Origin: Methyloversatilis thermotolerans
GTDB taxonomy: Bacteria; Pseudomonadota; Gammaproteobacteria; Burkholderiales; Rhodocyclaceae
Reading direction: 5' to 3'
Assembly: GCF_000372885.1 (NCBI RefSeq)
Contig: NZ_KB889967.1
Coordinates: 1,980,655-2,044,654, forward strand
DNA length: 64,000 bases
Shown: positions 1-64,000 of the stretch, one piece after another
Numbering within the stretch: the first letter of the stretch is position 1
Layout of the letters: each line of letters starts with the position of its first letter
Notes under the pieces: generated by a model
Told to the model about the DNA's origin: nothing
What the model saw: only the letters and a program-made list of their open reading frames with translations
Database searches by the model: none
Made by a program: the position numbers and the translations under genes

Positions 1-19
1 CAATCTTGCTGAACATCAT
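1..19 (-). CDS. RND efflux permease, first six codons only (partial)
   Basis: On the minus strand an ATG at 19-17 overlaps the TGA stop of the adaptor gene and opens a frame reading MMFSKI before the window ends. In CzcCBA/CusCBA-type operons the inner-membrane proton-antiport pump follows the adaptor, often with an overlapping start. The order outer-membrane channel, adaptor, pump therefore predicts a CzcA/CusA-like permease here. Only 19 bases are visible, so the identity rests on context. Confidence 0.45.
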
Positions 20-1197
20 CTGGACTCGGCGATCTCGGCATCCAGCAACAGGGCACCGCGCACCACCACGCTGTCCCCTCCCTTGAGCGCCCCAGCGTCG
101 GCCGGCGTCACATAGGCCTCGCGTGCATCCTGGCGCAGCGCATGGACGCGCCGCTTCTCGAACCGTCCGGGCGCGGTCTGCACGAAGACCGAGGTGTACA
201 GGCCGTCACTCACCAGGGCCGTGGTCGGCACGCGCAGCGCATGCTGGCCGCTGTCCGACAGCACCGATGCGCGCGCGAACATTTCCGGGCGCAGTTCGCC
301 CCCCGGATTGGGCAGGCTGCAGCGCACCTGCACGCGGCGCGTCTGTGGATCCAGCAGCGGCGCGATGCGCGCGACGGTGGCGTCGAAACGACGTTCCGGC
401 CAGGCTTCGACGCGCACGTCCAGCTTGTCGCCGACACGCAGCTTGCCCAGATCCTGTTCCGGCAGGTCGATGACCAGCCAGAGCGAGGACAGGTCGGACA
501 CCACGAACAGCGGGCGCTCGGCATCCGGTCTCACTTCGAGCCCCGGCGTGGCATTGCGCTCGACCACGGTGCCGGCGAACGGACTGTGCAATGCCAGCGA
601 CTGCCCGTCGCCCACACCGGCAGGCGCCAGCGCCGACAGCCGCAGTCGCGCGCGCTTCGCCTCCGCCTCGGCGGCGGCCGATTCCGCCTGCGCGACTTCG
701 AATTCGCGCCGCGGCAACACCTCCGCCTCCATCAGCGTACGCGCGCGGTCCAGCGCCTTGCGCTTGAGATCGGCGTCCGCGTCGGCGCGTCGCTGATCGG
801 CTGCGGCCTGGCCCAGATCCGGCGCATCGATGACCGCGAGCGCAACGCCTGCCGCGACCGTATCGCCCAGCGTCGCCCCGAGTTTCACGATCCGGCCGGC
901 AAGCGGGCTGAACAGGCGCGCGGTGCGGTCTTCCGCCATCGCGATGCGCGCATTCAGCGGCGCCGTGACCGGAAGTTCGACATCCACTGCCGGCGCGGTC
1001 ACCACGAAGGACAGTTGGGACGCCCCGGGCGGCAAGGTCAGACCGTGCGCCGGTGCCACGGCCCCCTCGGGTCGGACGGTCGCCGGTGCACCATCCCCAC
1101 GCAAGGCGACAAGACCCGCCACCGCGAACACGGCACACGGCAAGGTCACGGCCAGCACGCGACGGCGGCGCGGGAGGAAAGAGGACAATGAGGTCAT
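16..1197 (-). CDS. Efflux RND transporter periplasmic adaptor subunit (HlyD/CzcB family)
   Basis: This 393-residue protein is a membrane-fusion adaptor that would join an inner-membrane RND pump to an outer-membrane channel. It starts with a basic stretch and one hydrophobic segment (about residues 14-32) that acts as signal anchor. A biotinyl-lipoyl half follows (SPLAGRIVKLGATLGDTV, about 95-115), then an alpha-helical hairpin rich in Ala, Glu and Arg (about 130-190). The second lipoyl half (HSPFAGTVVERNATPG) and beta-barrel domains complete the fold. It lies 5 bp after a TolC-like gene and overlaps the next start, so the three genes form one operon. A CzcB-like metal-efflux role is the best guess; substrate cannot be read from the sequence. 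Confidence 0.88.
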   Translation of the reverse strand: MTSLSSFLPRRRRVLAVTLPCAVFAVAGLVALRGDGAPATVRPEGAVAPAHGLTLPPGASQLSFVVTAPAVDVELPVTAPLNARIAMAEDRTARLFSPLAGRIVKLGATLGDTVAAGVALAVIDAPDLGQAAADQRRADADADLKRKALDRARTLMEAEVLPRREFEVAQAESAAAEAEAKRARLRLSALAPAGVGDGQSLALHSPFAGTVVERNATPGLEVRPDAERPLFVVSDLSSLWLVIDLPEQDLGKLRVGDKLDVRVEAWPERRFDATVARIAPLLDPQTRRVQVRCSLPNPGGELRPEMFARASVLSDSGQHALRVPTTALVSDGLYTSVFVQTAPGRFEKRRVHALRQDAREAYVTPADAGALKGGDSVVVRGALLLDAEIAESR

Positions 1198-1202
1198 GGC
1201 AA

Positions 1203-2543
1203 TCAGAAGGGCTGGTTCAGTGCGGCAGCAAGTTCCGCACGGGCACGCGCATAATCGGCCCGAGCCGACAGCGCTTCACTCTCGATGGATCGCAGCGTGC
1301 GCCGGGCGTCGAGCACGTCGAGTACACCGACCGCGCCGTGCTGGAAGGCGAATTCGGTGGCTTCGGCGGAACGGCGCGCCGACGGCAGCACGGTATCGGC
1401 ATAGCGGCGCACGCGTGCCGCCTGCGCCTCGGCCTCGTTGCGCCGCAGCCGCAGTTCGGCGCCGGCTTCCGCCTCCACGCGCTGCTGCTCGTCCTCGGCC
1501 GCGCCCAGTTCGGTATAGGCAGCCTCGATCTCGCCGCGATAGTCATAGCCGTTGAACAGCGGAATCGAAACGCCCACGCCATACATGGCCCGGCCATCCG
1601 GCGGGAAGTGCTCGTACTGAACGCCTATCGTGATGTCGCGCGTGCGCAGGCTTTCCGCCAGGCTGCGCCCCTGTTGCGCGGCGAGCAGTCGGGCACGCGC
1701 GGCGCGCAGATCCGGTCGCTCGCCGGCGGCGGCATCCGCCGCTGCCGGCAGCGCATCGGGCTGCGGCCAAGGGTCGGCCGCATGCAGCAGAGCATCTTGC
1801 CCGTCGAGCGCCAGCAGGCGCGCGAGCGCGGCCTGAGCACGGCGCAGATCGCTGTCCGCCACCCTGAGGTCGGATTCGGTGCGCAACTGGTCCAGGCGCA
1901 CGCGCTCCAGGTCGCTTGGCGCCAGATCGCCCGCCGTCACGCGAGTGCGGGCACGACTGACCGTGTCGTCCAGCAAGGCCAGGGTCTGCTGCAACAGCGC
2001 TCGCCGATCTTCAGCCAGCTTCAGGTCGAAGTAGGCGATGCGCAAGGTCTTGAGCATCTGCCGCCGCGCTTCGTCCTGGTCGGCCCGCGCCGCATCGAGC
2101 AACAGATCGGCCTGGGCCATGCGCAGACTGCGCTTGTCGCCACGCTCGAAAGTCTGTTCCAGCCTGAGCACGGTGTCGACGCGCTTGTCGGCCAGCGATC
2201 CCGCACCGATGCCGCGCGACGGATTGATGTCCGTGGTATCGAGCGACAGCGTCGCATTGGGTCGGGCGGCGGCGCCCAGTGTCGCCGCCTGCGCCCGCTC
2301 GACGTCGCGGCGGGCGCGGCGCAGATCGCGGCTGGCATCGAACAGCCGCTGCTCGGCCGCCCGCAAGGTCAACGCCGATGCGTCCGGCGCGGAGACGAAA
2401 GCGGTCTGCGCATGGGCCTCCGGCAGCGGATGCCCGAGCGCAACAGTGAATGCCCATGCCACGGCAGACAGTACGCGTCTGCATCGCGCAGGCCATCGGC
2501 CGGTGTTGATCGACGCGAGCGTGAAAAAGGGTCTAGAGGTCAT
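1203..2543 (-). CDS. TolC-family outer membrane efflux protein (CzcC-like)
   Basis: The protein of about 446 residues is the outer-membrane channel of the tripartite efflux system. I chose the ATG at 2543, giving MTSRPFFTL and a signal peptide ending near EAHAQ; an in-frame ATG at 2576 would add 11 residues before it. The mature part has two repeats of long amphipathic helices full of Arg, Ala and Glu (for example LFDASRDLRRARRDVERAQ and LERVRLDQLRTESDLRVADS), the OEP domain pattern. The phrase GVSIPLFNGYDYRGEIEAAYTEL is typical of the second repeat in CzcC-like members. It is the first gene of the minus-strand operon. Confidence 0.85.
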   Translation of the reverse strand: MTSRPFFTLASINTGRWPARCRRVLSAVAWAFTVALGHPLPEAHAQTAFVSAPDASALTLRAAEQRLFDASRDLRRARRDVERAQAATLGAAARPNATLSLDTTDINPSRGIGAGSLADKRVDTVLRLEQTFERGDKRSLRMAQADLLLDAARADQDEARRQMLKTLRIAYFDLKLAEDRRALLQQTLALLDDTVSRARTRVTAGDLAPSDLERVRLDQLRTESDLRVADSDLRRAQAALARLLALDGQDALLHAADPWPQPDALPAAADAAAGERPDLRAARARLLAAQQGRSLAESLRTRDITIGVQYEHFPPDGRAMYGVGVSIPLFNGYDYRGEIEAAYTELGAAEDEQQRVEAEAGAELRLRRNEAEAQAARVRRYADTVLPSARRSAEATEFAFQHGAVGVLDVLDARRTLRSIESEALSARADYARARAELAAALNQPF

Positions 2544-2610
2544 GCGCGACAGCCTAGGACGGGCAGGCTGTCGCATTCCTGTCAGCGCAGAAGGCTGTCG
2601 GGCGAGAAGA

Positions 2611-2686
2611 TGGTGCCGCTTGTCGGATTCGAACTGACGACCTACCGCTTACAAGGCGGTTGCTCTACCAACTGAGCTAAAGCGGC
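2611..2686 (-). tRNA. tRNA-Thr (anticodon TGT)
   Basis: Read on the minus strand this 76-base segment folds as a complete cloverleaf. The acceptor arms GCCGCTT and AAGCGGC pair. A D-arm with GCTC/GAGC follows, then an anticodon stem ACCGC/GCGGT around the loop CTTGTAA, and a T-arm with TTCGAAT. The anticodon is TGT, which reads the threonine codon ACA. The 3' CCA is encoded. It sits alone between the efflux operon and the sensor kinase gene. Confidence 0.95.
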
Positions 2687-2869
2687 GCGGGCAACATTAT
2701 AGCGCCTGTCCGCAGCAGCCGCCGCATCCACGATGGCGCCCTCGCCATCGGCAAGAGAACTCATCAGAGCAATCCGCATCGGATAAACTGCACGCATCGC
2801 AACAATGCTTCCGCGCATCAGCGCCTCCCCGGCCACGGCGGGCCGGTCTGGCGGATGGAAGCCTGAGAG

Positions 2870-4390
2870 ATGTCAGACACCCTGGCCCCGGACGCCCCTG
2901 GACCCCATACGCTGAATGTCCTGCTGATCGAGGATTCTGAGGACGATGCGCTTCTGCTGCTGCATCGCTTCCGCCTCGCAGGCTACCAGGTGCACTCGTG
3001 TCGCGTGGACAATGAACACGACCTCAGGGCGGCGCTTGGCGTGCGCACCTGGGATGTCGTGCTGTCCGACCACAACATGCCGCAGTTCTCGGCGATGGCC
3101 GCCCTCGGGATCCTGCAGGCGCAGGGCCTGGATCTGCCCTTCATCATCGTATCCGGCGTGATCGAGGAGGACCTCGCGGTAGCAGCAATGCGGGCCGGTG
3201 CCCACGACTATCTCGGCAAGGGCAACCTTGACCGCCTGGTGCCTGCTGTAGAGAGGGAAATGCGCGAGGCGCGCAATCGCGCCGAACGCCACAGCGCGCT
3301 CGATGCGGTGCGCGACAGCGAGGCACGATTCCGCGCGCTGGCGGCCAACATCCCCGGCATGGTGTTCCAGTTGCTCCGTCACGACGACGGCGGCTGGCGT
3401 TTCCTGTTCGTAAGCGAAGGCTGCCAGGCCCTGCTCGCACTGAAGCCGGCGGAACTCATCGCGCAGCCGCAGCGCTTCCTCGACATGGTGCTGGCAGAAG
3501 ACATGCCGGAGCTGAACCGCGCGATGCAACATTCCGCGCAGACCACGTCGACGGTGAACTGGGAAGGCCGCATCCGTCTGCCGGACAGCGACGTGAAGTG
3601 GGTGAACCTGCGTTCGTCGCCGCGGCAACTGTCTTCCGGCGTCACCATCTGGGAAGGCATCGTATCCAACATCACCCAGAGCAAACTCACGGAGCGCGAG
3701 CTGCGCCAGTCCAGAGGGCAGCTCGCCGAATTGTCCTCGCACCTGCAGATCGCCAAGGAAGAGGAACGCGAGCGCATAGCCCGCGATATCCACGACGAAC
3801 TGGGCGGACTGCTGGTCGCGCTGAAGTTCGAGGTGTCGCTGCTGGCCACCAAGACCGGCGGCGATCCTGATGCGATACGCAAGCGGGCGGACAGCATGGG
3901 CAAGCTGGTCGATGACGCGATCAGCACCGTGGGACGCATCGCGCGCGAACTGCGCCCCGGCATACTGAAGGAGTTCGGACTGGCGCCCGCCGTGGAGAGC
4001 CATGCCGAGGATTTCGCGGGACGCACCGGCCTGAAGTGCGATCTGCTCTGCATCGACCATGACATCGAACCGGACGAGGAAACCGCCATCGCGTTGTTCC
4101 GCGTGTTCCAGGAGGCGCTCACCAATGTGTCCAAGCATGCGCAGGCACACAAGGTGGAAGTGCGCCTGACGCAGGAGGACGACGACATCGTGCTCGAGAT
4201 CGCCGACGACGGACGCGGCCTCGCACCTGCCGACCTGTCCAAACCCAAATCATTCGGCCTGCGCGGCATACGCGAGCGGGTGGCCCACCTGAACGGGCGC
4301 TTCGAAGCAAGCGCGCGCGAAGGTGGCGGCACCCGCCTGCTGCTGCGCGTACCGGCCTGCCGCCGCACAGTACTGGAGTTCGCACGATGA
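2870..4390 (+). CDS. Hybrid sensor histidine kinase (REC-PAS-HisKA_3-HATPase)
   Basis: This 506-residue cytoplasmic protein has an N-terminal receiver domain (about residues 14-130; acidic pair ED at 21-22, phospho-acceptor Asp67 in VVLSDHNMP). A PAS-like sensor domain spans about 145-275. The NarX/DegS-type dimerization domain carries His308 in ERIARDIHDELGG. The C-terminal ATPase has an N-box (EALTNVSKHAQ) and a G-box (DDGRGL). No transmembrane segment is visible, so the signal is probably cytosolic or comes through the receiver. Its stop overlaps the start of a NarL-type regulator by 4 bp, which marks that regulator as its partner. Confidence 0.9.
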   Translation: MSDTLAPDAPGPHTLNVLLIEDSEDDALLLLHRFRLAGYQVHSCRVDNEHDLRAALGVRTWDVVLSDHNMPQFSAMAALGILQAQGLDLPFIIVSGVIEEDLAVAAMRAGAHDYLGKGNLDRLVPAVEREMREARNRAERHSALDAVRDSEARFRALAANIPGMVFQLLRHDDGGWRFLFVSEGCQALLALKPAELIAQPQRFLDMVLAEDMPELNRAMQHSAQTTSTVNWEGRIRLPDSDVKWVNLRSSPRQLSSGVTIWEGIVSNITQSKLTERELRQSRGQLAELSSHLQIAKEEERERIARDIHDELGGLLVALKFEVSLLATKTGGDPDAIRKRADSMGKLVDDAISTVGRIARELRPGILKEFGLAPAVESHAEDFAGRTGLKCDLLCIDHDIEPDEETAIALFRVFQEALTNVSKHAQAHKVEVRLTQEDDDIVLEIADDGRGLAPADLSKPKSFGLRGIRERVAHLNGRFEASAREGGGTRLLLRVPACRRTVLEFAR

Positions 4391-5025
4391 GCAGCATCCG
4401 CATCCTGATCGCCGACGACCACGCCATCGTGCGTTCCGGCCTGCGTCAGATCCTTTCCGACAGCCCCGATCTGGTGGTGACGGGTGAAGCCGGGAACGGT
4501 GTCGACGCGATGCACAAGCTGCGCGACGGAAACTTCGATCTGGTACTGATGGATGTGTCCATGCCCGATCGCAACGGTATCGACACGCTGAAGCTGGTGC
4601 GCAAGGAGTTTCCCAAGCTGCCGGTGCTGGTGCTTTCCATGCACCCCGAGGAACAGTATGCGATCCGTGCGCTGAAGGCCGGCGCTTCAGGCTATCTCAC
4701 CAAGCAGAGTGCGCCCGAACAGCTTGTCACCGCCATCCGTCAGGTGGCGTGCGGCAAGAAGTACGTGTCGCCGTCGCTGGCCATGGAACTGGCCAACGCG
4801 ATCACCGAGGACAGCGAACGGCCGCCGCACGAAAAGCTGTCCGACCGCGAATACCAGACCCTGGTCATGATCGCCTCGGGCAAGACACTCACCCAGATCG
4901 GCGAGGAGCTGAACCTGAGCGTGAAGACGGTCAGCGTCTACCGCGCGCGGCTGCTGGAAAAGATGCGCATGAAAAACAACGCCGAATTGACACACTACGG
5001 ACTCAAGCACGGACTGGTCGATTGA
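4387..5025 (+). CDS. NarL/FixJ-family response regulator (REC-LuxR HTH)
   Basis: The 212-residue protein has a receiver domain (about 1-120) with the acidic pair DD near residue 10 and the phospho-acceptor Asp in LVLMDVSMPDRNG. A LuxR-type DNA-binding domain follows (LSDREYQTLVMIASGKTL through SVKTVSVYRARLLEKM). It should be phosphorylated by the kinase encoded just upstream, with which it shares an ATGA overlap. Its targets are unknown. The next gene, a diguanylate cyclase 124 bp downstream on the same strand, is one possible target or functional partner, but nothing in the sequence proves this. Confidence 0.92.
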   Translation: MSSIRILIADDHAIVRSGLRQILSDSPDLVVTGEAGNGVDAMHKLRDGNFDLVLMDVSMPDRNGIDTLKLVRKEFPKLPVLVLSMHPEEQYAIRALKAGASGYLTKQSAPEQLVTAIRQVACGKKYVSPSLAMELANAITEDSERPPHEKLSDREYQTLVMIASGKTLTQIGEELNLSVKTVSVYRARLLEKMRMKNNAELTHYGLKHGLVD

Positions 5026-5149
5026 CGGACCGATGAGCCGGTCGCCGCAGGGCTGCGCCAGTCGATCCGGGTAATCGATCGTCAGATTCAGCTAAAGCCC
5101 GTCCTTCGACAGCCGTTGATTGCAAACGTTAAAGACGGTGAATGACCGA

Positions 5150-6892
5150 ATGTCAGATGCCATGCAGCCGCTAGAGATCGCGCGAGAGGCCCTGCGGCGG
5201 CTGTCCATGCGGCAGTTGCCACCAACCCCCGACAACTATCGTGCGCTGTATCACGAGATTGCGGGCAGCAAGGCTGACGACCTGTTCCCGGAACGGGCAC
5301 TCAAGCTTGTCTGCAGCACGCTGCCCAGGCTGAACAAGGGCCATATCGAATTCGCCGAGCGACTGGAAAGCGCAGTCGCCAGCCGAAGCTGGTCGGCCAT
5401 CAGTGGCGCGCTGGTCGGTCTGCTGCGCGCCCAGGCCGCTCCACAGAGACGCTGGACCGCCTTGCTGAAGGACGTATTCCGTCAACTCGATCGCAAGCAC
5501 GCCTCGTTCAGCTTCGCGCAGAAACAGCAGGCCTTGCAACAGGCGCTCGATGCCAGCAATGGTGAACTCGAACGTCTGTACGACAGCTTTTCCGAACTGG
5601 CGGACAAATGGGAGAACGCCCAGGAGGAAAAACCCGCCGCGCGCAGCGTCGAGGCGGACCCGATCGCGGGGGCCGCGACCGACAACAGCGACGCCGCCCT
5701 GCGCGATCTGTTCGCCCGTACGCTGGAAACGGTGGTGGCCAGCCTGCTCATTTCGTCGCCGGAACTGAAGGAAGAGGCGGCGGAACTGGGACAGGTGCTG
5801 CGCGAAGTGCGCGACATGCGCGAGGTCGATGATCTGGCGGCACGGATGCGCACGCTGCTCGATCGACTGAACTGGGTGGTGGACGACCAGGCGGAAATAC
5901 GCGCGGGGCTGCTGTCCCTGCTGGATCTGCTGCTGAAGAATATCGGCGAACTGGTCGGCGACGACCGCTGGATGCGGGGACAGATCGAGTCGCTGCGTTC
6001 GCTGTGTGACCATCCTCTCAGCGCACGCGAACTGGACGAGGTAGAACGGCGACTGCGCGAGGTGATTTCCCGTCAGGGCTCCCTGCGCGGCAACATTGAC
6101 GACGCGAAACACCAGATCAAGTTGATGCTGGCCGGATTCGTCGAGGAGCTGGGCAATTTCACCGATGCAACCTCCGGCTTCGGCGCGCGCATGGAAGGCT
6201 ATGCACAAGCGATTGCCGATGCCGAAGATCTCGTTTCGCTGCAGGACACCATCGCCGAAGTCATCGATGCAACGCGGCAGATGCGGGACACAACGGAAAG
6301 ATCACGCCTGCAGATCGACACCATGCGCGAGCGGGTACGACTTGCGGAAGCCGAGATAGAGCGGCTGCAGCTCGAGCTGGAACAGACCAGCGAACAGATG
6401 CGCCATGACCCGCTGACCGGTGTGCTCAATCGCAAGGGGCTGGAAGAATCCTATGGCAAGGAACTGTCGAGAGCCGCGCGACGGGGTACGCTGCTGTGCC
6501 TCGCGGTGCTCGATATCGACAATTTCAAGCGCCTGAATGATACCTATGGTCATAACACCGGGGACGAGGCGCTGCTCCACCTGGTGTCCACCGTGCGCGA
6601 CTGCCTGCGTCCGCATGACACGCTGTCCCGATATGGTGGCGAGGAATTCGTCATCCTGTTGCCGGAAACCTCGGTGGACGATGCAGTCGTCGTGCTGCAG
6701 CGGCTGCAGCGCGAGCTCACCAAGCGCTACTTCCTCGCCAACAACGACAAACTGCTCATCACCTTCAGCGCCGGCGTCACCATGGTGCAGCCGAACGAAA
6801 CACAGCTCGCGGTGATCGAGCGCGCGGACAGCGCCATGTACAAGGCAAAGGCGACCGGCAAGAACAAGGTGGTGGTTGCGCCGCAGCCCTGA
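5150..6892 (+). CDS. GGDEF-domain diguanylate cyclase
   Basis: The protein makes the second messenger c-di-GMP from two GTP. The C-terminal GGDEF domain (about residues 405-575) has the active-site motif GGEEF in SRYGGEEFVILLPE. Five residues before it lies RPHD, a match to the RxxD product-inhibition site, so the enzyme is predicted active and feedback-controlled. The first 390 residues are helical, without a recognised sensor domain or membrane segment, and end in a coiled coil. I used the ATG at 5150 (MSDAMQPLE); a TTG ten codons earlier is possible. Lying beside flagellar genes and the PilZ protein YcgR, it probably influences the swimming decision. Confidence 0.88.
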   Translation: MSDAMQPLEIAREALRRLSMRQLPPTPDNYRALYHEIAGSKADDLFPERALKLVCSTLPRLNKGHIEFAERLESAVASRSWSAISGALVGLLRAQAAPQRRWTALLKDVFRQLDRKHASFSFAQKQQALQQALDASNGELERLYDSFSELADKWENAQEEKPAARSVEADPIAGAATDNSDAALRDLFARTLETVVASLLISSPELKEEAAELGQVLREVRDMREVDDLAARMRTLLDRLNWVVDDQAEIRAGLLSLLDLLLKNIGELVGDDRWMRGQIESLRSLCDHPLSARELDEVERRLREVISRQGSLRGNIDDAKHQIKLMLAGFVEELGNFTDATSGFGARMEGYAQAIADAEDLVSLQDTIAEVIDATRQMRDTTERSRLQIDTMRERVRLAEAEIERLQLELEQTSEQMRHDPLTGVLNRKGLEESYGKELSRAARRGTLLCLAVLDIDNFKRLNDTYGHNTGDEALLHLVSTVRDCLRPHDTLSRYGGEEFVILLPETSVDDAVVVLQRLQRELTKRYFLANNDKLLITFSAGVTMVQPNETQLAVIERADSAMYKAKATGKNKVVVAPQP

Positions 6893-7021
6893 ACACCGCG
6901 CCCACCGGCGATCCGGACACATTTGCTCACAGCGCGGAAGTGGCCTGTAGGGTCATTCCGGGATGATTTCACGGCCCCCACGGAACACATGAGGCTCCGT
7001 CCGGCGCCGACGGCTCCGCCC

Positions 7022-7150
7022 TAAAGTTTTTTCGCCTCGCCGCACAGCCGCGACGGCAAGCCATTTTCCGGGCACATCGCCTGAAAGCCCTGTGCAGAAA
7101 GGCTTTCAATCCAACGGCGTCCTAAAGTTTTGTCCTGTGTTCTCCGTTAC
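7022..7150 (+). promoter_or_regulatory. Sigma-28 (FliA) promoter region of fliC
   Basis: The 339-bp stretch 6893-7231 holds no gene. At 7123-7130 it has TAAAGTTT, identical to the consensus FliA -35 element, followed at 7143-7150 by TCCGTTAC, close to the -10 consensus GCCGATAA with a one-base-longer spacer. A second TAAAGTTTT lies at 7022, with GCCGCACA shortly after but at shorter spacing; it may be a relic or a weaker start. A ribosome site AGGAGAAAG precedes the fliC ATG at 7232. Confidence 0.7.
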
Positions 7151-7231
7151 TTGTCTCATCGGCGACATCAACATCGGGTCATGTAACCCAGAGCGCCGTA
7201 ACCAGACAGACTTCGTGACAGGAGAAAGAAA

Positions 7232-8746
7232 ATGCCTCAAATCATCAACACCAACGTTGCCTCGCTGACTGCACAGCGCAACCTGAACGCCTCGCAAAAC
7301 TCGCTCTCGACTTCGCTGCAACGCCTGTCGTCGGGTCTGCGCATCAACAGCGCCAAGGACGACGCCGCCGGTCTCGCGATTTCGGAACGCATGAGTTCGC
7401 AAGTGCGCGGCCTGAACCAGGCTGTGCGCAACGCCAACGACGCCATCTCGCTGACGCAGACCGCCGAAGGCGCAATGACCTCGATCTCGGAAGGCCTGCA
7501 GCGCATGCGTGAATTGTCCGTTCAGTCCGCCAACGACTCGAACAGCGCCAGCGACCGCCAGGCCCTGCAACAGGAAGTGGCCCAGCTGCAACAGGAAATC
7601 AACCGCATCGCGACGACCACACAGTTCAACGGCAAGAACCTGCTCGACGGCTCGTTCGCCGGCCAATATTTCCAGGTCGGTGCCAATGCGAACCAGACCA
7701 TCGGTCTGAGCCTGAACAACACCAAGGCGACCAATATCGGCGCCAACACGGTCACCGCCACCGGCACGCTGAACAACGCAGTCGCGGCCGCCGCAGGTGC
7801 AGGTGCACGTGTCGCCAACACCGTACTCGCCGGTGAAGACCTGACCGTGACCGGTTCCATCGGCACCAAGGCCATTGCCGTCAATGCGGGCGACTCCGCC
7901 AATACCGTCGCCGCCGCGGTGAATGCCGAAACCGCCAGCACCGGCGTGCAGGCCACCGCCCTGACCGAAGCCACGCTGAGCAACCTCGGCGCTACCGGCA
8001 CCGTCAGCTTCACGCTGTTCGGTTCCAACTCGACCGGTGTCGCGATCTCCGCCACCGTCGGCAACACTGCGGACCTGAGCTCGCTGTCGACCGCGATCAA
8101 CAACTACGCAGCCACCACCGGCATCTCTGCCACGGTGTCCGGCGGCACGATCACGCTGAAGTCCGAACAGGGCTATGACATTTCGATCACCGACTTCGCG
8201 AACACCGCGGGTGCGACCGGCACGATCGACCTGCGCGGCCGCGATGCCTTCGCCGGCACCAACTCCGGCGCCGCAGTCACGCTCGGCGCAGCAGCCGGTA
8301 CCGACTCCTCGACCGTCGGCGGCACGCTGAAGTTCACGTCGTCGGAAGCGTTCTCGGTCACCAGCGCCGCAACCGCCGCCGCGACCAACGGTCTGTTCGT
8401 GAGTGCCACCGCAAACGCCAGTTCGCTGTCGTCGGTGGCTGCGATCAACGTCGGTTCGCAGACCGGCGCCAACGCGGCGATCGATGTGATCGATGCCGCC
8501 CTGCAGTCGATCAACACCCAGCGCGCGGCGCTCGGTGCGGTGCAGAACCGGGTGACCAACACGATCGCGAACCTGCAGACCACGTCGGAAAACGTGAGCT
8601 CCGCCCGCAGCCGTATCCTGGATGCCGACTTCGCGGCCGAAACCGCGAACCTGACGCGTGCCCAGATCCTGCAGCAGGCGGGTACGGCGATGCTGGCCCA
8701 GGCCAACTCGCTGCCGCAGAACGTGCTGAGCCTGCTCCGCGGCTAA
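7232..8746 (+). CDS. fliC: Flagellin
   Basis: This 504-residue protein is the filament subunit. The conserved N-terminal D0/D1 region starts [18 protein letters not shown] and contains [18 protein letters not shown] and the long helices up to about residue 140. The C-terminal D1/D0 region (about 415-504) contains [17 protein letters not shown] and ends [13 protein letters not shown]. The central 270 residues are Ala-, Thr- and Gly-rich surface-exposed D2/D3 sequence, which varies between strains. It has its own sigma-28 type promoter and is followed by a GC hairpin, as expected for a highly expressed class III gene. Confidence 0.97.
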
Positions 8747-8762
8747 GCGCGCAGCTGACAAC

Positions 8763-8784
8763 GGGACGCGGGTAACCGCGTCCC
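8763..8784 (+). terminator. GC-rich hairpin after fliC
   Basis: GGGACGCGG and CCGCGTCCC form a perfect 9-bp stem around the loop GTAA, 17 bases after the fliC stop. There is no run of T after it, so it is either a weak terminator or a 3' stabilising hairpin that lets some transcription continue into flaG. Confidence 0.6.
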
Positions 8785-8807
8785 GACTGTAGCAAGGGGA
8801 GAACGTC

Positions 8808-9152
8808 ATGGCCATACAGCCTGTACCCAATGCCCTGCCCCAGCTCACCCCGGTTGCCAAGGCGGCAGCCGGGGTGAAGCCCGTGGTGGCAGACACCAGC
8901 AAGGACACCGTCACCCAGACCCCGTTGAGCAACGAGGAGGTCGAACGCACGGTGGACGAAATCAGGCGCTATATCGAGCCGGTGGACCAGAACTTGCAAT
9001 TCTCGATTGACAAGGACACCGGGAAGACCATCGTGAAACTGATTGATTCGAGCACCAAGGAAGTACTGAGACAGATTCCGTCTGAAGAACTGATCGCCAT
9101 CGCCCGTTCGCTCGGCAAGGGGCAGGGCGGCCTGATCGAACGCAAGGCCTGA
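8808..9152 (+). CDS. flaG: FlaG family protein
   Basis: The 114-residue protein matches the FlaG family, small proteins encoded between fliC and fliD in polar flagellates that affect filament length. The conserved C-terminal part reads NLQFSIDKDTGKTIVKLIDSSTKEVLRQIPSEEL. The N-terminal 50 residues are variable, rich in Pro, Ala and Lys. Its place between flagellin and filament cap genes supports the call. Confidence 0.9.
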   Translation: MAIQPVPNALPQLTPVAKAAAGVKPVVADTSKDTVTQTPLSNEEVERTVDEIRRYIEPVDQNLQFSIDKDTGKTIVKLIDSSTKEVLRQIPSEELIAIARSLGKGQGGLIERKA

Positions 9153-9162
9153 GGCGGACATC

Positions 9163-10581
9163 ATGGCCATTACCTCGACAGGACTGGGTTCCGGACTGGA
9201 TGTCGAATCGCTGGTGAGCTCGCTCATGGCGATCGAACAGCGGCCGCTCACCTTGATGGCGCAGAAGGAGGCTTCCGCGCAGGCGAAGATTTCTGCCTAC
9301 GGCTCCCTGAAAAGCGTTCTTTCCTCACTGCAGACCACCGCGCAATCGATATCGACCACGGCAAGTTTTACCGCGCGCAAGGCAACGATATCCAATGCCG
9401 ATGTGGCAACAGTTGCCGCAACGACTGATGCGGTTGCCGGCAACTACAAGGTGACGGTGAACTCCCTTGCCGCCTCCCAGGTAGTCGCGTCGTCGGCTTT
9501 CAGCAGCCGCACGGATGCGGTCGGCAGCGGAACAATCACGATCAAGCTCGGAACCTACAGCGGCGGAACATTCACGCAGAATGCGTCGAAGACGCCTGTG
9601 GACATCACGATTCCATCCGATGCCAATACGCTCGAGGATGTGCGCGACGCGATCAATGACGCGGACGCGGGCGTGTCCGCCTCCATCCTGAACGACGGCA
9701 ACGGCATGCGTCTGGTGCTGAGTTCGAGCGATGGCGGCACGGCAAACGCCATGCAGATCAGCGTGACCGACGGCGACGGCAACAATACCGATGCGTCCGG
9801 CCTGTCGCGGCTGGTGTACGACGCCTCCACCGGCGGCACGTCCAACATGACTCAGCAGGTAGCAGCAGCCGATGCCTCGCTGACCGTGAATGGCATCGCC
9901 ATCACGTCGAGCTCGAACATCCTGACCGATGCGATAGACGGCGTAACGCTCAACCTGAAGAGCACGGCCGTGGGCGAAACCGCCACCGTCACCGTGGCGT
10001 CCGACACCAGCAACGCCAAGAGCGGCATCGAGAAGTTCGTCGCCGCTTACAACACGGCGGTGACTGAGATCAAGAAGCAGACCGCATACAACACTGAAAC
10101 AGATACCGCCGCCACACTCAACGGCGAAAGTACGGCGACCACGCTGCGCAGCAAGCTGTCATCCATGATCAGCCTGCAACTGGGCAAGGATGTCAGCCTG
10201 TCGGCCATTGGCGTCGAGTTGCAGAAGGACGGCACGCTCAAGATCAATTCGGACAAGCTCACGACCGCGCTGAATGACGGTCGCGCCCAGAAGCTCTTTG
10301 TCGGTACCGATGGCACCGATGGCCTGGCCAAGCGCATGGACGACATGCTGGATGGCGTCCTCGACAGCACGAACGGATTATTGACAAGCCGCACCAACGG
10401 ATTGAGCGCATCGGTCAAGGCACTGGAAAAGCAGGCGGATGCGCTGGCCACCCGACTGGAGTCGATCGAGGCGCGCTACCGCAAGCAGTTCACGTCGCTG
10501 GACACCTTGATGAGCAGCATGAGCTCGACAAGTTCGTATCTGACACAACAACTGGCAAACCTGCCGACCTACAGCAGCTGA
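9163..10581 (+). CDS. fliD: Flagellar filament capping protein FliD (HAP2)
   Basis: The 472-residue protein caps the growing filament and folds flagellin into place. The N-terminal domain starts MAITSTGLGSGLDVESLVSSLMAIEQRPL, typical of FliD_N. The C-terminal FliD_C domain includes GIEKFVAAYNTAVTEIKKQT and the terminal coiled coil LEKQADALATRLESIEARYRKQF. It follows flaG by 10 bp and precedes fliS by 24 bp in the same transcription unit. Confidence 0.96.
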   Translation: MAITSTGLGSGLDVESLVSSLMAIEQRPLTLMAQKEASAQAKISAYGSLKSVLSSLQTTAQSISTTASFTARKATISNADVATVAATTDAVAGNYKVTVNSLAASQVVASSAFSSRTDAVGSGTITIKLGTYSGGTFTQNASKTPVDITIPSDANTLEDVRDAINDADAGVSASILNDGNGMRLVLSSSDGGTANAMQISVTDGDGNNTDASGLSRLVYDASTGGTSNMTQQVAAADASLTVNGIAITSSSNILTDAIDGVTLNLKSTAVGETATVTVASDTSNAKSGIEKFVAAYNTAVTEIKKQTAYNTETDTAATLNGESTATTLRSKLSSMISLQLGKDVSLSAIGVELQKDGTLKINSDKLTTALNDGRAQKLFVGTDGTDGLAKRMDDMLDGVLDSTNGLLTSRTNGLSASVKALEKQADALATRLESIEARYRKQFTSLDTLMSSMSSTSSYLTQQLANLPTYSS

Positions 10582-10605
10582 CGCCAACCACGGGACGCAT
10601 CTGTC

Positions 10606-11019
10606 ATGTTTGCATCACTATCCAATCCGCGTCAGGCATACGCCCAGGTGAGCACCGAAGCTCTGGTCGAGGGTGCCGACCCGCATCAGCTCATCCTCAT
10701 GCTGTTCGATGGCGCGCTGATGTCGGTGTCCACCGCGGCTCACCAGATCGAGATGGGCGACATCGCCGGCAAGGGGCACTCGATTTCCAAGGCGATAGAC
10801 ATCATAGGCAACGGACTCAAGGTAAGTCTGGACCTGGACGCCGGCGGCGATCTGGCTCAGCGCCTGTTTGCCCTGTACGACTACATGAACATGCGCCTTC
10901 TGCACGCGAATTCAACCAACGACCGCGCCGCGCTGAGCGAAGTGGGCCAGCTTCTTGGCGAACTGAAATCGGCCTGGCAGGAAATCCGGCAAAAGCTGCA
11001 GCAGGGTGCCCCGCTCTGA
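10606..11019 (+). CDS. fliS: Flagellar export chaperone FliS
   Basis: This 137-residue all-helical protein binds the C-terminus of unexported flagellin in the cytoplasm. It has the family pattern ANPRQAYAQVST-like start (here LSNPRQAYAQVSTE), then DPHQLILMLFDGAL, the regular helices, and YDYMNMRLLHANSTND. It lies directly after fliD, the normal position. Confidence 0.95.
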   Translation: MFASLSNPRQAYAQVSTEALVEGADPHQLILMLFDGALMSVSTAAHQIEMGDIAGKGHSISKAIDIIGNGLKVSLDLDAGGDLAQRLFALYDYMNMRLLHANSTNDRAALSEVGQLLGELKSAWQEIRQKLQQGAPL

Positions 11020-11144
11020 GGCGGAATGCGACGAATAGCCCGGGAAAAAGTGGTCACATGCGCGCCTCGCGATGCGACGCCGCCTGTAGCCTTGCATGAA
11101 ACAACAAGGGCTCCGTGCCTGGACCTAGAAGAACGGCAGACATC

Positions 11145-11444
11145 ATGACCTCACTGACACTGCTCGAAGACATGCGCCAGATTTCCGGACACATGGTCGA
11201 GGCGGCACGCGCCAACGACTGGGACCGGTTGGTTTCGCTCGAACAGAGCGTCGCCACCTTGCGGGACAATCTGGCCGCCAATGACGCTCCGTCGACATCG
11301 CCGTCGGAACGGGCGCGCAAGTTCGAGCTGATGAAACAGATTCTGGCCGACGACGCAGAAGTGCGCCGCCATGTCGAACCCTGGATGCAGCAGGTCAAGG
11401 TGTTCCTCGGCAAGCTGCCTTCGGGGGCAGCCGAAAACAGCTGA
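11145..11444 (+). CDS. fliT: FliT-like flagellar protein
   Basis: The product is about 99 residues with a helical pattern: LLEDMRQISGHMVEAARANDWDRLVSLEQSVATLRDNL. This matches the loose FliT family, chaperones for FliD. I took the ATG at 11145; a GTG at 11115 would add ten residues. Position directly after fliS is the main support, because FliT sequences are poorly conserved. Confidence 0.7.
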   Translation: MTSLTLLEDMRQISGHMVEAARANDWDRLVSLEQSVATLRDNLAANDAPSTSPSERARKFELMKQILADDAEVRRHVEPWMQQVKVFLGKLPSGAAENS

Positions 11445-11451
11445 TCCGGCG

Positions 11452-12675
11452 ATGAACACTCCGCTGCCAGGCCTGGCGCAGCGTCTGGCGGCGCTTTCGA
11501 GGGAGTCTGTCCAGGCCACGCCTGCAGTCACCTCGCTCAGCGAACTGCTGCCCGAGTTCGAGGCAGGTCAGCGCTACAGCGCGCGCATCCTGCAATCGCT
11601 CGGCGACGGTCTGATGCGGGCGGAGATCGCCGGTCAGACGGTCACCGTGCGCCTCGCACGCAATCTGCAGGAAGGACAGACGGTCACGCTGACCCATGTC
11701 GGCCGCAGCGCACAGACGCTGATTGCCACTCTGGAGGGCGATGATGCCCCGCAAGCCGGCGAAATGCCCGAAGGCGCTGACAATGTCAGGCTCAGCGCAC
11801 CGGCCCGGACCATAACCCAGTTGCTGGAGGGTCCCGCTCCTCCGCCACCCAGGCTGGCCGGAGGCCGACCCTTGATAGACATGCCACCGCAGATCTCCGG
11901 CGCGGAGGACACGCCCGGATTGCCGGCGACACCGCAGATCGCCGCAAGACTTGCGCAGGCGGTCGAGCAAAGCGGCTTGTTCTACGAATCCCATCAGGCG
12001 CAGTGGATCACTGGCCAACGTTCGCTAGAGTCCACGCGCCACGAACCGCAACGCACATTCGATCCGCAGCCTCAGGCGGCCAACGACGGTAACGACGCTC
12101 GAGCACTGTCCGATCGCGCAGCCTTTCCGCTCCTGCAATCTGCCGAACCGACCGATCCCTCGACAAGCGAGGCGAACGCAATTCCCGCTCCGGCTCGCGC
12201 CGTGTTGTCCGACGCTCGAGCCGCCCCGCAGGAAGGCGCACCCATCGAATCGACGGTGCCGGGAGAGCTGCGTCCACTCGTTCAGAACCAGTTGCTCGGC
12301 CTGTCCCAGCCCACCCTCTCCTGGCAGGGCCTGGCATGGCCGGGGCAGCCCATGCAGCTCGAGATCGACGACCCCGATCCCGACGGCCGCGCATCCACTG
12401 GCGAGGACGCGGATCCTGCGAGCGAGCTACCCTGGACGTCGCGCGTGCGCATGGTGCTGCCCGGCCTGGGTGAGGTGCAGACCACGCTCACCTTGTGGAA
12501 GGATCATGCATTGACGCTGGGTATCAGCGCCGACGACGCAGCGCGCGTGCGCATGGGCAGCTCGCTGATCGAATTGCAGCAGCGCATGAGCGAAGCCGGC
12601 TTCCGGCTCGGCAGCGTGAGCTTCAGCGGCACCGGCGACGAGGACGCCGAACCGGCGCACGGAGATGCGGCATGA
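11452..12675 (+). CDS. FliK-like hook-length control domain protein
   Basis: The 407-residue protein has a long disordered Pro/Ala/Glu-rich N-terminal part and a conserved C-terminal domain (about 310-395) of the FliK type: RVRMVLPGLGEVQTTLTLWKDHALTLGISADDAARVRMGSS. A separate canonical fliK lies at 26207, so this is a paralogue. It overlaps the next gene, an FlhB-tail-like protein, by 4 bp. FliK acts on the FlhB C-terminal domain during the hook-to-filament switch, so the two products may form a second switch pair. An analogous pair, YlqG-YlqH, is known in Bacillus. The start at 11452 was chosen because upstream codons overlap the fliT-like gene. Confidence 0.75.
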   Translation: MNTPLPGLAQRLAALSRESVQATPAVTSLSELLPEFEAGQRYSARILQSLGDGLMRAEIAGQTVTVRLARNLQEGQTVTLTHVGRSAQTLIATLEGDDAPQAGEMPEGADNVRLSAPARTITQLLEGPAPPPPRLAGGRPLIDMPPQISGAEDTPGLPATPQIAARLAQAVEQSGLFYESHQAQWITGQRSLESTRHEPQRTFDPQPQAANDGNDARALSDRAAFPLLQSAEPTDPSTSEANAIPAPARAVLSDARAAPQEGAPIESTVPGELRPLVQNQLLGLSQPTLSWQGLAWPGQPMQLEIDDPDPDGRASTGEDADPASELPWTSRVRMVLPGLGEVQTTLTLWKDHALTLGISADDAARVRMGSSLIELQQRMSEAGFRLGSVSFSGTGDEDAEPAHGDAA

Positions 12676-12980
12676 GTGCTCCGCTGACGGCACGCGCGCA
12701 GGCGGTTGCGCTCGCCTACGGAAGCAACGATGCGGCGCCGCGTGTGGTAGCGAAGGGCCAGGGCATGGTGGCGGAGGAAATCATCCGTCGCGCCCGCGAA
12801 GCGGGCGTGTTCGTTCACGAATCGAAGGAGATGGTCGCCCTGCTCATGGGGCTGGACCTGGACCAGCGCATTCCTCCCGAACTTTATGCGGCAGTGGCGG
12901 AATTGCTGGCGTGGATCTATCACGTGGAGCAAGGATTGACCGGACTGCCCGCGCCCAGCCTCGCACCGTCTTCATCCTGA
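12672..12980 (+). CDS. FlhB C-terminal-domain-like protein (FlhX/YlqH type)
   Basis: This 102-residue protein resembles only the cytoplasmic C-terminal domain of the export switch FlhB: QAVALAYGSNDAAPRVVAKGQGMVAEEIIRRAREAGVFVHESKEMVALL. It has no membrane helices. It also lacks the NPTH autocleavage motif, because the protein begins at about that point, so it would correspond to the already cleaved FlhB-CC fragment. It starts inside the stop of the FliK-like gene (ATGA overlap). It may substitute for or compete with the FlhB tail in substrate selection. Confidence 0.8.
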   Translation: MSAPLTARAQAVALAYGSNDAAPRVVAKGQGMVAEEIIRRAREAGVFVHESKEMVALLMGLDLDQRIPPELYAAVAELLAWIYHVEQGLTGLPAPSLAPSSS

Positions 12981-13063
12981 ATACCCGGAAAGTAGGACAA
13001 TGCCCCGTCGCGAGGCGCTACTTTCCCTGAAACCGGAACCGCACAGACAGGAATCCAATTGCC

Positions 13064-13816
13064 ATGATCGACAACATCCGCTTCGATCTGCTGGAAGCAG
13101 ATGATTTCGCACGATACGTGCTGGAAGGTCCGACCGATATCGCCTTCTACATGCGGGCACTGAAGGACAAGCGCGCCAATCTGTCGGTCTATGCGGGCCG
13201 GGCGCCGGAACCCTTCCTCACCATGGTGCTGGCGGTGGACGATGCCCGCCCTGCCGTGGTGATCGACGCACCGCGCAGCACTGAACAGATGGACCAGGCG
13301 CTGAAGGCTGCGCCACTGGTGTTCCAGACGGCGCTGGAGAAGGTGAAGATACAGTTCATGGTGCCGGCCTGTTCGGCCACGACCTTCGAAGGCCAGCCAG
13401 CGCTGGAAATTCCGTTGCCCACGCGCATGCTTAGGCTGCAACGTCGCGATTACTACCGGCTCATCCTCCCGCCCAATCCGCCGCTGCGCTGCCTGCTGCC
13501 GGCCGGTGAAGGCGAACAGCGCATGGTCGATGCCACGGTGGTGGACATTTCCGGCGGCGGGCTCGCGGTGGTCGTCCCCCCCGATGGCGTCAGTCTCAAG
13601 GTAGACAGCGTGCTGGACAACTGCCAGATCACCTTGCCTGAACTGGGCACCATCACGGCCACACTGCAGGTGAGGAATATGTTCCGCGTCACCGAACGCG
13701 GCGGTTCCGAGTTGCGTGCCGGCTGCCAGTTCATCGGCCTGCCTGGTGCAGCCGATGCGCTGATCCAGCGCTATATCCTGCGCATGGAACGCGAACGCAG
13801 CACGCGCGAAATCTGA
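13064..13816 (+). CDS. ycgR: Flagellar brake protein YcgR (c-di-GMP-binding PilZ domain)
   Basis: The 250-residue protein has an N-terminal YcgR domain (about 1-110) and a C-terminal PilZ domain (about 118-240). The c-di-GMP-binding residues are visible: RLQRRDYYR gives the RxxxR motif and VDISGGGLAV gives the DxSxxG motif. With c-di-GMP bound, YcgR slows the flagellar motor by contacting FliG or MotA. It is 83 bp after the FlhB-like gene and probably reads the product of local GGDEF proteins. Confidence 0.9.
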   Translation: MIDNIRFDLLEADDFARYVLEGPTDIAFYMRALKDKRANLSVYAGRAPEPFLTMVLAVDDARPAVVIDAPRSTEQMDQALKAAPLVFQTALEKVKIQFMVPACSATTFEGQPALEIPLPTRMLRLQRRDYYRLILPPNPPLRCLLPAGEGEQRMVDATVVDISGGGLAVVVPPDGVSLKVDSVLDNCQITLPELGTITATLQVRNMFRVTERGGSELRAGCQFIGLPGAADALIQRYILRMERERSTREI

Positions 13817-14092
13817 GTCACGCGCGTATCGCCCGCAGCGACGGATGACGGTTTTCCGCGGGCCGCACGAGCATCGACCTTTCCTGTGCGAAACTCGCGA
13901 CAGCGGTGCCCGTCGCAGCGCGACCATCCTCTCCCCGCCATCCAGTGTAACGGTCGGTCGTGTCGTCGGTTTCCGTGCCGGCAATGGTCAGCGCCGCCAC
14001 GACCACGTCAGGCGCGCTGCAAGGGACAGTCGCAGACAGGCTGGATTATCAACGCGACACACCGCGCGCGGGCAGCATGGGTGAGGACTGCA

Positions 14093-15448
14093 TCAATCGA
14101 GCTCAAATTCATCGCCCTGCTCGGGCACGCAGGCCGACCAGCCCAGTTCCCGCGCCAGATGCTGGCGCAACATGTCGGCCGCCACGGGCTCGCCGTGGGT
14201 CACGAACACCTGACGCGGCGCCTGTCCGATCGGTTTCAGCCAGGCCAGCATTTCCGCGTAGTCCGCGTGAGCGGACAATCCGTCCAGTTGCGTCACCTCG
14301 CAGTCGATCGGCACTTCACGCCCGAACATGCGCAGGCTGCGCGCACCCTTCAGCAGCGCATCGCCGCGCGTACCCTCCGCTTGATAGCCGGTGATCACCA
14401 GCGTGCTGCGCGCATCGGCACCGAAAGCCAGCAGATGATGCAGGATGCGGCCACCGTTGAGCATGCCGGCCCCGGCGAGGATCACCTTGGGATAGCGACT
14501 GGAAGAAAGTTGCTCGGACTGTTCCGGCTTGCGTGTGCAGGTGACCCGCTCATCGAGCCGTTGCAGGGCATGCGCATCCAGCTTGTGATCCGCATTGAAA
14601 TGGCGGAACACCCCGGTCACATCGATGGCCATCGGGCTGTCCAGAAACACCGGCAGATCGGGAATGCGTCGTGCGTCCATCAAGGACGCCAGCAGATGCA
14701 TGAGTACCTGGGCGCGGCCCACCGCGAACGAGGGCAGCAGCACCGTCCCGCCGCGCGCCACCGTGCGGTTGACGATGGCGGCAAGCTGTTCTGCAGCGTC
14801 CTCACTCGGGTGCAGACGATCACCATAGGTCGACTCGAGTACCAGCCAGTCGCTCGCGCGCAGCGGCTCCGGCGGCAGCATGACCAGATCCTGCGGGCGT
14901 CCCACATCGCCGCTGAACGTGATGCTGCGTCCGGCACATTCGACGCGCACGCACGCCGCACCGAGAATATGACCCGCGCGCGAAAAACGGATGGTGAATG
15001 GCCCGACCTGCACCGGTTCGCCGAAGCCGGTACTGCGGAACTGTTTCATGACACGCTGCGCATCGTCGGCGGTGTACAGCGGCTCGGCGGGATGATGCTT
15101 GCTGTAGCCATGGCGATTCGCATGGCGCGCGTCCTCTTCCTGCAGATGTGCACTGTCTTCCAGCAGGATGGCCGCCAGCTCTCGCGTAGCGGGGGTCGCC
15201 CAGACAGCCCCTCGAAAACCTTCCTTCATGAAGCGCGGCAGATAGCCCGAGTGATCGAGGTGGGCGTGGGTAAGCACGACGGCGGACACATCGCGCGCAT
15301 CGACCGGAAACGGCTTCCAGTTACGGCTGCGGATATTCTTGACGCCCTGGAACAGACCGCAGTCGACCAGAACCGAATGTCGGTCATGAGTGAGCAGGTA
15401 ACGCGAACCGGTCACCGTGCCGGCGGCCCCCAGAAATCTGAGCTTCAA
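14093..15448 (-). CDS. MBL-fold/beta-CASP metallo-hydrolase (putative RNA exonuclease)
   Basis: The 451-residue protein has a metallo-beta-lactamase core. THAHLDHSGYLP supplies the HxHxDH zinc motif near residue 56, FSRAGHILGAA a further His, and VFVTHGEP the C-terminal RMMBL His. The beta-CASP insert is about 180-370. This is the family of CPSF73-like and YsnF-like RNases, which process or degrade RNA. Its ATG at 15448 lies inside the last 65 bases of the upstream metalloprotease reading frame, which is unusual and may reflect a frameshift there. Confidence 0.85.
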   Translation of the reverse strand: MKLRFLGAAGTVTGSRYLLTHDRHSVLVDCGLFQGVKNIRSRNWKPFPVDARDVSAVVLTHAHLDHSGYLPRFMKEGFRGAVWATPATRELAAILLEDSAHLQEEDARHANRHGYSKHHPAEPLYTADDAQRVMKQFRSTGFGEPVQVGPFTIRFSRAGHILGAACVRVECAGRSITFSGDVGRPQDLVMLPPEPLRASDWLVLESTYGDRLHPSEDAAEQLAAIVNRTVARGGTVLLPSFAVGRAQVLMHLLASLMDARRIPDLPVFLDSPMAIDVTGVFRHFNADHKLDAHALQRLDERVTCTRKPEQSEQLSSSRYPKVILAGAGMLNGGRILHHLLAFGADARSTLVITGYQAEGTRGDALLKGARSLRMFGREVPIDCEVTQLDGLSAHADYAEMLAWLKPIGQAPRQVFVTHGEPVAADMLRQHLARELGWSACVPEQGDEFELD

Positions 15449-17162
15449 AACGGTTTCCTCCGTACCGGCGGGCCGTACCGGCTGTGCGGCGCGCTGGCCG
15501 CAGCGTAGCCATCAGGAAGATCACCAGCCCGCTCATCAGCATGCTACCGCGGGCGGGCTCGGACACCACCGAAACCTGCCAGCCGATGTCGGCGAAGCCC
15601 GCGTAATCGAGTGCTGTCGGAAGCTGGCGCTCGCCGTAGGGCGTACTCGGATCCATCATGGTCTCTTGTGCGACGCCACCCCGAGTACTCATGGTGCCCT
15701 CCGCCCAATGACTGCCATGGCGGTCGAGTGCGACACCGCTGCCGTAAGTGCGCACCGCGTGCTCGCCGATGAAAAGGCCGCTGACCGGATCGATCTGCGC
15801 AAGCCATGAATCCGCTACGCCAAAGCCCAGGATGTGGCCGATCTCGTGGGTTGCCGTGGTCAGGAAGTCCGGCCGGGCCGCCGTCAGTCCTGCTTCGTCG
15901 GCCCCGAAGTACCAGTCCTGGGCAGCATTGAACCAGATGAATCCACCCCACACGCTGTAGTCGGTCCCGGTCGTCTGGCCGCGGGTATTCACAGCCTCGA
16001 CGAACGTGTCGCTGCCAGTCACGGAATCCGTGACTGCCGTGCCGGCAAAGCCGAGCACGCCGGGTGCGGATGCGGACGCACCGACGTAGATGCGCACCGT
16101 ATCGGCCGCTATGACCGGATTGACCAGCGTGACAGCCGGGCCGGCCAGGCCTGGATGCATGAAGGACACGGTCCATTGATCGCCATCGCCTGGTGCGATG
16201 GCGGACAGCGTATCGGTGAAGCCCTCGTAATATGAGGCCGCCTGCTCGAGCACCCGCCGACGATCGACGATGGGTTCACCGGTCGCAAGATCGGTAAAGA
16301 AACCGCGCGTGTCATAGCTGTAGTCGAATTCGATGATCAGCGCATGGGCATCCGGCGACACAGCCATCGCAACCATCGATGCGCAAACCGAGCAACAGCG
16401 GATGCCTGCGCCCGGTCCGCCGAAACGCATCGGCCGCCACCTGCGGGCGAACGGGACCACGACGCCGCACAGCCAGAGCCAGACGGATGCGGGTTCGGGC
16501 ACGGCAGACAATGGCGTTACGGAACCGACGCCCGCGCCGTAGATCGACTGCAGTGCCCGGACGCTCCCGGCATCGAGCGGGAACAACGGACCTTCGTAAG
16601 CCGCCTCGGCGAGCAAGGCATCCGCATCGGCATCTCCGCTCACCCAGTGGCCCATTCCCAGGCTGTGTCCGAGTTCGTGCTGCGCCACGGCGTAGAACCA
16701 GAGCGGCGACCACCCCAATCCGAAGCGTGACGCATTGAATACGATGTCGCCCGCCAGGCCACTGGCTCGCGAGAACGGAAAGTACGCGTAAGCATTGGCG
16801 CCCTCCATGCTGTCCACCTGCCCGACGCGGATATCCGCCAGACCGCCGGGAGCATATTCGCCGGTCTCGGGAAGCGGACCCTCGTCTGCCATTTCCACGA
16901 AATGGATGGGCACTACGGCGGCGTAATCGGCAAGCGCGCGCTCGAATGCATCTCTCAACAGAGGGACCGGCAGCGACTGCCCGGCAGCGTCGCGCAGGCT
17001 TCCATCCAGCAGATTGCTGAAGCTGTAGGTCAGGACCAGCGCAGTTCCGGGTTCCCGCGGCGGGTCCCAGGACGCGTACATGGGGAAGTGGCCGGCGAAC
17101 AGCGGTCCGGAAACGGACAATCCGAACGCCGCAGCAAAGTAACGAATCGGTGATCTGCCCAT
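15384..17162 (-). CDS. Double zinc metalloprotease with two PEP-CTERM signals (apparent gene fusion)
   Basis: From the ATG at 17162 (ribosome site AGGAAGAGG) this is one open frame of about 592 residues. It has a signal peptide (MGRSPIRYFAAAFGLSVSG) and a matrixin-like domain with HELGHSLGMGH, the full HExxHxxGxxH zinc site, and ALQSIYG. A VPEP sorting tail ending in FARRWR follows at 16440-16502. The frame continues without a stop into a second signal-peptide-like stretch (ATG at 16430, ending SPDAHA) and a second protease domain with HEIGHILGFG, which lacks the third zinc His. It ends in a second tail (SEPARGSMLMSGL, then RPARR) and a 30-residue basic extension overlapping the next gene. 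Either two adjacent exported protease genes fused in frame, or frameshifts hide two stops. A Fur box lies upstream. Confidence 0.7.
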   Translation of the reverse strand: MGRSPIRYFAAAFGLSVSGPLFAGHFPMYASWDPPREPGTALVLTYSFSNLLDGSLRDAAGQSLPVPLLRDAFERALADYAAVVPIHFVEMADEGPLPETGEYAPGGLADIRVGQVDSMEGANAYAYFPFSRASGLAGDIVFNASRFGLGWSPLWFYAVAQHELGHSLGMGHWVSGDADADALLAEAAYEGPLFPLDAGSVRALQSIYGAGVGSVTPLSAVPEPASVWLWLCGVVVPFARRWRPMRFGGPGAGIRCCSVCASMVAMAVSPDAHALIIEFDYSYDTRGFFTDLATGEPIVDRRRVLEQAASYYEGFTDTLSAIAPGDGDQWTVSFMHPGLAGPAVTLVNPVIAADTVRIYVGASASAPGVLGFAGTAVTDSVTGSDTFVEAVNTRGQTTGTDYSVWGGFIWFNAAQDWYFGADEAGLTAARPDFLTTATHEIGHILGFGVADSWLAQIDPVSGLFIGEHAVRTYGSGVALDRHGSHWAEGTMSTRGGVAQETMMDPSTPYGERQLPTALDYAGFADIGWQVSVVSEPARGSMLMSGLVIFLMATLRPARRTAGTARRYGGNRFEAQISGGRRHGDRFALPAHS

Positions 17163-17337
17163 GGCCAGCCCTCTTCCTGAACGCGCGGACAGGACGGCGC
17201 GTCTTCGTCGATGCTGGCTGCACCCGGGGGTGGCTGGCGCCGTCCCCGCGAGGACGGCATTGCTGATGACTTTTTTGCACGGGGAGCCAAGGCACGACAT
17301 CGGCCACGGCCCCTCGACAAGCGTGGCGAGGGTGTAT

Positions 17338-17356
17338 CAAATGAGAATCATTGTCA
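17338..17356 (-). promoter_or_regulatory. Fur box upstream of the double metalloprotease
   Basis: TGAGAATCATTGTCA at 17342-17356 fits every fixed position of the 7-1-7 Fur consensus TGANAATNATTNTCA. It overlaps a TTGACA -35-like hexamer on the minus strand and lies about 180 bases before the metalloprotease start. The only other gene nearby, fliE, is also on the minus strand but lies upstream in the direction of transcription, so the protease gene is the expected target. Iron repression is inferred. Confidence 0.72.
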
Positions 17357-17388
17357 ACAAAACACAAAGCATTCGGCGATAGCAGACA

Positions 17389-17412
17389 ACAAAAAACCGG
17401 CCGAAGCCGGTT
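17389..17412 (-). terminator. Rho-independent terminator of fliE
   Basis: On the minus strand AACCGGC, loop TTCG and GCCGGTT form a 7-bp stem followed by TTTTTT. It lies about 27 bases after the fliE stop and ends the fliE transcript before the Fur-box region. Confidence 0.85.
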
Positions 17413-17438
17413 CCGGAGGAATCACAGGCAACGTCCGG

Positions 17439-17756
17439 TCAGACCGGCATGTTCATGATGTCCTGATAGGCGGTCACCAGACGGTTGCGTACCTGCACCA
17501 TCTGCTGGAAGGACAGGCTGGCTTTCTGCGAAGCGATCATCACGTCGTGAAGATTCGCTTCGCTGGCGCCCGATACGAAACCTTCCGACATCTGGCGCGC
17601 CTCGGTCTGCGCGGCGCTGACCTGATCGATGGCATTCTTAAGCGCATCGGCAAAATCGACACCACTGTCCGCCTCGTTCTTGGCGGTGGGCTTGCCGCCC
17701 GCAACCTGCGCGGTAGAGCGCAGATCGTTGATCATCTGGTTAAGGCTGGTACTCAT
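17439..17756 (-). CDS. fliE: Flagellar hook-basal body complex protein FliE
   Basis: The 105-residue protein links the MS ring to the rod. The C-terminal half is the conserved part: [21 protein letters not shown], then [37 protein letters not shown] chose the ATG at 17756 (MSTSLNQM); an upstream ATG would only add 14 residues. It is transcribed alone, away from fliF, from a sigma-54-type promoter just upstream. Confidence 0.95.
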
Positions 17757-17838
17757 TCGTGCTCTCCAGAGCAAAGCGGCAAAAATTGCCGCCCGCAACG
17801 GTGTTTGTCTTTCGTTCGGGCCTCACCACCTGATCGCT

Positions 17839-17854
17839 TGCAAAAAACAGGCCA
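17839..17854 (-). promoter_or_regulatory. Sigma-54 promoter of fliE
   Basis: On the minus strand the sequence TGGCCTGTTTTTTGCA matches the sigma-54 consensus TGGCACG-N4-TTGCA. The GG and GC elements have exact -24/-12 spacing. It lies about 80 bases before the fliE start. The gene just upstream encodes a sigma-54 activator of the FleR/FlrC kind, the expected driver of this promoter. Confidence 0.8.
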
Positions 17855-17871
17855 CGACTCGAAAAACTCGC

Positions 17872-19278
17872 TCAGTTCTCTTCCCGCAACAGACCATCGG
17901 CCTTGTAGCGTGCAAGTTTATACCTCAATGTGCGCTCGGAAATGCCCAGCTTTTCGATCGCCTTCTTGCGCGAGCCGCCAACCGCGGCGAGTGTTTCGAG
18001 GATGAGATCGCGCTCCATGTCACGCACCGATCGGGCGCGCGGCGGACCTTCCGGGCCAGCCGTGGACGACATTGCCGGTTCCGCATTCACCACCGCAGTT
18101 GCCTGAGAATGCTCGGAAGAAGGCGGCATGCGCTGCGCACCGCGCTGACCGCCGAGCACCACATGCTCGGCCTCGACGACGTCCTCGGGCGCCAGGATGG
18201 CGGCGCGTTGCATGGTATTTTCGAGTTCGCGCACATTGCCGGGCCAGTCATGGGCGGCAAGGATTGCCGCTGCCGACTCCCCCAGCCGGAGCACCCGGCC
18301 CTGCGCCTTCGCGCAGGCCACCAGGAAATGCCGCGCCAGAGGAACGATGTCGCCTGGCCGCTCCCGCAGCGAAGGTATGGCGATAGGAAACACGTTCAGC
18401 CGGTAATACAGATCCTCGCGGAAGCGCCCCGCACGCGCTTCTGCTTCCATGTCCCGGTTGCTGGTGGCCAGTACGCGGATGTCCAGCGGCACCGGCTTCT
18501 TGCCCCCCACCCGCTCCACCTCCCGCTCCTGCAGCACGCGCAGCAACTTTGCCTGCAGCGCCAGCGGCATTTCTGAAATCTCGTCAAGCAACAGCGTGCC
18601 GCCATCGGCCTGTTCGAACTTGCCGGCCTGCGCGGTTGTTGCGCCGGTGAATGCACCCTTTTCGTAGCCGAACAGCGTTGCTTCAAGCAGGTTGTCCGGA
18701 ATGGCTGCGCAGTTGATCGCGATGAAAGGTTTGCCGGCGCGTGCTGACTGCTGGTGGATATAGCGCGCGAACACTTCCTTTCCGGTACCCGACTCGCCGG
18801 TCAGCAACACCGTCGCCTCGGAGCGCGCCACCCGCGATGCGAGACCGAGCACCTGGCGGGTACGCGCATCTTCGGCCACCATATCGGTCGGCGCCGCCAC
18901 CGGAACCGCGTAGCGGTCGATGTGGGCAAGCAGCACATCCGGTTCAAACGGCTTGAGCAGGAAATCGCACGCACCTGCGCGCATCGCGGCAACCGCTTTC
19001 TCGACGTCGCCGAAGGCGGTCATCAGCAGCACCGGCAAAGCCGGTTCCCGCGCGCGGACTTCCTTCAACAGCGTGAGCCCGTCCATGGGCTGCATCTTCA
19101 GATCGGTGATGACCAGATTCAGGGCATGCTCGCCGGTGTTGCGTTCCAGCATGCGCAGAGCCTGAGGACCGTCGGCCGCGCCGATGACGCGGTGACCTGC
19201 ACACTCGATCGCCAGACACAGCGCATCGCGCAGATTCGGCTCGTCCTCGACCACCATGATGTTCAACTTCTCGCTCAT
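17872..19278 (-). CDS. fleR: Sigma-54-dependent response regulator FleR/FlrC
   Basis: The 468-residue activator has a receiver domain (phospho-acceptor Asp in [13 protein letters not shown], about residue 54). Its AAA+ domain has Walker A GESGTGKE, the sigma-54 contact loop GAFTGA, and [11 protein letters not shown] Fis-type helix-turn-helix closes the protein ([22 protein letters not shown]). It shares a 4-bp overlap with the sensor kinase gene upstream. In polar flagellates this pair turns on class III basal body and hook genes from sigma-54 promoters such as the one before fliE. Confidence 0.9.
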
Positions 19279-20486
19279 TGCCCGTTCTCCAGCACTTCTT
19301 CAGGCGTCTGCGCAGGCAGGCGCAAGGTGAAACAGCTGCCCGCGCCGGGCGCGGACTCGCATTCGATATCGCCTCCGTGGACGCGGGCTATCCCGCGGGC
19401 GATGGCCAGTCCCAGTCCGGTGCCTTCTTCCCGCGTTGTAAAGAACGGCTCGAACAGCCTTTCCTGGACGTCGCGCGGAATGCCACGGCCGTTGTCGCTC
19501 ACGGAGAAGCTCACGCCCCCTGACGTCTTGTGGACGGACAGCCGGACTTCCCCACGGCTATCGCAAGCCTGGATCGCATTCTCGAGCAGGCTGACCAGGG
19601 CACTGGCAAGCGCCTTGCGGTCCGCGGACACCTCCATCACCGCCACAGCAGGCTCCACGATCAACGCGACGCCTGCTTGTCGAGCTACCGGTTCAACCGT
19701 GTGATGCAGCTCTTCCATCAGGGCCGCCAACCGGATCGTTTCACGTCCAAGCACTTCGCCGCGCGCGAACATGAGCGTGTCGCGGATCAGTCGCTCGAGA
19801 TGGCGCAATCGGTCCTGTGCACGCGATGCAATGGACTTCACATCGGCGGGCGCAAGATCGCGGCCGGTGAGCGTACCGACGTAAAGAGTCGCAGCCGCCA
19901 GGGGCGTGCGCAACTGATGGGCGAGCGAGGCTGCCATCTCGCCCATGGCGGCAAGCCGCTCGTTGCGCGCCGCGGCAATCTTGAGCGCGTGTTGCCGGGT
20001 CATGTCATGCAACAGCACGATGTGCGCCCGATCCCCCCTGAGGGCGGCTTCGCTCATCGACAGCCGGCGCGGCTGTCCATCGGCGCCGATACACTCCCAC
20101 TCGCCCGGCGCATCCGCAGGCCTCATGCGGCGGGCACAACCCGACCACTCCTCGCCGGCACACGCACCGATCATGTCCAGAGCAGCGGGATTGGCATCTT
20201 CCATGCGTCCTTCGGCATCCACCACCACAACCCCTGCCGGCAACTGGTTCAGCAGCGTGGTAAGGCGATCGGTCAACCTGGCCTTTTCCTCGTACTGCCG
20301 TCGCAGTTCCCCGTTGGCCTCTGCCAGCTCCTCGGTCAGGCTGGCCACCTGCTTCTCCAGCGCGCCATAGGCCTCGGTGAGTTCCGCCGAGGCCGCATTG
20401 AACAGACGGAAAGCCTCGGCCAGCCGCGCCGCCTCTTCCGGGGCGATACGGGCCGGTGCGGCCTGGCTGGACGTCTGTTCGGTCAT
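19275..20486 (-). CDS. fleS: Sensor histidine kinase FleS/FlrB
   Basis: The kinase of about 403 residues has no membrane segment. It has an N-terminal coiled coil (about 20-75), a PAS domain (LLNQLPAGVVVVDAEGRMEDANPAAL), the phospho-acceptor His in AASLAHQLRTPLAAATL, and an ATPase with N, G1 (DNGRGIP) and G2 (GTGLGLAI) boxes. I used the ATG at 20486; another ATG three codons earlier is equally possible. It is the cytoplasmic partner of the sigma-54 activator downstream and relates flagellar assembly state to gene expression. Confidence 0.88.
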   Translation of the reverse strand: MTEQTSSQAAPARIAPEEAARLAEAFRLFNAASAELTEAYGALEKQVASLTEELAEANGELRRQYEEKARLTDRLTTLLNQLPAGVVVVDAEGRMEDANPAALDMIGACAGEEWSGCARRMRPADAPGEWECIGADGQPRRLSMSEAALRGDRAHIVLLHDMTRQHALKIAAARNERLAAMGEMAASLAHQLRTPLAAATLYVGTLTGRDLAPADVKSIASRAQDRLRHLERLIRDTLMFARGEVLGRETIRLAALMEELHHTVEPVARQAGVALIVEPAVAVMEVSADRKALASALVSLLENAIQACDSRGEVRLSVHKTSGGVSFSVSDNGRGIPRDVQERLFEPFFTTREEGTGLGLAIARGIARVHGGDIECESAPGAGSCFTLRLPAQTPEEVLENGQ

Positions 20487-20678
20487 GCGGTGCATACACG
20501 GGATAGAGACACCGAGCCAGCGTAGCAACGGTCAGGCCACGACTTGCCGGGAATCAGCCGGCCAAAACCCCGGCTTATCCGCAGAACGAGGGCGTTCATT
20601 CGCCACCAGAATCCGGAACATTCTCGCGATGGTGTCGGCTCACGGCACCGGGTGAATCTCCAGAGCAAGAGACTGATC

Positions 20679-22415
20679 ATGGCCGACGCCGTACTCGATC
20701 CGAACGCCGTTCCCGCCTCGCCGCCCGCACTGCCCGACACCCCGCTCGGACGCGCGCAGCAGCGACTCGCCGAAATGCCCGTGCAGAAGAAGCTGGCCAT
20801 GGCCGGCGGCCTCGCCATGGGCATCGCGCTGCTGGTGGGGTTGATGCTGTGGAGCCGCGCCCCCGATTACGAGGTGCTGTTCTCCAACATCAATGATAAG
20901 GATGGTGGCGCCATCGTTGCCGCGCTGCAACAGGCGAATGTGCCATACAAGTATTCCGAAGGTGGTCACGCCATCCTGGTGCCATCGCAATTCGTGCACG
21001 ACACGCGGTTGAAGCTGGCGGCGCAGGGCCTGCCGCGGGGAGGATCCATCGGCTTCGAACTGATGGAAAGCCAGAAGCTCGGTCAGTCCCAGTTCTCCGA
21101 ACAGGTCACCTACCAGCGTGCGCTGGAAGGCGAACTGGCGCGCACCATAGGCACGCTGGCGGCCGTGGACGGAGCACGCGTTCACCTCGCCATCCCGAAA
21201 CAGAGCGCATTCCTGCGCGACGACCAGAAGCCCTCCGCCTCAGTCGTGGTCAGTCTGCTTGGTGGGCGCACGCTGACCCCGGAGCAGGTCGGTGGCATCG
21301 TCCACCTGGTGGCTTCCAGCGTGCCGCAACTGCAACCTGCGGCAGTCTCGGTGCTGGACCAGAATGGCAACCTGCTGTCCAGTAATCGCGACCCGAAGGA
21401 CAGTACGGCGCTGAATCCGACCCAGCTCAAGTACGTCGGGGAAATCGAGGCGGCCACCGTGCGCCGCATCGAATCCATTCTCGAACCGCTGGTCGGACGC
21501 GGCAACTTCCGCGTCCAGACCGCTGCCGACATCGACTTCAATCAGGCCGAACAGACGGCCGAAACCTACAAACCCAACCCGACGCCGAACACCGCCATCC
21601 GCAGCCAGCAGCTCAGCGAATCGGAAACGAACCAGCCCAATCCGGCCGGTGTGCCCGGTGCACTGACCAACCAGCCGCCCGCGCCGGCCACCGCACCCGT
21701 CACCACGCCGCCCGCGCCGGGGACCCCGGCCGTCGCCGGCGCCAACGGACAACCGGCCATGCTGCCGGTCACCTCGCGCAAGGACTCCACCACCAACTAC
21801 GAACTCGACAAGACGGTCCAGCACATCCGGCAATCGGTCGGTCAGATCAAACGACTGTCGGTCGCCGTGCTGGTGAACCAGAAGACGGAAACCGACAAGG
21901 ACGGCAAGGTCGTACCGGTGCCGGCATCGCAGGAGGACATCCAGCGCATCACGGCGCTGGTGCGCGAAGCCATGGGTTTCAACGAAGGCCGTGGCGACAC
22001 GCTCAACGTCGCCTCCGCACCCTTCACCGAGGTGGTGGAGCCAACGCTCGACATTCCGATCTGGAAGGATCCGGAAACCATGGGCTTCGCCCGCGAGCTG
22101 CTGAAATACCTGCTCGTGGCTGGCGTCGCGGCCTACCTGCTGCTCGGAGTCCTGCGCCCGCTGGTGCGCAGCCTGACCGCACCACCGGAGACGGACGAAG
22201 AGGAAGAGCCCGAGGTGCGCGATGTGACGCTGGACGAGAACGGTCAGCCGATCGGCATCGACGGCGAGGGCGCCGCAGCGCAACTCGAACTGTCGCCGGA
22301 AGCACGTGCGCAGCTCGACTTCGACAGCAAGCTGCAGAGTGCCCGCACCTTCGCGATGAACGATCCCAAGGCGGTGGCTGAACTGATCAAGCTGTGGGTG
22401 AGCGGCGATGAATGA
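20679..22415 (+). CDS. fliF: Flagellar MS-ring protein FliF
   Basis: The 578-residue protein forms the MS ring in the inner membrane. It has two transmembrane helices (near residue 45, MAGGLAMGIALLVGLMLWS, and near 480, LLKYLLVAGVAAYLLLGVL). The YscJ/FliF ring-building domain (DYEVLFSNINDKDGGAIVAALQ) lies between them, with a Pro/Ala-rich linker at about 310-360. The C-terminal tail that binds FliG ends in NDPKAVAELIKLWVSGDE. The ATG at 20679 was chosen because it sits directly before the conserved start. It begins the fliFGHIJK run and overlaps fliG by 8 bp. Confidence 0.97.
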   Translation: MADAVLDPNAVPASPPALPDTPLGRAQQRLAEMPVQKKLAMAGGLAMGIALLVGLMLWSRAPDYEVLFSNINDKDGGAIVAALQQANVPYKYSEGGHAILVPSQFVHDTRLKLAAQGLPRGGSIGFELMESQKLGQSQFSEQVTYQRALEGELARTIGTLAAVDGARVHLAIPKQSAFLRDDQKPSASVVVSLLGGRTLTPEQVGGIVHLVASSVPQLQPAAVSVLDQNGNLLSSNRDPKDSTALNPTQLKYVGEIEAATVRRIESILEPLVGRGNFRVQTAADIDFNQAEQTAETYKPNPTPNTAIRSQQLSESETNQPNPAGVPGALTNQPPAPATAPVTTPPAPGTPAVAGANGQPAMLPVTSRKDSTTNYELDKTVQHIRQSVGQIKRLSVAVLVNQKTETDKDGKVVPVPASQEDIQRITALVREAMGFNEGRGDTLNVASAPFTEVVEPTLDIPIWKDPETMGFARELLKYLLVAGVAAYLLLGVLRPLVRSLTAPPETDEEEEPEVRDVTLDENGQPIGIDGEGAAAQLELSPEARAQLDFDSKLQSARTFAMNDPKAVAELIKLWVSGDE

Positions 22416-23400
22416 AGAAGGAATCGAACGCAGCGCATTGCTGCTGATGACGCTTGGCGAGGATGCGGCCGCCGAGGTACTCAAGCATCTGGGCCCGCGC
22501 GAGGTACAGAAGATCGGTACCGCGATGGCCGGGCTCAAGAACGTGCCGCGCGAGAAGGTCGAGGCGGTACTCGACATGTTCGACGAGGCGACGGCAGCCG
22601 GCGGACGAATGTCGGCCGACGAAGCCCTCATCCGCAACATGCTCACCAAGGCACTGGGCGAGGAACGCGCCGGTCACCTGCTGTCGCGCATACTGAATGA
22701 CTCCGACACCGCGGGCATCGAGGGGCTGAAGTGGCTGGATCCCGCTACAGTCGCCAACCTGATCAAGAATGAACACCCGCAGATCATCGCCACGATACTG
22801 ACCCACCTGGAATTCGATCAGGCGGCCGAAGTCATCAAGCTGTTCACCGAACGGCTGCGCAATGACGTGATGCTGCGCATCGCCACGCTGGATGGCGTAC
22901 AGCCGGTCGCGCTGAAGGAGCTGAACGATGTCATGTCGCGCGTGCTGTCCGGTTCGGCCAAGATGAAGAAGACCACGCTCGGCGGCATCAAGGCGACGGC
23001 GGAAATCCTCGGCTTCGTCGGCAGCGCGAACGAATCGGCCATCCTCGATGCGGTGAAGGAATACGACGCGGAGCTGGCGCAGAAGATCATCGATGAAATG
23101 TTCGTGTTCGAGAATCTGCTCGACATCGACGATCGGGGCATCCAGACCTTGTTGCGCGAAGTCAGTGGCGATCAGCTCGTGCTGTCGTTGAAGGGTGCGT
23201 CACCGGAGCTGCGCGAAAAGATCTTCAGGAACATGTCGTCCCGAGCGGCCGAGGCGCTGCGCGAGGACCTCGAAGGTCGCGGCCCGGTCAAGCTGTCCGA
23301 GGTCGAGGCCGAACAGAAGGAAATCCTGAAGATCGCGCGTCGTCTGGCGGAAGAAGGTCAGATCGTGATGGGTGGCAAGGGTGGCGAGGAAATGCTCTGA
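22408..23400 (+). CDS. fliG: Flagellar motor switch protein FliG
   Basis: The 330-residue rotor protein generates torque with the MotA stator and binds FliF and FliM. All three domains are present: FliGN (SALLLMTLGEDAAAEVLKHL), middle with the EHPQ motif (KNEHPQIIATIL), and C-terminal with charged torque-helix residues (LLREVSGDQLVLSLKGASPELREKIFRNMSSRA). It starts within the end of fliF. Confidence 0.98.
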   Translation: MNEEGIERSALLLMTLGEDAAAEVLKHLGPREVQKIGTAMAGLKNVPREKVEAVLDMFDEATAAGGRMSADEALIRNMLTKALGEERAGHLLSRILNDSDTAGIEGLKWLDPATVANLIKNEHPQIIATILTHLEFDQAAEVIKLFTERLRNDVMLRIATLDGVQPVALKELNDVMSRVLSGSAKMKKTTLGGIKATAEILGFVGSANESAILDAVKEYDAELAQKIIDEMFVFENLLDIDDRGIQTLLREVSGDQLVLSLKGASPELREKIFRNMSSRAAEALREDLEGRGPVKLSEVEAEQKEILKIARRLAEEGQIVMGGKGGEEML

Positions 23401-23437
23401 TGCATCCGCGCGAAACTGAACCGACGGTACTTCGACG

Positions 23438-24142
23438 ATGACACGCGACGACGTGAGTTCCTGGCAGTTGCCTGTGTTCGACGCGCCGGTGGTGGCCCCG
23501 TCGCGCCTGCCGTCTTCGCCGCCACCAACGCCCAGTCCGGTCCCGGACGCGCCGTCCGGCCATACGGTTGCCGGGCAGGCCGCAAACGAACCCCCGGTTG
23601 CGGACGAACCGCTGGAGCCCGCATTCAAGTTTCCGACTGCCGAAGAAGTCGAAAAGCTGCAGCAGGACGCGCACCGCGAAGGTTACGCCGCCGGCTACGA
23701 GGAAGGTACTGCACGCGTGCGCATGGAAGCCATGCGGCTGCACAGCGCGGTCGAGCAACTGGACGAAGCTCTGGCAGCGCTGGACAGTTCAGTGGCGCGC
23801 GAAGTGCTGAAGCTGGGCATAGAGATCGCGCGACAAGTGGTGCGGCAGAGCATCGCGGTCAAGCCGGAAGTGGTGCTCGCCGTCGTGCGTGAAGCGGTCA
23901 GCCAGTTGCCGCATCAGCACACGGCCATCTACCTCAATCCGGAAGACGCCTCGCTGGTGCGCTCCCATATCGGCGACCAGTTGAGTCATGCCGGTCACCG
24001 CATCTTCGAGGACGTTGCGATCGAGCGCGGGGGCTGCAAGGTGGAAGCCGGCGGCAGCCAGATCGACGCCACGCTGTCGACGCGATGGATGCGCATTGTC
24101 GAATCGCTGGTTGATGGCGCGGAGTGGATAGAACATGACTGA
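23438..24142 (+). CDS. fliH: Flagellar assembly protein FliH
   Basis: The 234-residue protein regulates the export ATPase FliI and carries it to the C-ring. The N-terminal third is Pro-rich and variable. A coiled coil follows ([26 protein letters not shown], with the GxxxG pattern seen in FliH), and then the conserved C-terminal domain ([17 protein letters not shown] through [16 protein letters not shown]-like sequence). It overlaps fliI by 8 bp. Confidence 0.93.
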
Positions 24143-25586
24143 CTCCGAACAGGCGCCGACGGCGACCGGCGAGACCGCGGCGCCCAACAGTCATCTCGAC
24201 AAGTGGTCCGGCTTCCTGAGCGACTGTGGCACGCTGGCCGGGCGCGTCAGCCCCTATCTTCATTCCGGACGCCTTACCCGCATCAACGGACTGGTCATGG
24301 AAGCGGCGGGTCTGAAGTTGCCGCTCGGATCGGGCTGCCGCATCATGGTTCCGGGGGGCAACAGCTGCGAGGCCGAGGTGGTGGGTTTCAACGGCGAAAA
24401 GCTGTTCATGATGCCGACTGACGATGTGGTAGGACTGGCACCCGGCGCCCAGGTGATCCCGCTGGAAACGGCGCCGCAAAGGCCAACGCCTACGGAAAGG
24501 CTGGAGCCCAGGCGACGCGCATCGGATCGCGCCAAGCATCTTCCTGTGGGAGACGCCCTGCTCGGCCGCGTGGTGGATGGTGCGGGTCGCCCTCTCGACG
24601 GCATGGGACCCATCGTCACCCGGCATTCGCGCTCGGTCGCCAGCCGCGCGGTCAATCCCTTGCTGCGCGAACCGATACGGCGCTCCATGGATACCGGAAT
24701 CCGCGCCATCAACTCTCTGCTCACCGTCGGCCGCGGCCAGCGCATCGGCCTGTTCGCCGGGTCAGGTGTAGGCAAGTCGGTGCTGCTGGGGATGATGGCG
24801 CGCTTCACCTCGGCCGAGGTGGTGGTGGTGGGGCTGATCGGCGAGCGGGGTCGCGAGGTGAAGGAATTCATCGAGCAGATACTCGGCGAGGCCGGGCTGA
24901 AGCGCTCGGTCGTAGTGGCCGCGCCGGCCGACACCAGCCCGCTGATGAGGCTGCAGGGCGCAGCCTATGCCACCACAGTGGCCGAGTGGTTCCGCGACCA
25001 GGGCAGGCACGTGCTGCTCATCATGGATTCGCTGACGCGCTATGCGATGGCGCAACGCGAGATCGCCCTTGCGATCGGCGAACCGCCGGTCACCCGCGGC
25101 TACCCGCCGAGCGTGTTCGCCCGCCTGCCGCAACTGGTGGAACGTGCGGGTAACGGGCCCGAAGGTGGCGGCTCGATCACTGCCTTCTACACGGTGCTGG
25201 CAGAGGGCGACGATCAGCAGGATCCGATCGCCGACTCGGCGCGCGCCATCCTGGATGGCCATTTCGTGCTGACCCGCCAGCTCGCCGATTCCGGTCACTA
25301 CCCCGCCATCGACATCGAACAATCCGTATCGCGCGCCATGCACGGACTGGTGAAGCCCAGCCACTTCGATCTGGTGCGACGATTCAAGGGTCTGTGGTCG
25401 CGCTATCAGCGCGCGCGCGACCTGATCGCAGTGGGTGCCTATGCGCCCGGCGCTGATCCTCAGCTCGACGAAGCGGTGAATATGTTCCCGGTCCTGGAAG
25501 GCTTCCTGCAGCAGCGAATGGACGAGCGCGAAGGTTACGAGGATGCCGTGCTCAAGCTGCATCAGATATTCGGCCTGACGCCCTGA
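24135..25586 (+). CDS. fliI: Flagellum-specific ATP synthase FliI
   Basis: The 483-residue ATPase of the flagellar type III export machine is related to the F1 beta subunit. It has the Walker A motif AGSGVGKS (about residue 213), a Walker B in [13 protein letters not shown] and the ERGREVKEF glutamate region. The C-terminus is the usual helical domain. It has about 25 more N-terminal residues than the usual family length of about 455. It lies in the normal order fliH-fliI-fliJ. Confidence 0.98.
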
Positions 25587-25617
25587 TTGCAAATAACCGT
25601 GACAGGCGCACACTCCG

Positions 25618-25631
25618 TGATGCAGATCACT
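25618..25631. promoter_or_regulatory. Crp/Fnr-like palindrome upstream of fliJ
   Basis: The palindrome GTGATGCAGATCAC fits the core GTGA-N6-TCAC of Crp-type sites, although the outer bases differ from TGTGA/TCACA. It lies in the 108-bp gap between fliI and fliJ, the widest gap in fliFGHIJK, and might mark an internal promoter. The match is short and could be chance. Confidence 0.3.
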
Positions 25632-25694
25632 TCCCTGCAGACCGACAAGGTTAGATTCCCGACTCCTCATCCATCCGGATATTGCTGACACGCC

Positions 25695-26132
25695 ATGGCC
25701 GATCAGTTCCGACTGCAATCGATCCTTGATCTGAGCGTCACCCGCATGGACGAAGCGGCGCGCGCACTGGCCACGCTGATGGCAAACGAGAAGGATCACA
25801 GCCGCCGGCTGGACATGCTCGAACAGTATCGCAACGAGTACCAGAACCAGTTCATGGAAGCCGCGCGCAGCGGCCTCACGCCCAATCAATGGGCCAATTA
25901 CCGTGCATTCCTGGCTCGCATCGATGACGCCATCGTGATGCAGCAACGCCAGGTCGAGCGTTCGCGCGATCTGACGCAGGCCGGCCAGCGCGAATGGCTG
26001 GATACGCGCACACGCGTGAAGGCCTTCGAAACGCTTTCCGACCGCCATCAGGCCCAGGTGGTGCGCAAACAGGCGCGAGCGGAACAGCGGGTCAACGACG
26101 ATCGCTCCGGGCGCCGGCCGGTCGACGACTGA
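25695..26132 (+). CDS. fliJ: Flagellar export protein FliJ
   Basis: The 145-residue protein is almost entirely coiled coil, starting FRLQSILDLSVTRMDEAARALATLMANEKDH. This heptad pattern is the FliJ signature. FliJ sits in the centre of the FliI hexamer and helps energise export. The gene lies between fliI and fliK. Confidence 0.9.
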   Translation: MADQFRLQSILDLSVTRMDEAARALATLMANEKDHSRRLDMLEQYRNEYQNQFMEAARSGLTPNQWANYRAFLARIDDAIVMQQRQVERSRDLTQAGQREWLDTRTRVKAFETLSDRHQAQVVRKQARAEQRVNDDRSGRRPVDD

Positions 26133-26206
26133 AGCCCCTGCCCCGGCATCGTGGAATCTGGCATGGATAGTGCTGTGATGTCCGCGTCTCAGGAGGACAT
26201 CACACC

Positions 26207-27223
26207 ATGCCGGACATTTCACTGAATCTGCCCGCCTCGACCTCTAATGCCGCATCGACCTCCGGACCCGTCGGAGAAATCCGGGGTCTGGCTGGCGACG
26301 CGAATGCCGAAATCGGCGGCGAAGCGGCCGCAAGCTTCGCTAGCCTGTTCAAGGATCGCCTGACTGCCGCACAGAACGGCGAAGAACCCGCTGCACTGCT
26401 GGCCAGCCTGCTTACCGGCGTCACCGGCGATAGCGATGAGGAAGTCACCACGGACCTCTTGCCCGCGGACGACAGCGCGTTCGATCCACTCGCCGCAGGC
26501 TTGCTGCTGCCGACTACGCTACCGATTGCCGACCTGCTCAAGAGGGGCGCGGATACCCCGCGCGCAACGGCGGACGCAGCGAGCGACCCGATCACCGGCA
26601 CACTGCCGGGCAATGCGAGAAATCCGGGGGCCACAGTCGATCCGGCAGCGATTGCCGGCATGTTGGCGGAGGACGCCGGCAAGAATCTGCCGGACCTCGA
26701 TATCACGCGCGAACAGATGGGCGACATGCTCGCCGACACGGCTCAGGCCACGCTGCAACAGGCGCACCAGGCCGACTTCCGCGCCCACATGAGCGCGGCA
26801 CATCAGGCAAGAAACGAACTGGCGGTGGCCACACCGGTCAATCAGCCCGGGTGGGCCGAGGATGTCGGGCACCAGATCACCTGGCTGGCCGATCAGGGCA
26901 TCAGCAAGGCGGAACTTGTACTGACGCCGCCTCATCTCGGCCGTATCGAGATTTCGATCGAAGTCGGCAGCGATCTGAGCTCCGCGCAGTTCGTGTCCGC
27001 CAGCCCGCAGGTGCGGGAAGCGCTGGAACAGGCCATGCCGAAATTGCGCGAAATGCTGGCTCAGGGCGGCATTTCCCTCGGCGAGGCGAATGTGAGCAGC
27101 GACCAGCCCTCGCGTGACGGCCAGGGCGGCCATCAACAGGGTCAGCGCTCGCGCGATACCGCCGAGGCCGCCCCGAGCGCCAGCGCCCGCCGCGGAGTGG
27201 GTCTGGTCGACCTGTTCGCCTGA
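26207..27223 (+). CDS. fliK: Flagellar hook-length control protein FliK
   Basis: The 338-residue secreted ruler protein has a low-complexity N-terminal part and the conserved C-terminal domain (about 210-300): GHQITWLADQGISKAELVLTPPHLGRIEISIEVGSDLSSAQFVSASPQVREALEQAMPKLREML. It then ends in a Gln/Arg-rich tail. A strong ribosome site (AGGAGGACATC) precedes the ATG. It is the canonical FliK by position; the gene at 11452 is a second FliK-type protein. Confidence 0.93.
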   Translation: MPDISLNLPASTSNAASTSGPVGEIRGLAGDANAEIGGEAAASFASLFKDRLTAAQNGEEPAALLASLLTGVTGDSDEEVTTDLLPADDSAFDPLAAGLLLPTTLPIADLLKRGADTPRATADAASDPITGTLPGNARNPGATVDPAAIAGMLAEDAGKNLPDLDITREQMGDMLADTAQATLQQAHQADFRAHMSAAHQARNELAVATPVNQPGWAEDVGHQITWLADQGISKAELVLTPPHLGRIEISIEVGSDLSSAQFVSASPQVREALEQAMPKLREMLAQGGISLGEANVSSDQPSRDGQGGHQQGQRSRDTAEAAPSASARRGVGLVDLFA

Positions 27224-27344
27224 CACCCGCAGCCTCCTCTCCACCGGCACCGCGCGGAGCTATCCGCGCTGCGGCCGGCCTGCACGCGCGCCCCTCACCA
27301 TGAAGGCCGATGGTCACCATCCGGCCAAAAATGTACGTCTGCTC

Positions 27345-27371
27345 TAAAAAAAACGGAGTTTCCGCCGTTAT
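27345..27371 (+). promoter_or_regulatory. Sigma-28 (FliA) promoter of fliLMN
   Basis: TAAA at 27345-27348, exactly 15 bases, then GCCGTTAT at 27364-27371 match the FliA consensus TAAA-N15-GCCGATAA with one or two changes. It is about 60 bases before the fliL start in the 210-bp gap after fliK. It suggests that fliLMN get late (class III) expression, in addition to any read-through from fliK. Confidence 0.72.
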
Positions 27372-27433
27372 TCGGACATTGAAAGGCATCACTGCCCGCC
27401 AGAATTCCGATAGCGAAACAGGAGCAGACCATC

Positions 27434-28045
27434 ATGGCCAAAGCCGCCGCGACCGCTGACGACGCCGGTACCGAAGCACCCAAGAAGAGCAACAAGATGC
27501 TCATCATCATCATCGCCCTGCTGCTGGTGGTGATCATTGGTGGCGCAGCCGCCTTCTTCATGATGGGCGGCAATCACGACGCGGAGGACGCGGACGCGCA
27601 CGACGACGAAGTGGTGGCCGAGGAAGATCACGACGCGGCGGCGAAGGAAGCGCGCAAAGCCAAGCTGAAGAAGAAGAAGGAAGCCGATGCGAAGGGGTTG
27701 CCACCGGTATTTGTCGAACTGGATCCATTCACCGTGAACCTGCAGCAGGAGACGGCGATGGATCAGTATCTGCAAGTGAAGGCCTCCGTGCGTGTCGATG
27801 AACAGCACGCAGCGGATCAACTCAAGGCCTATATGCCGGAAATCCGCCACCGGGTGCTGTTGCTGCTTTCCAGCAAGAAGGCCTCGGAACTGAATACCCC
27901 GCAGGGTCGCGAAGACCTTGCCGAGAACATGGTGGATACCATCAACGCGATCGTCGGCGAGATACCGAAGAATCGCAAAGGCGAGCCGGAAAAACCCATA
28001 GGTCCGGTCGAGGCGGTGCTGTTTACCTCCTTCATCGTCCAGTAA
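27434..28045 (+). CDS. fliL: Flagellar basal body-associated protein FliL
   Basis: The 203-residue protein has a single transmembrane helix near the N-terminus (MLIIIIALLLVVIIGGAAAFF, about residues 23-43). A very acidic, His- and Lys-containing linker (about 45-80) comes next, then the FliL periplasmic domain (PVFVELDPFTVNLQQE through FTSFIVQ). FliL stabilises stators around the motor. It begins the fliLMN unit. Confidence 0.95.
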   Translation: MAKAAATADDAGTEAPKKSNKMLIIIIALLLVVIIGGAAAFFMMGGNHDAEDADAHDDEVVAEEDHDAAAKEARKAKLKKKKEADAKGLPPVFVELDPFTVNLQQETAMDQYLQVKASVRVDEQHAADQLKAYMPEIRHRVLLLLSSKKASELNTPQGREDLAENMVDTINAIVGEIPKNRKGEPEKPIGPVEAVLFTSFIVQ

Positions 28046-28075
28046 TGCCCGGGAACACGGCCGGAGAATAAGATC

Positions 28076-29101
28076 ATGTCGGACTTTCTGTCGCAGGAAG
28101 AGGTGGATGCCCTGCTCAAGGGCGTGACCGGTGAAACCGATGAGGCACCGCAGGAAGAGGATTCAGGCGGCATACGCTCGTACAACATCGGCACCCAGGA
28201 GCGCATCGTCCGCGGCCGGATGCCGACGCTGGAACTGATACACGAGCGCTTCGCGCGGTATCTCCGCATCGGCCTGTTCAATTTCATGCAGCGCAGCGCC
28301 GAGGTATCCATCGGCCCGATACGCGTACAGAAATACTCCGAATTCATCCGCAATCTGGTGGTGCCGACCAATCTGAATCTGGTGCAGGTCAAACCCTTGC
28401 GCGGTACCGGTCTCGTGGTGTTCGACCCCAATCTGGTGTTCCTGGTGATCGACAACATGTTCGGCGGAGACGGACGCTTTCATACCCGCGTCGAAGGGCG
28501 GGACTTCACCGCCACCGAACAGCGCATCATCCACGGCATGCTGGATGTGTTCTTTGCCGAGTACGAACGGTCATGGGAGCCGGTGTTCGCGATCAAGTTC
28601 GAATACGTCCGGTCGGAAATGAACTCGCAGTTCGCGAACATCGCGACACCGTCGGAAATCGTCGTGGCATCGACCTTCACCGTGGAACTGGGCGGCGTGT
28701 CCGCGGAGATGCATATCTGCCTCCCCTATTCCATGGTTGAACCCCTGCGCGACACCCTGAATTCCTCGATGCAGAGCGAAAGCGTCAATTCGGACAACCG
28801 CTGGATAAAGCTGCTGACGCGCCAGGTCCAGGACGCGTCGGTCGAGCTCACGATCAACCTCGGCGAAGGCTCCCTCACGCTGGGCGGCCTGAACAATCTA
28901 AAGGTCGGCGACATTGTTCCGATAACCATTCCAGAGACGGTCAAGGCCTCTGTCGATGGGATAGACGTGCTCGAATGCCACTACGGCATCCAGAACGGGC
29001 ATTACGCACTGCGCATCGAACGCTTCATGGCAGGCGAGGAGGAACTGATCGAACACGCCCTGAACATACGGGGCGCAGCACAGGGTGAGGAAGAATCATG
29101 A
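28076..29101 (+). CDS. fliM: Flagellar motor switch protein FliM
   Basis: The 341-residue C-ring protein has the N-terminal CheY-P-binding segment (MSDFLSQEEVDALLKGVTGE), the middle domain with GGxGR-like MFGGDGRFHTRVEGRDFTATE, and a C-terminal SpoA domain. It overlaps fliN by 4 bp. Confidence 0.98.
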   Translation: MSDFLSQEEVDALLKGVTGETDEAPQEEDSGGIRSYNIGTQERIVRGRMPTLELIHERFARYLRIGLFNFMQRSAEVSIGPIRVQKYSEFIRNLVVPTNLNLVQVKPLRGTGLVVFDPNLVFLVIDNMFGGDGRFHTRVEGRDFTATEQRIIHGMLDVFFAEYERSWEPVFAIKFEYVRSEMNSQFANIATPSEIVVASTFTVELGGVSAEMHICLPYSMVEPLRDTLNSSMQSESVNSDNRWIKLLTRQVQDASVELTINLGEGSLTLGGLNNLKVGDIVPITIPETVKASVDGIDVLECHYGIQNGHYALRIERFMAGEEELIEHALNIRGAAQGEEES

Positions 29102-29547
29102 GCGAAGCCGCTGCCGCAACCGAGGAGCCGATCAGCGAGGACGACTGGGCGGCCGCCATGGCCGAACAGACCACCGCGGACGAGGCGCTGGCCGAACTCG
29201 ACTCGTCGCAGGCTCAGCCGGACGCACAGCCGGCGAATATATTCCAGCAATTCGGGGAGAGCGCGAACAAGAGCGACGAAGGTCTGCGCGACTTCGAAAT
29301 GATCCTGGACATTCCGGTCCAGCTCACGGTCGAACTGGGCCGCACCCGGATCTCAATCCGCAACCTGCTTCAGCTCGGCCATGGTTCGGTCGTCGAACTC
29401 GATGGCATGGCGGGCGAGCCGATGGACGTGCTGGTCAATGGGACACTGATTGCACAGGGTGAGGTCGTGGTGGTGAACGACAAGTTCGGCATCCGCCTTA
29501 CCGACATCATCACGCCTTCCGAGCGCATGAAGAAGTTGAAGCGCTGA
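29098..29547 (+). CDS. fliN: Flagellar motor switch protein FliN
   Basis: The 149-residue protein has an acidic variable N-terminus and the SpoA domain (DFEMILDIPVQLTVELGRTRISIRNLLQLGHGSVVELDGMAGEPMDVLVNGTLIAQGEVVVVNDKFGIRLTDII). It completes the C-ring with FliG and FliM. A strong terminator follows, so fliO, fliP, fliQ and fliR, which usually come next, are not part of this unit and are not in the window. Confidence 0.97.
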   Translation: MSEAAAATEEPISEDDWAAAMAEQTTADEALAELDSSQAQPDAQPANIFQQFGESANKSDEGLRDFEMILDIPVQLTVELGRTRISIRNLLQLGHGSVVELDGMAGEPMDVLVNGTLIAQGEVVVVNDKFGIRLTDIITPSERMKKLKR

Positions 29548-29594
29548 GCGGCACCAACCCTCCTCCTGATTCGAGATGCAGGAATCAGGCTTCA

Positions 29595-29626
29595 GGGCGA
29601 TGCGAAGGCATCGCCCTTTTTCTTTT
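29595..29626 (+). terminator. Rho-independent terminator after fliN
   Basis: GGGCGATGC, loop GAAG and GCATCGCCC form a perfect 9-bp stem followed by TTTTTCTTTT. It closes the fli transcription unit 48 bases after fliN. Confidence 0.93.
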
Positions 29627-29653
29627 CTGATGTCCGCAGACGAAGGTGGACAT

Positions 29654-30457
29654 TCACCCCAGCCGCGGGCGACCCTCGCCGTCTATCAGAGGCAGCGTAC
29701 GGTCACTTTCGTCCTTCAGTCCGACCCCGGTCAGTTGCAGGATGTCGGCCTGCTGCATGAGCCAGTTCAGGCGATAGGCGGCCGCGCCATAGGGCTGCCC
29801 TTCCGGCCTCACGTTCGAAATGCAGTTGCGTTCAGCGTCCGAGCGCCCGACGCGAGGCGCCCAGGTCAGGTAGATGCCAAGGCTGTCGGGCGAACTGAGT
29901 CCCGGCCGTTCGCCGATCAGCATGGCGACCATGCGCGCGCCCAGCGCCTCGCCGACCTCGTCAGCCAGCGCCACGCGCGCCTGTGTCGCGATCACCACCG
30001 GAGCAATGCACCAGTGGCCGGGCAGCATCGGGTAGAGCGCACTCAATAACGGCACGGCATGCCGCGCCACCGCAGCGGATGACAGGCCGTCACCGATCAC
30101 GATGGCCAGATCGCATCCCTGATCGCGCAGACTTTCCAGCCTCTGCCGGTCGTCCGGATCGAGCCGTCGTCCAAGGTCAGGACGCCTGAGATAGGTTTCC
30201 CGGTTGTCGGCCCGACTTTTCACAGGCAAGGCGGGCCAGCCCTGCGCATTCAGCTCCGCTGCCAGCGCCCCGACATCCAGCGGTGTGTGGATGGCATCGC
30301 GCGCCAGGGCATGAGCCAGACCGAAGCCCAGGGTTTCCGATGTGGGCACCGACGCACCGACACGTCCGAGACCGATGCGCGCCGAAGTCCAGGTGCGCCA
30401 CAGCGCCCAGGTGTCTGCATCCTTGACCGCTGTGCGCGTATTGTCTGCTTTCGCCAT
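29654..30457 (-). CDS. eutC: Ethanolamine ammonia-lyase small subunit EutC
   Basis: The 267-residue subunit works with EutB to split ethanolamine into acetaldehyde and ammonia using adenosylcobalamin. Family motifs include TSARIGLGRVGASVPTSETLGFGLAHALARDAIHTPLD, the conserved VIGDGLSS and GERPGLSSPDSLGIYLTW. The ATG at 30457 (MAKADNTRTAV) was preferred to an upstream one because the extra residues are of no recognisable kind. It is separated from eutB by a porin gene, an unusual arrangement. Confidence 0.93.
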   Translation of the reverse strand: MAKADNTRTAVKDADTWALWRTWTSARIGLGRVGASVPTSETLGFGLAHALARDAIHTPLDVGALAAELNAQGWPALPVKSRADNRETYLRRPDLGRRLDPDDRQRLESLRDQGCDLAIVIGDGLSSAAVARHAVPLLSALYPMLPGHWCIAPVVIATQARVALADEVGEALGARMVAMLIGERPGLSSPDSLGIYLTWAPRVGRSDAERNCISNVRPEGQPYGAAAYRLNWLMQQADILQLTGVGLKDESDRTLPLIDGEGRPRLG

Positions 30458-30512
30458 CTGTCTATCCGTTCCGGTACATGCGGGCGCTTCATTGCGCCCG
30501 CGATGTGCCCGA

Positions 30513-31346
30513 TCAGAATGCCTTGGTGATGTTCGCGAAGACAATGTCACGCGCGATGTCTGAATCTCCGCTGCTCTTGCCCAGACTCAGGAAGTCCTTG
30601 TAGGCATTCGGTTCGTTGGTGGCCGAATAGAACAGGCCGGCCGACCAGCCCTGCGGCAGCGCCTTGGTCACACCGACCTTGTAGTAGGTGATGTCGAGGC
30701 CGGTCGAGTTGCGCACGATCTGGCGACCGATCTGGCCACTCAGGTTCCAGCCCTCGGCGATGTCGTAGCTCGCGTTCAGTTCGTAGTAATGCGAGCCGCG
30801 CGTGTTGCCGGTGACCCCTGCCGTTAAATCCCCTGCGAATCCGCCGTTGACCGGTGAGTTGTCCGTGTCCCACCCGAAATACTCGGTCAGCGTACGACCG
30901 GTCTTGAAGGTAAGCCATTCGTAGTTCAGCGCAATATAGGCCTCCGCGGTGTCGAGGCGATTGCTGGGAGTTCCGGCAAAGGATGAGTCGTTCCAGTTGG
31001 CGCCCGGATAAACATAGTAAATGGCACCGACATCGATATTGAACTTCTCGGCTACCGTAAAGCGATAACCGCCATAGAAGTCGGTTTCCACCGACGCGCC
31101 CGGCAGCCACTCGTCGGACACATTGGACACGAAGAAGCCGGCATAGAACCCCGACTTGTGCGCTGCCTCGATGCTGAACTGCAGCGCCGGACCGCCCCAG
31201 GTCTGCGACTGGCCGCGGAAGATGTAGTCGCTGACCAGGCCGATGCTCATCGGCACCGTCCAGTCGGACTCGGGTTCCGCTGCGTGAGCGGCGGGCAGGA
31301 CCAGCAGTCCGGCCGCCAGCATGGAGAGGGCGGTATTTTTCTTCAT
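30513..31346 (-). CDS. TorF family putative porin (Gcw_chp outer membrane protein)
   Basis: The 277-residue protein has a clear signal peptide (MKKNTALSMLAAGLLVLPAAHA). The mature part is beta-barrel-like with alternating hydrophobic residues and the family phrases GLVSDYIFRGQSQTWGGPALQ, GFYAGFFVSNV and ETDFYGGYRF. The ATG at 31346 has a good ribosome site (AGGAGAACTTC). An ATG at 31388 overlaps the eutB stop and would place 14 residues before the signal peptide. It lies between eutB and eutC, so it may let ethanolamine or a related amine cross the outer membrane; that is inference from position. Confidence 0.82.
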   Translation of the reverse strand: MKKNTALSMLAAGLLVLPAAHAAEPESDWTVPMSIGLVSDYIFRGQSQTWGGPALQFSIEAAHKSGFYAGFFVSNVSDEWLPGASVETDFYGGYRFTVAEKFNIDVGAIYYVYPGANWNDSSFAGTPSNRLDTAEAYIALNYEWLTFKTGRTLTEYFGWDTDNSPVNGGFAGDLTAGVTGNTRGSHYYELNASYDIAEGWNLSGQIGRQIVRNSTGLDITYYKVGVTKALPQGWSAGLFYSATNEPNAYKDFLSLGKSSGDSDIARDIVFANITKAF

Positions 31347-31384
31347 GAAGTTCTCCTGATGGATTGAAGGGGTAAGAAACGTTT

Positions 31385-32791
31385 TCATGCCGCCTTGTAT
31401 GACGGCAGCGCAGCGAGGCGGCTGAAGCCATCGACCAGCTGGCGGCCACTTCCAGCAAGAAGCTCGCCAGCGGCATCGGTCAGGCCCATGGACTGCAGCC
31501 AGCGCTCGAATTCGGGCGCACGCTTCAGTCCCAGCGTGCGGCGCAGGAACAGTGCGTCATGGAATGAGGTGCTCTGGTAATTCAGCATGATGTCGTCCGC
31601 GCCGGGTACCCCGATCACGAACGGAATGCCTGCCGCCCCGAGCAGCACCAGCAGCGTGTCCATGTCATCCTGGTCCGCTTCCGCATGATTGGTATAGCAG
31701 ACATCGCAGCCGAGCGGCAGGCCGAGCAGCTTGCCGCAGAAGTGATCCTCGAGCCCGGCACGGATGATCTGCTTGCCGTCATAGAGGTACTCCGGCCCGA
31801 TGAAGCCGACCACCGTGTTGATCAGCAGCGGCAGGTAGCGGCGGGCCACTGCGTAGGCGCGCGCCTCGCAGGTCTGCTGGTCCACGCCGTGATGCGCATT
31901 GGCCGACAGCGCGCTTCCCTGGCCGGTCTCGAAATACATGACATTGTCGCCGACCGTGCCGCGCTTGAGCGACCGCGCGGCATCATGCGCCTCATCGAGT
32001 ATCGACAGGCTGACGCCGAAGGAGCTGTTGGTCTTCTCGGTTCCACCGACCGACTGGAAAACCAGGTCAACCGGCGCCCCCTGTTCGATCAGCTTGACCG
32101 TGTTCGTCACATGGGTCAGCACACAGCTCTGGGTCGGAATGTCGAAGCGCTGTATCAGCTCATCCAGCATGGCGAGCAGGTTGGCGATGGCCGGCAGACT
32201 GTCCGACGCCGGATTGATGCCGATCACCGCATCACCCGCGCCGCACAGCAGGCCATCCAGCGTGGACGCCGCAACGCCGCGCAGGTCGTCCGTCGGATGG
32301 TTGGGCTGCAGACGCACCGCCAGGTGGCCGGGCAGCCCTATGGTGTTGCGGAAGCGGGTCACGACACGGCACTTGCGCGCGACGGCGATGAGGTCCTGAT
32401 TGCGCATGAGCTTGCTCACCGCCGCCGCCATTTCCGGCGTGATGCCGGGTGACAGCGCAGCCAGCGCATCGGCATCGGTCGCATCGTCGAGCAGCCACTC
32501 CCTGAAGCCCCCCACGGTGAGGTGGGATACCGGCGCGAAGGCGTCGCGGTCGTGGCTGTCGATGATGAGGCGGGTGATCTCGTCTTCCTCGTAGGGCACC
32601 AGTGCCTCGGTCAGAAAAGTGGCGAGCGGAATGTCGGCCAGCGCGTGGCGGGCGGCGACCCGGCGCAGCGCCGAGCCGGCCGCCACACCGGCCAGCACGT
32701 CGCCGGAACGCGGCGGACTGGCGCAGGCCATGACCGTCTTCAGGTCGGGGAAGCTGAAACTTTCCCCGCCCACCATCACGCGATAGGCCAT
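31385..32791 (-). CDS. eutB: Ethanolamine ammonia-lyase large subunit EutB
   Basis: The 468-residue subunit forms the TIM barrel that holds the substrate. Conserved pieces include VGGESFSFPDLKTVMACASPPRSGDVLAGVAA, GLPGHLAVRLQPNHPTDDLRG, DAVIGINPASDS, FQSVGGTEKTNSSFGV, NVMYFETGQGSALSANAHHGVDQQTCEARAY and CDVCYTNHAEADQDDMDTLL. It follows the permease gene by 11 bp. No microcompartment shell genes are in the neighbourhood, so this is the simple cytosolic ethanolamine pathway seen in pseudomonads and related bacteria. Confidence 0.97.
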   Translation of the reverse strand: MAYRVMVGGESFSFPDLKTVMACASPPRSGDVLAGVAAGSALRRVAARHALADIPLATFLTEALVPYEEDEITRLIIDSHDRDAFAPVSHLTVGGFREWLLDDATDADALAALSPGITPEMAAAVSKLMRNQDLIAVARKCRVVTRFRNTIGLPGHLAVRLQPNHPTDDLRGVAASTLDGLLCGAGDAVIGINPASDSLPAIANLLAMLDELIQRFDIPTQSCVLTHVTNTVKLIEQGAPVDLVFQSVGGTEKTNSSFGVSLSILDEAHDAARSLKRGTVGDNVMYFETGQGSALSANAHHGVDQQTCEARAYAVARRYLPLLINTVVGFIGPEYLYDGKQIIRAGLEDHFCGKLLGLPLGCDVCYTNHAEADQDDMDTLLVLLGAAGIPFVIGVPGADDIMLNYQSTSFHDALFLRRTLGLKRAPEFERWLQSMGLTDAAGELLAGSGRQLVDGFSRLAALPSYKAA

Positions 32792-32802
32792 GTCATCCCT
32801 CC

Positions 32803-34206
32803 TCAGCGGCTACCCGCCAGCATGGCATCTTCCGGTGCGTCGGCACGTTGCTGGCCGGTCAGGAAATAATACGCGGCAGCGATCGCGAACAGGCCAAGGA
32901 ACACCGCCGCAAGCAGCGTGTTGAACCACACCATGGCACCGAGGCAGAACACGCCGAGCGCCAGCGCAATGGCCGGGAACAGCGGATAGAACGGTGCGCG
33001 ATATGGCCGTTCGAGCTTGGGCTCGGCGGCACGCAGCTTGAACAGGGACGCCATGGACATGATGTACATGACGATGGCGCCGAATACCGACATGGTCACG
33101 ATGTTCGCCGTCAGCGTCTGGCCCCCGAAAGTGATCCAGGAGTCGCTGAATATGGCGGCCACCCCGACTACGCCACCGGCGAGCAGCGCGCGATGCGGCG
33201 TCTTGAAGCGCGGGCTGAGTGCGGCGAAATAGCCCGGCAGGTAGCCGGCGCGCGCCAGCGCGAATATCTGCCGCGAGTAGCCCATGATGATGCCGTGGAA
33301 GGACGCGATGAGCCCGAACAGACCGATCCACACCAGCATGTGCAGCCAGCCGCTGTTCTCGCCCACGACCATCTTCATGGCCTGCGGCAGCGGATCGTTG
33401 ATGTTGGCGATGGTGCGCCAGTCGCCCACGCCGCCGGCGAATATCATCACGCCGAAAGCCAGCGTGAGCAGCGTGAGGATGCCGGCAATATAGGCGATCG
33501 GAATGGTGCGCTTGGGGTCGCGCGCTTCCTCGGCCGCCATGGCTGCCCCCTCGATCGCAAGGAAAAACCAGATCGCGAACGGCACCGACGCAAAGATGCC
33601 CGCCAGCGCGACACCTGAAAATTCGTTCTGACCGGCCCAGCCATTGGCGACGAAGTTCGTCAGGCTCCAGCCGGGAGCGACGATGCCCATGAACAGCAGC
33701 AATTCGAAGATGGCGAGCACCGTCACGAACAGCTCGAAGGTCGCGGCGATGCTCACGCCCAGCCAGTTCAGCCCGATGAACACGACATAGGCGCCCAGCG
33801 CGACCATCTTTGGATCCAGGCTGGGAAACTGGACGTTCAGGTAGGCACCGATGGCGAGCGCGATGGCCGGCGGTGCGAACACGAATTCGACCAGTGTGGC
33901 AAACCCCGCCACGAAGCCGCCAAAGGGCCCGAAGGCGCGTCGCGCATAGGCGAACGGCCCGCCGGCATGAGGAATCGCCGTCGACAGTTCGGTGAAACTG
34001 AAGATGAAGGTGGCGTACATCGCGGCGACCAGAACCGTCGCAACGAGAAAGCCGAGGGTGCCGGCGGTGTTCCAGCCATAGCTCCAGCCGAAGTACTCGC
34101 CCGAAATCACCAGGCCGACGGCGATGCCCCACAGTTGCAGCGGCCCCAGAACCTTTTTCAGCGCATGCGGGCTGCCGCTGCCCGTGGCCTCTTGTATCAA
34201 TGACAT
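32803..34206 (-). CDS. eat: Ethanolamine permease (APC superfamily)
   Basis: The 467-residue inner-membrane protein has about twelve hydrophobic helices and the family start LKKVLGPLQLWGIAVGLVISGEYFGWSYGWNTAGTLGF. Also visible are AMYATFIFSFTELSTAIPHAGGPFAYARRAFGP and FLAIEGAAMAAEEARDPKRTIPIAYIAGI. I chose the ATG at 34206 because a strong ribosome site (GGGAGAG) precedes it. It is the first gene of the unit permease-eutB-porin-eutC and is divergent from an AraC regulator. Confidence 0.93.
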   Translation of the reverse strand: MSLIQEATGSGSPHALKKVLGPLQLWGIAVGLVISGEYFGWSYGWNTAGTLGFLVATVLVAAMYATFIFSFTELSTAIPHAGGPFAYARRAFGPFGGFVAGFATLVEFVFAPPAIALAIGAYLNVQFPSLDPKMVALGAYVVFIGLNWLGVSIAATFELFVTVLAIFELLLFMGIVAPGWSLTNFVANGWAGQNEFSGVALAGIFASVPFAIWFFLAIEGAAMAAEEARDPKRTIPIAYIAGILTLLTLAFGVMIFAGGVGDWRTIANINDPLPQAMKMVVGENSGWLHMLVWIGLFGLIASFHGIIMGYSRQIFALARAGYLPGYFAALSPRFKTPHRALLAGGVVGVAAIFSDSWITFGGQTLTANIVTMSVFGAIVMYIMSMASLFKLRAAEPKLERPYRAPFYPLFPAIALALGVFCLGAMVWFNTLLAAVFLGLFAIAAAYYFLTGQQRADAPEDAMLAGSR

Positions 34207-34281
34207 GGTGAGTGCTCTCCCTGTACCGTCCCGCAGATCGCGGAACCTGCCAGTCATTCGATCATCCTCGGCCTCCACCGG

Positions 34282-34332
34282 ACTATCCGGAATCGGAAAA
34301 CCCGCCGCAGCGCACTATCCGGAATCGGAAAA
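34282..34332. promoter_or_regulatory. Two direct repeats, likely AraC-regulator operator
   Basis: ACTATCCGGAATCGGAAAA occurs twice, at 34282-34300 and 34314-34332, as exact 19-base direct repeats. The repeat distance is 32 bases, about three helical turns. They lie between the divergent ethanolamine permease and AraC-family genes. Direct repeats on one face of the helix are the usual binding layout for AraC-type activators. Confidence 0.75.
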
Positions 34333-34424
34333 TCGATCCGGAGCGGCCTGGCACGGCGGATGCTAAGTGCCTGCAATCACGGTACATTCCTGTTCGCGCG
34401 AGCGACAGGAGGAGAAGGACCATA

Positions 34425-35441
34425 ATGGGACAAGACTTCGCGCCAGCCACGTCCGGTGATCATGCTCGCAGAAGCGGACCGGACGCCGGTATCCGCGTCT
34501 GCCGCAGCGACGATGTCGCCGAACACGCGGACAACATTTCGCGCTGGCATCAGGAATACGAGCAATTGTCGGGGGGGGTGTTCGCCGGCTGCATACGGGA
34601 AATGCTGAGCGAAGAAGGTCCGCGGCTGCAGGTGTTCCACGAATACACCGAACAGGAAACAAGCCAGCAGTGCGGCCCCTGGTCCGGATCGGTCTGGATG
34701 GGGCTGCCCGATCTTTCGCGCACCGGCGAAGTGCGCTTCTGCGGTCGACCGCACAACGATGGTGTGCATCTGATGATGGCGCGCGCGAGCAGCGGCTTCA
34801 CGCTGCGCACGCCGCGCGACTTCGGCATCTATGGCATCGTCGCGGACGAAGGCTGGCTGGCCTCGCGACTGGACGGGCGTCACGGCCGGCGACTGGAGCA
34901 GTTGCTGACCCACGGTTCGGTCGCCAGCCGCGCACTCAGCCCCGCCCGGCACAGTGAATTGTGCTTCCTGATCGAGGGGCTGCTCGATCCCGCCGGCGTC
35001 CGCAGCGAGACCGGCGATCTGTGCACCGAGCTCGTAGACCTCCTGCTGGACAGTCTGGGCGATCAACCCCAGCCCTCTGCGCGCACCGTGCTCGAGCAAC
35101 GGCGTTTCGACGTCGTGATGCAGGCGCGCCGGCTGGCGCTGCATCCGGATATCGCAGTGGATGGCGTGGATCAGTTGTGCGAACGCCTGCACGTCACGCG
35201 CCGAACGCTGCAGAACCACTTCAACAGCGTGGTGGGCATGTCGCCCAAGGACTACCTGAAGCGCGTCCGCCTGAATGCGGTCCGGCGCGAGCTGCAGCAT
35301 GGCTGCGATCCGGCCCGCTGCGTGCACGACATCGCCATGCACTGGGGCTTCTGGCACCTGGGACACTTCTCGCATGACTACCGCGAACTGTTCGGCGAAT
35401 TGCCCTCGCAGACACTGAAGCGATCGCTCGCGGGCGTTTGA
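34425..35441 (+). CDS. AraC-family transcriptional regulator (EutR-like)
   Basis: The 338-residue protein has an N-terminal sensing domain (about 20-230) and a C-terminal AraC DNA-binding domain with two helix-turn-helices (about 235-335: VDQLCERLHVTRRTLQNHFNSVVGMSPKDYLKRVRLNAVRREL, then VHDIAMHWGFWHLGHFSHDYRELFGELPS). The FWHLGHF phrase is typical of EutR-like members. The start at 34425 has a strong ribosome site (AGGAGGAGAAGG). By position it should activate the divergent ethanolamine operon. Confidence 0.87.
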   Translation: MGQDFAPATSGDHARRSGPDAGIRVCRSDDVAEHADNISRWHQEYEQLSGGVFAGCIREMLSEEGPRLQVFHEYTEQETSQQCGPWSGSVWMGLPDLSRTGEVRFCGRPHNDGVHLMMARASSGFTLRTPRDFGIYGIVADEGWLASRLDGRHGRRLEQLLTHGSVASRALSPARHSELCFLIEGLLDPAGVRSETGDLCTELVDLLLDSLGDQPQPSARTVLEQRRFDVVMQARRLALHPDIAVDGVDQLCERLHVTRRTLQNHFNSVVGMSPKDYLKRVRLNAVRRELQHGCDPARCVHDIAMHWGFWHLGHFSHDYRELFGELPSQTLKRSLAGV

Positions 35442-35528
35442 AGGGACCGGGGCCCAAGGAAGGGCTAGGGTCAGGGGGGAACAGTGCCATTCTCGTGAGG
35501 GTCCTCGCAGCGTTCGGCGTGCCCCTGT

Positions 35529-36086
35529 CAGTGCGTGGCTGCGCCTCAAACCACGCCGCGTCATCGAGGAGCTTTTGTTCGTGGCTGCGCCACGAACACC
35601 GCCCCGGAACTCATCAAGGGCTTTTGTTCGTGGCTGTGCCACGAACACCGCCCCGGTACTCCTCAAGGGCTTTTGTTCGTGGCTGCGCCACGAACGCCGC
35701 CCCGGAAATCCTCAAGGGCTTTTGTTCGTGGCTGCGCCACGAACGCCGCCCCGGTACTCCTCAAGGGCTTTTGTTCGTGGCTGCGCCACGAACGCCGCCC
35801 CGGTACTCCCCAAGGGCTTTTGTTCGTGGCTGCGCCACGAACGCCGCCCCGGTACTCCCCAAGGGCTTTTGTTCGTGGCTGCGCCACGAACGCCGCCCCG
35901 GAACTCATCAAGGGCTTTTGTTCGTGGCTGCGCCACGAACACCGCCCCGGAACTCATCAAGGGCTTTTGTTCGTGGCTGCGCCACGAACACCGCCCCGGA
36001 ACTCATCAAGGGCTTTTGTTCGTGGCTGCGCCACGAACGCCGCCCCGGAAATCCATGAGGCTTTTGTTTGTGGCGCAGCCACAAAC
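35529..36086. repeat. 49-bp tandem repeat array of palindromic hairpin units
   Basis: Ten units of exactly 49 bp begin with CTTTTGTTCG at 35572, 35621, 35670, 35719, 35768, 35817, 35866, 35915, 35964 and 36013. A shortened divergent unit starts at 36061 and a degenerate one at about 35529. Every full unit carries a perfect or near-perfect inverted repeat: GTTCGTGGC, loop TGC, GCCACGAAC. Between hairpins is a variable linker of the type CCGCCCCGG(A/T)A..CAAGGG. The linker variants recur in blocks (35817 and 35866 units alike; 35915, 35964 alike), as expected from unit duplication. The final hairpin has compensated changes (GTTTGTGGC/GCCACAAAC), so pairing has been kept. Because 49 is not a multiple of three, all frames stay open; I do not consider the array protein-coding. 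Confidence 0.95.
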
Positions 36087-36115
36087 AAAAAGGGCGACCG
36101 CTCTCGCAGTCGCCC
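36086..36115 (-). terminator. Terminator of the 42-residue peptide gene
   Basis: On the minus strand GGGCGAC, a 10-base loop and GTCGCCC form a 7-bp stem followed by TTTTT. It lies 34 bases after the small gene's stop and borders the hairpin array. Confidence 0.85.
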
Positions 36116-36149
36116 CTCGCACATCTGTCTCACGACAGTTGTGCGGCAA

Positions 36150-36278
36150 TCAGGTCTTCGGCTTTTCCGCCTGGGAGCTCTGGGGTTTGGCGTCGCCGTG
36201 CTTTTCGCCCGGGCAGGCAAGAACAGCGCTGGACGACGCAAACATCGCCAGCCCCAGCAGGATCGCGAGACGTTTCAT
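36150..36278 (-). CDS. Small exported peptide, 42 residues
   Basis: An ATG at 36278 with an excellent ribosome site (AAGGAGGTGATCCGTG) opens a 42-residue protein. It starts MKRLAILLGLAMFASSSAVL, a signal peptide likely cleaved before or at Ala-Cys, and continues ACPGEKHGDAKPQSSQAEKPKT to the stop. The mature part would be only about 21 residues, hydrophilic, with one Cys. The Cys directly after the signal might be a lipid anchor, although the box (VLAC) is only a fair lipobox. Ribosome site, signal peptide and terminator together make it a real gene. I do not recognise a family. Confidence 0.75.
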   Translation of the reverse strand: MKRLAILLGLAMFASSSAVLACPGEKHGDAKPQSSQAEKPKT

Positions 36279-36359
36279 CACGGATCACCTCCTTTCGTGG
36301 TTAGGAAGCCTTTACGATAGGCGCTGTCACTGACCGAATCAAGCGAGGATTGTCGCCAG

Positions 36360-37142
36360 ATGCTGCATTGGTTGCGGCGCACTTTCGCGCCGACCGGACC
36401 CGATCTGCCCGATGTGCCGGCGGACCAGTGGATCCGCGTCGAGGCACGCCTGCCCTATCTCGATTTCCTCGCGCCCGAGGATCGCCCCGCCTTGCGCGAG
36501 CTGGCGCGAACCTTCATCGCGACCAAGCAGTTCCATGGCGCGCATGAACTCCAGCTCGACGACGACATGCTGCTGGAAATCGCGCTTCAGGCCTGCCTGC
36601 CGGTGCTCAAGCTCGGGCTGGACTGGTACGACGACTGGGTGGGCATCGTCATCTACCCGGGCGACTTCATCGTGCCGCGCCAGATCACCGACGAGGCGGG
36701 CGTGGTGCACGAATACGACGACACGCTGGTGGGTGAGGCATGGGCCGGCGGGCCGGTGCTGCTGTCCTGGCAGCCGGATCAGCTTGCGGCCGAAGGCATC
36801 AATGTCGTCATCCACGAATTCGCACACAAGCTGGACATGCGCAACGGTGAGGCCGATGGCCTGCCGCCGCTGCACGAGGGCATGAGCGTCGAGCGCTGGG
36901 CCAAGGTGTGGTCGGATGCCTATGCCCGCTTCTGCGCCGACGTAGACGCCGGCATCGATACCGGCATTGACGACTACGCCGCGGAAAACCCCGCCGAATT
37001 CTTCGCGGTCATGTCGGAATGCTTCTTCGAGATTCCCGATCTGATCGAGCAGACCTGGCCCGATCTCTACCGGCAGTTGTCGCTGTTCTATCGGCTGGAT
37101 CCTGCGCCACGCGCGCGGGCACTATATCCGCCCGCAGCATGA
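36360..37142 (+). CDS. mtfA: Zinc-dependent peptidase of the MtfA family (M90)
   Basis: The 260-residue cytoplasmic protein has the zinc motif HEFAHKLD near residue 151 and the family pattern LPYLDFLAPEDRPALRELARTFIATKQFHGAHELQLDDDMLLEIALQACLPVLKLGLDWYDDW. A downstream Glu-rich segment (NPAEFFAVMSECFFEIPDLIEQTWPDLYRQLSLFYRLDP) completes the fold. In E. coli MtfA inactivates the glucose regulator Mlc, but in other bacteria the target is unknown. It overlaps the next gene by 4 bp. Confidence 0.92.
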   Translation: MLHWLRRTFAPTGPDLPDVPADQWIRVEARLPYLDFLAPEDRPALRELARTFIATKQFHGAHELQLDDDMLLEIALQACLPVLKLGLDWYDDWVGIVIYPGDFIVPRQITDEAGVVHEYDDTLVGEAWAGGPVLLSWQPDQLAAEGINVVIHEFAHKLDMRNGEADGLPPLHEGMSVERWAKVWSDAYARFCADVDAGIDTGIDDYAAENPAEFFAVMSECFFEIPDLIEQTWPDLYRQLSLFYRLDPAPRARALYPPAA

Positions 37143-37897
37143 TCGAGGAACTGATCGAATGGGCCCGGCTGGATTGCCTGCCGGCCGCTCAGCGAATGGG
37201 CCTGCGTCGGGAGGCGGCCGCCCTGACCGTGCGCCACCGGCGCCTGCGCGCTCACTGGGCCAGCCATCTGCAGGAAACGCGCACTGCGATGCTCGCTTCC
37301 GCCCGTCAGGCGCTGGCCTCCGCCGCGCCACCGCGCACCGCCTTCCTCATGGGTGCGGGGCAGTTGCACGACGTGCCGCTCGACGCGCTGTTGCCACTGT
37401 TCGAACGCATCGATCTGGTCGACATCTGCTTCGGTCCGGCCGCCCGCACCGCCGCGCGGCGTTACCCCGATCGTGTCCGCTGTGTGATGCTGGATGTCAG
37501 CGGCGTGCTTGACCAGCCACTCATGGATCCGCACGGCGCCGTTTTCCAGCCGCCCGGCAAGGCCTGGTGCGCGTCGGTGAACCTGCTGTCGCAACTGCCG
37601 CTCGCCCCCTGTGCCGCGCAGCTCGCGCGCGGGATGGACGAACAGGACGTCGAGCGTTACGGACGGGCCATCCAGGACGCGCACATCGACGCACTGAACA
37701 AGGCGGATCACGCCTTCCTGGTGATCGAATATGCGCAGACCGCTGAAGGTCGGCCGGACGAAATCCTGCTGCCCGGCCTGCCCGAGCGCCTCGCATCGAG
37801 CGGTTGGCATGCGGGCGCGGCCTGGCACTGGCCGCTGCATCCGCCCGGCGAACGCGCCACGGTGAGCGGCCGCATCATGCAGTCCTGGACGCGTTAG
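37139..37897 (+). CDS. Putative class I methyltransferase-like protein
   Basis: The 252-residue protein has one Rossmann-like region (TAFLMGAGQLHDVPLDALLPLFERIDLVDICFGPAARTAARRYPDRVRCVMLDVSG, about 65-125). It resembles the SAM-binding motif I (LMGAGQLHDV) and post-I acid (LVD) of class I methyltransferases. I do not recognise a specific family or substrate. It starts inside the mtfA stop (ATGA overlap), so the two are translated together. Confidence 0.6.
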   Translation: MIEELIEWARLDCLPAAQRMGLRREAAALTVRHRRLRAHWASHLQETRTAMLASARQALASAAPPRTAFLMGAGQLHDVPLDALLPLFERIDLVDICFGPAARTAARRYPDRVRCVMLDVSGVLDQPLMDPHGAVFQPPGKAWCASVNLLSQLPLAPCAAQLARGMDEQDVERYGRAIQDAHIDALNKADHAFLVIEYAQTAEGRPDEILLPGLPERLASSGWHAGAAWHWPLHPPGERATVSGRIMQSWTR

Positions 37898-37941
37898 CCG
37901 GGCTCAAGCGTCACGGCCCCATCGAGGGCGAAGCAGGCGGC

Positions 37942-38523
37942 TCATGCGAGTACCCGGGAAAAGGCCCGCTGCAGCGGTGCGCGCGCAGCATCGGCGCCTT
38001 CCATCTGCGCCCTGACGATGGCGCCTTCGACCGCAAGCAGCAGATCGGCCGCGCGGTCGCCTGGCCCGGCCAGACCTGCCTCGCGGCAGGCGCGCTCGAT
38101 TCGCTGCGCCAGTTCACGCTTGTGCTGAACGGTCATCGGCGGCGCCTCGCTGCCGACCTCGGCATGCCCGTTGATGAAGGCGCAACCACGAAAGCCGGGG
38201 GCGCGGAACCAGTCGTCCAGTGCGTCGGGCAGCGCCGCCAACCACTGTGCGGCGGATGCCTGCGCGGCCAGACGTGTTTCCAGCCAGTCCATCCAGCGCG
38301 CATGACGCACGTCCAGATAGGCCTCTATCAATGCCTGCTTGGTCGGAAAGTGCCGGTAAAGCGATGCCTTCGCCACGCCTGATTCGGCGATGATGCGGTC
38401 TATGCCGGTGGCGCGCAGGCCGTGCCGGTAGAACAGCCGGTAGGCGGTCTCCAGCACCCGGGTGCGCGCGTCCTGATCGGGCAGCGGCCCCGGACCGGCG
38501 AGATCTGTCAGCGTGGTGGTCAT
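37942..38523 (-). CDS. TetR-family transcriptional regulator (NemR-like)
   Basis: The 193-residue repressor has the N-terminal helix-turn-helix TRVLETAYRLFYRHGLRATGIDRIIAESGVAKASLYRHFPTKQALIEAYL and a C-terminal ligand domain with one conserved Cys (GFRGCAFINGHAEVG). That Cys placement is seen in regulators that sense electrophiles, such as NemR. The start at 38523 is preferred because the upstream extension crosses the operator. It is divergent from DUF1348 and Old Yellow Enzyme genes, its likely targets. Confidence 0.88.
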   Translation of the reverse strand: MTTTLTDLAGPGPLPDQDARTRVLETAYRLFYRHGLRATGIDRIIAESGVAKASLYRHFPTKQALIEAYLDVRHARWMDWLETRLAAQASAAQWLAALPDALDDWFRAPGFRGCAFINGHAEVGSEAPPMTVQHKRELAQRIERACREAGLAGPGDRAADLLLAVEGAIVRAQMEGADAARAPLQRAFSRVLA

Positions 38524-38537
38524 GTCGCCATGTTGAC

Positions 38538-38578
38538 AGACAGACCTGTCTTGTTCAAGGATGTAGACAGATCTGTCT
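38538..38578. promoter_or_regulatory. Paired TetR operators
   Basis: AGACAGACCTGTCT (38538-38551) and AGACAGATCTGTCT (38565-38578) are two copies of the palindrome AGACAG-N2-CTGTCT with centres 27 bp apart. They lie in the 79-bp gap between the tetR gene and the divergent DUF1348 gene, so one set can control both directions. Confidence 0.85.
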
Positions 38579-38602
38579 TCCACCCACCGAAGGAGTACCA
38601 CG

Positions 38603-39076
38603 ATGTCCGAAGCCCCTCGCCCGCCGCTGCCGCCCTTCACTGCCGAAACCGCCGCACAGAAGGTGCGCGCCGCCGAAGATGGCTGGAACAGCCGCGATCC
38701 TCAGCGCGTATCGCTGGCCTATACGCCCGACAGCCACTGGCGCAACCGTTCGGAATTCGTTCATGGCCGCCAGGAAATCGTGCAGTTCCTGACCCGCAAG
38801 TGGCAGAAGGAACATGAATACCGGCTCATCAAGGAACTGTGGTGCACCGCCGGCAACCGCATCGCGGTGCGCTTCGCCTACGAGTGGCACGACGACAGCG
38901 GCAACTGGTTCAGGTCCTATGGCAACGAAAACTGGGAATTCGACGAGAATGGGTTGATGGCCCGCCGTCACGCCAGCATCAACGACCTCGCCATCAGCGA
39001 AACGCAGCGTCTGTTCCGCTGGCCGCAAGGACGTCGCCCGGACGACCATCCGGGACTGAGCGAACTGGGCCTTTGA
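38603..39076 (+). CDS. DUF1348 family protein (SnoaL/NTF2-like fold)
   Basis: The 157-residue protein is a typical DUF1348 member: [51 protein letters not shown] and [25 protein letters not shown]. The NTF2-like fold suggests a small-molecule-binding pocket or isomerase role; no reaction is known. It is cotranscribed with an Old Yellow Enzyme gene 48 bp downstream under the same TetR operators. Confidence 0.9.
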
Positions 39077-39081
39077 ACGCC

Positions 39082-39109
39082 TTTGTCGCATCCGCGGCGA
39101 AGCGACAAA
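39082..39109. repeat. Single REP-like hairpin
   Basis: TTTGTCGC and GCGACAAA pair perfectly around a 12-base loop in the 48-bp gap between the DUF1348 and Old Yellow Enzyme genes. The stem resembles in style the hairpins of the 49-bp array (TTTGT...ACAAA ends), but it has no tandem copies. Confidence 0.5.
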
Positions 39110-39124
39110 CGCGGAGCGCCCTCG

Positions 39125-40225
39125 ATGTCCGACAGTCGTCTTTTCCAGCCCTTCCGGCTTGGTCAGCTTGCACTGGACAACCGTATCGTCATCGCGCCGA
39201 TGTGCCAGTACTCTGCGCGCGACGGCCATGCAAGCGAATGGCATCTGATGCATTTCGGCCAGATGATGCAGTCGGGCGCCGGGCTGTTCATCATCGAAGC
39301 GACGGCGGTCGAACCGGAGGGGCGCATTTCGGCCGAGGATCTCGGCCTGTGGTCGGATGAACACGCGTCCTCGCTCGCCGCCACGCTCGAGGCGGTGAGG
39401 CGGCACTCGGCGATGCCGGTGGCCATCCAGCTTGGCCATGCCGGACGCAAGGCATCCGTGGCGCGTCCCTGGGAAGGCGGCACGCACATTCCACCCGCAG
39501 CCGGAGGCTGGCAGACCGTCGCGCCGTCGGCGCAAGGCCACGCATCCGCCGATACGCCACCGCAGGCGCTGGATGCCGGCGGCCTGTCGCGCGTCCGCGC
39601 CGCCTTCGCGGATGCGGCACGCCGCGCGGAAGCCATCGGCATCGATGCGGTGGAACTGCACATGGCGCACGGCTACCTGCTGCACCAGTTCCTGTCACCG
39701 CTGGCAAACACGCGCGACGACGCGTATGGCGGAGACCTGGCTTCACGCATGCGCTTTCCGCTCGAGGTATTCGATGCAGTGCGCGCGGTGCTTTCACCCG
39801 GTAAGCCCCTGGGCGTGCGCATCTCCGCGACCGACTGGGTGGACGGCGGCTGGGATCTTGCGCAGAGCATCGAGCTTGCACGCGCGCTGAAATCGCGTGG
39901 TGCCGCCTACATTCATGTATCGAGCGGCGGGCTGTCCACTGCCCAGACCATTCCGACCGGCCCGGGATACCAGCTCCCGTTTGCCGACGCTCTGCGCAAG
40001 GCGGTACCGGGTCTGCCGGTCATCGCGGTCGGCCTGATCACCGAAGCGCGCCACGCGGAGCGGATATTGCAGAGCGGGCAGGCCGATCTGATCGCGCTCG
40101 CCCGCGCCATGCTCTACGACCCGCGCTGGCCCTGGCACGCCGCCGCCGAGCTGGGCGCACGACTGAAGGTCGCACCGCAGTACTTGCGCTGCGCGCCGCA
40201 TGGACTGCACAACCTGAGCGCCTGA
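39125..40225 (+). CDS. NADH:flavin oxidoreductase, Old Yellow Enzyme family (YqjM-like)
   Basis: The 366-residue FMN enzyme reduces activated C=C bonds or nitro compounds with NAD(P)H. YqjM-class features are present: NRIVIAPMCQYSARDG with the active-site Cys and Tyr, QLGHAGRKAS, ELHMAHGYLLHQFLSPLANTRDDAYGG, and the phosphate-binding region ending ALARAMLYDPRWPWHAAAELG. I used the ATG at 39125 (MSDSRLFQPF). With the NemR-like TetR regulator this forms a module for detoxifying reactive electrophiles. Confidence 0.93.
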   Translation: MSDSRLFQPFRLGQLALDNRIVIAPMCQYSARDGHASEWHLMHFGQMMQSGAGLFIIEATAVEPEGRISAEDLGLWSDEHASSLAATLEAVRRHSAMPVAIQLGHAGRKASVARPWEGGTHIPPAAGGWQTVAPSAQGHASADTPPQALDAGGLSRVRAAFADAARRAEAIGIDAVELHMAHGYLLHQFLSPLANTRDDAYGGDLASRMRFPLEVFDAVRAVLSPGKPLGVRISATDWVDGGWDLAQSIELARALKSRGAAYIHVSSGGLSTAQTIPTGPGYQLPFADALRKAVPGLPVIAVGLITEARHAERILQSGQADLIALARAMLYDPRWPWHAAAELGARLKVAPQYLRCAPHGLHNLSA

Positions 40226-40232
40226 CATCGGC

Positions 40233-40259
40233 AAAAAAAGAGCCGGGCAAGCCCGGCTC
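40233..40259 (-). terminator. Terminator of the TonB/PEP-CTERM operon
   Basis: On the minus strand GAGCCGGGC, loop TT and GCCCGGCTC make a 9-bp stem followed by seven T. It lies about 40 bases after the last PEP-CTERM gene. On the plus strand the stem would also sit just after the Old Yellow Enzyme gene, but no T run follows on that side. Confidence 0.88.
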
Positions 40260-40300
40260 GAATCGAAACGCCCGGTTTCCCGGGTCGAGGTGTGAAACGC

Positions 40301-41119
40301 TTAAACGCGGTTCATGCGGCGACGGGCCACGAAGCCCACCATGCCGAGGCCGGCCAGGAACATCGCGTACTCGGAGGGTTCAGGAACCGGCACTACCGCA
40401 AACCCGGCCAGGTAGGCATCCTGGAAGATGCGCCCTCCCTCGGAGGAGGAGGCGCCCTGGACAATACGGACTACATCATCGCGCAGTTCATAGCTGTAAC
40501 CGCTGGCGGAAACGCGGAGGAAGTAGATGCCGCTGTTCGGATTGCCCTCACCCAGGCTGACGTCCGTCCGGATCGCGATCTTGTCCGCATCGAAGTAAGC
40601 TCCATTGGCTGCGTCCGCAGCAACGTAGGTCGCCACGTAATCGGAACGCGACGGATCCCTCAAGCGATAACCAAGCGCCGCACCGTCGTAAATTCCTGCC
40701 GCGCGCGTCCAGGCAGCGGAAACCGTTTCGAAGTCCGAAAAACCGGAACGGACAATCGAGTTGATCTCGGTAATGCCCGTCGTGTTATCTGTCAGCTGGA
40801 AATAGGATCCGAAAATCAGGGAATCCGTGCTCGCATCGCTCCAGACAGAATCAATGAACGTACCCACCGTATAGGTACCCAGCAAGGTCGTCCGGGATCT
40901 GTCATAAACATCGAAGACAACAGCAGAAGTTCGAGTTTCAAGCAGCGTCCATTGATCAGAAACACCATCAATATAAAATGGATCGGTTGCGATATTGGTG
41001 GTCGACCCCGGAGTACGGGCGCCGTTGTTCACCACATCAACAAAACCTCCAGCCTGAGCAGCGCCAAAAGCGGTGGAAAAGGCTACCCCGAAAAGTGCAT
41101 TAAGAAAAAGACCGCGCAT
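40301..41119 (-). CDS. PEP-CTERM sorting domain protein, paralogue 3 of 3
   Basis: The 272-residue exported protein has a signal peptide (MRGLFLNALFGVAFSTAFG, cleaved near AQAGG), a beta-rich body and a C-terminal VPEPSEYAMFLAGLGMVGFVARRR sorting tail. It shares with the next two genes the segments DSLIFGSYFQL, IVRSGFSDFETVSAAWTR and RTDVSLGEGNPNSGIYFLRV. An ATG at 41128 three codons upstream is possible. Exosortase systems cut this tail and place the protein on the surface or in exopolysaccharide. It is last in the operon, 106 bp after paralogue 2. Confidence 0.9.
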   Translation of the reverse strand: MRGLFLNALFGVAFSTAFGAAQAGGFVDVVNNGARTPGSTTNIATDPFYIDGVSDQWTLLETRTSAVVFDVYDRSRTTLLGTYTVGTFIDSVWSDASTDSLIFGSYFQLTDNTTGITEINSIVRSGFSDFETVSAAWTRAAGIYDGAALGYRLRDPSRSDYVATYVAADAANGAYFDADKIAIRTDVSLGEGNPNSGIYFLRVSASGYSYELRDDVVRIVQGASSSEGGRIFQDAYLAGFAVVPVPEPSEYAMFLAGLGMVGFVARRRMNRV

Positions 41120-41225
41120 AATCTCCATACCTGACAATTTATTATTCAAGATCACGGACAAATATCGGACGCAAGATCCGAATGCGTCAGCCGACGGTGA
41201 CCGCGCCGGCTCGACGCGATAAAAC

Positions 41226-41975
41226 TCAGGACCGGCGGCGCTTGGCCATAAATCCCGTCAGCGCGAGGCCGGAGAGCAGCAGCGCATATGCAGAGGGCTC
41301 CGGAACAGGAGCCGTCACCGGCGCAAAACCTGCAAACGAAATATTGACGATATCTCCTTCGTCCTCCTCTCCGCCCTGACGCAGCCGCACCGCGCCATCG
41401 AGCAACTTGTAGGAAGTTGCGTCGGTCTTGATCAGATAAAGCGCGGTCTGAGGGTTGCCTTCCGCCCAGTTGATGTCGGAACGGAACCCGACCGAATCGA
41501 GATCCAGGGTGTCCTCTTCGCCGAAACCGGCCGAAGTGCGAGCTGCAGCATAGATCCACAGGTCATAGTCCGTGACGAACGCCCACGCGACAGACACATC
41601 CGTAACACCAGCATAACCGGTGCGGAACAGATCATTGATCTCGAAGTAGTCGTCCTCGTCTTCCGGTGTGCTCAGAACGAGACGGGAGCCGAAATACAGG
41701 GACCCGGTCGAATCCGAGAAGACGTAATCAAAGAAGTTTCCTACCGTCTCGCCCTCGTGCTCGAACTCAGTAACGCGTTGATCGAGCACCGTAAGGAAGC
41801 CGGGGAGTGCATACGAATTTGCACCATTGCTCGGACCTGAATCGATCTGAAAAGACTCAAAATCCTCGATACGAAGATTTCCACTCGTGGGCAGAGACGC
41901 GAACTCACCAGCCACAGCGTGCGCAACCGAGCTGAGCGCGATACTTGCCCCAAAAACCAGATTTCGAATATTCAT
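41226..41975 (-). CDS. PEP-CTERM sorting domain protein, paralogue 2 of 3
   Basis: The 249-residue protein has a signal peptide (MNIRNLVFGASIALSSVAHA), begins mature sequence as GEFASLPTSGN, and ends VPEPSAYALLLSGLALTGFMAKRRRS. The shared core is visible: FFDYVFSDSTGSLYFGSRL, INDLFRTGYAGVTDVSVAWAF, FRSDINWAEGNPQTALYLIKTDATSYKLLDGAVRLRQGGEE. A GTG two codons before the ATG has a closer ribosome site (AGGAGAG). It is acidic, and has no catalytic motif I recognise. Confidence 0.9.
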   Translation of the reverse strand: MNIRNLVFGASIALSSVAHAVAGEFASLPTSGNLRIEDFESFQIDSGPSNGANSYALPGFLTVLDQRVTEFEHEGETVGNFFDYVFSDSTGSLYFGSRLVLSTPEDEDDYFEINDLFRTGYAGVTDVSVAWAFVTDYDLWIYAAARTSAGFGEEDTLDLDSVGFRSDINWAEGNPQTALYLIKTDATSYKLLDGAVRLRQGGEEDEGDIVNISFAGFAPVTAPVPEPSAYALLLSGLALTGFMAKRRRS

Positions 41976-42006
41976 ATGCACAGCACTCTCCTTTTTGATC
42001 AGAAAT

Positions 42007-42876
42007 TCACTTGCGACGTCGCGCAACTACACCGGTAAGCGCCAGACCTGCAAGAAGCATCGCGTAAGTCTCAGGTTCCGGAACAGCGACAACAGGATTG
42101 GGCGCGAATGCCGCGAAGCTACGGGTCAATACCGGCTGTCCCTCTTCACCGGCCTGGCGTATCCACGCTGCACCATCGACAAGCGAGTACCCTTGCTCTT
42201 CAGTCGCATTTGTACGAATGAGATACAAACCGCTGAATGGATTACGCTCCGCCTGATTCACGTCCGACCTGAGGTCAACGACATCGTTGTCATATGCCTC
42301 GCTGCCGGGCAAAGGATCCGCCCCCCCCTTGAGACCAACCGACGAACGTGCTGCGGAATACAAGCGAAGATCGTTGCCGGAAGTAGAAGAATAGACTCGA
42401 GTCCAGGCAACTTCGGTTTCGTAGTCAGCAAAACCACTGCGGAATATATCGTTCGCCTCAGAGAGGTCGATCATCTGAAGACGCGAGCCGAAAACCAGCG
42501 TATCAGTGGTGTTATCCAGAAAAACATAATCAAAGAAAACACCCGAAAATCCGCCCACGACGGAGTTGTCAGAGAACGATGTCTGCCTTGATTCGAGCAA
42601 CGTAAACTGCGTCGGGAAGGCATGGACATTGACGGTTCTCTGAGAGGCTGTTGCGCCGACGCCCACGGTGACTGTCGTCGTACCGGTTACGGCACCGGGA
42701 GTGATATAGAACGGATCGACGTTGACGTTGTTGACACCGTTGCAGCGGACGCTATTTAGGCAAGGCGCAGCAGTTCCCAGTTCACCATTGGGAAGAGAGA
42801 CGAAGCCACCCGCGTATGCGCTCACCGACATCATGCTTGCACACGCGAAAAAAAACGTACGAGAATGATCGAGCAT
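42007..42876 (-). CDS. PEP-CTERM sorting domain protein, paralogue 1 of 3
   Basis: The 289-residue protein starts at an ATG with an excellent ribosome site (GGAGGGTTTCT). It has a signal peptide (MLDHSRTFFFACASMMSVSAYA) and the mature start GGFVSLPNGELG, and it ends VPEPETYAMLLAGLALTGVVARRRK. Core segments shared with its two neighbours are FFDYVFLDNTTDTLVFGSRLQM, ANDIFRSGFADYETEVAWTR, DLRSDVNQAERNPFSGLYLIRTNAT and YSLVDGAAWIRQAGEE. It also has a Cys pair (PCLNSVRC) that the others lack. It lies 43 bp after the TonB receptor gene. Confidence 0.9.
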   Translation of the reverse strand: MLDHSRTFFFACASMMSVSAYAGGFVSLPNGELGTAAPCLNSVRCNGVNNVNVDPFYITPGAVTGTTTVTVGVGATASQRTVNVHAFPTQFTLLESRQTSFSDNSVVGGFSGVFFDYVFLDNTTDTLVFGSRLQMIDLSEANDIFRSGFADYETEVAWTRVYSSTSGNDLRLYSAARSSVGLKGGADPLPGSEAYDNDVVDLRSDVNQAERNPFSGLYLIRTNATEEQGYSLVDGAAWIRQAGEEGQPVLTRSFAAFAPNPVVAVPEPETYAMLLAGLALTGVVARRRK

Positions 42877-42919
42877 AGAAACCCTCCGATTGGACCAACA
42901 GAATATCGACATGCCTGCC

Positions 42920-45517
42920 CTACCCTTTCCTTTCAGAAACACCGTCTAGAGAAATGCGTATTCCAAACCATACTGCCCGCGGCGCTCCCGGACCCACGAA
43001 TGTCGTATTGAGCCACTGACTCGAGTTATAATTGAATCCGGAGCCGTCGTGCGCGCCAGATCCAGGCGTAAACGGGGTACGCCCAAGATCACCCGCCGTC
43101 AGATATTCACGATCGAACACATTATCGACGCGAGCAAAAAAGCTCAACTGACTGCTTATGCGGTACTGTGCACGAAGATTGAATATCGCATATCCGGGAA
43201 TCCGCCCCGGACCGACATAATCATAGGGATCGCGATTACCACCAGCAATTACAGAATTGGTAGCCTCGCGTGCTTCGTGATCATTGTTCTCGTTACCACG
43301 GACATATGACCACGAGTGCATCACCATCCCGACCGAGAAATTCCAGCGATCACTCGGCTGAAAATCAAGATTTGCCTGCAATATCTGTCTGGGAACCCCT
43401 GGCAAGGAATCGCCGGGAGAGATCATCACGTAACTCTGAAGATCAACTGGAGAGACCTCGTTGCTACTGTTGTTCGGATTGACGATCCGCGCCGGAGATT
43501 CGAATGTCGCCCTCTGGTAGGTATAGTTCAACCTGAATTTCACATCGCCGAAACCGGCAACCAGACCGGATTCAAAACCTTGCCTGAGCGTTTGACCGAA
43601 GTTGTCGAACACGCCTCTGTTCTTTCGTCCGAGTGGAACAAACAGAATGTCATCGGTGAGTTCTGTGCGAAAGAAGCCGGCATTCCATTCGATATCATCC
43701 GACCGCCCACGAGCACCCAACTCCATGCTTAATGACCTGACCTGCTTGAGATAGGGATCCGATGTGAGGGCGGTTGGAATGGAGCATCCATACTGATAGT
43801 TGGTGCTGTTGATGATCTGGGTTCGATCGATTGCGCATCCGAGCTCGATGGCGGATGGTGCACGCGATCCTCTACTGACGTTTGCATAGAGATTTAAGGC
43901 AGGAGTCGCCGACCAGGAGACACCCAGTGCGGGATTGAGACTTCTGTAGCGGTAATCGCCCTTGCTTCTTACGAAACGATCGGCATCGGAATAGGCCGGA
44001 TCCTTGGGATCCAGTTCCTGAGAATCGAAATTGTAAAGAGACTTGCCGACATCGGAGTCGAGAACATTCAGAACCTTGGTCAAGCTGTAACGGGCGCCGA
44101 AGGTTACGTTGAGGCGATCGGTTGCCGACCATGCGTTCTGAAAGAACAACGACTGTGTCTGACTGCCGCCGGAAAGTCTGTTACGAACCACGGGGAAACG
44201 GGCAGCCGCGATGTACGGGTTCGCGGGATCGCAGGTCGTGGGGTCATCCAGACAGTCGTCGTAGTATTTGTCCGGGTTGGCAACGACCGTTCGGTCATCC
44301 CGAATTTCGCCGAGCAACTGGGACTGAGAAAAGCGGACACGGTTCTTGTCGAAAGCCAGACCGGCAACAAACTGATTCCGTTCCGATACCGCAGTCAGCT
44401 GCAATGTTGCGCCGTAGCTCTTTCCGTCAAGCGTCGAAAAGTTGAATAGCCCATTTGGCAAAACTCCGGCGCAGCCTTGCCCGCCGTCAATAGCACCATC
44501 AACCGCCGAACCGTTTGTGCATGAGAAACCTCTTTCGGCCAACGCCGGAAATTCGTCGTAAAAATCAGCTCCGACAGCGCTCTGTGTCAAGTCACGACGA
44601 TATGCGAGCAACGATATAGTCGCCGTTTCCGAGACATCGAAGCTACCGTTCAAATTCAGGTGAGTGAGATCATTTTTTACCTCGTCCGGGGAGGTAAAGA
44701 CTCCGCTCGGATCCTGCCGGAAGTCATCAATGGGCACGAGCCCATTACCGACGAGACGGTTATCCACCTTTATGATCGAGAGATTTATTGCACCACCGTC
44801 TCCTCGAATGGAGCCCGTCCCAAAAAACTGCCGCACTTTTGAAGGTGAATTTCTGCGCCACCCGTCCTCGTCAAAGATGTTTGCAGCAGCAAACAGCCCC
44901 ATCGTTCCATTGTTAGTACCGAATGTACCTTGATACTGGCGACGCCCCCAGGCCCCAATCGTCGATTCAACGTTGACACCGACGTGATCAAATCCATTCT
45001 TGGTTCTCAGTGCCAGCGCGCCGCCCAAGGTATTCAATCCGAACAGCGGACTTGATCCGGGCAACAAATCCATACTGGCAATTGCGTTCATGGGAATCAT
45101 GTCCCAATTCACGACTTCACCGAAAGCCTCATTCACGCGAACGCCATCGAGATAGACAGAAAGGCCCTGGGGAGTACCAATCTGCGGAGAAGCGGAAAAG
45201 CCCCGGAATACCAGATCCTGCTGAAATGGATTACCTTGATAATCATTGACGGATACCGACTGCATCTGGGTATTCATGAAGTCGGTGATGCTTATGGATT
45301 GGGCCTGTTCTATGTCCTCGGCCGTCGCCCGCTGTGCATTGGTCGTCATCTGGTCGCGATCCAGCACCACGCCTGGCAGAGGCGTGACGATGCGCGGCGC
45401 GCGGATCTCGACCTTCGGCAGCTCCACCGACTTGTCCTCCTGCGCTGACACCGTACCGGGGAGCACGGTCAGGACGACCGCGAGCGCCGTCCCTCCTCTC
45501 TTCTGCAGCCTCTTCAT
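42920..45517 (-). CDS. TonB-dependent outer membrane receptor
   Basis: The 865-residue receptor has a signal peptide (cleaved near VSAQ) and a short TonB-box-like region (KSVELPKVEIRAPRI). The plug domain follows (about 70-190: ISITDFMNTQMQSVSVNDYQGNPFQQDLVFRGFSASPQIGTPQGLSVYLDGVRVNEAFGEVVNWDMIPMNAIASMDLLPGSSPLFG). A 22-strand barrel ends with an aromatic C-terminal region (VWFGIRISLDG). Loops hold Cys pairs (CLDDPTTC). There is no signalling extension. The ligand is unknown. It starts an operon with three PEP-CTERM paralogues, so the receptor probably imports something those surface proteins bind or release. Confidence 0.93.
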   Translation of the reverse strand: MKRLQKRGGTALAVVLTVLPGTVSAQEDKSVELPKVEIRAPRIVTPLPGVVLDRDQMTTNAQRATAEDIEQAQSISITDFMNTQMQSVSVNDYQGNPFQQDLVFRGFSASPQIGTPQGLSVYLDGVRVNEAFGEVVNWDMIPMNAIASMDLLPGSSPLFGLNTLGGALALRTKNGFDHVGVNVESTIGAWGRRQYQGTFGTNNGTMGLFAAANIFDEDGWRRNSPSKVRQFFGTGSIRGDGGAINLSIIKVDNRLVGNGLVPIDDFRQDPSGVFTSPDEVKNDLTHLNLNGSFDVSETATISLLAYRRDLTQSAVGADFYDEFPALAERGFSCTNGSAVDGAIDGGQGCAGVLPNGLFNFSTLDGKSYGATLQLTAVSERNQFVAGLAFDKNRVRFSQSQLLGEIRDDRTVVANPDKYYDDCLDDPTTCDPANPYIAAARFPVVRNRLSGGSQTQSLFFQNAWSATDRLNVTFGARYSLTKVLNVLDSDVGKSLYNFDSQELDPKDPAYSDADRFVRSKGDYRYRSLNPALGVSWSATPALNLYANVSRGSRAPSAIELGCAIDRTQIINSTNYQYGCSIPTALTSDPYLKQVRSLSMELGARGRSDDIEWNAGFFRTELTDDILFVPLGRKNRGVFDNFGQTLRQGFESGLVAGFGDVKFRLNYTYQRATFESPARIVNPNNSSNEVSPVDLQSYVMISPGDSLPGVPRQILQANLDFQPSDRWNFSVGMVMHSWSYVRGNENNDHEAREATNSVIAGGNRDPYDYVGPGRIPGYAIFNLRAQYRISSQLSFFARVDNVFDREYLTAGDLGRTPFTPGSGAHDGSGFNYNSSQWLNTTFVGPGAPRAVWFGIRISLDGVSERKG

Positions 45518-45523
45518 TCTTCT

Positions 45524-45548
45524 TTGTGTAGGACTGCGCCCTACACAA
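45524..45548. promoter_or_regulatory. Inverted repeat directly before the TonB receptor start
   Basis: TTGTGTAGG and CCTACACAA are perfect inverted repeats around a 7-base centre, 7 to 31 bases before the receptor ATG. The position, at the ribosome site, suits a regulator operator or an mRNA hairpin that hides the start region. No Fur-type sequence is seen here. Confidence 0.6.
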
Positions 45549-46003
45549 CCTCGGGCAAATTCTTTACCGGTTTTTACCGGCTACATGAAGGAGCAAACAG
45601 GGAAAAACTCCCACCTCATTCAGCTCGGGACATTTTCCCGACAAGGCGCAAGATGCCCGACGCATGGTCGTTTCAGTTGAACGGAATAGATTTCACGCTG
45701 CAAGCCTTGCGCCACCTCGATACTCAGATTGGTTGTATGCAACCAGCCTTGCGGCTGGATGTGCAGCAAAGGTGGCGACAGCTCGCGGGGAAAACGGCCC
45801 CGTGTTGCAGCGCGATAGAGGAGTCGGATGCGGGATTTCAGGCGACGGAAGCGTAATGCATCGCAAGAATGACCTGCTGGAATGCCCCGGTCCCGGGCTG
45901 ACAAGGACCCGTCCCCGGACCGGTGGAGGCGCGTCTCATCGGGGGCATGAGAAAGCCGCGCAAGAGAAGACGACGAGCGGGCTGCCCGGTCGGGCCCGGA
46001 AGC
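45549..46003. other. Intergenic region between the TonB receptor and aroC with nested hairpins
   Basis: This stretch of about 455 bp has no convincing gene. It holds two adjacent perfect hairpins (GGTTG/CAACC and CCAGCC/GGCTGG) between about 45733 and 45761, enclosed by the pair CGCCACCT and AGGTGGCG. Nearer the receptor are two copies of TTTACCGG or TTTTACCGG 10 bases apart. A 94-codon minus-strand frame (45620-45904) runs through it but resembles no family and lacks a clear ribosome site. The structure could be a long leader RNA for the TonB operon; it does not match the B12, TPP or FMN riboswitch cores that I can recall. Confidence 0.45.
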
Positions 46004-47173
46004 TCAGGCTTCGTCCGGTTCCGGGTTGCTGACCGCCTGCTCGCGCGCGGCGCGTATGCGGTCGATCAGCGTGTCCGGCGCCTGAGCCGGGATGCGCGGC
46101 GTATCGGTGCGGACATCGGCGCACTGGGCGCGGTGGCGCAGTGCGTGGTCCATCAAGACGAGGGCGAGCATGGCTTCGGCCACCGGCGTCGCCCGGATGC
46201 CGACGCAGGGATCGTGGCGGCCATGGGTGTTCACGATCACCGGTTGCCCGGCCTTGTCCATCGAATGTCTATCCAGACGGATGCTGGATGTCGGCTTGAT
46301 GGCGATCGACACGCGGATGTCCTGGCCGGTGGAAATGCCGCCCAGCACCCCGCCTGCGTTGTTGGACAGGAAGCCCTCCGGCGACATTTCATCGGAATGT
46401 TCGGTGCCGCGCTGTTCGATGCTGGCGAATCCGGCCCCGATCTCCACGCCCTTGACCGCATTGATGCCCATCATCGCATAGGCGATGTCGGCATCCAGCC
46501 GGTCATAGACCGGCTCGCCCCAGCCCACCGGAACACCGCTTGCCATCACGTCGATGCGGGCGCCGCAGGAATCGCCGGATTTGCGCAGGGTATCCATGAA
46601 AAGCTCGAGTTCCGGTACCAGCGCGGGGTCAGGACAGAAGAAGGGGTTTTCGGCGATGGCCGCGCGGTCCCGGTACTCGATGCGTATCGGTCCGAGCTGG
46701 CTCATCCAGCCATGGATGACCACACCGTGGTATTCCTGCAGCCATTTGCGGGCAATCGCGCCGGCGGCGACACGCACCGCGGTCTCGCGCGCCGACGAAC
46801 GGCCGCCGCCGCGGTAGTCGCGGATGCCGTACTTCTGCCAGTAGGCATAGTCCGCGTGGCCCGGCCGGAAGGTGTCGGCAATATTGCCGTAGTCCCTGGA
46901 GCGCTGGTCCTGGTTGCGTATGAGCAGCGCGATCGGCGTTCCGGTGGTCATGCCCTCGAACACGCCGGACAGAATCTCGACCTCATCCGGCTCGCGCCGC
47001 TGCGTCACATGGCGCGACGTACCCGGCTTGCGACGGTCCAGTTCGGCCTGAATGTCGGCCGCGTCCAGCCTGAGCCCGGGCGGGCAGCCATCGACGACAC
47101 ATCCGATGGCCGGGCCATGGGATTCACCGAAGGACGTGACACGGAAAAGCGTGCCCAAGGTATTGCCGGACAT
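46004..47173 (-). CDS. aroC: Chorismate synthase
   Basis: The 389-residue enzyme makes chorismate from EPSP with reduced FMN, the last step of the common aromatic pathway. It has all three signatures: [18 protein letters not shown], the [22 protein letters not shown] block and the RSDVHRHP-like region near the end of the fold. It is somewhat longer than the 360-residue E. coli protein, with a C-terminal extension. The ATG at 47173 precedes [20 protein letters not shown], the normal start. Confidence 0.97.
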
Positions 47174-47282
47174 GGATGGACCTGCAGTTTGGCGAGCCCG
47201 GCAGTTTACCACGGGCCTCCGGACGCCTTGCCGGTGCCACGTGCGCAGCAAACGCGCCTGACGATGCAAGGGCCATCCGACC

Positions 47283-48065
47283 CTATAGTCCGGTGAGACG
47301 GCGCACCGCTGCGAAGTACAGCCGGTAGGGCAGGATGCGCAGCAGACGCAGCCACAAGGTGAAGCGCTTCGGAAAATGGATGTGGAAGCGGCCGTCGGCC
47401 AGTCCGCCGAGAATGTGCGTCGCCGCCTGTTCCGGACTGATGAGCGCCGGCATCGCGAAGTCGTTCTGTGCGGTGAGCGGTGTTTCGACGAAGCCGGGGC
47501 AGACCAGGTGCACGCCCAGGCCGCGCGGCCGCACGTCCATGTAGAGCGTCTCGGCGAAATTGATCAGCGCCGCCTTGCTCGCACCATAGATGAGCGACTT
47601 GGGCAGCCCGCGATAGCCGGCCACGCTGGACACGATGACCAGCGCGCCGGCGCCCCGTTCCAGCATGCCGGGCAGCAGCGCGGCGCAGCCGTGCATGACC
47701 GCACCAATATTCAGCCGCAGCGTGTCGTCGATGTCGGCGTCGTCCAGCTCCCAGGCGCGTACCGGCGCATAGCGGGCGGCGAGGAAGAACACCGCATCCA
47801 GCCCACCCCACGCGTCGTGCAGTGTGCGCACCGCCGCGCGCAAGGCGGCCGGGTCGGAAGCATCCAGCGGCAGCACTGTCGCATCCGCCGACGCCGCGGC
47901 AAGCTCGCGCAGGCGGTCGGCGCTGCGCGCCGACAGGGCCACACGCGCACCGGCCGCGATCAGGCGCTGTGCCAGCGCGGCACCTATGCCGGTCGATGCG
48001 CCGACGATCCAGACGCGTCGACCGACCCAGTCATGCAGCGGCGGGTTGTCCGGCGAGAACATCAT
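47283..48065 (-). CDS. Short-chain dehydrogenase/reductase
   Basis: The 260-residue NAD(P)-dependent enzyme has the nucleotide motif [12 protein letters not shown], the conserved Asn-containing NIGAVMHG, the Ser in [11 protein letters not shown] and the catalytic YGASK (Tyr-x-x-x-Lys). It is the last gene of a minus-strand chain in which each gene overlaps the next by 4 bp, starting at the FAD oxidoreductase. It probably works on a fatty acyl or light-stress product; the substrate is not known. Confidence 0.88.
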
Positions 48066-48640
48066 CCACCCTCGCGCGTGAACGACAGCGTCACTTCGCC
48101 CAGATGAACGCCAAACTTGCTCATTGCCGAGCGGTTGAGCATCACCTTGTCGTCGATCAGATACATCCAGTCGTCGAAATCGACGTTGTACACCTTGTCA
48201 TCCACCGGCAGGGCCAGCACATAGCGCCAGCGCAGCGCATTGCCACTGGCTTCGCCGGCTGCCTCGCCCACCACATCGTCGGCGCGGCCACTGTAGCGGC
48301 CGCCACCCAGATGCTTCAGCGTCCAGACACGTCGGCTGTTCGTGCCGTCACTCCACTCGAAGCGCTCGTCCAGCGTGCCGGTGTCGCCCTGCCAGGACGC
48401 ATCGATGCGCACGACAAAGCGCTTGATCACTTCGCCGCTGCGATCCTGGAACATGCCCCAGCCGGTGATGCGGCCGTTGAAGTACTCGCGCAGGTCCAGC
48501 GCCGGCTTCTGCGCCGCATAGCGGTCCGGCTGCACGCCTCCGCACCCGGCCAGCACAGCGAGTCCGATCACCGACAGCAAGCGACACAGCGCCCTCCTCC
48601 AGCCACCGAAAGACTCTTGCGTTTCCATGTCATCCATCAT
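48062..48640 (-). CDS. DUF3833 family lipoprotein
   Basis: The 192-residue protein has a signal peptide with a lipobox (LAGCGG, Cys near residue 31). The family body includes LDLREYFNGRITGWGMFQDRSGEVIKRFVVRIDASW, LDERFEWSDGTNSRRVWTL and YVLALPVDDKVYNVDFDDWMYLIDDKVMLNRSAMSKFGVHLGEVTLSF. Its start at 48640 overlaps the MFS gene stop. DUF3833 genes are regular companions of cfa and LitR genes, but no function has been shown. Confidence 0.9.
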   Translation of the reverse strand: MMDDMETQESFGGWRRALCRLLSVIGLAVLAGCGGVQPDRYAAQKPALDLREYFNGRITGWGMFQDRSGEVIKRFVVRIDASWQGDTGTLDERFEWSDGTNSRRVWTLKHLGGGRYSGRADDVVGEAAGEASGNALRWRYVLALPVDDKVYNVDFDDWMYLIDDKVMLNRSAMSKFGVHLGEVTLSFTREGG

Positions 48641-49881
48641 GTCGACTCTCCTTCGATTGTGGGTGCGCACCACCACAGCAGCGCTGCGGCGGCCCCCTTC
48701 AGCACCAGGGGCAACAAGGCGTAGACCGCGGTCAGCGCCGCGCGTCCCGCAGCGTCGGGCGAACCCGGCGCGTAGCCGAGCAGCGCCAGCAGTGGCAAGG
48801 CCAGACCAGCGGCAAGAGCGAGATTGAGCTTGGTCACGAAAGTCCACACGCCAAAGCTGCCGCCGGCAGACAGACGTTCCTTCGGGTCGCCTATCAGGCC
48901 GGCCAGCATTGCGGGCGGCAAGGCCAGATCGGCGCCCAGTGCCACGCCGGAACCGATGCAGATGAGCGCGAACGCGACCAGATCACCCGGTCCCAGCGTG
49001 CCGGCCCAGGCGAAGGCGACGATGGCCAGCAGCATGGACCCCAGCCAGGCACGCGCGCGGCCGTAGCGGTCCGCCAGCCGGGTCCACAGCGGCAAGGCGC
49101 AGATGCCGGCGATGAAGTAGAGCCCCAGAAACAGACCTTCGTGCTGCGACGCCTGCAGCAGATCGGCGACGAAGAACAGCACCAGCGTAGCCGGCACTGC
49201 GGACGCGATGCCGTTGAGAGCGAATACCGCGACCAGCAGGCGGAAGCGCCGATGCGCGAGCACCCCGCCGAGCACGCGGCCGAGCGCCTGTCCGTCCGGC
49301 GCCGGTCGCCGATCGGGCACGCCGGAAGCCGACAGCAAGGCGGCCAGCGCCAGCCAGGGAAGCCAGTACAGCACCGCCCGCCACAAGCCGGTGGGCGCGT
49401 CCGCGGCAAGCAGGCCCGGTGCGATGGAAGCGGTGATCACGCCGATCAGTCCCCAGCCCTCGCGCGCAGCCGCAAGCCGCGTGGCCAGCGATGACGAGGA
49501 CGACAGCTCGGCTCCCCATGCTGCGTAGTTGATGCTCGCCAGGCTGTAGCCGGCATAGACCAGCAGCAAGGACCCGACCAGCCACAGCAGTGGATCGATG
49601 CCCGCCGCCGGTCGCACCAGCAGCAGCAGACCGGCCGCCAGCGGGAGCAGCCCGAGCAGCACCAGCAGGCGCCGGCTCCGCGCCCGATCACTGATGGCGC
49701 CGATCAGCGGATCCGCCAGCGCGTCGAGCAGACGCGCGCCGAACAGCACCGCGCCCAGCGCACCGAGCGCGACACCGAAATGTTCCGCGTACAGTTTGGG
49801 GATATGCACATAGATCGGCAGCGCCGCGGCCGACAACGGCGCACCCAGTGCGCCGTAGCTCAGGATCTGCCGCGGCGTCAC
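48637..49881 (-). CDS. MFS transporter (GPH/MelB-like)
   Basis: The 414-residue protein has about twelve membrane helices and the MFS_2 patterns YVHIPKLYAEHFGVALGALGAVLFGARLLDALADPLIGAISDRARSRR and YADRYGRARA-like repeat (RLADRYGRARAWLG). I chose the GTG at 49881, which overlaps the stop of the chalcone-isomerase-like gene (GTGA). In-frame sequence upstream of it lies over another gene and looks non-coding. The family moves sugars or lysolipids with cations; here the lipid-related neighbours suggest a lipid or lipid-derived cargo. Confidence 0.87.
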   Translation of the reverse strand: MTPRQILSYGALGAPLSAAALPIYVHIPKLYAEHFGVALGALGAVLFGARLLDALADPLIGAISDRARSRRLLVLLGLLPLAAGLLLLVRPAAGIDPLLWLVGSLLLVYAGYSLASINYAAWGAELSSSSSLATRLAAAREGWGLIGVITASIAPGLLAADAPTGLWRAVLYWLPWLALAALLSASGVPDRRPAPDGQALGRVLGGVLAHRRFRLLVAVFALNGIASAVPATLVLFFVADLLQASQHEGLFLGLYFIAGICALPLWTRLADRYGRARAWLGSMLLAIVAFAWAGTLGPGDLVAFALICIGSGVALGADLALPPAMLAGLIGDPKERLSAGGSFGVWTFVTKLNLALAAGLALPLLALLGYAPGSPDAAGRAALTAVYALLPLVLKGAAAALLWWCAPTIEGEST

Positions 49882-50426
49882 TTGCTCTGCGCGGCGTCGG
49901 CGAGCAGGCGCGCGCGCAGGTCGGGCTCGCGGGTGCGCGGATCCAGCCAGATCGCAAAGAAGGCGTCCGACAGCGCACGATCCTCGATGGCCGGCAGCGC
50001 GCGGCCCTGATGGAAGAAGCGTGCGCTGCCATCGGGCAGCTTCACGCCGGTGATCACCTCGCCGGCCTTCACGTCCGGAAAGATGCTCGACAACACCTCC
50101 AGCCAACGCGCAATGCGGGCCTCGTCCTTCTCGCCAAGGCGGCGGATCTCGTCGATACTCGCGCGAGCAAGCCGTACACCGTCGAAATCGCGCGCGTAGC
50201 GCAGGCTCAGTGCGAAGCCGCCATCCAGGCTGAAGCGCCCGCCCTCCGCCCACAGTGTGGCGTCATACAGCTTCAGGCCGAACCATCGCATTTCACCACT
50301 GCCGAGTTGGCGGAGATCGGCGAGCAGATCCGCCGCCCCGGCAGGCGGCCGGGCCTGCACCGGCGCAGCCAGCGCGCCGAGCATCAGGCAGAGCATCGCG
50401 ATCGCACGTCGGCGCAGGGCATTCAT
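49878..50426 (-). CDS. Chalcone isomerase-like domain protein
   Basis: The 182-residue exported protein has a signal peptide (MNALRRRAIAMLCLMLGALAAPVQA) and the bacterial chalcone-isomerase-like fold pattern: GSGEMRWFGLKLYDATLWAEGG, FALSLRYARDFDGVRLARASIDEIRRL and VKLPDGSARFFHQGRALPAIEDRALSDAFFAIWLDPRT. These bacterial members do not act on flavonoids and may bind fatty acids. It overlaps both neighbours by 4 bp. Confidence 0.85.
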   Translation of the reverse strand: MNALRRRAIAMLCLMLGALAAPVQARPPAGAADLLADLRQLGSGEMRWFGLKLYDATLWAEGGRFSLDGGFALSLRYARDFDGVRLARASIDEIRRLGEKDEARIARWLEVLSSIFPDVKAGEVITGVKLPDGSARFFHQGRALPAIEDRALSDAFFAIWLDPRTREPDLRARLLADAAQSK

Positions 50427-51637
50427 GGCTTGACCAGATGGAATTGGTGCACGTCTATGGATCCGGCACGGAATCCCGCTTCGCAGTAGGCCAGATAGAA
50501 GCGCCACAGGCGCTGGAACGGGCTATCGAAGCCGAGCGCACGCAATGCGTCGCCGCGCGCGTCGAAGCGCTCACGCCATCGGGCCAGCGTGATCGCGTAG
50601 TCGATGCCGAAGCGATGGTTCTCGCGGACCGCAAGCCCAGCCTTTTCCGCCTGTGCGCAAAACACCGATGGCGAGGGCAGCATGCCGCCCGGAAAGATGT
50701 ACTGCTGGATGAAGTCGGTGCCCCGCCGATAGCGCGAAAAAAGGCCGTCGGCGATGCTGATGGTCTGTATCATCGCCTCGCCGCCCACCGTCAGAAGATT
50801 GTGCAGCTTGCGGAAGTAGGTCGGCCACCAGCGCTCGCCCACCGCTTCCAGCATTTCGATCGACACGATGCGGCTCACATGGCCTCTGAGGTCGCGGTAG
50901 TCGCACAGTTCGAACGACGCGCGGTCGGCGAATCCGCCGCGCTGCGCACGCTCGCGCGCCCATTCGAGTTGCGCCGGCGACAGCGTGATGCCGTGCACCG
51001 GCGAGCCGAATTCGGTGGCCGCCACTTCGGCGAACCCGCCCCAGCCACACCCGATCTCGATCACCGGCTGCGAGGATGTCAGCCGCAGCGCGCGCGCGAT
51101 GCGCCGATACTTGGCACGCTGTGCGGCCTGCAGGTCGCGCCGCTCATCGCCTTCGAACAGCGCACTGGAATAGGTCATGCTCGGGTCCAGCCACTGCGCG
51201 TAGAAATCATTGCCCAGATCGTAATGGGCCATGATGTTGCGGCGACTGCCCCGTCGCGTATTGGCGCGCAGCATGTGGCGTACGCGTGCCAGCGCCAGTG
51301 CCAGCAGATTGCCATGCACGGCCTGCTCGAGCACGTCGCGGTTGGCGGCAAACAGGGTGAGCACCCGCCCCAGGTCGTCGCAGTCCCACAGTCCGTCGAA
51401 ATAGGCCTCACCCAGTCCGATGTCGCCGCGCGCGATCACCCGTTCGAACACCGACCAGTCGTGCACACGCATTTCGACCGGCTCGCCATGGTGACCGAAG
51501 GACAGCATTTCCCCGTTGGGAAGGGACAGCAGCAGCCAGCCGTGTGTCAGACCTTCAAGCATCCGGCACACGTGGCGCGCATCGCCCGGCAGCGGGCTGC
51601 GTCGTTCAAGCACTGAAACGGCATCGGGCTGATTCAT
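50423..51637 (-). CDS. cfa: Cyclopropane-fatty-acyl-phospholipid synthase family methylase
   Basis: The 404-residue enzyme transfers a methyl or methylene group from SAM to unsaturated fatty acyl chains in the membrane. It has the SAM-binding motif VIEIGCGWGGFAEVAA, the N-terminal Cfa domain (HDWSVFERVIARGDIGLGEAYFDGLWDCDDLGRVLTLF), IMAHYDLGNDFYAQWLDPSMTYSSALF and IVSIEMLEAVGERWWPTYF. In the light-induced gene sets of other bacteria such enzymes can serve furan or methylated fatty acid synthesis instead of cyclopropane rings. Start chosen at the ATGA overlap at 51637. Confidence 0.92.
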   Translation of the reverse strand: MNQPDAVSVLERRSPLPGDARHVCRMLEGLTHGWLLLSLPNGEMLSFGHHGEPVEMRVHDWSVFERVIARGDIGLGEAYFDGLWDCDDLGRVLTLFAANRDVLEQAVHGNLLALALARVRHMLRANTRRGSRRNIMAHYDLGNDFYAQWLDPSMTYSSALFEGDERRDLQAAQRAKYRRIARALRLTSSQPVIEIGCGWGGFAEVAATEFGSPVHGITLSPAQLEWARERAQRGGFADRASFELCDYRDLRGHVSRIVSIEMLEAVGERWWPTYFRKLHNLLTVGGEAMIQTISIADGLFSRYRRGTDFIQQYIFPGGMLPSPSVFCAQAEKAGLAVRENHRFGIDYAITLARWRERFDARGDALRALGFDSPFQRLWRFYLAYCEAGFRAGSIDVHQFHLVKP

Positions 51638-52401
51638 CGCGTCAGATCCTGTAGCGGTGGATGAGGTTTGCGGAAGAAGGGCACGCGCGCGCGCCACAGA
51701 TGGAAAGCCTGCACATGGATGCGCGCGATGACAGCAAGCGTCATCAGCGGGTGCGCGAGCAGAGCTGCGACGGCGCTGCGACGGGTCAGCGGCCGGGCGC
51801 GGCCGGACAGTCGAGTGACCAGTCCGGCCTGCTCGCCGTCATGGTAGTCGATCGCCACGGCATGAAATGCCCCTCTCTGCTGGAAGCGGAATCGATAGCG
51901 TCCGCTGACCGGAAAGAAGGGCGAGACGTGGAACACCTTGCGGGTTTCCATCCATTCGCCCGGCGCGATCGGCCGCCCGTCCGGATGAGCAACCAGATAA
52001 TTGTGCCGCTCGCCGAAGGTGTTGCTCACCTCGCACAGCACGGCGCGCAGTGCGCCGGCACGGTCATGACAGAACCAGAAGCTCACCGGGTTGAACACAT
52101 AGCCGAACAGCCGCGGCAGCGTCTGCAGCACCACATCGCCGTCGGCGCACGCCAGACCTTCACGCTGCAGCACGCCGCGTATCCAGGGCAGCGGGTGACT
52201 GCCGTCGCGCGCGCCATGATCACGGTAATGGAAGGACATCGGCGCCCAGCGATTCACGGCCAGCATCGGCACAGGCATGCTGCCGAGATGCTCCAGCCTG
52301 ATGCGCAGGAAGAACAGCCGGTAGGCGAAGCGGGTGCGTACCGGCGCGGATCGCGCATGCATCACCGCACCCCGGCATATGTCCACGCCGGAGGCGTTCA
52401 T
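51634..52401 (-). CDS. DUF1365 family protein
   Basis: The 255-residue protein matches DUF1365: GAVMHARSAPVRTRFAYRLFFLRIRLEHL, RLFGYVFNPVSFWFCHDRAGALRAVLCEVSNTFGERHNYLV and ETRKVFHVSPFFPVSGRYRFRFQQ. It is nearly always encoded next to the FAD oxidoreductase and Cfa proteins and is thought to take part in the same lipid modification. Start 52401 overlaps the upstream stop by 4 bp. Confidence 0.92.
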   Translation of the reverse strand: MNASGVDICRGAVMHARSAPVRTRFAYRLFFLRIRLEHLGSMPVPMLAVNRWAPMSFHYRDHGARDGSHPLPWIRGVLQREGLACADGDVVLQTLPRLFGYVFNPVSFWFCHDRAGALRAVLCEVSNTFGERHNYLVAHPDGRPIAPGEWMETRKVFHVSPFFPVSGRYRFRFQQRGAFHAVAIDYHDGEQAGLVTRLSGRARPLTRRSAVAALLAHPLMTLAVIARIHVQAFHLWRARVPFFRKPHPPLQDLTR

Positions 52402-53681
52402 GCCGCGACCATCTCCGCCGCCCTGCCCCACGGCACGCTGGCACCCAGCGCCTGCGCCACGCGCACTGCCGACGACAGTCCGTCCTCGTGGAATCCGTAT
52501 CCGGTCCAGGCGCCGCAGAACCATATCCGGTCGCGTCCCTGGATATCGCCCAGCCGCGCCTGCGCATCGATGGCCGGCCGGTCGAACACCGGATGATCGT
52601 AGTCCATACGTGCGATCACGCGCTCCTGTGCCGGCTCGATGAAAGGATTCAGCGACACGATGACCGGTTGCCTGAACGGCAGCGGCTGCAGCTTGTTCAT
52701 CAGGTAGGACACGCTGACCGGTCGCTGATCCGGCGCTCCGCGACCGGCGAGGTAGTTCCATGACGACCAGACGCGGCGATTGCGCGGCAGCAAGGCGGTA
52801 TCGGTGTGCAGCACCGCGTGGTTGGGCTGATAGCGGATCGCCGAAAGGATGCCTCGCTCGTCGTGCGTTGCATGGTCTGCCAGCAGCGCAAGCGCCTGGT
52901 CCGAGTGGCAGGCGAGCACCACCTGGTCGAAGCGCTCGCGCTCATCGCCCGCGGCCACCAGCACGCCCTCTGCGCCGCGCTGGACAGCGCGCACCGGTGC
53001 GCCGCGGCGGACATCGGCGAGCTGCGCCGCGATGCGCTTCACGTATTCGCGCGAACCGCCGCGCACGGTGAGCCATTGCGGCCGGTCATTCACGCGCAAC
53101 AGGCCGTGGTTGTGGCAGAAGCGCGCAAAAGTGGCGACCGGATACGCGAGCATGGTGCGGGTCGGGCAGGACCAGATCGCGGCGGCCATAGGCAGCAGAT
53201 ACCAGTCGCGGAATGCCTCGCTGTATGCGTGCCGGGTCAGGAATTCGCCCAGGGACACCTCCTCTGCGCGCCCCTCGGCCGCCATCGCAGTGACCTGACT
53301 GTTGAAGCGCATGATGTCCTGCAGCATGCGCCAGAACCGCGGACGCGCCAGATTGGCCGGTTGCGCGAACACGGTGGCGAGATTGGTGCCGGCCCATTCG
53401 ACGTCCGGGTGCTGCAGGCTCACGCCGAATGACATGTCACTGTCGGCGATCGGAATGCCCAGATGGCCGAACAGCCCGCACAGATGCGGATAGGTCACCC
53501 GGTTGAACGCGATGAAGCCGGTGTCGACCGGATGACCGATACCGTCCAGCTCGACATCCAGCGTGTTGGAATGCCCGCCCAGCCGCTCTTCCTGCTCGAA
53601 CAGGGTCACGCTGTGATCGCGTGACAGCAGCCAGGCCGCGGACAGACCGGAAATGCCGGCGCCGACCACCGCAATCTTCAT
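52398..53681 (-). CDS. FAD-dependent oxidoreductase (amine oxidase-like)
   Basis: The 427-residue flavoprotein begins MKIAVVGAGISGLSAAWLLS, the dinucleotide-binding motif, followed by VTLFEQEERLGGHSNTLDVELDG. Further family pieces are PVDTGFIAFNRVTYPHLCGLF, YLLPMAAAIWSCP-type sequence and FCGAWTGYGFHEDGLSSAVRVAQAL. This protein type is the regular partner of DUF1365 and Cfa. It would oxidise or desaturate an acyl chain. It starts the run of seven overlapping genes. Confidence 0.92.
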   Translation of the reverse strand: MKIAVVGAGISGLSAAWLLSRDHSVTLFEQEERLGGHSNTLDVELDGIGHPVDTGFIAFNRVTYPHLCGLFGHLGIPIADSDMSFGVSLQHPDVEWAGTNLATVFAQPANLARPRFWRMLQDIMRFNSQVTAMAAEGRAEEVSLGEFLTRHAYSEAFRDWYLLPMAAAIWSCPTRTMLAYPVATFARFCHNHGLLRVNDRPQWLTVRGGSREYVKRIAAQLADVRRGAPVRAVQRGAEGVLVAAGDERERFDQVVLACHSDQALALLADHATHDERGILSAIRYQPNHAVLHTDTALLPRNRRVWSSWNYLAGRGAPDQRPVSVSYLMNKLQPLPFRQPVIVSLNPFIEPAQERVIARMDYDHPVFDRPAIDAQARLGDIQGRDRIWFCGAWTGYGFHEDGLSSAVRVAQALGASVPWGRAAEMVAA

Positions 53682-53712
53682 GAACGCTTCCTCGACCGCT
53701 GAGCCCATGGCG

Positions 53713-54285
53713 TCATTGCGAGCTCCCTGCCAGAGCGGCTTCGATCTCGCGCACCAGCACCTTCGAATCCGGCGACACGATGCTGGAAAAGGCGGTGACC
53801 GTGCGGCCGTCGCGCCCGATCAGATACTTGTGGAAATTCCACCCCGGCTCGGAACCGGTCGCCTTCACCAGATCGACGTAAAAGGGGTGACGCTGCGCGC
53901 CCCTGACCGAAGTCTTGCTGAACATCGGAAACTTCACGCCATAAGTCATGCTGCAGAACTCGGCGATTTCCCTGTCGCTGCCGGGCTCCTGGTTTGCAAA
54001 GTCGTTGGACGGGAAACCGAGCACCGTGAGGCCGCGCTTCCCGTACGTTTCCTGCAGCTTTTCCAGGCCGGCGTACTGCCCGGTGAAACCGCACCGGCTT
54101 GCCGTGTTCACCACCAGCAGCACGCGGCCCTTGTACTCGCACAGCGAGCGCGGCTTGCCATCCAGCAGACCGGGGATGCTGCGGTCGAGCAGTGCCGGGC
54201 AATTCTCGGCGGACAGGGACGTGGACACCGGCAGCAGTGTCAGCAGAAGGGCGCTGATGAGCTGCCTGCAATCAGCGCGACGCAC
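53713..54285 (-). CDS. Exported glutathione peroxidase
   Basis: The 190-residue peroxidase has a signal peptide (cleaved near SLSA) and a catalytic Cys in NTASRCGFTGQY. Its partner residues are seen in LGFPSNDFANQEPG (Gln in FANQEP) and WNFHKYLIGRDG (Trp-Asn). It removes lipid or hydrogen peroxides, here outside the cytoplasm. I accept the GTG start at 54285. It lies 31 bp before the FAD oxidoreductase gene and fits a photo-oxidative stress role. Confidence 0.9.
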   Translation of the reverse strand: MRRADCRQLISALLLTLLPVSTSLSAENCPALLDRSIPGLLDGKPRSLCEYKGRVLLVVNTASRCGFTGQYAGLEKLQETYGKRGLTVLGFPSNDFANQEPGSDREIAEFCSMTYGVKFPMFSKTSVRGAQRHPFYVDLVKATGSEPGWNFHKYLIGRDGRTVTAFSSIVSPDSKVLVREIEAALAGSSQ

Positions 54286-54541
54286 GGCTGGGCTCGCAGC
54301 AGCGGGATGACGCGGAGGCGTGAGCCGGAACGACGAAATAGGGGCCGGTGACCGCGCGGTGCAATGCGATCAGGGTGGCTGTCGCACCGCTCGCCGCCGG
54401 CGCGGCCGGCGCCTGCAGCGCCGGAGGCGCATGCGTGCGGTCGACCGCATCTTCCGACGACGATACGGCGGCGTGGGCCACCACGCACGAAAGGGTGAGC
54501 GCCGGACTCAGGCAGGCGAGCGGAAGGAAACGGGTACTCAT
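54272..54541 (-). CDS. Small exported protein of unknown function
   Basis: The 89-residue frame starts at 54541 with a signal peptide (MSTRFLPLACLSPALTLSCVVAHA). A Ser/Ala/Pro-rich body follows, ending FVVPAHASASSRCCEPSRASR. It is the first frame after the LitR-type palindromes and overlaps the glutathione peroxidase start by 14 bases. I recognise no family. It is probably the first gene of the light-regulated operon, although a leader role is possible. Confidence 0.55.
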   Translation of the reverse strand: MSTRFLPLACLSPALTLSCVVAHAAVSSSEDAVDRTHAPPALQAPAAPAASGATATLIALHRAVTGPYFVVPAHASASSRCCEPSRASR

Positions 54542-54554
54542 GTGATGACTCCCC

Positions 54555-54633
54555 TTTTGTCCTGGACAAAACAGGACCAAGTCCGTAATCTAGAGTCCGA
54601 AAGTGTTCAAGTCAACAATTTGTCCAGGACAAA
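54555..54633. promoter_or_regulatory. LitR-type operator region
   Basis: TTTTGTCCTGGACAAAA (54555-54571) and TTTGTCCAGGACAAA (54619-54633) are two copies of one palindrome with centres 63 bp apart, six helical turns. A partial one, GGACCAAGTCC (54574-54584), lies beside the first. They fill the 98-bp gap between the exported-protein operon and the divergent litR gene and end only 6 bases before the litR GTG. The regulator next door should repress both directions by binding here. Confidence 0.8.
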
Positions 54634-54639
54634 ACAAAG

Positions 54640-55551
54640 GTGAGCGTCACCGGACTTGGTCTCCTCAACATCAGCGCAGTCGAACGCGAAACCGGACTGG
54701 CAAAGGACACGTTGCGCGTCTGGGAGCGTCGCTATGGTTTTCCCAAGCCGGCGCGGGATGAAGCCGGCGAGCGTCTGTACACCCAGGAGGACGTGAACCG
54801 CTTGCGCCTGATCCGTAGATTGATCGATCAGGGCTGGCGGCCAGGCAAATTGCTGTCGGCGAGCCACTCGGAACTTCAGGCCATCGTCGATGCCGAGCGG
54901 AGCGCACGGGTACCTGCGCTGCTGTCCGGAGAAACGCTGGAAGCCATCCGCCGCCACGACGTTGACGGCCTGCGCGCCGTATTCCAGCGCACCCTGCTCG
55001 ACCAGGGGCTGCAGGGTCTGGTGACCGGCCTGATCGCACCACTGAATGTGGATATCGGGGAAGCCTGGATGCGCGGCGAGCTGGGCGTACCGGACGAACA
55101 CTTCTACACCGAGCAGGTGCAGAATTTCCTGCGCGGCGCGCTTTCGAGCTATCCCCGTCCGGTCCGGTCGCCGCGCGTGCTGCTCACCACATTGCCGGAA
55201 GAGGAACATGCGCTCGGTCTCATCATGGCCGAGGTGATGCTGCTCACCGAGGGCGTACAGTGCTGTTCGCTCGGGCCGCGCATGCCCCTTGCCGACATCA
55301 GGACCTCGGCCGCCACCGTGGGCGCGGACATCGTGGCGCTGTCCTTCAGTGCGGCCTTCCCGGTCCGGCAGGCGATAGCGGGCGTGCGCACTTTGCGCCA
55401 GTTGCTGCCGGAAAGTGTCGCGATCTGGGTCGGAGGCGCCGGCGCGCGCGACAAATTGCGCAGCGAAACCGGCATTCAGATCATCCGTTCCATAGACGAT
55501 GTCGTGCCGGCCGTCGCCGCCTGGCGCGTCGCGAACGGCGCGGCCACCTGA
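54640..55551 (+). CDS. litR: LitR/CarH-like MerR regulator with cobalamin-binding domain
   Basis: The 303-residue protein has an N-terminal MerR helix-turn-helix (ISAVERETGLAKDTLRVWERRYGFPKPARDEAGERLYTQEDVNRLRLI). A B12-binding region follows. WMRGELGVPDEH gives the Wx9EH motif of light-sensing adenosylcobalamin regulators, and EEHALG gives ExHxxG with the lower-ligand His. In this family AdoCbl-bound tetramers repress in the dark and light breaks them. It starts at a GTG with operators abutting it, so it is probably autoregulated. Confidence 0.9.
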   Translation: MSVTGLGLLNISAVERETGLAKDTLRVWERRYGFPKPARDEAGERLYTQEDVNRLRLIRRLIDQGWRPGKLLSASHSELQAIVDAERSARVPALLSGETLEAIRRHDVDGLRAVFQRTLLDQGLQGLVTGLIAPLNVDIGEAWMRGELGVPDEHFYTEQVQNFLRGALSSYPRPVRSPRVLLTTLPEEEHALGLIMAEVMLLTEGVQCCSLGPRMPLADIRTSAATVGADIVALSFSAAFPVRQAIAGVRTLRQLLPESVAIWVGGAGARDKLRSETGIQIIRSIDDVVPAVAAWRVANGAAT

Positions 55552-55712
55552 CCGGATTCCGCCGGCTGCAAGCAGGCGCACGAATTCCCCGCTGTTCCAT
55601 CGATCGCATCGGCGCGCAGCGTGATCCAATCGCGCCCGTACCTTTTCTTCCCCTGTCATCGGCGTGTCGTCCGCATGCGTACAATGCGCCTTTACTCAGG
55701 AGCCGCCCCCCA

Positions 55713-56543
55713 ATGCTCTACCCAGAACTGTTCAAGTCGCTCGAGTCCGCACGCTGGGACATGTCACGCGACGTGCCCTGGGACAGTTTCGACGCATCGC
55801 TGCTGTCCGACGAACAGGCACTCACCATCAAGATGAATGCCATCACCGAGTGGTCGGCGCTGCCCGCCACCGAAATGTTCCTGCGCGACAACCGCAATGA
55901 CTCGGATTTCTCTGCCTTCATGTCCATCTGGTTCTACGAGGAACAGAAGCACGCCCTGGTGCTGATGGAATACCTGCAGCGCTTCCGGCCCGACATGGCC
56001 CCCACCGAAGCCGAGTTGCACGAGGTGCGCTTCGAGTTCGATCCCGCTCCGGCGCTGGAAACCCTGATGCTGCATTTCTGCGGCGAGGTGCGCCTGACCC
56101 AGTGGTACCGCCGCGCGGCGGAATGGCATACGGAACCGGTGATCAAGCACATCTACGACCTGCTGTCGCGTGATGAGGCCCGCCACGGCGGTGCGTATCT
56201 GAAGTACATGAAACGAGCGATCGAACAGGCGGGAGACGCCGCGCGCGCCGCCTTCAGCAAGATCGGCATGCTGATGGCCGCGAGCGGGCGTGCCGGCAAG
56301 CCCCTGCATCCGACCAATCTGCATGTGAACAAGCAGCTCTATCCGCGCGACACCGTGCAGTCGCGCCTGCCCGATCCGGACTGGCTGGAGCACTGGCTGG
56401 ACCAGCAGATCCGCTTCGACAAGGACTGCGAGGCGCGCGTGGTGGGTGGCATCCTGCGCAACCTGAGCTCGCTGTTCGGCGAAACCTTCAAGACGGTGGG
56501 CGACCTGAACCGTTTCCGCAAGCAGTACGCGGGTGCCGCCTGA
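55713..56543 (+). CDS. Ferritin-like diiron protein
   Basis: The 276-residue protein has the four-helix diiron pattern with two EExxH/DExxH ligand sets: FYEEQKHALVLMEYL and RDEARHGGAYLKYM, together with upstream Glu residues (ITEWSALPATEMFL). This resembles acyl-ACP desaturase or related diiron oxygenases more than storage ferritin. No signal peptide is present. It lies 161 bp after litR and overlaps the heptose enzyme gene by one base. A lipid desaturase role next to the Cfa set is attractive but inferred. Confidence 0.82.
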   Translation: MLYPELFKSLESARWDMSRDVPWDSFDASLLSDEQALTIKMNAITEWSALPATEMFLRDNRNDSDFSAFMSIWFYEEQKHALVLMEYLQRFRPDMAPTEAELHEVRFEFDPAPALETLMLHFCGEVRLTQWYRRAAEWHTEPVIKHIYDLLSRDEARHGGAYLKYMKRAIEQAGDAARAAFSKIGMLMAASGRAGKPLHPTNLHVNKQLYPRDTVQSRLPDPDWLEHWLDQQIRFDKDCEARVVGGILRNLSSLFGETFKTVGDLNRFRKQYAGAA

Positions 56544-57031
56544 TGCGGGGCGGCACGCCTTCGTTCGAATCCAGGCTGTGCCCGCCCGACGAGCTGCCCG
56601 CCCGACGCGCGGCGCTGCCGGGGCCGGTGGTGTTCACGAATGGCTGTTTCGACATCCTGCACCGCGGTCACGTCACCTGCCTGGCACAGGCACGCGCGCT
56701 GGGCGCTTCGCTCATCGTCGCGCTGAACACCGATGCATCGGTCAGACGCCAGGGCAAGGGTGAGGACCGCCCGGTCAATGCGCTGGAGGACCGTGCCGCG
56801 GTCATAGCGGCTCTGGAATCGGTGAGTCTGGTCACCTGGTTCGACGCGGACACGCCGCTCGATCTCATCGTCGCCTGCGCGCCCGATGTGCTGGTCAAGG
56901 GCGGCGACTGGCCGGTCGAGCATATCGTCGGTGCGCATGAAGTGCTGGCGCGCGGCGGTCGGGTGGAATCCATCGCGTTCGAGCATGAACGTTCGACCAC
57001 CGCGCTGCTGCGCAGGATACGCAGTCTGTGA
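56543..57031 (+). CDS. rfaE2: D-glycero-beta-D-manno-heptose 1-phosphate adenylyltransferase
   Basis: The 162-residue cytidylyltransferase-fold enzyme activates heptose 1-phosphate with ATP to ADP-heptose for lipopolysaccharide core. It has the active-site motif GCFDILHRGHV, the NTDASVRRQGKG loop and the VKGGDW and STTALLRRI signatures. It corresponds to the C-terminal half of E. coli HldE as a separate protein. The ATG at 56543 overlaps the previous stop. Confidence 0.95.
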   Translation: MRGGTPSFESRLCPPDELPARRAALPGPVVFTNGCFDILHRGHVTCLAQARALGASLIVALNTDASVRRQGKGEDRPVNALEDRAAVIAALESVSLVTWFDADTPLDLIVACAPDVLVKGGDWPVEHIVGAHEVLARGGRVESIAFEHERSTTALLRRIRSL

Positions 57032-57109
57032 GCACATCGTGCGCGCTCCGGCGTGCGCCGGAACGCGCCGCGGCGGGCACCGCTGCGGCAGAGCCCGCCA
57101 GCCGCAGGG

Positions 57110-57769
57110 TCAAACCATGAAACGACGGCGTGCGCGGTAGGCCACCAGCGCCAGACCGGCCAGCATCAGGGCATGCACTTCAGGTTCCGGCACCGCGGCA
57201 ACCTGGTCGATCTGGAATGCCAGCATCTGCGAGAAGCCGATACCGAAAGTCAGCGTGTAATCGGTGACCGCAACGCCCAGCGACGACAGATCCCACTCAT
57301 TGCGGAAATAGTCGCTCGCGCCACCGGTGAGCACACTTTCGGCGAGCGTGCCGGCGATGGACTGGCTGCCACCGTTGTAGCTGAGCGTGAGGCTGAAATC
57401 GGTCCCGCTGAAGTTGTTGATGATGCCCTGGAACACCAGCGTGCCGGCGAGCGCATCGACCGTCGTGTCGGTGAAGGTGAACGTCGATGCCCCGCCATAC
57501 AGTCCGAAGCCAGCCGGATAGTGATCTCCGCTCACCAGCGTGAATACCGCATCGCCCGAACCGGCGACATTGGAACCGGTTCCGGCCGCCAGTTCATCGC
57601 TGGTCAGCGCGCCGCCGGTGCGGTTGCGGTTCAGTTCGTTCCATCCGTCGAAGGACAGCGAGGATGCCGGATCGATGAACTGCGCATGGGTGGTGCTGGC
57701 CTGTGACGCGGCGGAAGCCGCGAGCAGTGCAGTGACGAGCAGCGAACGTACGAGAGGAATGTGAGTCAT
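57110..57769 (-). CDS. PEP-CTERM sorting domain protein
   Basis: The 219-residue exported protein has a signal peptide (MTHIPLVRSLLVTALLAASAASQA), a beta-rich middle with Gly/Ser/Thr stretches (FVFTDTTVDALAGTLVFQGIINNFSGTDFSLTLSYNGG-type) and the tail VPEPEVHALMLAGLALVAYRARRR. The start at 57769 has a ribosome site (GGAGAC). Function unknown. A Fur-like palindrome lies about 220 bases upstream. Confidence 0.88.
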   Translation of the reverse strand: MTHIPLVRSLLVTALLAASAASQASTTHAQFIDPASSLSFDGWNELNRNRTGGALTSDELAAGTGSNVAGSGDAVFTLVSGDHYPAGFGLYGGASTFTFTDTTVDALAGTLVFQGIINNFSGTDFSLTLSYNGGSQSIAGTLAESVLTGGASDYFRNEWDLSSLGVAVTDYTLTFGIGFSQMLAFQIDQVAAVPEPEVHALMLAGLALVAYRARRRFMV

Positions 57770-58290
57770 GGTTGTCTCCGCGGGATCTGCTGACAGCGCA
57801 TGCGCCGGCGCCCGCACGCCCCCGTATCGACGGGGACTGCCGGCACATGGGCTGTCAACAGACCCATGAGTGTTGTCGTCTTGTGCCGGCCTGGCCTTTT
57901 CTGGTCGCTGGGAGGCAATCCTTGATGACATCATCGTTTCAGCCAGGGCCGCGACGATGATGACCGCCCGCATCAATCATCCATCCAAATGCGAACGATT
58001 CGCATTCTAATCTTATTGCCGTACGCGTCAACATCGGCGCAGACATTTCTGCGTGAATCGGGATACCGTCCCGCCACGCCCGCGCGCGCCGTGTCCGCCG
58101 GTGCAGTTTCAGGTACCGCTCATCGAGTGCGCAGCACGCGGCACGGCTACATCGGTTTACGCATGTGTCGGCGCCGACACGAAACAGGCACACCCCGGAC
58201 AAACGGCTGACCCAGGCTTGCGTACAGTCACGGTGCGTTCCGGCTGACGCGCGCCGCGACTCTTCCAACCGATCCGCTCAAGGAGAGTCC
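57770..58290. promoter_or_regulatory. Divergent intergenic region with a Fur-like palindrome
   Basis: This 521-bp region separates two divergent PEP-CTERM genes and shows no convincing gene. At 57988-58006 it holds AATGCGAACGATTCGCATT, a 19-base palindrome with 8-base arms that agrees with the Fur 7-1-7 consensus at nine of twelve fixed positions. Surrounding sequence is locally AT-richer, as at a promoter. Nothing else stands out. Confidence 0.6.
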
Positions 58291-58926
58291 ATGCTGCCCG
58301 AACCATATCGTCGCAAACGACCGGCGCTGAACGCGCTGGCGTGTGCATTCGCCCTGATGGCCAGCGCCGAAGCCGCGCAGGCCGACACACTCGCCAACAC
58401 CCTTGATGCCACGGCGTCCGGCGCAAGCTTGAGCGTCAGTGCCAGCGACTGGCTGGCCATCAGCTTCCAGACCGGAGATGTCGCGTACGCAGGCACCGGA
58501 TTGCTGGCGTCGCTCGCGCTGAGCAATGTGAGCGGAACACCGCAGTTGAGTCTGTATTCGAGCTATGGCGACAGCTACGGCAGCGATCTCATCCCGTCTT
58601 CCGCCCTCGCCACCTTCAGTCTGAGCGCCAGCGACGACGACAGCACCGACTTCACGCTCGCCAGCGTATCTCTCTCCGCTCATACCACTTACTGGCTGGT
58701 GCTGAGCAGTCCCGGATCGGCGGACTGGTCATGGTCCGCCGACGGCAGCTACGACGGCGTGCTGGCAAGCAGCGACGATGCGGGCGACACCTGGTTCACC
58801 GAAGGCAGCCTGTACCCGGTCCGCTTCGCGGTCAGCACGGTCGCCGTACCCGAACCTTCCTCCGCCGCCCTCATGCTGGTCGGCATGACAACGCTGGCCG
58901 GCGTCGCTCGCCGCCGCTTCCGGTAA
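58291..58926 (+). CDS. PEP-CTERM sorting domain protein (choice-of-anchor-like)
   Basis: The 211-residue protein has an ATG with ribosome site AAGGAGAG, a signal peptide (cleaved near EAAQA) and a beta-sandwich body with ISFQTG, LSLYSSYGDSYG, FTLASVSLSAHTTYWLVLSS and a Trp-rich WSWSADGSYDG. It ends VPEPSSAALMLVGMTTLAGVARRRFR. The body looks like the choice-of-anchor R type domain found with PEP-CTERM tails. It precedes an intradiol-dioxygenase-like gene by 17 bp. Confidence 0.85.
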   Translation: MLPEPYRRKRPALNALACAFALMASAEAAQADTLANTLDATASGASLSVSASDWLAISFQTGDVAYAGTGLLASLALSNVSGTPQLSLYSSYGDSYGSDLIPSSALATFSLSASDDDSTDFTLASVSLSAHTTYWLVLSSPGSADWSWSADGSYDGVLASSDDAGDTWFTEGSLYPVRFAVSTVAVPEPSSAALMLVGMTTLAGVARRRFR

Positions 58927-58943
58927 AACATGAAGGGACTGAC

Positions 58944-59792
58944 ATGACGAACAAGATCGATGCCGCGCGCCGATTGCTGCTGCGCAACGGCGCCGCCACC
59001 GGCGCACTGATGATGGCCAGCCCGCTGGTACGGGCTGCAGCCGGAGACACCTCGACCGTGGAGGTGACCGAAGGCCCCTACTTCATCGACGAACTGCTGA
59101 ACCGCTCCGACATCCGCTCGAGTACATCGACCGGCTTGGTGCAGGACGGACTGCTCATGCTGCTCACGATCACGGTGTCCGAACTCGATACCGACACCGG
59201 GGTGGTAAAGCCACTGACCGGTGCCTATGTCGACATCTGGCACTGCAACGCGCTGGGTGTGTATTCGGACGTCTCGGCGGCACAGCAGGGAACCGATGCC
59301 ACCGGCCAGAACTTCCTGCGCGGCTACCAGGTGACCGACCGCCAGGGCAAGGTGAAATTCCGGACCATCTATCCGGGCTGGTATCTGCCGCGCGCGCCAC
59401 ACATCCACGCCAAGGTTCGCCAGTTCTCCGGCACCGACACCACGCTCGAGTTCACCACCCAGTTCGCACTTGACGATGAACTGAGCAACACCATCTACAC
59501 CACGCTCGCGCCTTACACCACCAAGGGCGCCACGAGCTACACGAATGACATCGATCAGGTATTCACCGGCGACAACAGCTGTACCTCGGGCGCCCTGGCC
59601 GGCGATTCGCTGCATCTGAAACTGACGCGCGCGGAAAAGTACGTCACCGGCAGCTTCAACATCCTGATCGACAGTGCCGCTCGCTGCACCAGTACGGAAA
59701 CAGGCAGCGGCGGCGGTGGTGGCACGCCGCCCGGTGGTGGCGACATGCCACCTGGCGGAGGCGGCACGCCACCCGGACAGCCGCCGGCCTGA
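58944..59792 (+). CDS. Exported intradiol ring-cleavage dioxygenase-like protein
   Basis: The 282-residue protein starts with a twin-arginine-like signal (ARRLLLRNGAATGALMMASP). The body has the intradiol dioxygenase fold (VTEGPYFID, GAYVDIWHCNALGVYSDV) with iron ligands in TIYPGWYLPRAPHIHAKV (two Tyr, two His). The tail is a Gly/Pro repeat (GGGGGTPPGGGDMPPGG type). Exported members of this family are common and mostly uncharacterised. It probably acts in the periplasm or outside on catechol-like or siderophore-like compounds. A GC-rich hairpin without T run follows. Confidence 0.85.
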   Translation: MTNKIDAARRLLLRNGAATGALMMASPLVRAAAGDTSTVEVTEGPYFIDELLNRSDIRSSTSTGLVQDGLLMLLTITVSELDTDTGVVKPLTGAYVDIWHCNALGVYSDVSAAQQGTDATGQNFLRGYQVTDRQGKVKFRTIYPGWYLPRAPHIHAKVRQFSGTDTTLEFTTQFALDDELSNTIYTTLAPYTTKGATSYTNDIDQVFTGDNSCTSGALAGDSLHLKLTRAEKYVTGSFNILIDSAARCTSTETGSGGGGGTPPGGGDMPPGGGGTPPGQPPA

Positions 59793-59966
59793 GGCGGTCG
59801 CCCGGGCACGCAGGGCCGGGCGAACCACGGGTGCAGCAGCCGGGAAGCCCCCGGAATTGATGCGCTCAGCGCTCGCTGCCCGCCCACTGACCGCCGGACG
59901 GACGAGAAGGGCGACGATGCGTTGATCCGGGGTCGCCGGCACGCTGCGCCCTTGAGTGACCCGAGG

Positions 59967-61166
59967 TCAATGCGGGCGCGCCGAGTGCGGCTCCCAGAGA
60001 ATGCTGGCTCGCAACCCGCCACCCGCCCGGTTGCTCAGTGACAGGCGGGCGCCGATGCGGCACGCCATCTCGCGCGCGATGTACAGACCGAGCCCGCTGC
60101 CGCCGGTGTCACGGCTGCGCGAGTCCTCCAGGCGCAGGAAGGGTTCACACACCCTCTTCAGGTCGGCCTCGGGTATGCCCGGACCGTCATCATCGACATG
60201 CAGGCCCACTTCGCCATCGGCTGCGCGCGTCAGCGAAAGCCTTGCGCAGTGGCCGTAGCGCAGCGCATTGCCAACCAGATTGTCGAGGATGCGACGCAGC
60301 GCGACCGGTTCGCTTGAGATGGCCACCGGAATGCCGCGGCAACTCACCGGCAATCCCTGTTCGACCGCGTCGTCACAGGCGGCCTGCATGAGCGCATCGA
60401 GATCGACCACCGTAAAGGCACCGACCGCAGGCGAAAGGGCCTCCAGCGCATCCTGCAACAGGCGATCGATCTCGCCGATGTCGGCGGCGAAACGCGCCGC
60501 CATGTCGGCATCCTGCAACTGTTCGGCGCGCATGCGCATGCGCGCAAGCGGCGTCCTTACATCGTGCGATAGCGCCGCGGTGAGCAGCCTTCGCTGTCTG
60601 AGCTGGCTGTGGATGCGATCTACCATGCGATTGAATACACGCGCCACGCGTCTTACCTCGCGACTGCCTCGTCTCTCGTCCAGTCGCGTCAGTTCATCCT
60701 GCAATGCCCCCTCATCGTTCAGCGCATCCGCCGCGGCCGCCAGTTCGTGCATCGGTCGTGTCAGCCAGCGTGCGCCGTACCAGGCCACGAGACCGATCAG
60801 CAACACGCGGATCGCATAATCGGTGAGCAGCGCATCGAGCGGAAGACCCGGCGCCGCACCTGAGCGACCAGGCGGGCGGTGCTCGTCCGCATCAGGCGAC
60901 GACCAGGGCGGCAGCGACGGCAGGGGCGGCAGATGCGCAGCACGCATGCGCTCGCCATCGGGTGGGCGATCCGGCCCGGGAGGGACCGGGCGTGCGGCGA
61001 CCGAATCGGTCGCCGCGGCAGATGGAGGAGGACGCGGCGCCATGTTTCCCGGCCGGATCAGGTCGAATGCGGCATAGGCAACAAGATGGCTGCCTGCCAG
61101 TCCCAGCCACATCAGGGCGAAGAAGCGCAGGAAGAGCGTATCCGGCAGCCTTTCCCTCAAGCTCAT
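59967..61166 (-). CDS. Sensor histidine kinase (EnvZ/CpxA-like)
   Basis: The 399-residue inner-membrane kinase has a helix near 13-33, a Pro-rich periplasmic loop (about 40-105), a second helix (about 113-133) and a HAMP domain. Its phospho-acceptor His is in LTAALSHDVRTPLARMRMRAE, and its ATPase carries LVGNALRYG, DDDGPGIP and GSGLGLYIA. It overlaps the response regulator by 4 bp and is its partner. The signal is unknown; the EF-hand neighbour raises the idea of calcium. Confidence 0.92.
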   Translation of the reverse strand: MSLRERLPDTLFLRFFALMWLGLAGSHLVAYAAFDLIRPGNMAPRPPPSAAATDSVAARPVPPGPDRPPDGERMRAAHLPPLPSLPPWSSPDADEHRPPGRSGAAPGLPLDALLTDYAIRVLLIGLVAWYGARWLTRPMHELAAAADALNDEGALQDELTRLDERRGSREVRRVARVFNRMVDRIHSQLRQRRLLTAALSHDVRTPLARMRMRAEQLQDADMAARFAADIGEIDRLLQDALEALSPAVGAFTVVDLDALMQAACDDAVEQGLPVSCRGIPVAISSEPVALRRILDNLVGNALRYGHCARLSLTRAADGEVGLHVDDDGPGIPEADLKRVCEPFLRLEDSRSRDTGGSGLGLYIAREMACRIGARLSLSNRAGGGLRASILWEPHSARPH

Positions 61167-61870
61167 GCGCCGCCCGCGCCGTCGAACAGATACCCCTCGC
61201 CGCGCACGGTGCGGATGAGCCCGCCATCGCGCGCCGCATCGCCCAGTTTCTGACGCAGGCGCGATACCGACAGATCGATGCTGCGATCACTGACATCAAT
61301 GCCCGGAGCCCGGGTCAGTTCGAGCAGTTGTTCGCGACTCAGCACGCGTCCGGGGCGCTCGACAAAAGCACTCAGCAGACGAAACTCGGCGGCCGACAGG
61401 CTGACCTGCACACCCGCGGGAGAGCGCAGCTCGCGACGCATGCGGTCGAAGGTCCAGCCGGCGAACCGCACATGCTGTTCCACGGCGTCGAGCGCCGAGC
61501 CGGTGCCGTGGCGAACCCGGCGAACGCGCGCATGAATGCGTGCCACCAGTTCACGCGGATCGAATGGCTTCGTGATGTAGTCATCCGCACCAAGTTCCAG
61601 ACCGAGCACGCGGCTCACCGGATCGCCGCGCGCGCTCAGCATGATGACCGGCACCGCGAATGAGGACCGCAAGGCACGACACAGGTTGAAGCCATCCTCG
61701 CCGGGCAGCATGCAGTCGAGCAGCACCACGTCGACGCGCTCACGCTCCAGCAGCGCAAGCAGACGGCGCCCGTCGGCAAGCACCGTCACCCGCATTGCAA
61801 AGTCCCGCAGGTATCCGCCGACCGATTCACGCAGTTGCGCATCGTCATCGACCAGCACGCAATGAATCAT
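61163..61870 (-). CDS. OmpR-family response regulator
   Basis: The 235-residue regulator has a receiver domain (acidic pair in LVDDDAQ, phospho-acceptor Asp in VVLLDCMLPGEDG) and a winged-helix DNA-binding domain (VSLSAAEFRLLSAFVERPGRVLSREQLLELTRAPGIDVSDRSIDLSVSRLRQKLGD). I chose the ATG at 61870 (MIHCVLVDDDA). It is paired with the kinase downstream. Confidence 0.94.
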   Translation of the reverse strand: MIHCVLVDDDAQLRESVGGYLRDFAMRVTVLADGRRLLALLERERVDVVLLDCMLPGEDGFNLCRALRSSFAVPVIMLSARGDPVSRVLGLELGADDYITKPFDPRELVARIHARVRRVRHGTGSALDAVEQHVRFAGWTFDRMRRELRSPAGVQVSLSAAEFRLLSAFVERPGRVLSREQLLELTRAPGIDVSDRSIDLSVSRLRQKLGDAARDGGLIRTVRGEGYLFDGAGGA

Positions 61871-62039
61871 CCATCCCTCCCCTTCCGTTCGCCTTCCTCC
61901 ATTACGCACGGCAGTATGCGCGATATGGATGAACGTTCATGGATGGCGCGAGCGCTCAGGCGGCCACGCGCATGCGGTCGCCACCCGTACCGCCCTGCAT
62001 GCCGCGTCCCGCCATCGGCGCGGGACGCGGTCACCCTGC

Positions 62040-62756
62040 TCAGGCGCTCACCGACAGCGTGGCGGCGCTGCTGTCGTTGCTGCTTTCATTGCCGCTGTAC
62101 TGTTTCAGCATTTCCAGCACGCGTGCCAGCATGCGTTCCTCACGCTGCGCGTCGTCCGGCGGTGCCGGACGGCTGGATGCGGCATCGCCGGATTCGCTGC
62201 TCTGGCTTTCACGATAGGCCTGTGCCTCCTGGAAGGTGACCTTGCCGTCCTGATTGGCATCCGCCTCTTCGAAGGATTCCGCCAGTGACGACAGCTCGCT
62301 GGCCATGGTCGTGTTGCCGGACGCCTCGGCCTCTTCGGCCATGGTGCTCAACTGGTCCACGGTCAGACCTTCGTCCTCGCCCTGCGCACCGCCCATGCCG
62401 CCGGGCGGTGGCGGCGGCGGACGGTTGCCCATGGCCTCGCCGACGCGCGCCGCGCCGAAGCTGTCCTCGAGCTGCTCGGCCACCTTCTGCAGCAGGCTGC
62501 TCAGTTCCTGTTCGGTCACCTTGCCGTCGCTGTCCGCGTCCATGGTGCTGAACAGGGATTCCGCCGAACCCGCGCTGTCCGAAGACTCGAGCGCGGACGA
62601 CAGGTCACTGGCTTCGATATAGCCCTTGCCGCTGGTATCCAGCATCGCGAAAAGCTCGGAGGCCATATTCGCTGCATCGGGCTTCTGCGAACGCGAGGCA
62701 GCCTGGCTGGAGTACATCGACGACGCGATGCTGCTGCCTATGCCTGAAATGCTCAT
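62040..62756 (-). CDS. EF-hand calcium-binding protein (XopAW-like)
   Basis: The 238-residue protein has one degenerate EF loop (DTSGKGYIEASD), two canonical ones (DADSDGKVTEQE and DANQDGKVTFQE) and a Pro/Gly stretch (PPPPPPGGMGG). Its Ser-rich ends recall the XopAW family, named from a Xanthomonas effector but common in free-living proteobacteria. There is no classic signal peptide; the start at 62756 is MSISGIGSSIASS. It lies between two signalling systems and might be an output or a calcium buffer. Confidence 0.87.
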   Translation of the reverse strand: MSISGIGSSIASSMYSSQAASRSQKPDAANMASELFAMLDTSGKGYIEASDLSSALESSDSAGSAESLFSTMDADSDGKVTEQELSSLLQKVAEQLEDSFGAARVGEAMGNRPPPPPPGGMGGAQGEDEGLTVDQLSTMAEEAEASGNTTMASELSSLAESFEEADANQDGKVTFQEAQAYRESQSSESGDAASSRPAPPDDAQREERMLARVLEMLKQYSGNESSNDSSAATLSVSA

Positions 62757-63072
62757 GAGATCACTCCCCAAGTAGGTTGGGCGTGCACGGCTGTGTACGC
62801 CTTGGCTCACATGGCAAGTTATCGGCCGGCACGCCCGATCCACGCGGCCGGAAAACGTAAAAGCTCGGCAATCCACGTAAAGAATCCGGTCCGCTGCACG
62901 GCCATTTCTTTACACATGCCGGCGCGGCCGGGACGCGGCCCGAACACCGCGATACGAAGCGGCAGCATTCGCCGGTGGGGGGCATGCGCGCATGCCCTGG
63001 TGCACCGGGAATTACGCTGAAGCACGAGGGTGTGCAGGCAAAAGCTGCCGCAGGCGTGCGTGTAAAGATGCG
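62757..63072. promoter_or_regulatory. Intergenic region with GTAAAG repeats upstream of the EF-hand gene
   Basis: This 316-bp gap has no gene. It contains GTAAAGAA (62877-62884) and its inverse TTCTTTAC (62906-62913), plus a second CGTAAA at 62856-62861, 20 bases before the one at 62876. A further TGTAAAG is at about 63060. Spaced repeats of this kind can be OmpR-family regulator sites; the regulator at 61163 is the nearest candidate. Confidence 0.4.
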
Positions 63073-64000
63073 TCACGCGTCGGTGCGCAGCAGTATGTCG
63101 ATCTGCAGTCCGCCCCCGGCAGGCAGGCAGGCGGTGATGCGCCCGCCGTGCGCCTCGACGGCACGGCGGGAAATGGACAGGCCCAGACCCGTGCCGTCAC
63201 GGGTCGAGGGCTGGATGCGCACGAAAGGATCGAATATGCGCTGCAGCGCGACAGTCGGCACACCGGGGCCATGGTCACGCACCGAAAGATGCAGCGTGTC
63301 ACCGGCACTCAGCAGCGCCACCGTCACGGTGCCCCGATCCGGAGAGAACTTGATCGCATTGCGCAGCACATTGTCGATGGCGCGAGCGATCAGCGCACGA
63401 TGTCCGGTCACGCTGCCCGTCGAGGCAGCGGGCGCAATCGAAAGCTCCAGGGCGATCAGGCGTGCGGCCGCTTCGAAACGCGCGTCGTCCACGCGCTCCC
63501 GCAGCACGTCGGCAACGCATACTGGCTGCGACACGGTGTGCTCGGCGTCGTGCTCGAGTCGGGACAGGCCAAGCAGTTCGCCCACCAGTGCATCGAGCTG
63601 CATCATGTCACGCTCGACCCGCTCGAACATTTCATCCCGCCGTGCCGGGTCCTGGCGCGCAAGACCGATGGCCGCAGCCATGCGCGCAAGAGGCGAGCGC
63701 AGTTCGTGCGACACGTCGTGCAGCAGGCTGCGCTGGGCGCCGAGCAGAGACTGTAAGCGCTCGGCCATGCGGTCGAAGCCACGACCGAGGTCGGCGATCT
63801 CGTCCCGCCGCCGCCCCATGAGCGGCGCGGTGCGCACCGACAGATCACCGCTGGCGATGGCATCGAATGCCCGGCTCAGATGCCGTGCCGGTCGCGCCAG
63901 ATAGGCGGCGAGCCCGGCGCTGGTCGCCAGTGCAGCGATCAACAGGCCGACAATTTCCATCACCGGCGGGGGGGGCATGGGCAGGCCGCGCGGCGGGGGC
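63073..64000 (-). CDS. Sensor histidine kinase, N-terminus cut by window edge (partial)
   Basis: The visible 3' part of about 309 codons holds a membrane helix (MEIVGLLIAALATSAGLAAYLA), HAMP domain (RPARHLSRAFDAIASGDLSV), phospho-acceptor His in LLHDVSHELRSPLARMAAAIG, and ATPase boxes NVLRNAIKFSP, DHGPGVP and GTGLGLSI. The frame is open to the window edge with no stop before it, so the periplasmic sensor part and the true start are outside. Its partner regulator is probably also outside. Confidence 0.88.
   Translation of the reverse strand, partial: PPPRGLPMPPPPVMEIVGLLIAALATSAGLAAYLARPARHLSRAFDAIASGDLSVRTAPLMGRRRDEIADLGRGFDRMAERLQSLLGAQRSLLHDVSHELRSPLARMAAAIGLARQDPARRDEMFERVERDMMQLDALVGELLGLSRLEHDAEHTVSQPVCVADVLRERVDDARFEAAARLIALELSIAPAASTGSVTGHRALIARAIDNVLRNAIKFSPDRGTVTVALLSAGDTLHLSVRDHGPGVPTVALQRIFDPFVRIQPSTRDGTGLGLSISRRAVEAHGGRITACLPAGGGLQIDILLRTDA

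Follow-up and report, generated by a model that had tools for sequence, protein, structure and literature searches.

What kind of element is a run of ten hairpins with one and the same stem, placed between two convergent genes, and how did it arise? The question is raised by a locus of Methyloversatilis thermotolerans that was analysed within a window of 64 kb (the whole stretch of DNA studied, 64,000 nucleotides) and compared with other genomes of the genus, the family and the order. The reading preferred here, to which a probability of roughly 0.7 is given, is that the array is a young, species-restricted hairpin minisatellite, born in place, not mobile and most likely near neutral.

Architecture of the array and its neighbours

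The features of the locus, in window coordinates, are the following.
34212..35441, + strand: AraC-family regulator gene, EutR-like, its 3' end facing the array (start of the longest ORF)
35531..35569, + strand: decayed 5' unit, stem partly kept (alignment to the unit)
35572..36060, + strand: tandem array, 10 x 49 bp, the last unit 48 bp (Tandem Repeats Finder and unit alignment)
35577..35597, no strand given: hairpin of unit 1
35626, 35675, 35724, 35773, 35822, 35871, 35920, 35969 and 36018: hairpin starts of units 2-10
36062..36090, - strand: terminal hairpin TTTTGTTTGTGGC-GCA-GCCACAAACAAAA (+ strand letters), with 13-bp arms
36089..36118, - strand: intrinsic-terminator-like hairpin of the small-peptide gene (terminator scan and position)
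36150..36278, - strand: gene of a 42-aa peptide, the convergent neighbour
36360..37142, + strand: M90 peptidase gene, the synteny anchor (Pfam PF06167, 1.5e-85)

Tandem Repeats Finder delimits the repeat at 35561-36086 (period 49, 10.7 copies, 94% matches) with a score of 850, while the next best of its six rows in the window scores 86. The exact 49-bp spacing of the original prediction holds for the unit starts, which run from 35572 and 35621 to 36013 in nine steps of 49, but not for the length of unit 10. Each unit contains a perfect 9-bp stem, GTTCGTGGC/GCCACGAAC, closed by a 3-base loop; the stem, which starts with GTTC and is directly preceded by CTTTT, is identical in all ten units, so that the words "near-perfect" in the earlier description are superfluous. 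The loop is TGC in nine units and TGT in unit 2, and the orientation is common to all of them. The 64-kb window has 14 perfect 9-bp stems that close on a 3-base loop, and 11 of these belong to the array locus.

The array was expected to lie between two convergent transcription units, and the annotation agrees. On the + strand, the AraC-family protein matches Pfam HTH_18 (9.4e-24) and the NCBIfam EutR model (E 5.8e-52, 176.9 bits, which is below the equivalog cutoff of 319), and its gene is adjoined by eutB and by an amino-acid-permease-family gene. On the - strand, the small peptide has a signal-like N-terminus, MKRLAILLGLAMFASSSAVLACPGEKHGDAKPQSSQAEKPKT; NCBIfam has no match for it and Pfam none above cutoff; it is 42 aa long and nearly identical in all 13 genus genomes, and is encoded divergently from the M90 peptidase gene, its neighbour in 13/13. 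Another observation from the window concerns two neighbouring ORFs at 40301-42026 (- strand), which carry PEP-CTERM-like C-terminal tails.

The only terminator-like site between 35300 and 36420 belongs to the small-peptide gene, and none was found on the + strand of this interval. Since one site is no more than shuffled sequence yields (mean 1.6), the scan alone is no evidence, and the call is based on position and on recurrence in the genus, a hairpin with an A-tract being found at the same position in the genus sequences compared. A transcript of the peptide gene would meet this terminator before the array; by the order of the elements, the array therefore lies beyond the peptide-gene terminator and directly downstream of the regulator. 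Between the peptide stop codon and the terminator, at 36125-36138, there is also a small inverted repeat, CTGTCTCACGACAG, which occurs once in each of the 13 genus genomes.

Several other identities were considered and set aside. A CRISPR array, already discounted in the original prediction, does not fit, because the supposed spacers are near-identical linkers that differ at few columns instead of unique sequences. Neither strand has a T-run after the stem, which excludes an array of intrinsic terminators. Rfam, at gathering scores, finds only a tRNA (2614-2686) in the window, thus no known structured RNA, and although two of the three + frames are stop-free inside the array, the Pfam hits of three + ORFs are all below cutoffs, which argues against a gene for a repeat protein. 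A role at the replication terminus was rejected on the absence of a dif-like site and of a GC-skew sign change at the array. No dif-like site was found in the window or the genome with the pattern used, a miss that says little; in each of the window's four 16-kb quarters the skew is below zero, and the sampled stretches place its change of sign between 0.97 and 1.18 Mb. The start of the first contig does not mark the origin, because it carries genes that we presume, from their translations, to be tig/clpX/lon-like.

Distribution of the repeat and the same gap in sister species

The original prediction proposed a search of the unit against the host and related genomes, and the outcome is a single locus. 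Across the 4.16 Mb of the host (4 contigs), only the array locus yields matches with at most two mismatches, 11 in all, and the best outside match of a two-unit BLAST query has an E of 0.0078; this weak match (G000:C1:1131949-1131973) lies in a terminator-like GC-rich stem and may be due to chance, and shared ancestry is not claimed for it. A covariance model of the hairpin, run on 13 genomes with 150 candidates scored in each, reaches a best E of 0.12 outside the locus and of 0.17 elsewhere in the host, and among these candidates there are no convincing relatives. With at most one mismatch allowed, the 12 other genus genomes yield no match, and BLAST finds none in 20 relatives.

The wider searches cover 399 genomes of the order and 150 of the family, both drawn from larger groups. 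The exact pattern is absent from the 398 other order genomes, leaving the host as the sole match. With one mismatch allowed, seven family genomes match: besides the host there are six that have one site apiece, which in G487 is free of mismatches. The reversed control pattern matches in four of the same 150; the array is absent from the other 149, which have single sites at most. Across 84,980 species genomes, a collection that possibly leaves out the host's own or near records, the exact stem occurs at 12 scattered single sites, none of them an array. It has no match in viral contigs, and plasmid and phage collections give no BLAST match to the array; a mobile origin was rejected on these grounds. 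A literature search over titles and abstract starts of open-licence PMC papers retrieved no report about this repeat.

Short intergenic hairpins bring to mind REP sequences and their mobilisation by RAYT transposases, and the spread of a REP/BIME cluster by such an enzyme is a rival to be weighed. The host does encode two Y1_Tnp proteins, and REPs occur mostly where neighbouring ORFs are unidirectional or convergent and may form tandem reiterations (PMC3733652). In the description by Nunvar et al. (PMC2817692), REPs are recognised by a GT(A/G)G head, a GC-rich palindrome, abundance and a flanking RAYT, and of these features the array has the palindrome only. No GT(A/G)G head directly precedes it, there is a single locus in place of many dispersed copies, and the ten units share one orientation, all of which speaks against the rival. 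Moreover, the host RAYT (G000:C1:1191398) sits among ~124-bp tandem repeats that bear a different palindrome, GTAGGAGCGAGCCCCGCTCGCGAC, with 61 genome matches at up to three mismatches and none in the window. The second Y1_Tnp gene shows no tandem array and no abundant repeat around it; in the 20 kb around either gene there is no array-like perfect hairpin, and neither neighbourhood resembles the array unit. Thus the RAYT whose presence the original prediction proposed to check does exist, but it belongs with another repeat, and the statement that the array is no scattered REP family is upheld by its single locus, its missing head and its difference from the family around the host's RAYT. Identity with a typical REP already fails, and spread by a RAYT transposase is hardly credible. 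The RAYT locus deserves mention for itself: at about 1190.6-1192.7 kb of the same contig (L094 9095-11218) a RAYT gene, BIME-like ~124-bp tandem repeats and GTAG-type REPs are found together, close to the host's second M90 peptidase gene.

The gap that holds the array can be followed in the four of the 12 other genus genomes (G001, G003, G004 and G010) that have the AraC-family gene at the corresponding position; the array is in none of them, and in the remaining eight the AraC-family protein was not found within the 1.5 kb upstream that was read. With the AraC-family stop codon and the end of the A-tract of the terminator as limits, the gap measures 650 bp in the host, 33 in G004, 79 in G001, 301 in G010 and 438 in G003. 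REP-type palindromes unrelated to the array are found in three of these gaps, one in G001, three in G010 and four in G003, counts obtained with a loose pattern that may miss copies. One of these palindromes, GTGGGAGCGGTCTTCTGACCGCGA, has 154 matches with at most two mismatches in G001, 95 in G010 and 89 in G003, one each in G004 and G005, and none in the host and the other seven genus genomes. On the sequences compared, different species thus have hairpin repeats of unrelated kinds in the same gap. Since REPs favour ORF gaps of this type (PMC3733652), the filling may come from a general preference or tolerance and not from a requirement of this particular gap. Tandem REPs occur elsewhere in the genus too, as in G001:C1:3079732-3080439, where six copies follow each other at 136-137-bp steps.

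Edges, variation and a proposed origin

The two edges of the array differ from its interior. At the 5' side, 35531-35569 aligns to the unit with a score of 32, which was reached by none of 500 mononucleotide shuffles (maximum 26). At the other side, the terminal hairpin has one compensated stem pair, T-A in place of the C-G of the array, and its loop, GCA, is the reverse complement of the array's TGC, i.e. inverted; BLAST with the array unit accordingly matches it on the opposite (-) strand. Its right arm takes in the A-rich tract CAAACAAAAAGGG of the small-peptide terminator, a tract that is complete in this hairpin and in no unit inside the array. An extra-stable C-GCA-G DNA triloop on the - strand was considered, but the energy model gives -9.4 kcal/mol for both strands and does not show it.

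The original prediction spoke of a flanking partial unit whose paired changes preserve the stem. This corresponds to the terminal hairpin, where one compensated pair is indeed present; it is, however, a single pair, and the loop is inverted. As an argument for selection on the stem, the paired change alone does not stand, because one template-switch event can give both arm homogenisation and loop inversion (PMC8604942), and the terminal hairpin bears this very signature.

Within the array, units 1, 8 and 9 are identical, as are 5 and 6, and the linker variants are arranged in blocks, which supports the earlier view that the linkers record recent duplication. The same pattern argues against a false expansion or collapse of the repeat during assembly: six columns, in linker or loop, vary among the units in an ordered way, and the contig that encloses the array is 4.12 Mb long, which makes such an artefact a very remote prospect.

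A course of events can be proposed for the minisatellite. The polymerase would have switched template where the small-peptide terminator has its A-rich tract CAAACAAAAAGGG; copied as the reverse complement, the tract would have become the left arm TTTTGTTTGTGGC of a new hairpin between the two convergent genes. On a single-stranded template this hairpin would then have promoted replication slippage and with it the repeated duplication of a 49-bp segment; the blocks of linker variants and the two sets of identical units are what duplication of units predicts. As the last step comes the terminal hairpin, whose arms match with one pair changed on both sides and whose loop is inverted, presumably by template switching. 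Template switching is reported to create reverse-complement repeats and hairpins and to fix stem pairing (PMC8794818), and yeast data are reported to show that it homogenises arms and inverts spacers (PMC8604942); the arms and the loop of the terminal hairpin fit such a process.

Among the 12 other genus genomes, the tract CAAACAAAAAGGG is found in one (G004, in its 33-bp gap) and a shorter form, AACAAAAAGGG, in four (G004, G006, G008 and G011), while the left arm TTTTGTTTGTGGC, the reverse complement of the right-arm tract, is in none within the 1.5 kb examined. We infer that the tract is ancestral and that the events followed the proposed order, a conclusion drawn from few sequences, given that the full tract is present in only one of the others. 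The lack of the full tract in the units inside the array likewise counts against this origin.

Possible functions and comparison with known systems

The folding of the array raises the question of a function. The RNA of 35529-36120 has fold z-scores of -14.6 (+ strand) and -18.6 (- strand), and none of 100 shuffles folds as well on either strand; pairing between adjacent units, spanning the linker, is also predicted (-19.9 to -24.5 kcal/mol), and in that structure the base at column 27 stays paired whether it is A or G. In units 1-9, to which the variability test was applied (unit 10, at the edge, being left out), 6 of 49 columns vary, in the linker or the loop. The 18 stem columns contain none of the six (hypergeometric P 0.053), nor do the 26 columns obtained by adding the linker stem GCCC/GGGC (P 0.007, for a set chosen after folding). 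That variation avoids paired columns is a hint of constraint on the structure, not a proof; the hint is weak because units copied from one another are not independent and mutation alone can homogenise hairpins.

On this basis, the array might be a selected insulator of 3' ends: transcription of the AraC-family (eut-type) regulator would run on into the hairpins, which would then hold up 3' exonucleases and keep antisense read-through out of the small-peptide gene. Such a role has also been proposed for REPs downstream of genes. Consistent with this are the convergent setting, the lack of a + strand terminator-like site in 35300-36420, the very stable folds of both strands, the avoidance of paired columns and the REP-type hairpins in the same gap of three of the four syntenic sisters; REPs themselves are mainly found downstream of genes and are thought to act as RNA (PMC3733652). 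Conversely, the stems lack a following T-run on both strands, so that the units are no intrinsic terminators; a gap of 33 bp suffices in the sister G004; and the test for constraint is weak and, in part, post hoc. For these reasons a selected insulator is considered unlikely. Still more doubtful is a bolder version, in which a hairpin 3' buffer is required between the eut-type regulator and the small-peptide gene, and template switching and slippage have supplied the host with one of its own making in place of the RAYT-type REPs that its sisters carry; if true, a terminator tail would here have given rise de novo to a structured 3' element. The original prediction also named a transcription barrier and a structured repeat RNA, roles that the array may or may not have. 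The perfect 21-bp palindrome, spaced at a fixed 49 bp and with its stem unchanged in all ten units, could also suggest an array of binding sites for a protein, such as a nucleoid protein, gyrase or a dimeric regulator. This palindrome, however, occurs nowhere else in the host (at most two mismatches) nor in the 12 other genus genomes (at most one), and its confinement to the locus means that there is no regulon or dispersed set of sites of that exactness and makes a dispersed nucleoid-binding role unlikely; furthermore, 49 bp would not correspond to a whole number of helical turns. Protein binding is thus a very improbable explanation.

A nearly neutral minisatellite remains the preferred reading, and two considerations tell against its neutrality: three sisters keep hairpin repeats of another family in the gap, where hairpins could be useful, and the avoidance of paired columns hints in the same direction. 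An effect of the array on the 3' ends of the flanking convergent transcripts is possible; if it is transcribed from the AraC-family gene, it would give a very stable mRNA 3' end, as an incidental effect. Found in one of the 13 genomes of the genus, the array is a clear case of a minisatellite of hairpins for which a terminator tail is a possible source, and the sister species show two other states of the gap, one short and free of the array, the other filled with REP-type repeats. It also carries a caution, namely that a compensated stem pair alone is no proof of selection on RNA structure. If the copy number varies, the array would be a strain-typing marker for the species.

Compared with known systems, the array is closest to minisatellites (VNTRs), defined in PMC2884548 by units of at least 20 bp with at least 90% identity. 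With 49-bp units arranged head to tail in 10.7 copies at 94%, it lies within this definition, and it shares with minisatellites the location at one locus and the block-wise variants that indicate unit duplication. Of the E. coli minisatellites of that paper, a majority corresponds to palindromic-unit elements; differently from those, the palindrome of the array does not belong to a dispersed family of its genome, and the array is known here from one genome. CRISPR arrays have a regular period and palindromic units as well, but there the spacers are unique, whereas here the linkers are near-identical copies. With REP/BIME elements the array has in common the form of short intergenic hairpins between convergent genes, which may be in tandem, and REP-type palindromes even occupy this very gap in three sisters; it differs from them in head, dispersal, linked transposase and single orientation. 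Finally, the hairpins produced by template switching at quasipalindromes resemble the terminal hairpin in what would be a reverse-complement copy of a neighbouring tract, in its homogenised arms and in its inverted loop; here, the putative switch would have been followed by tandem expansion.
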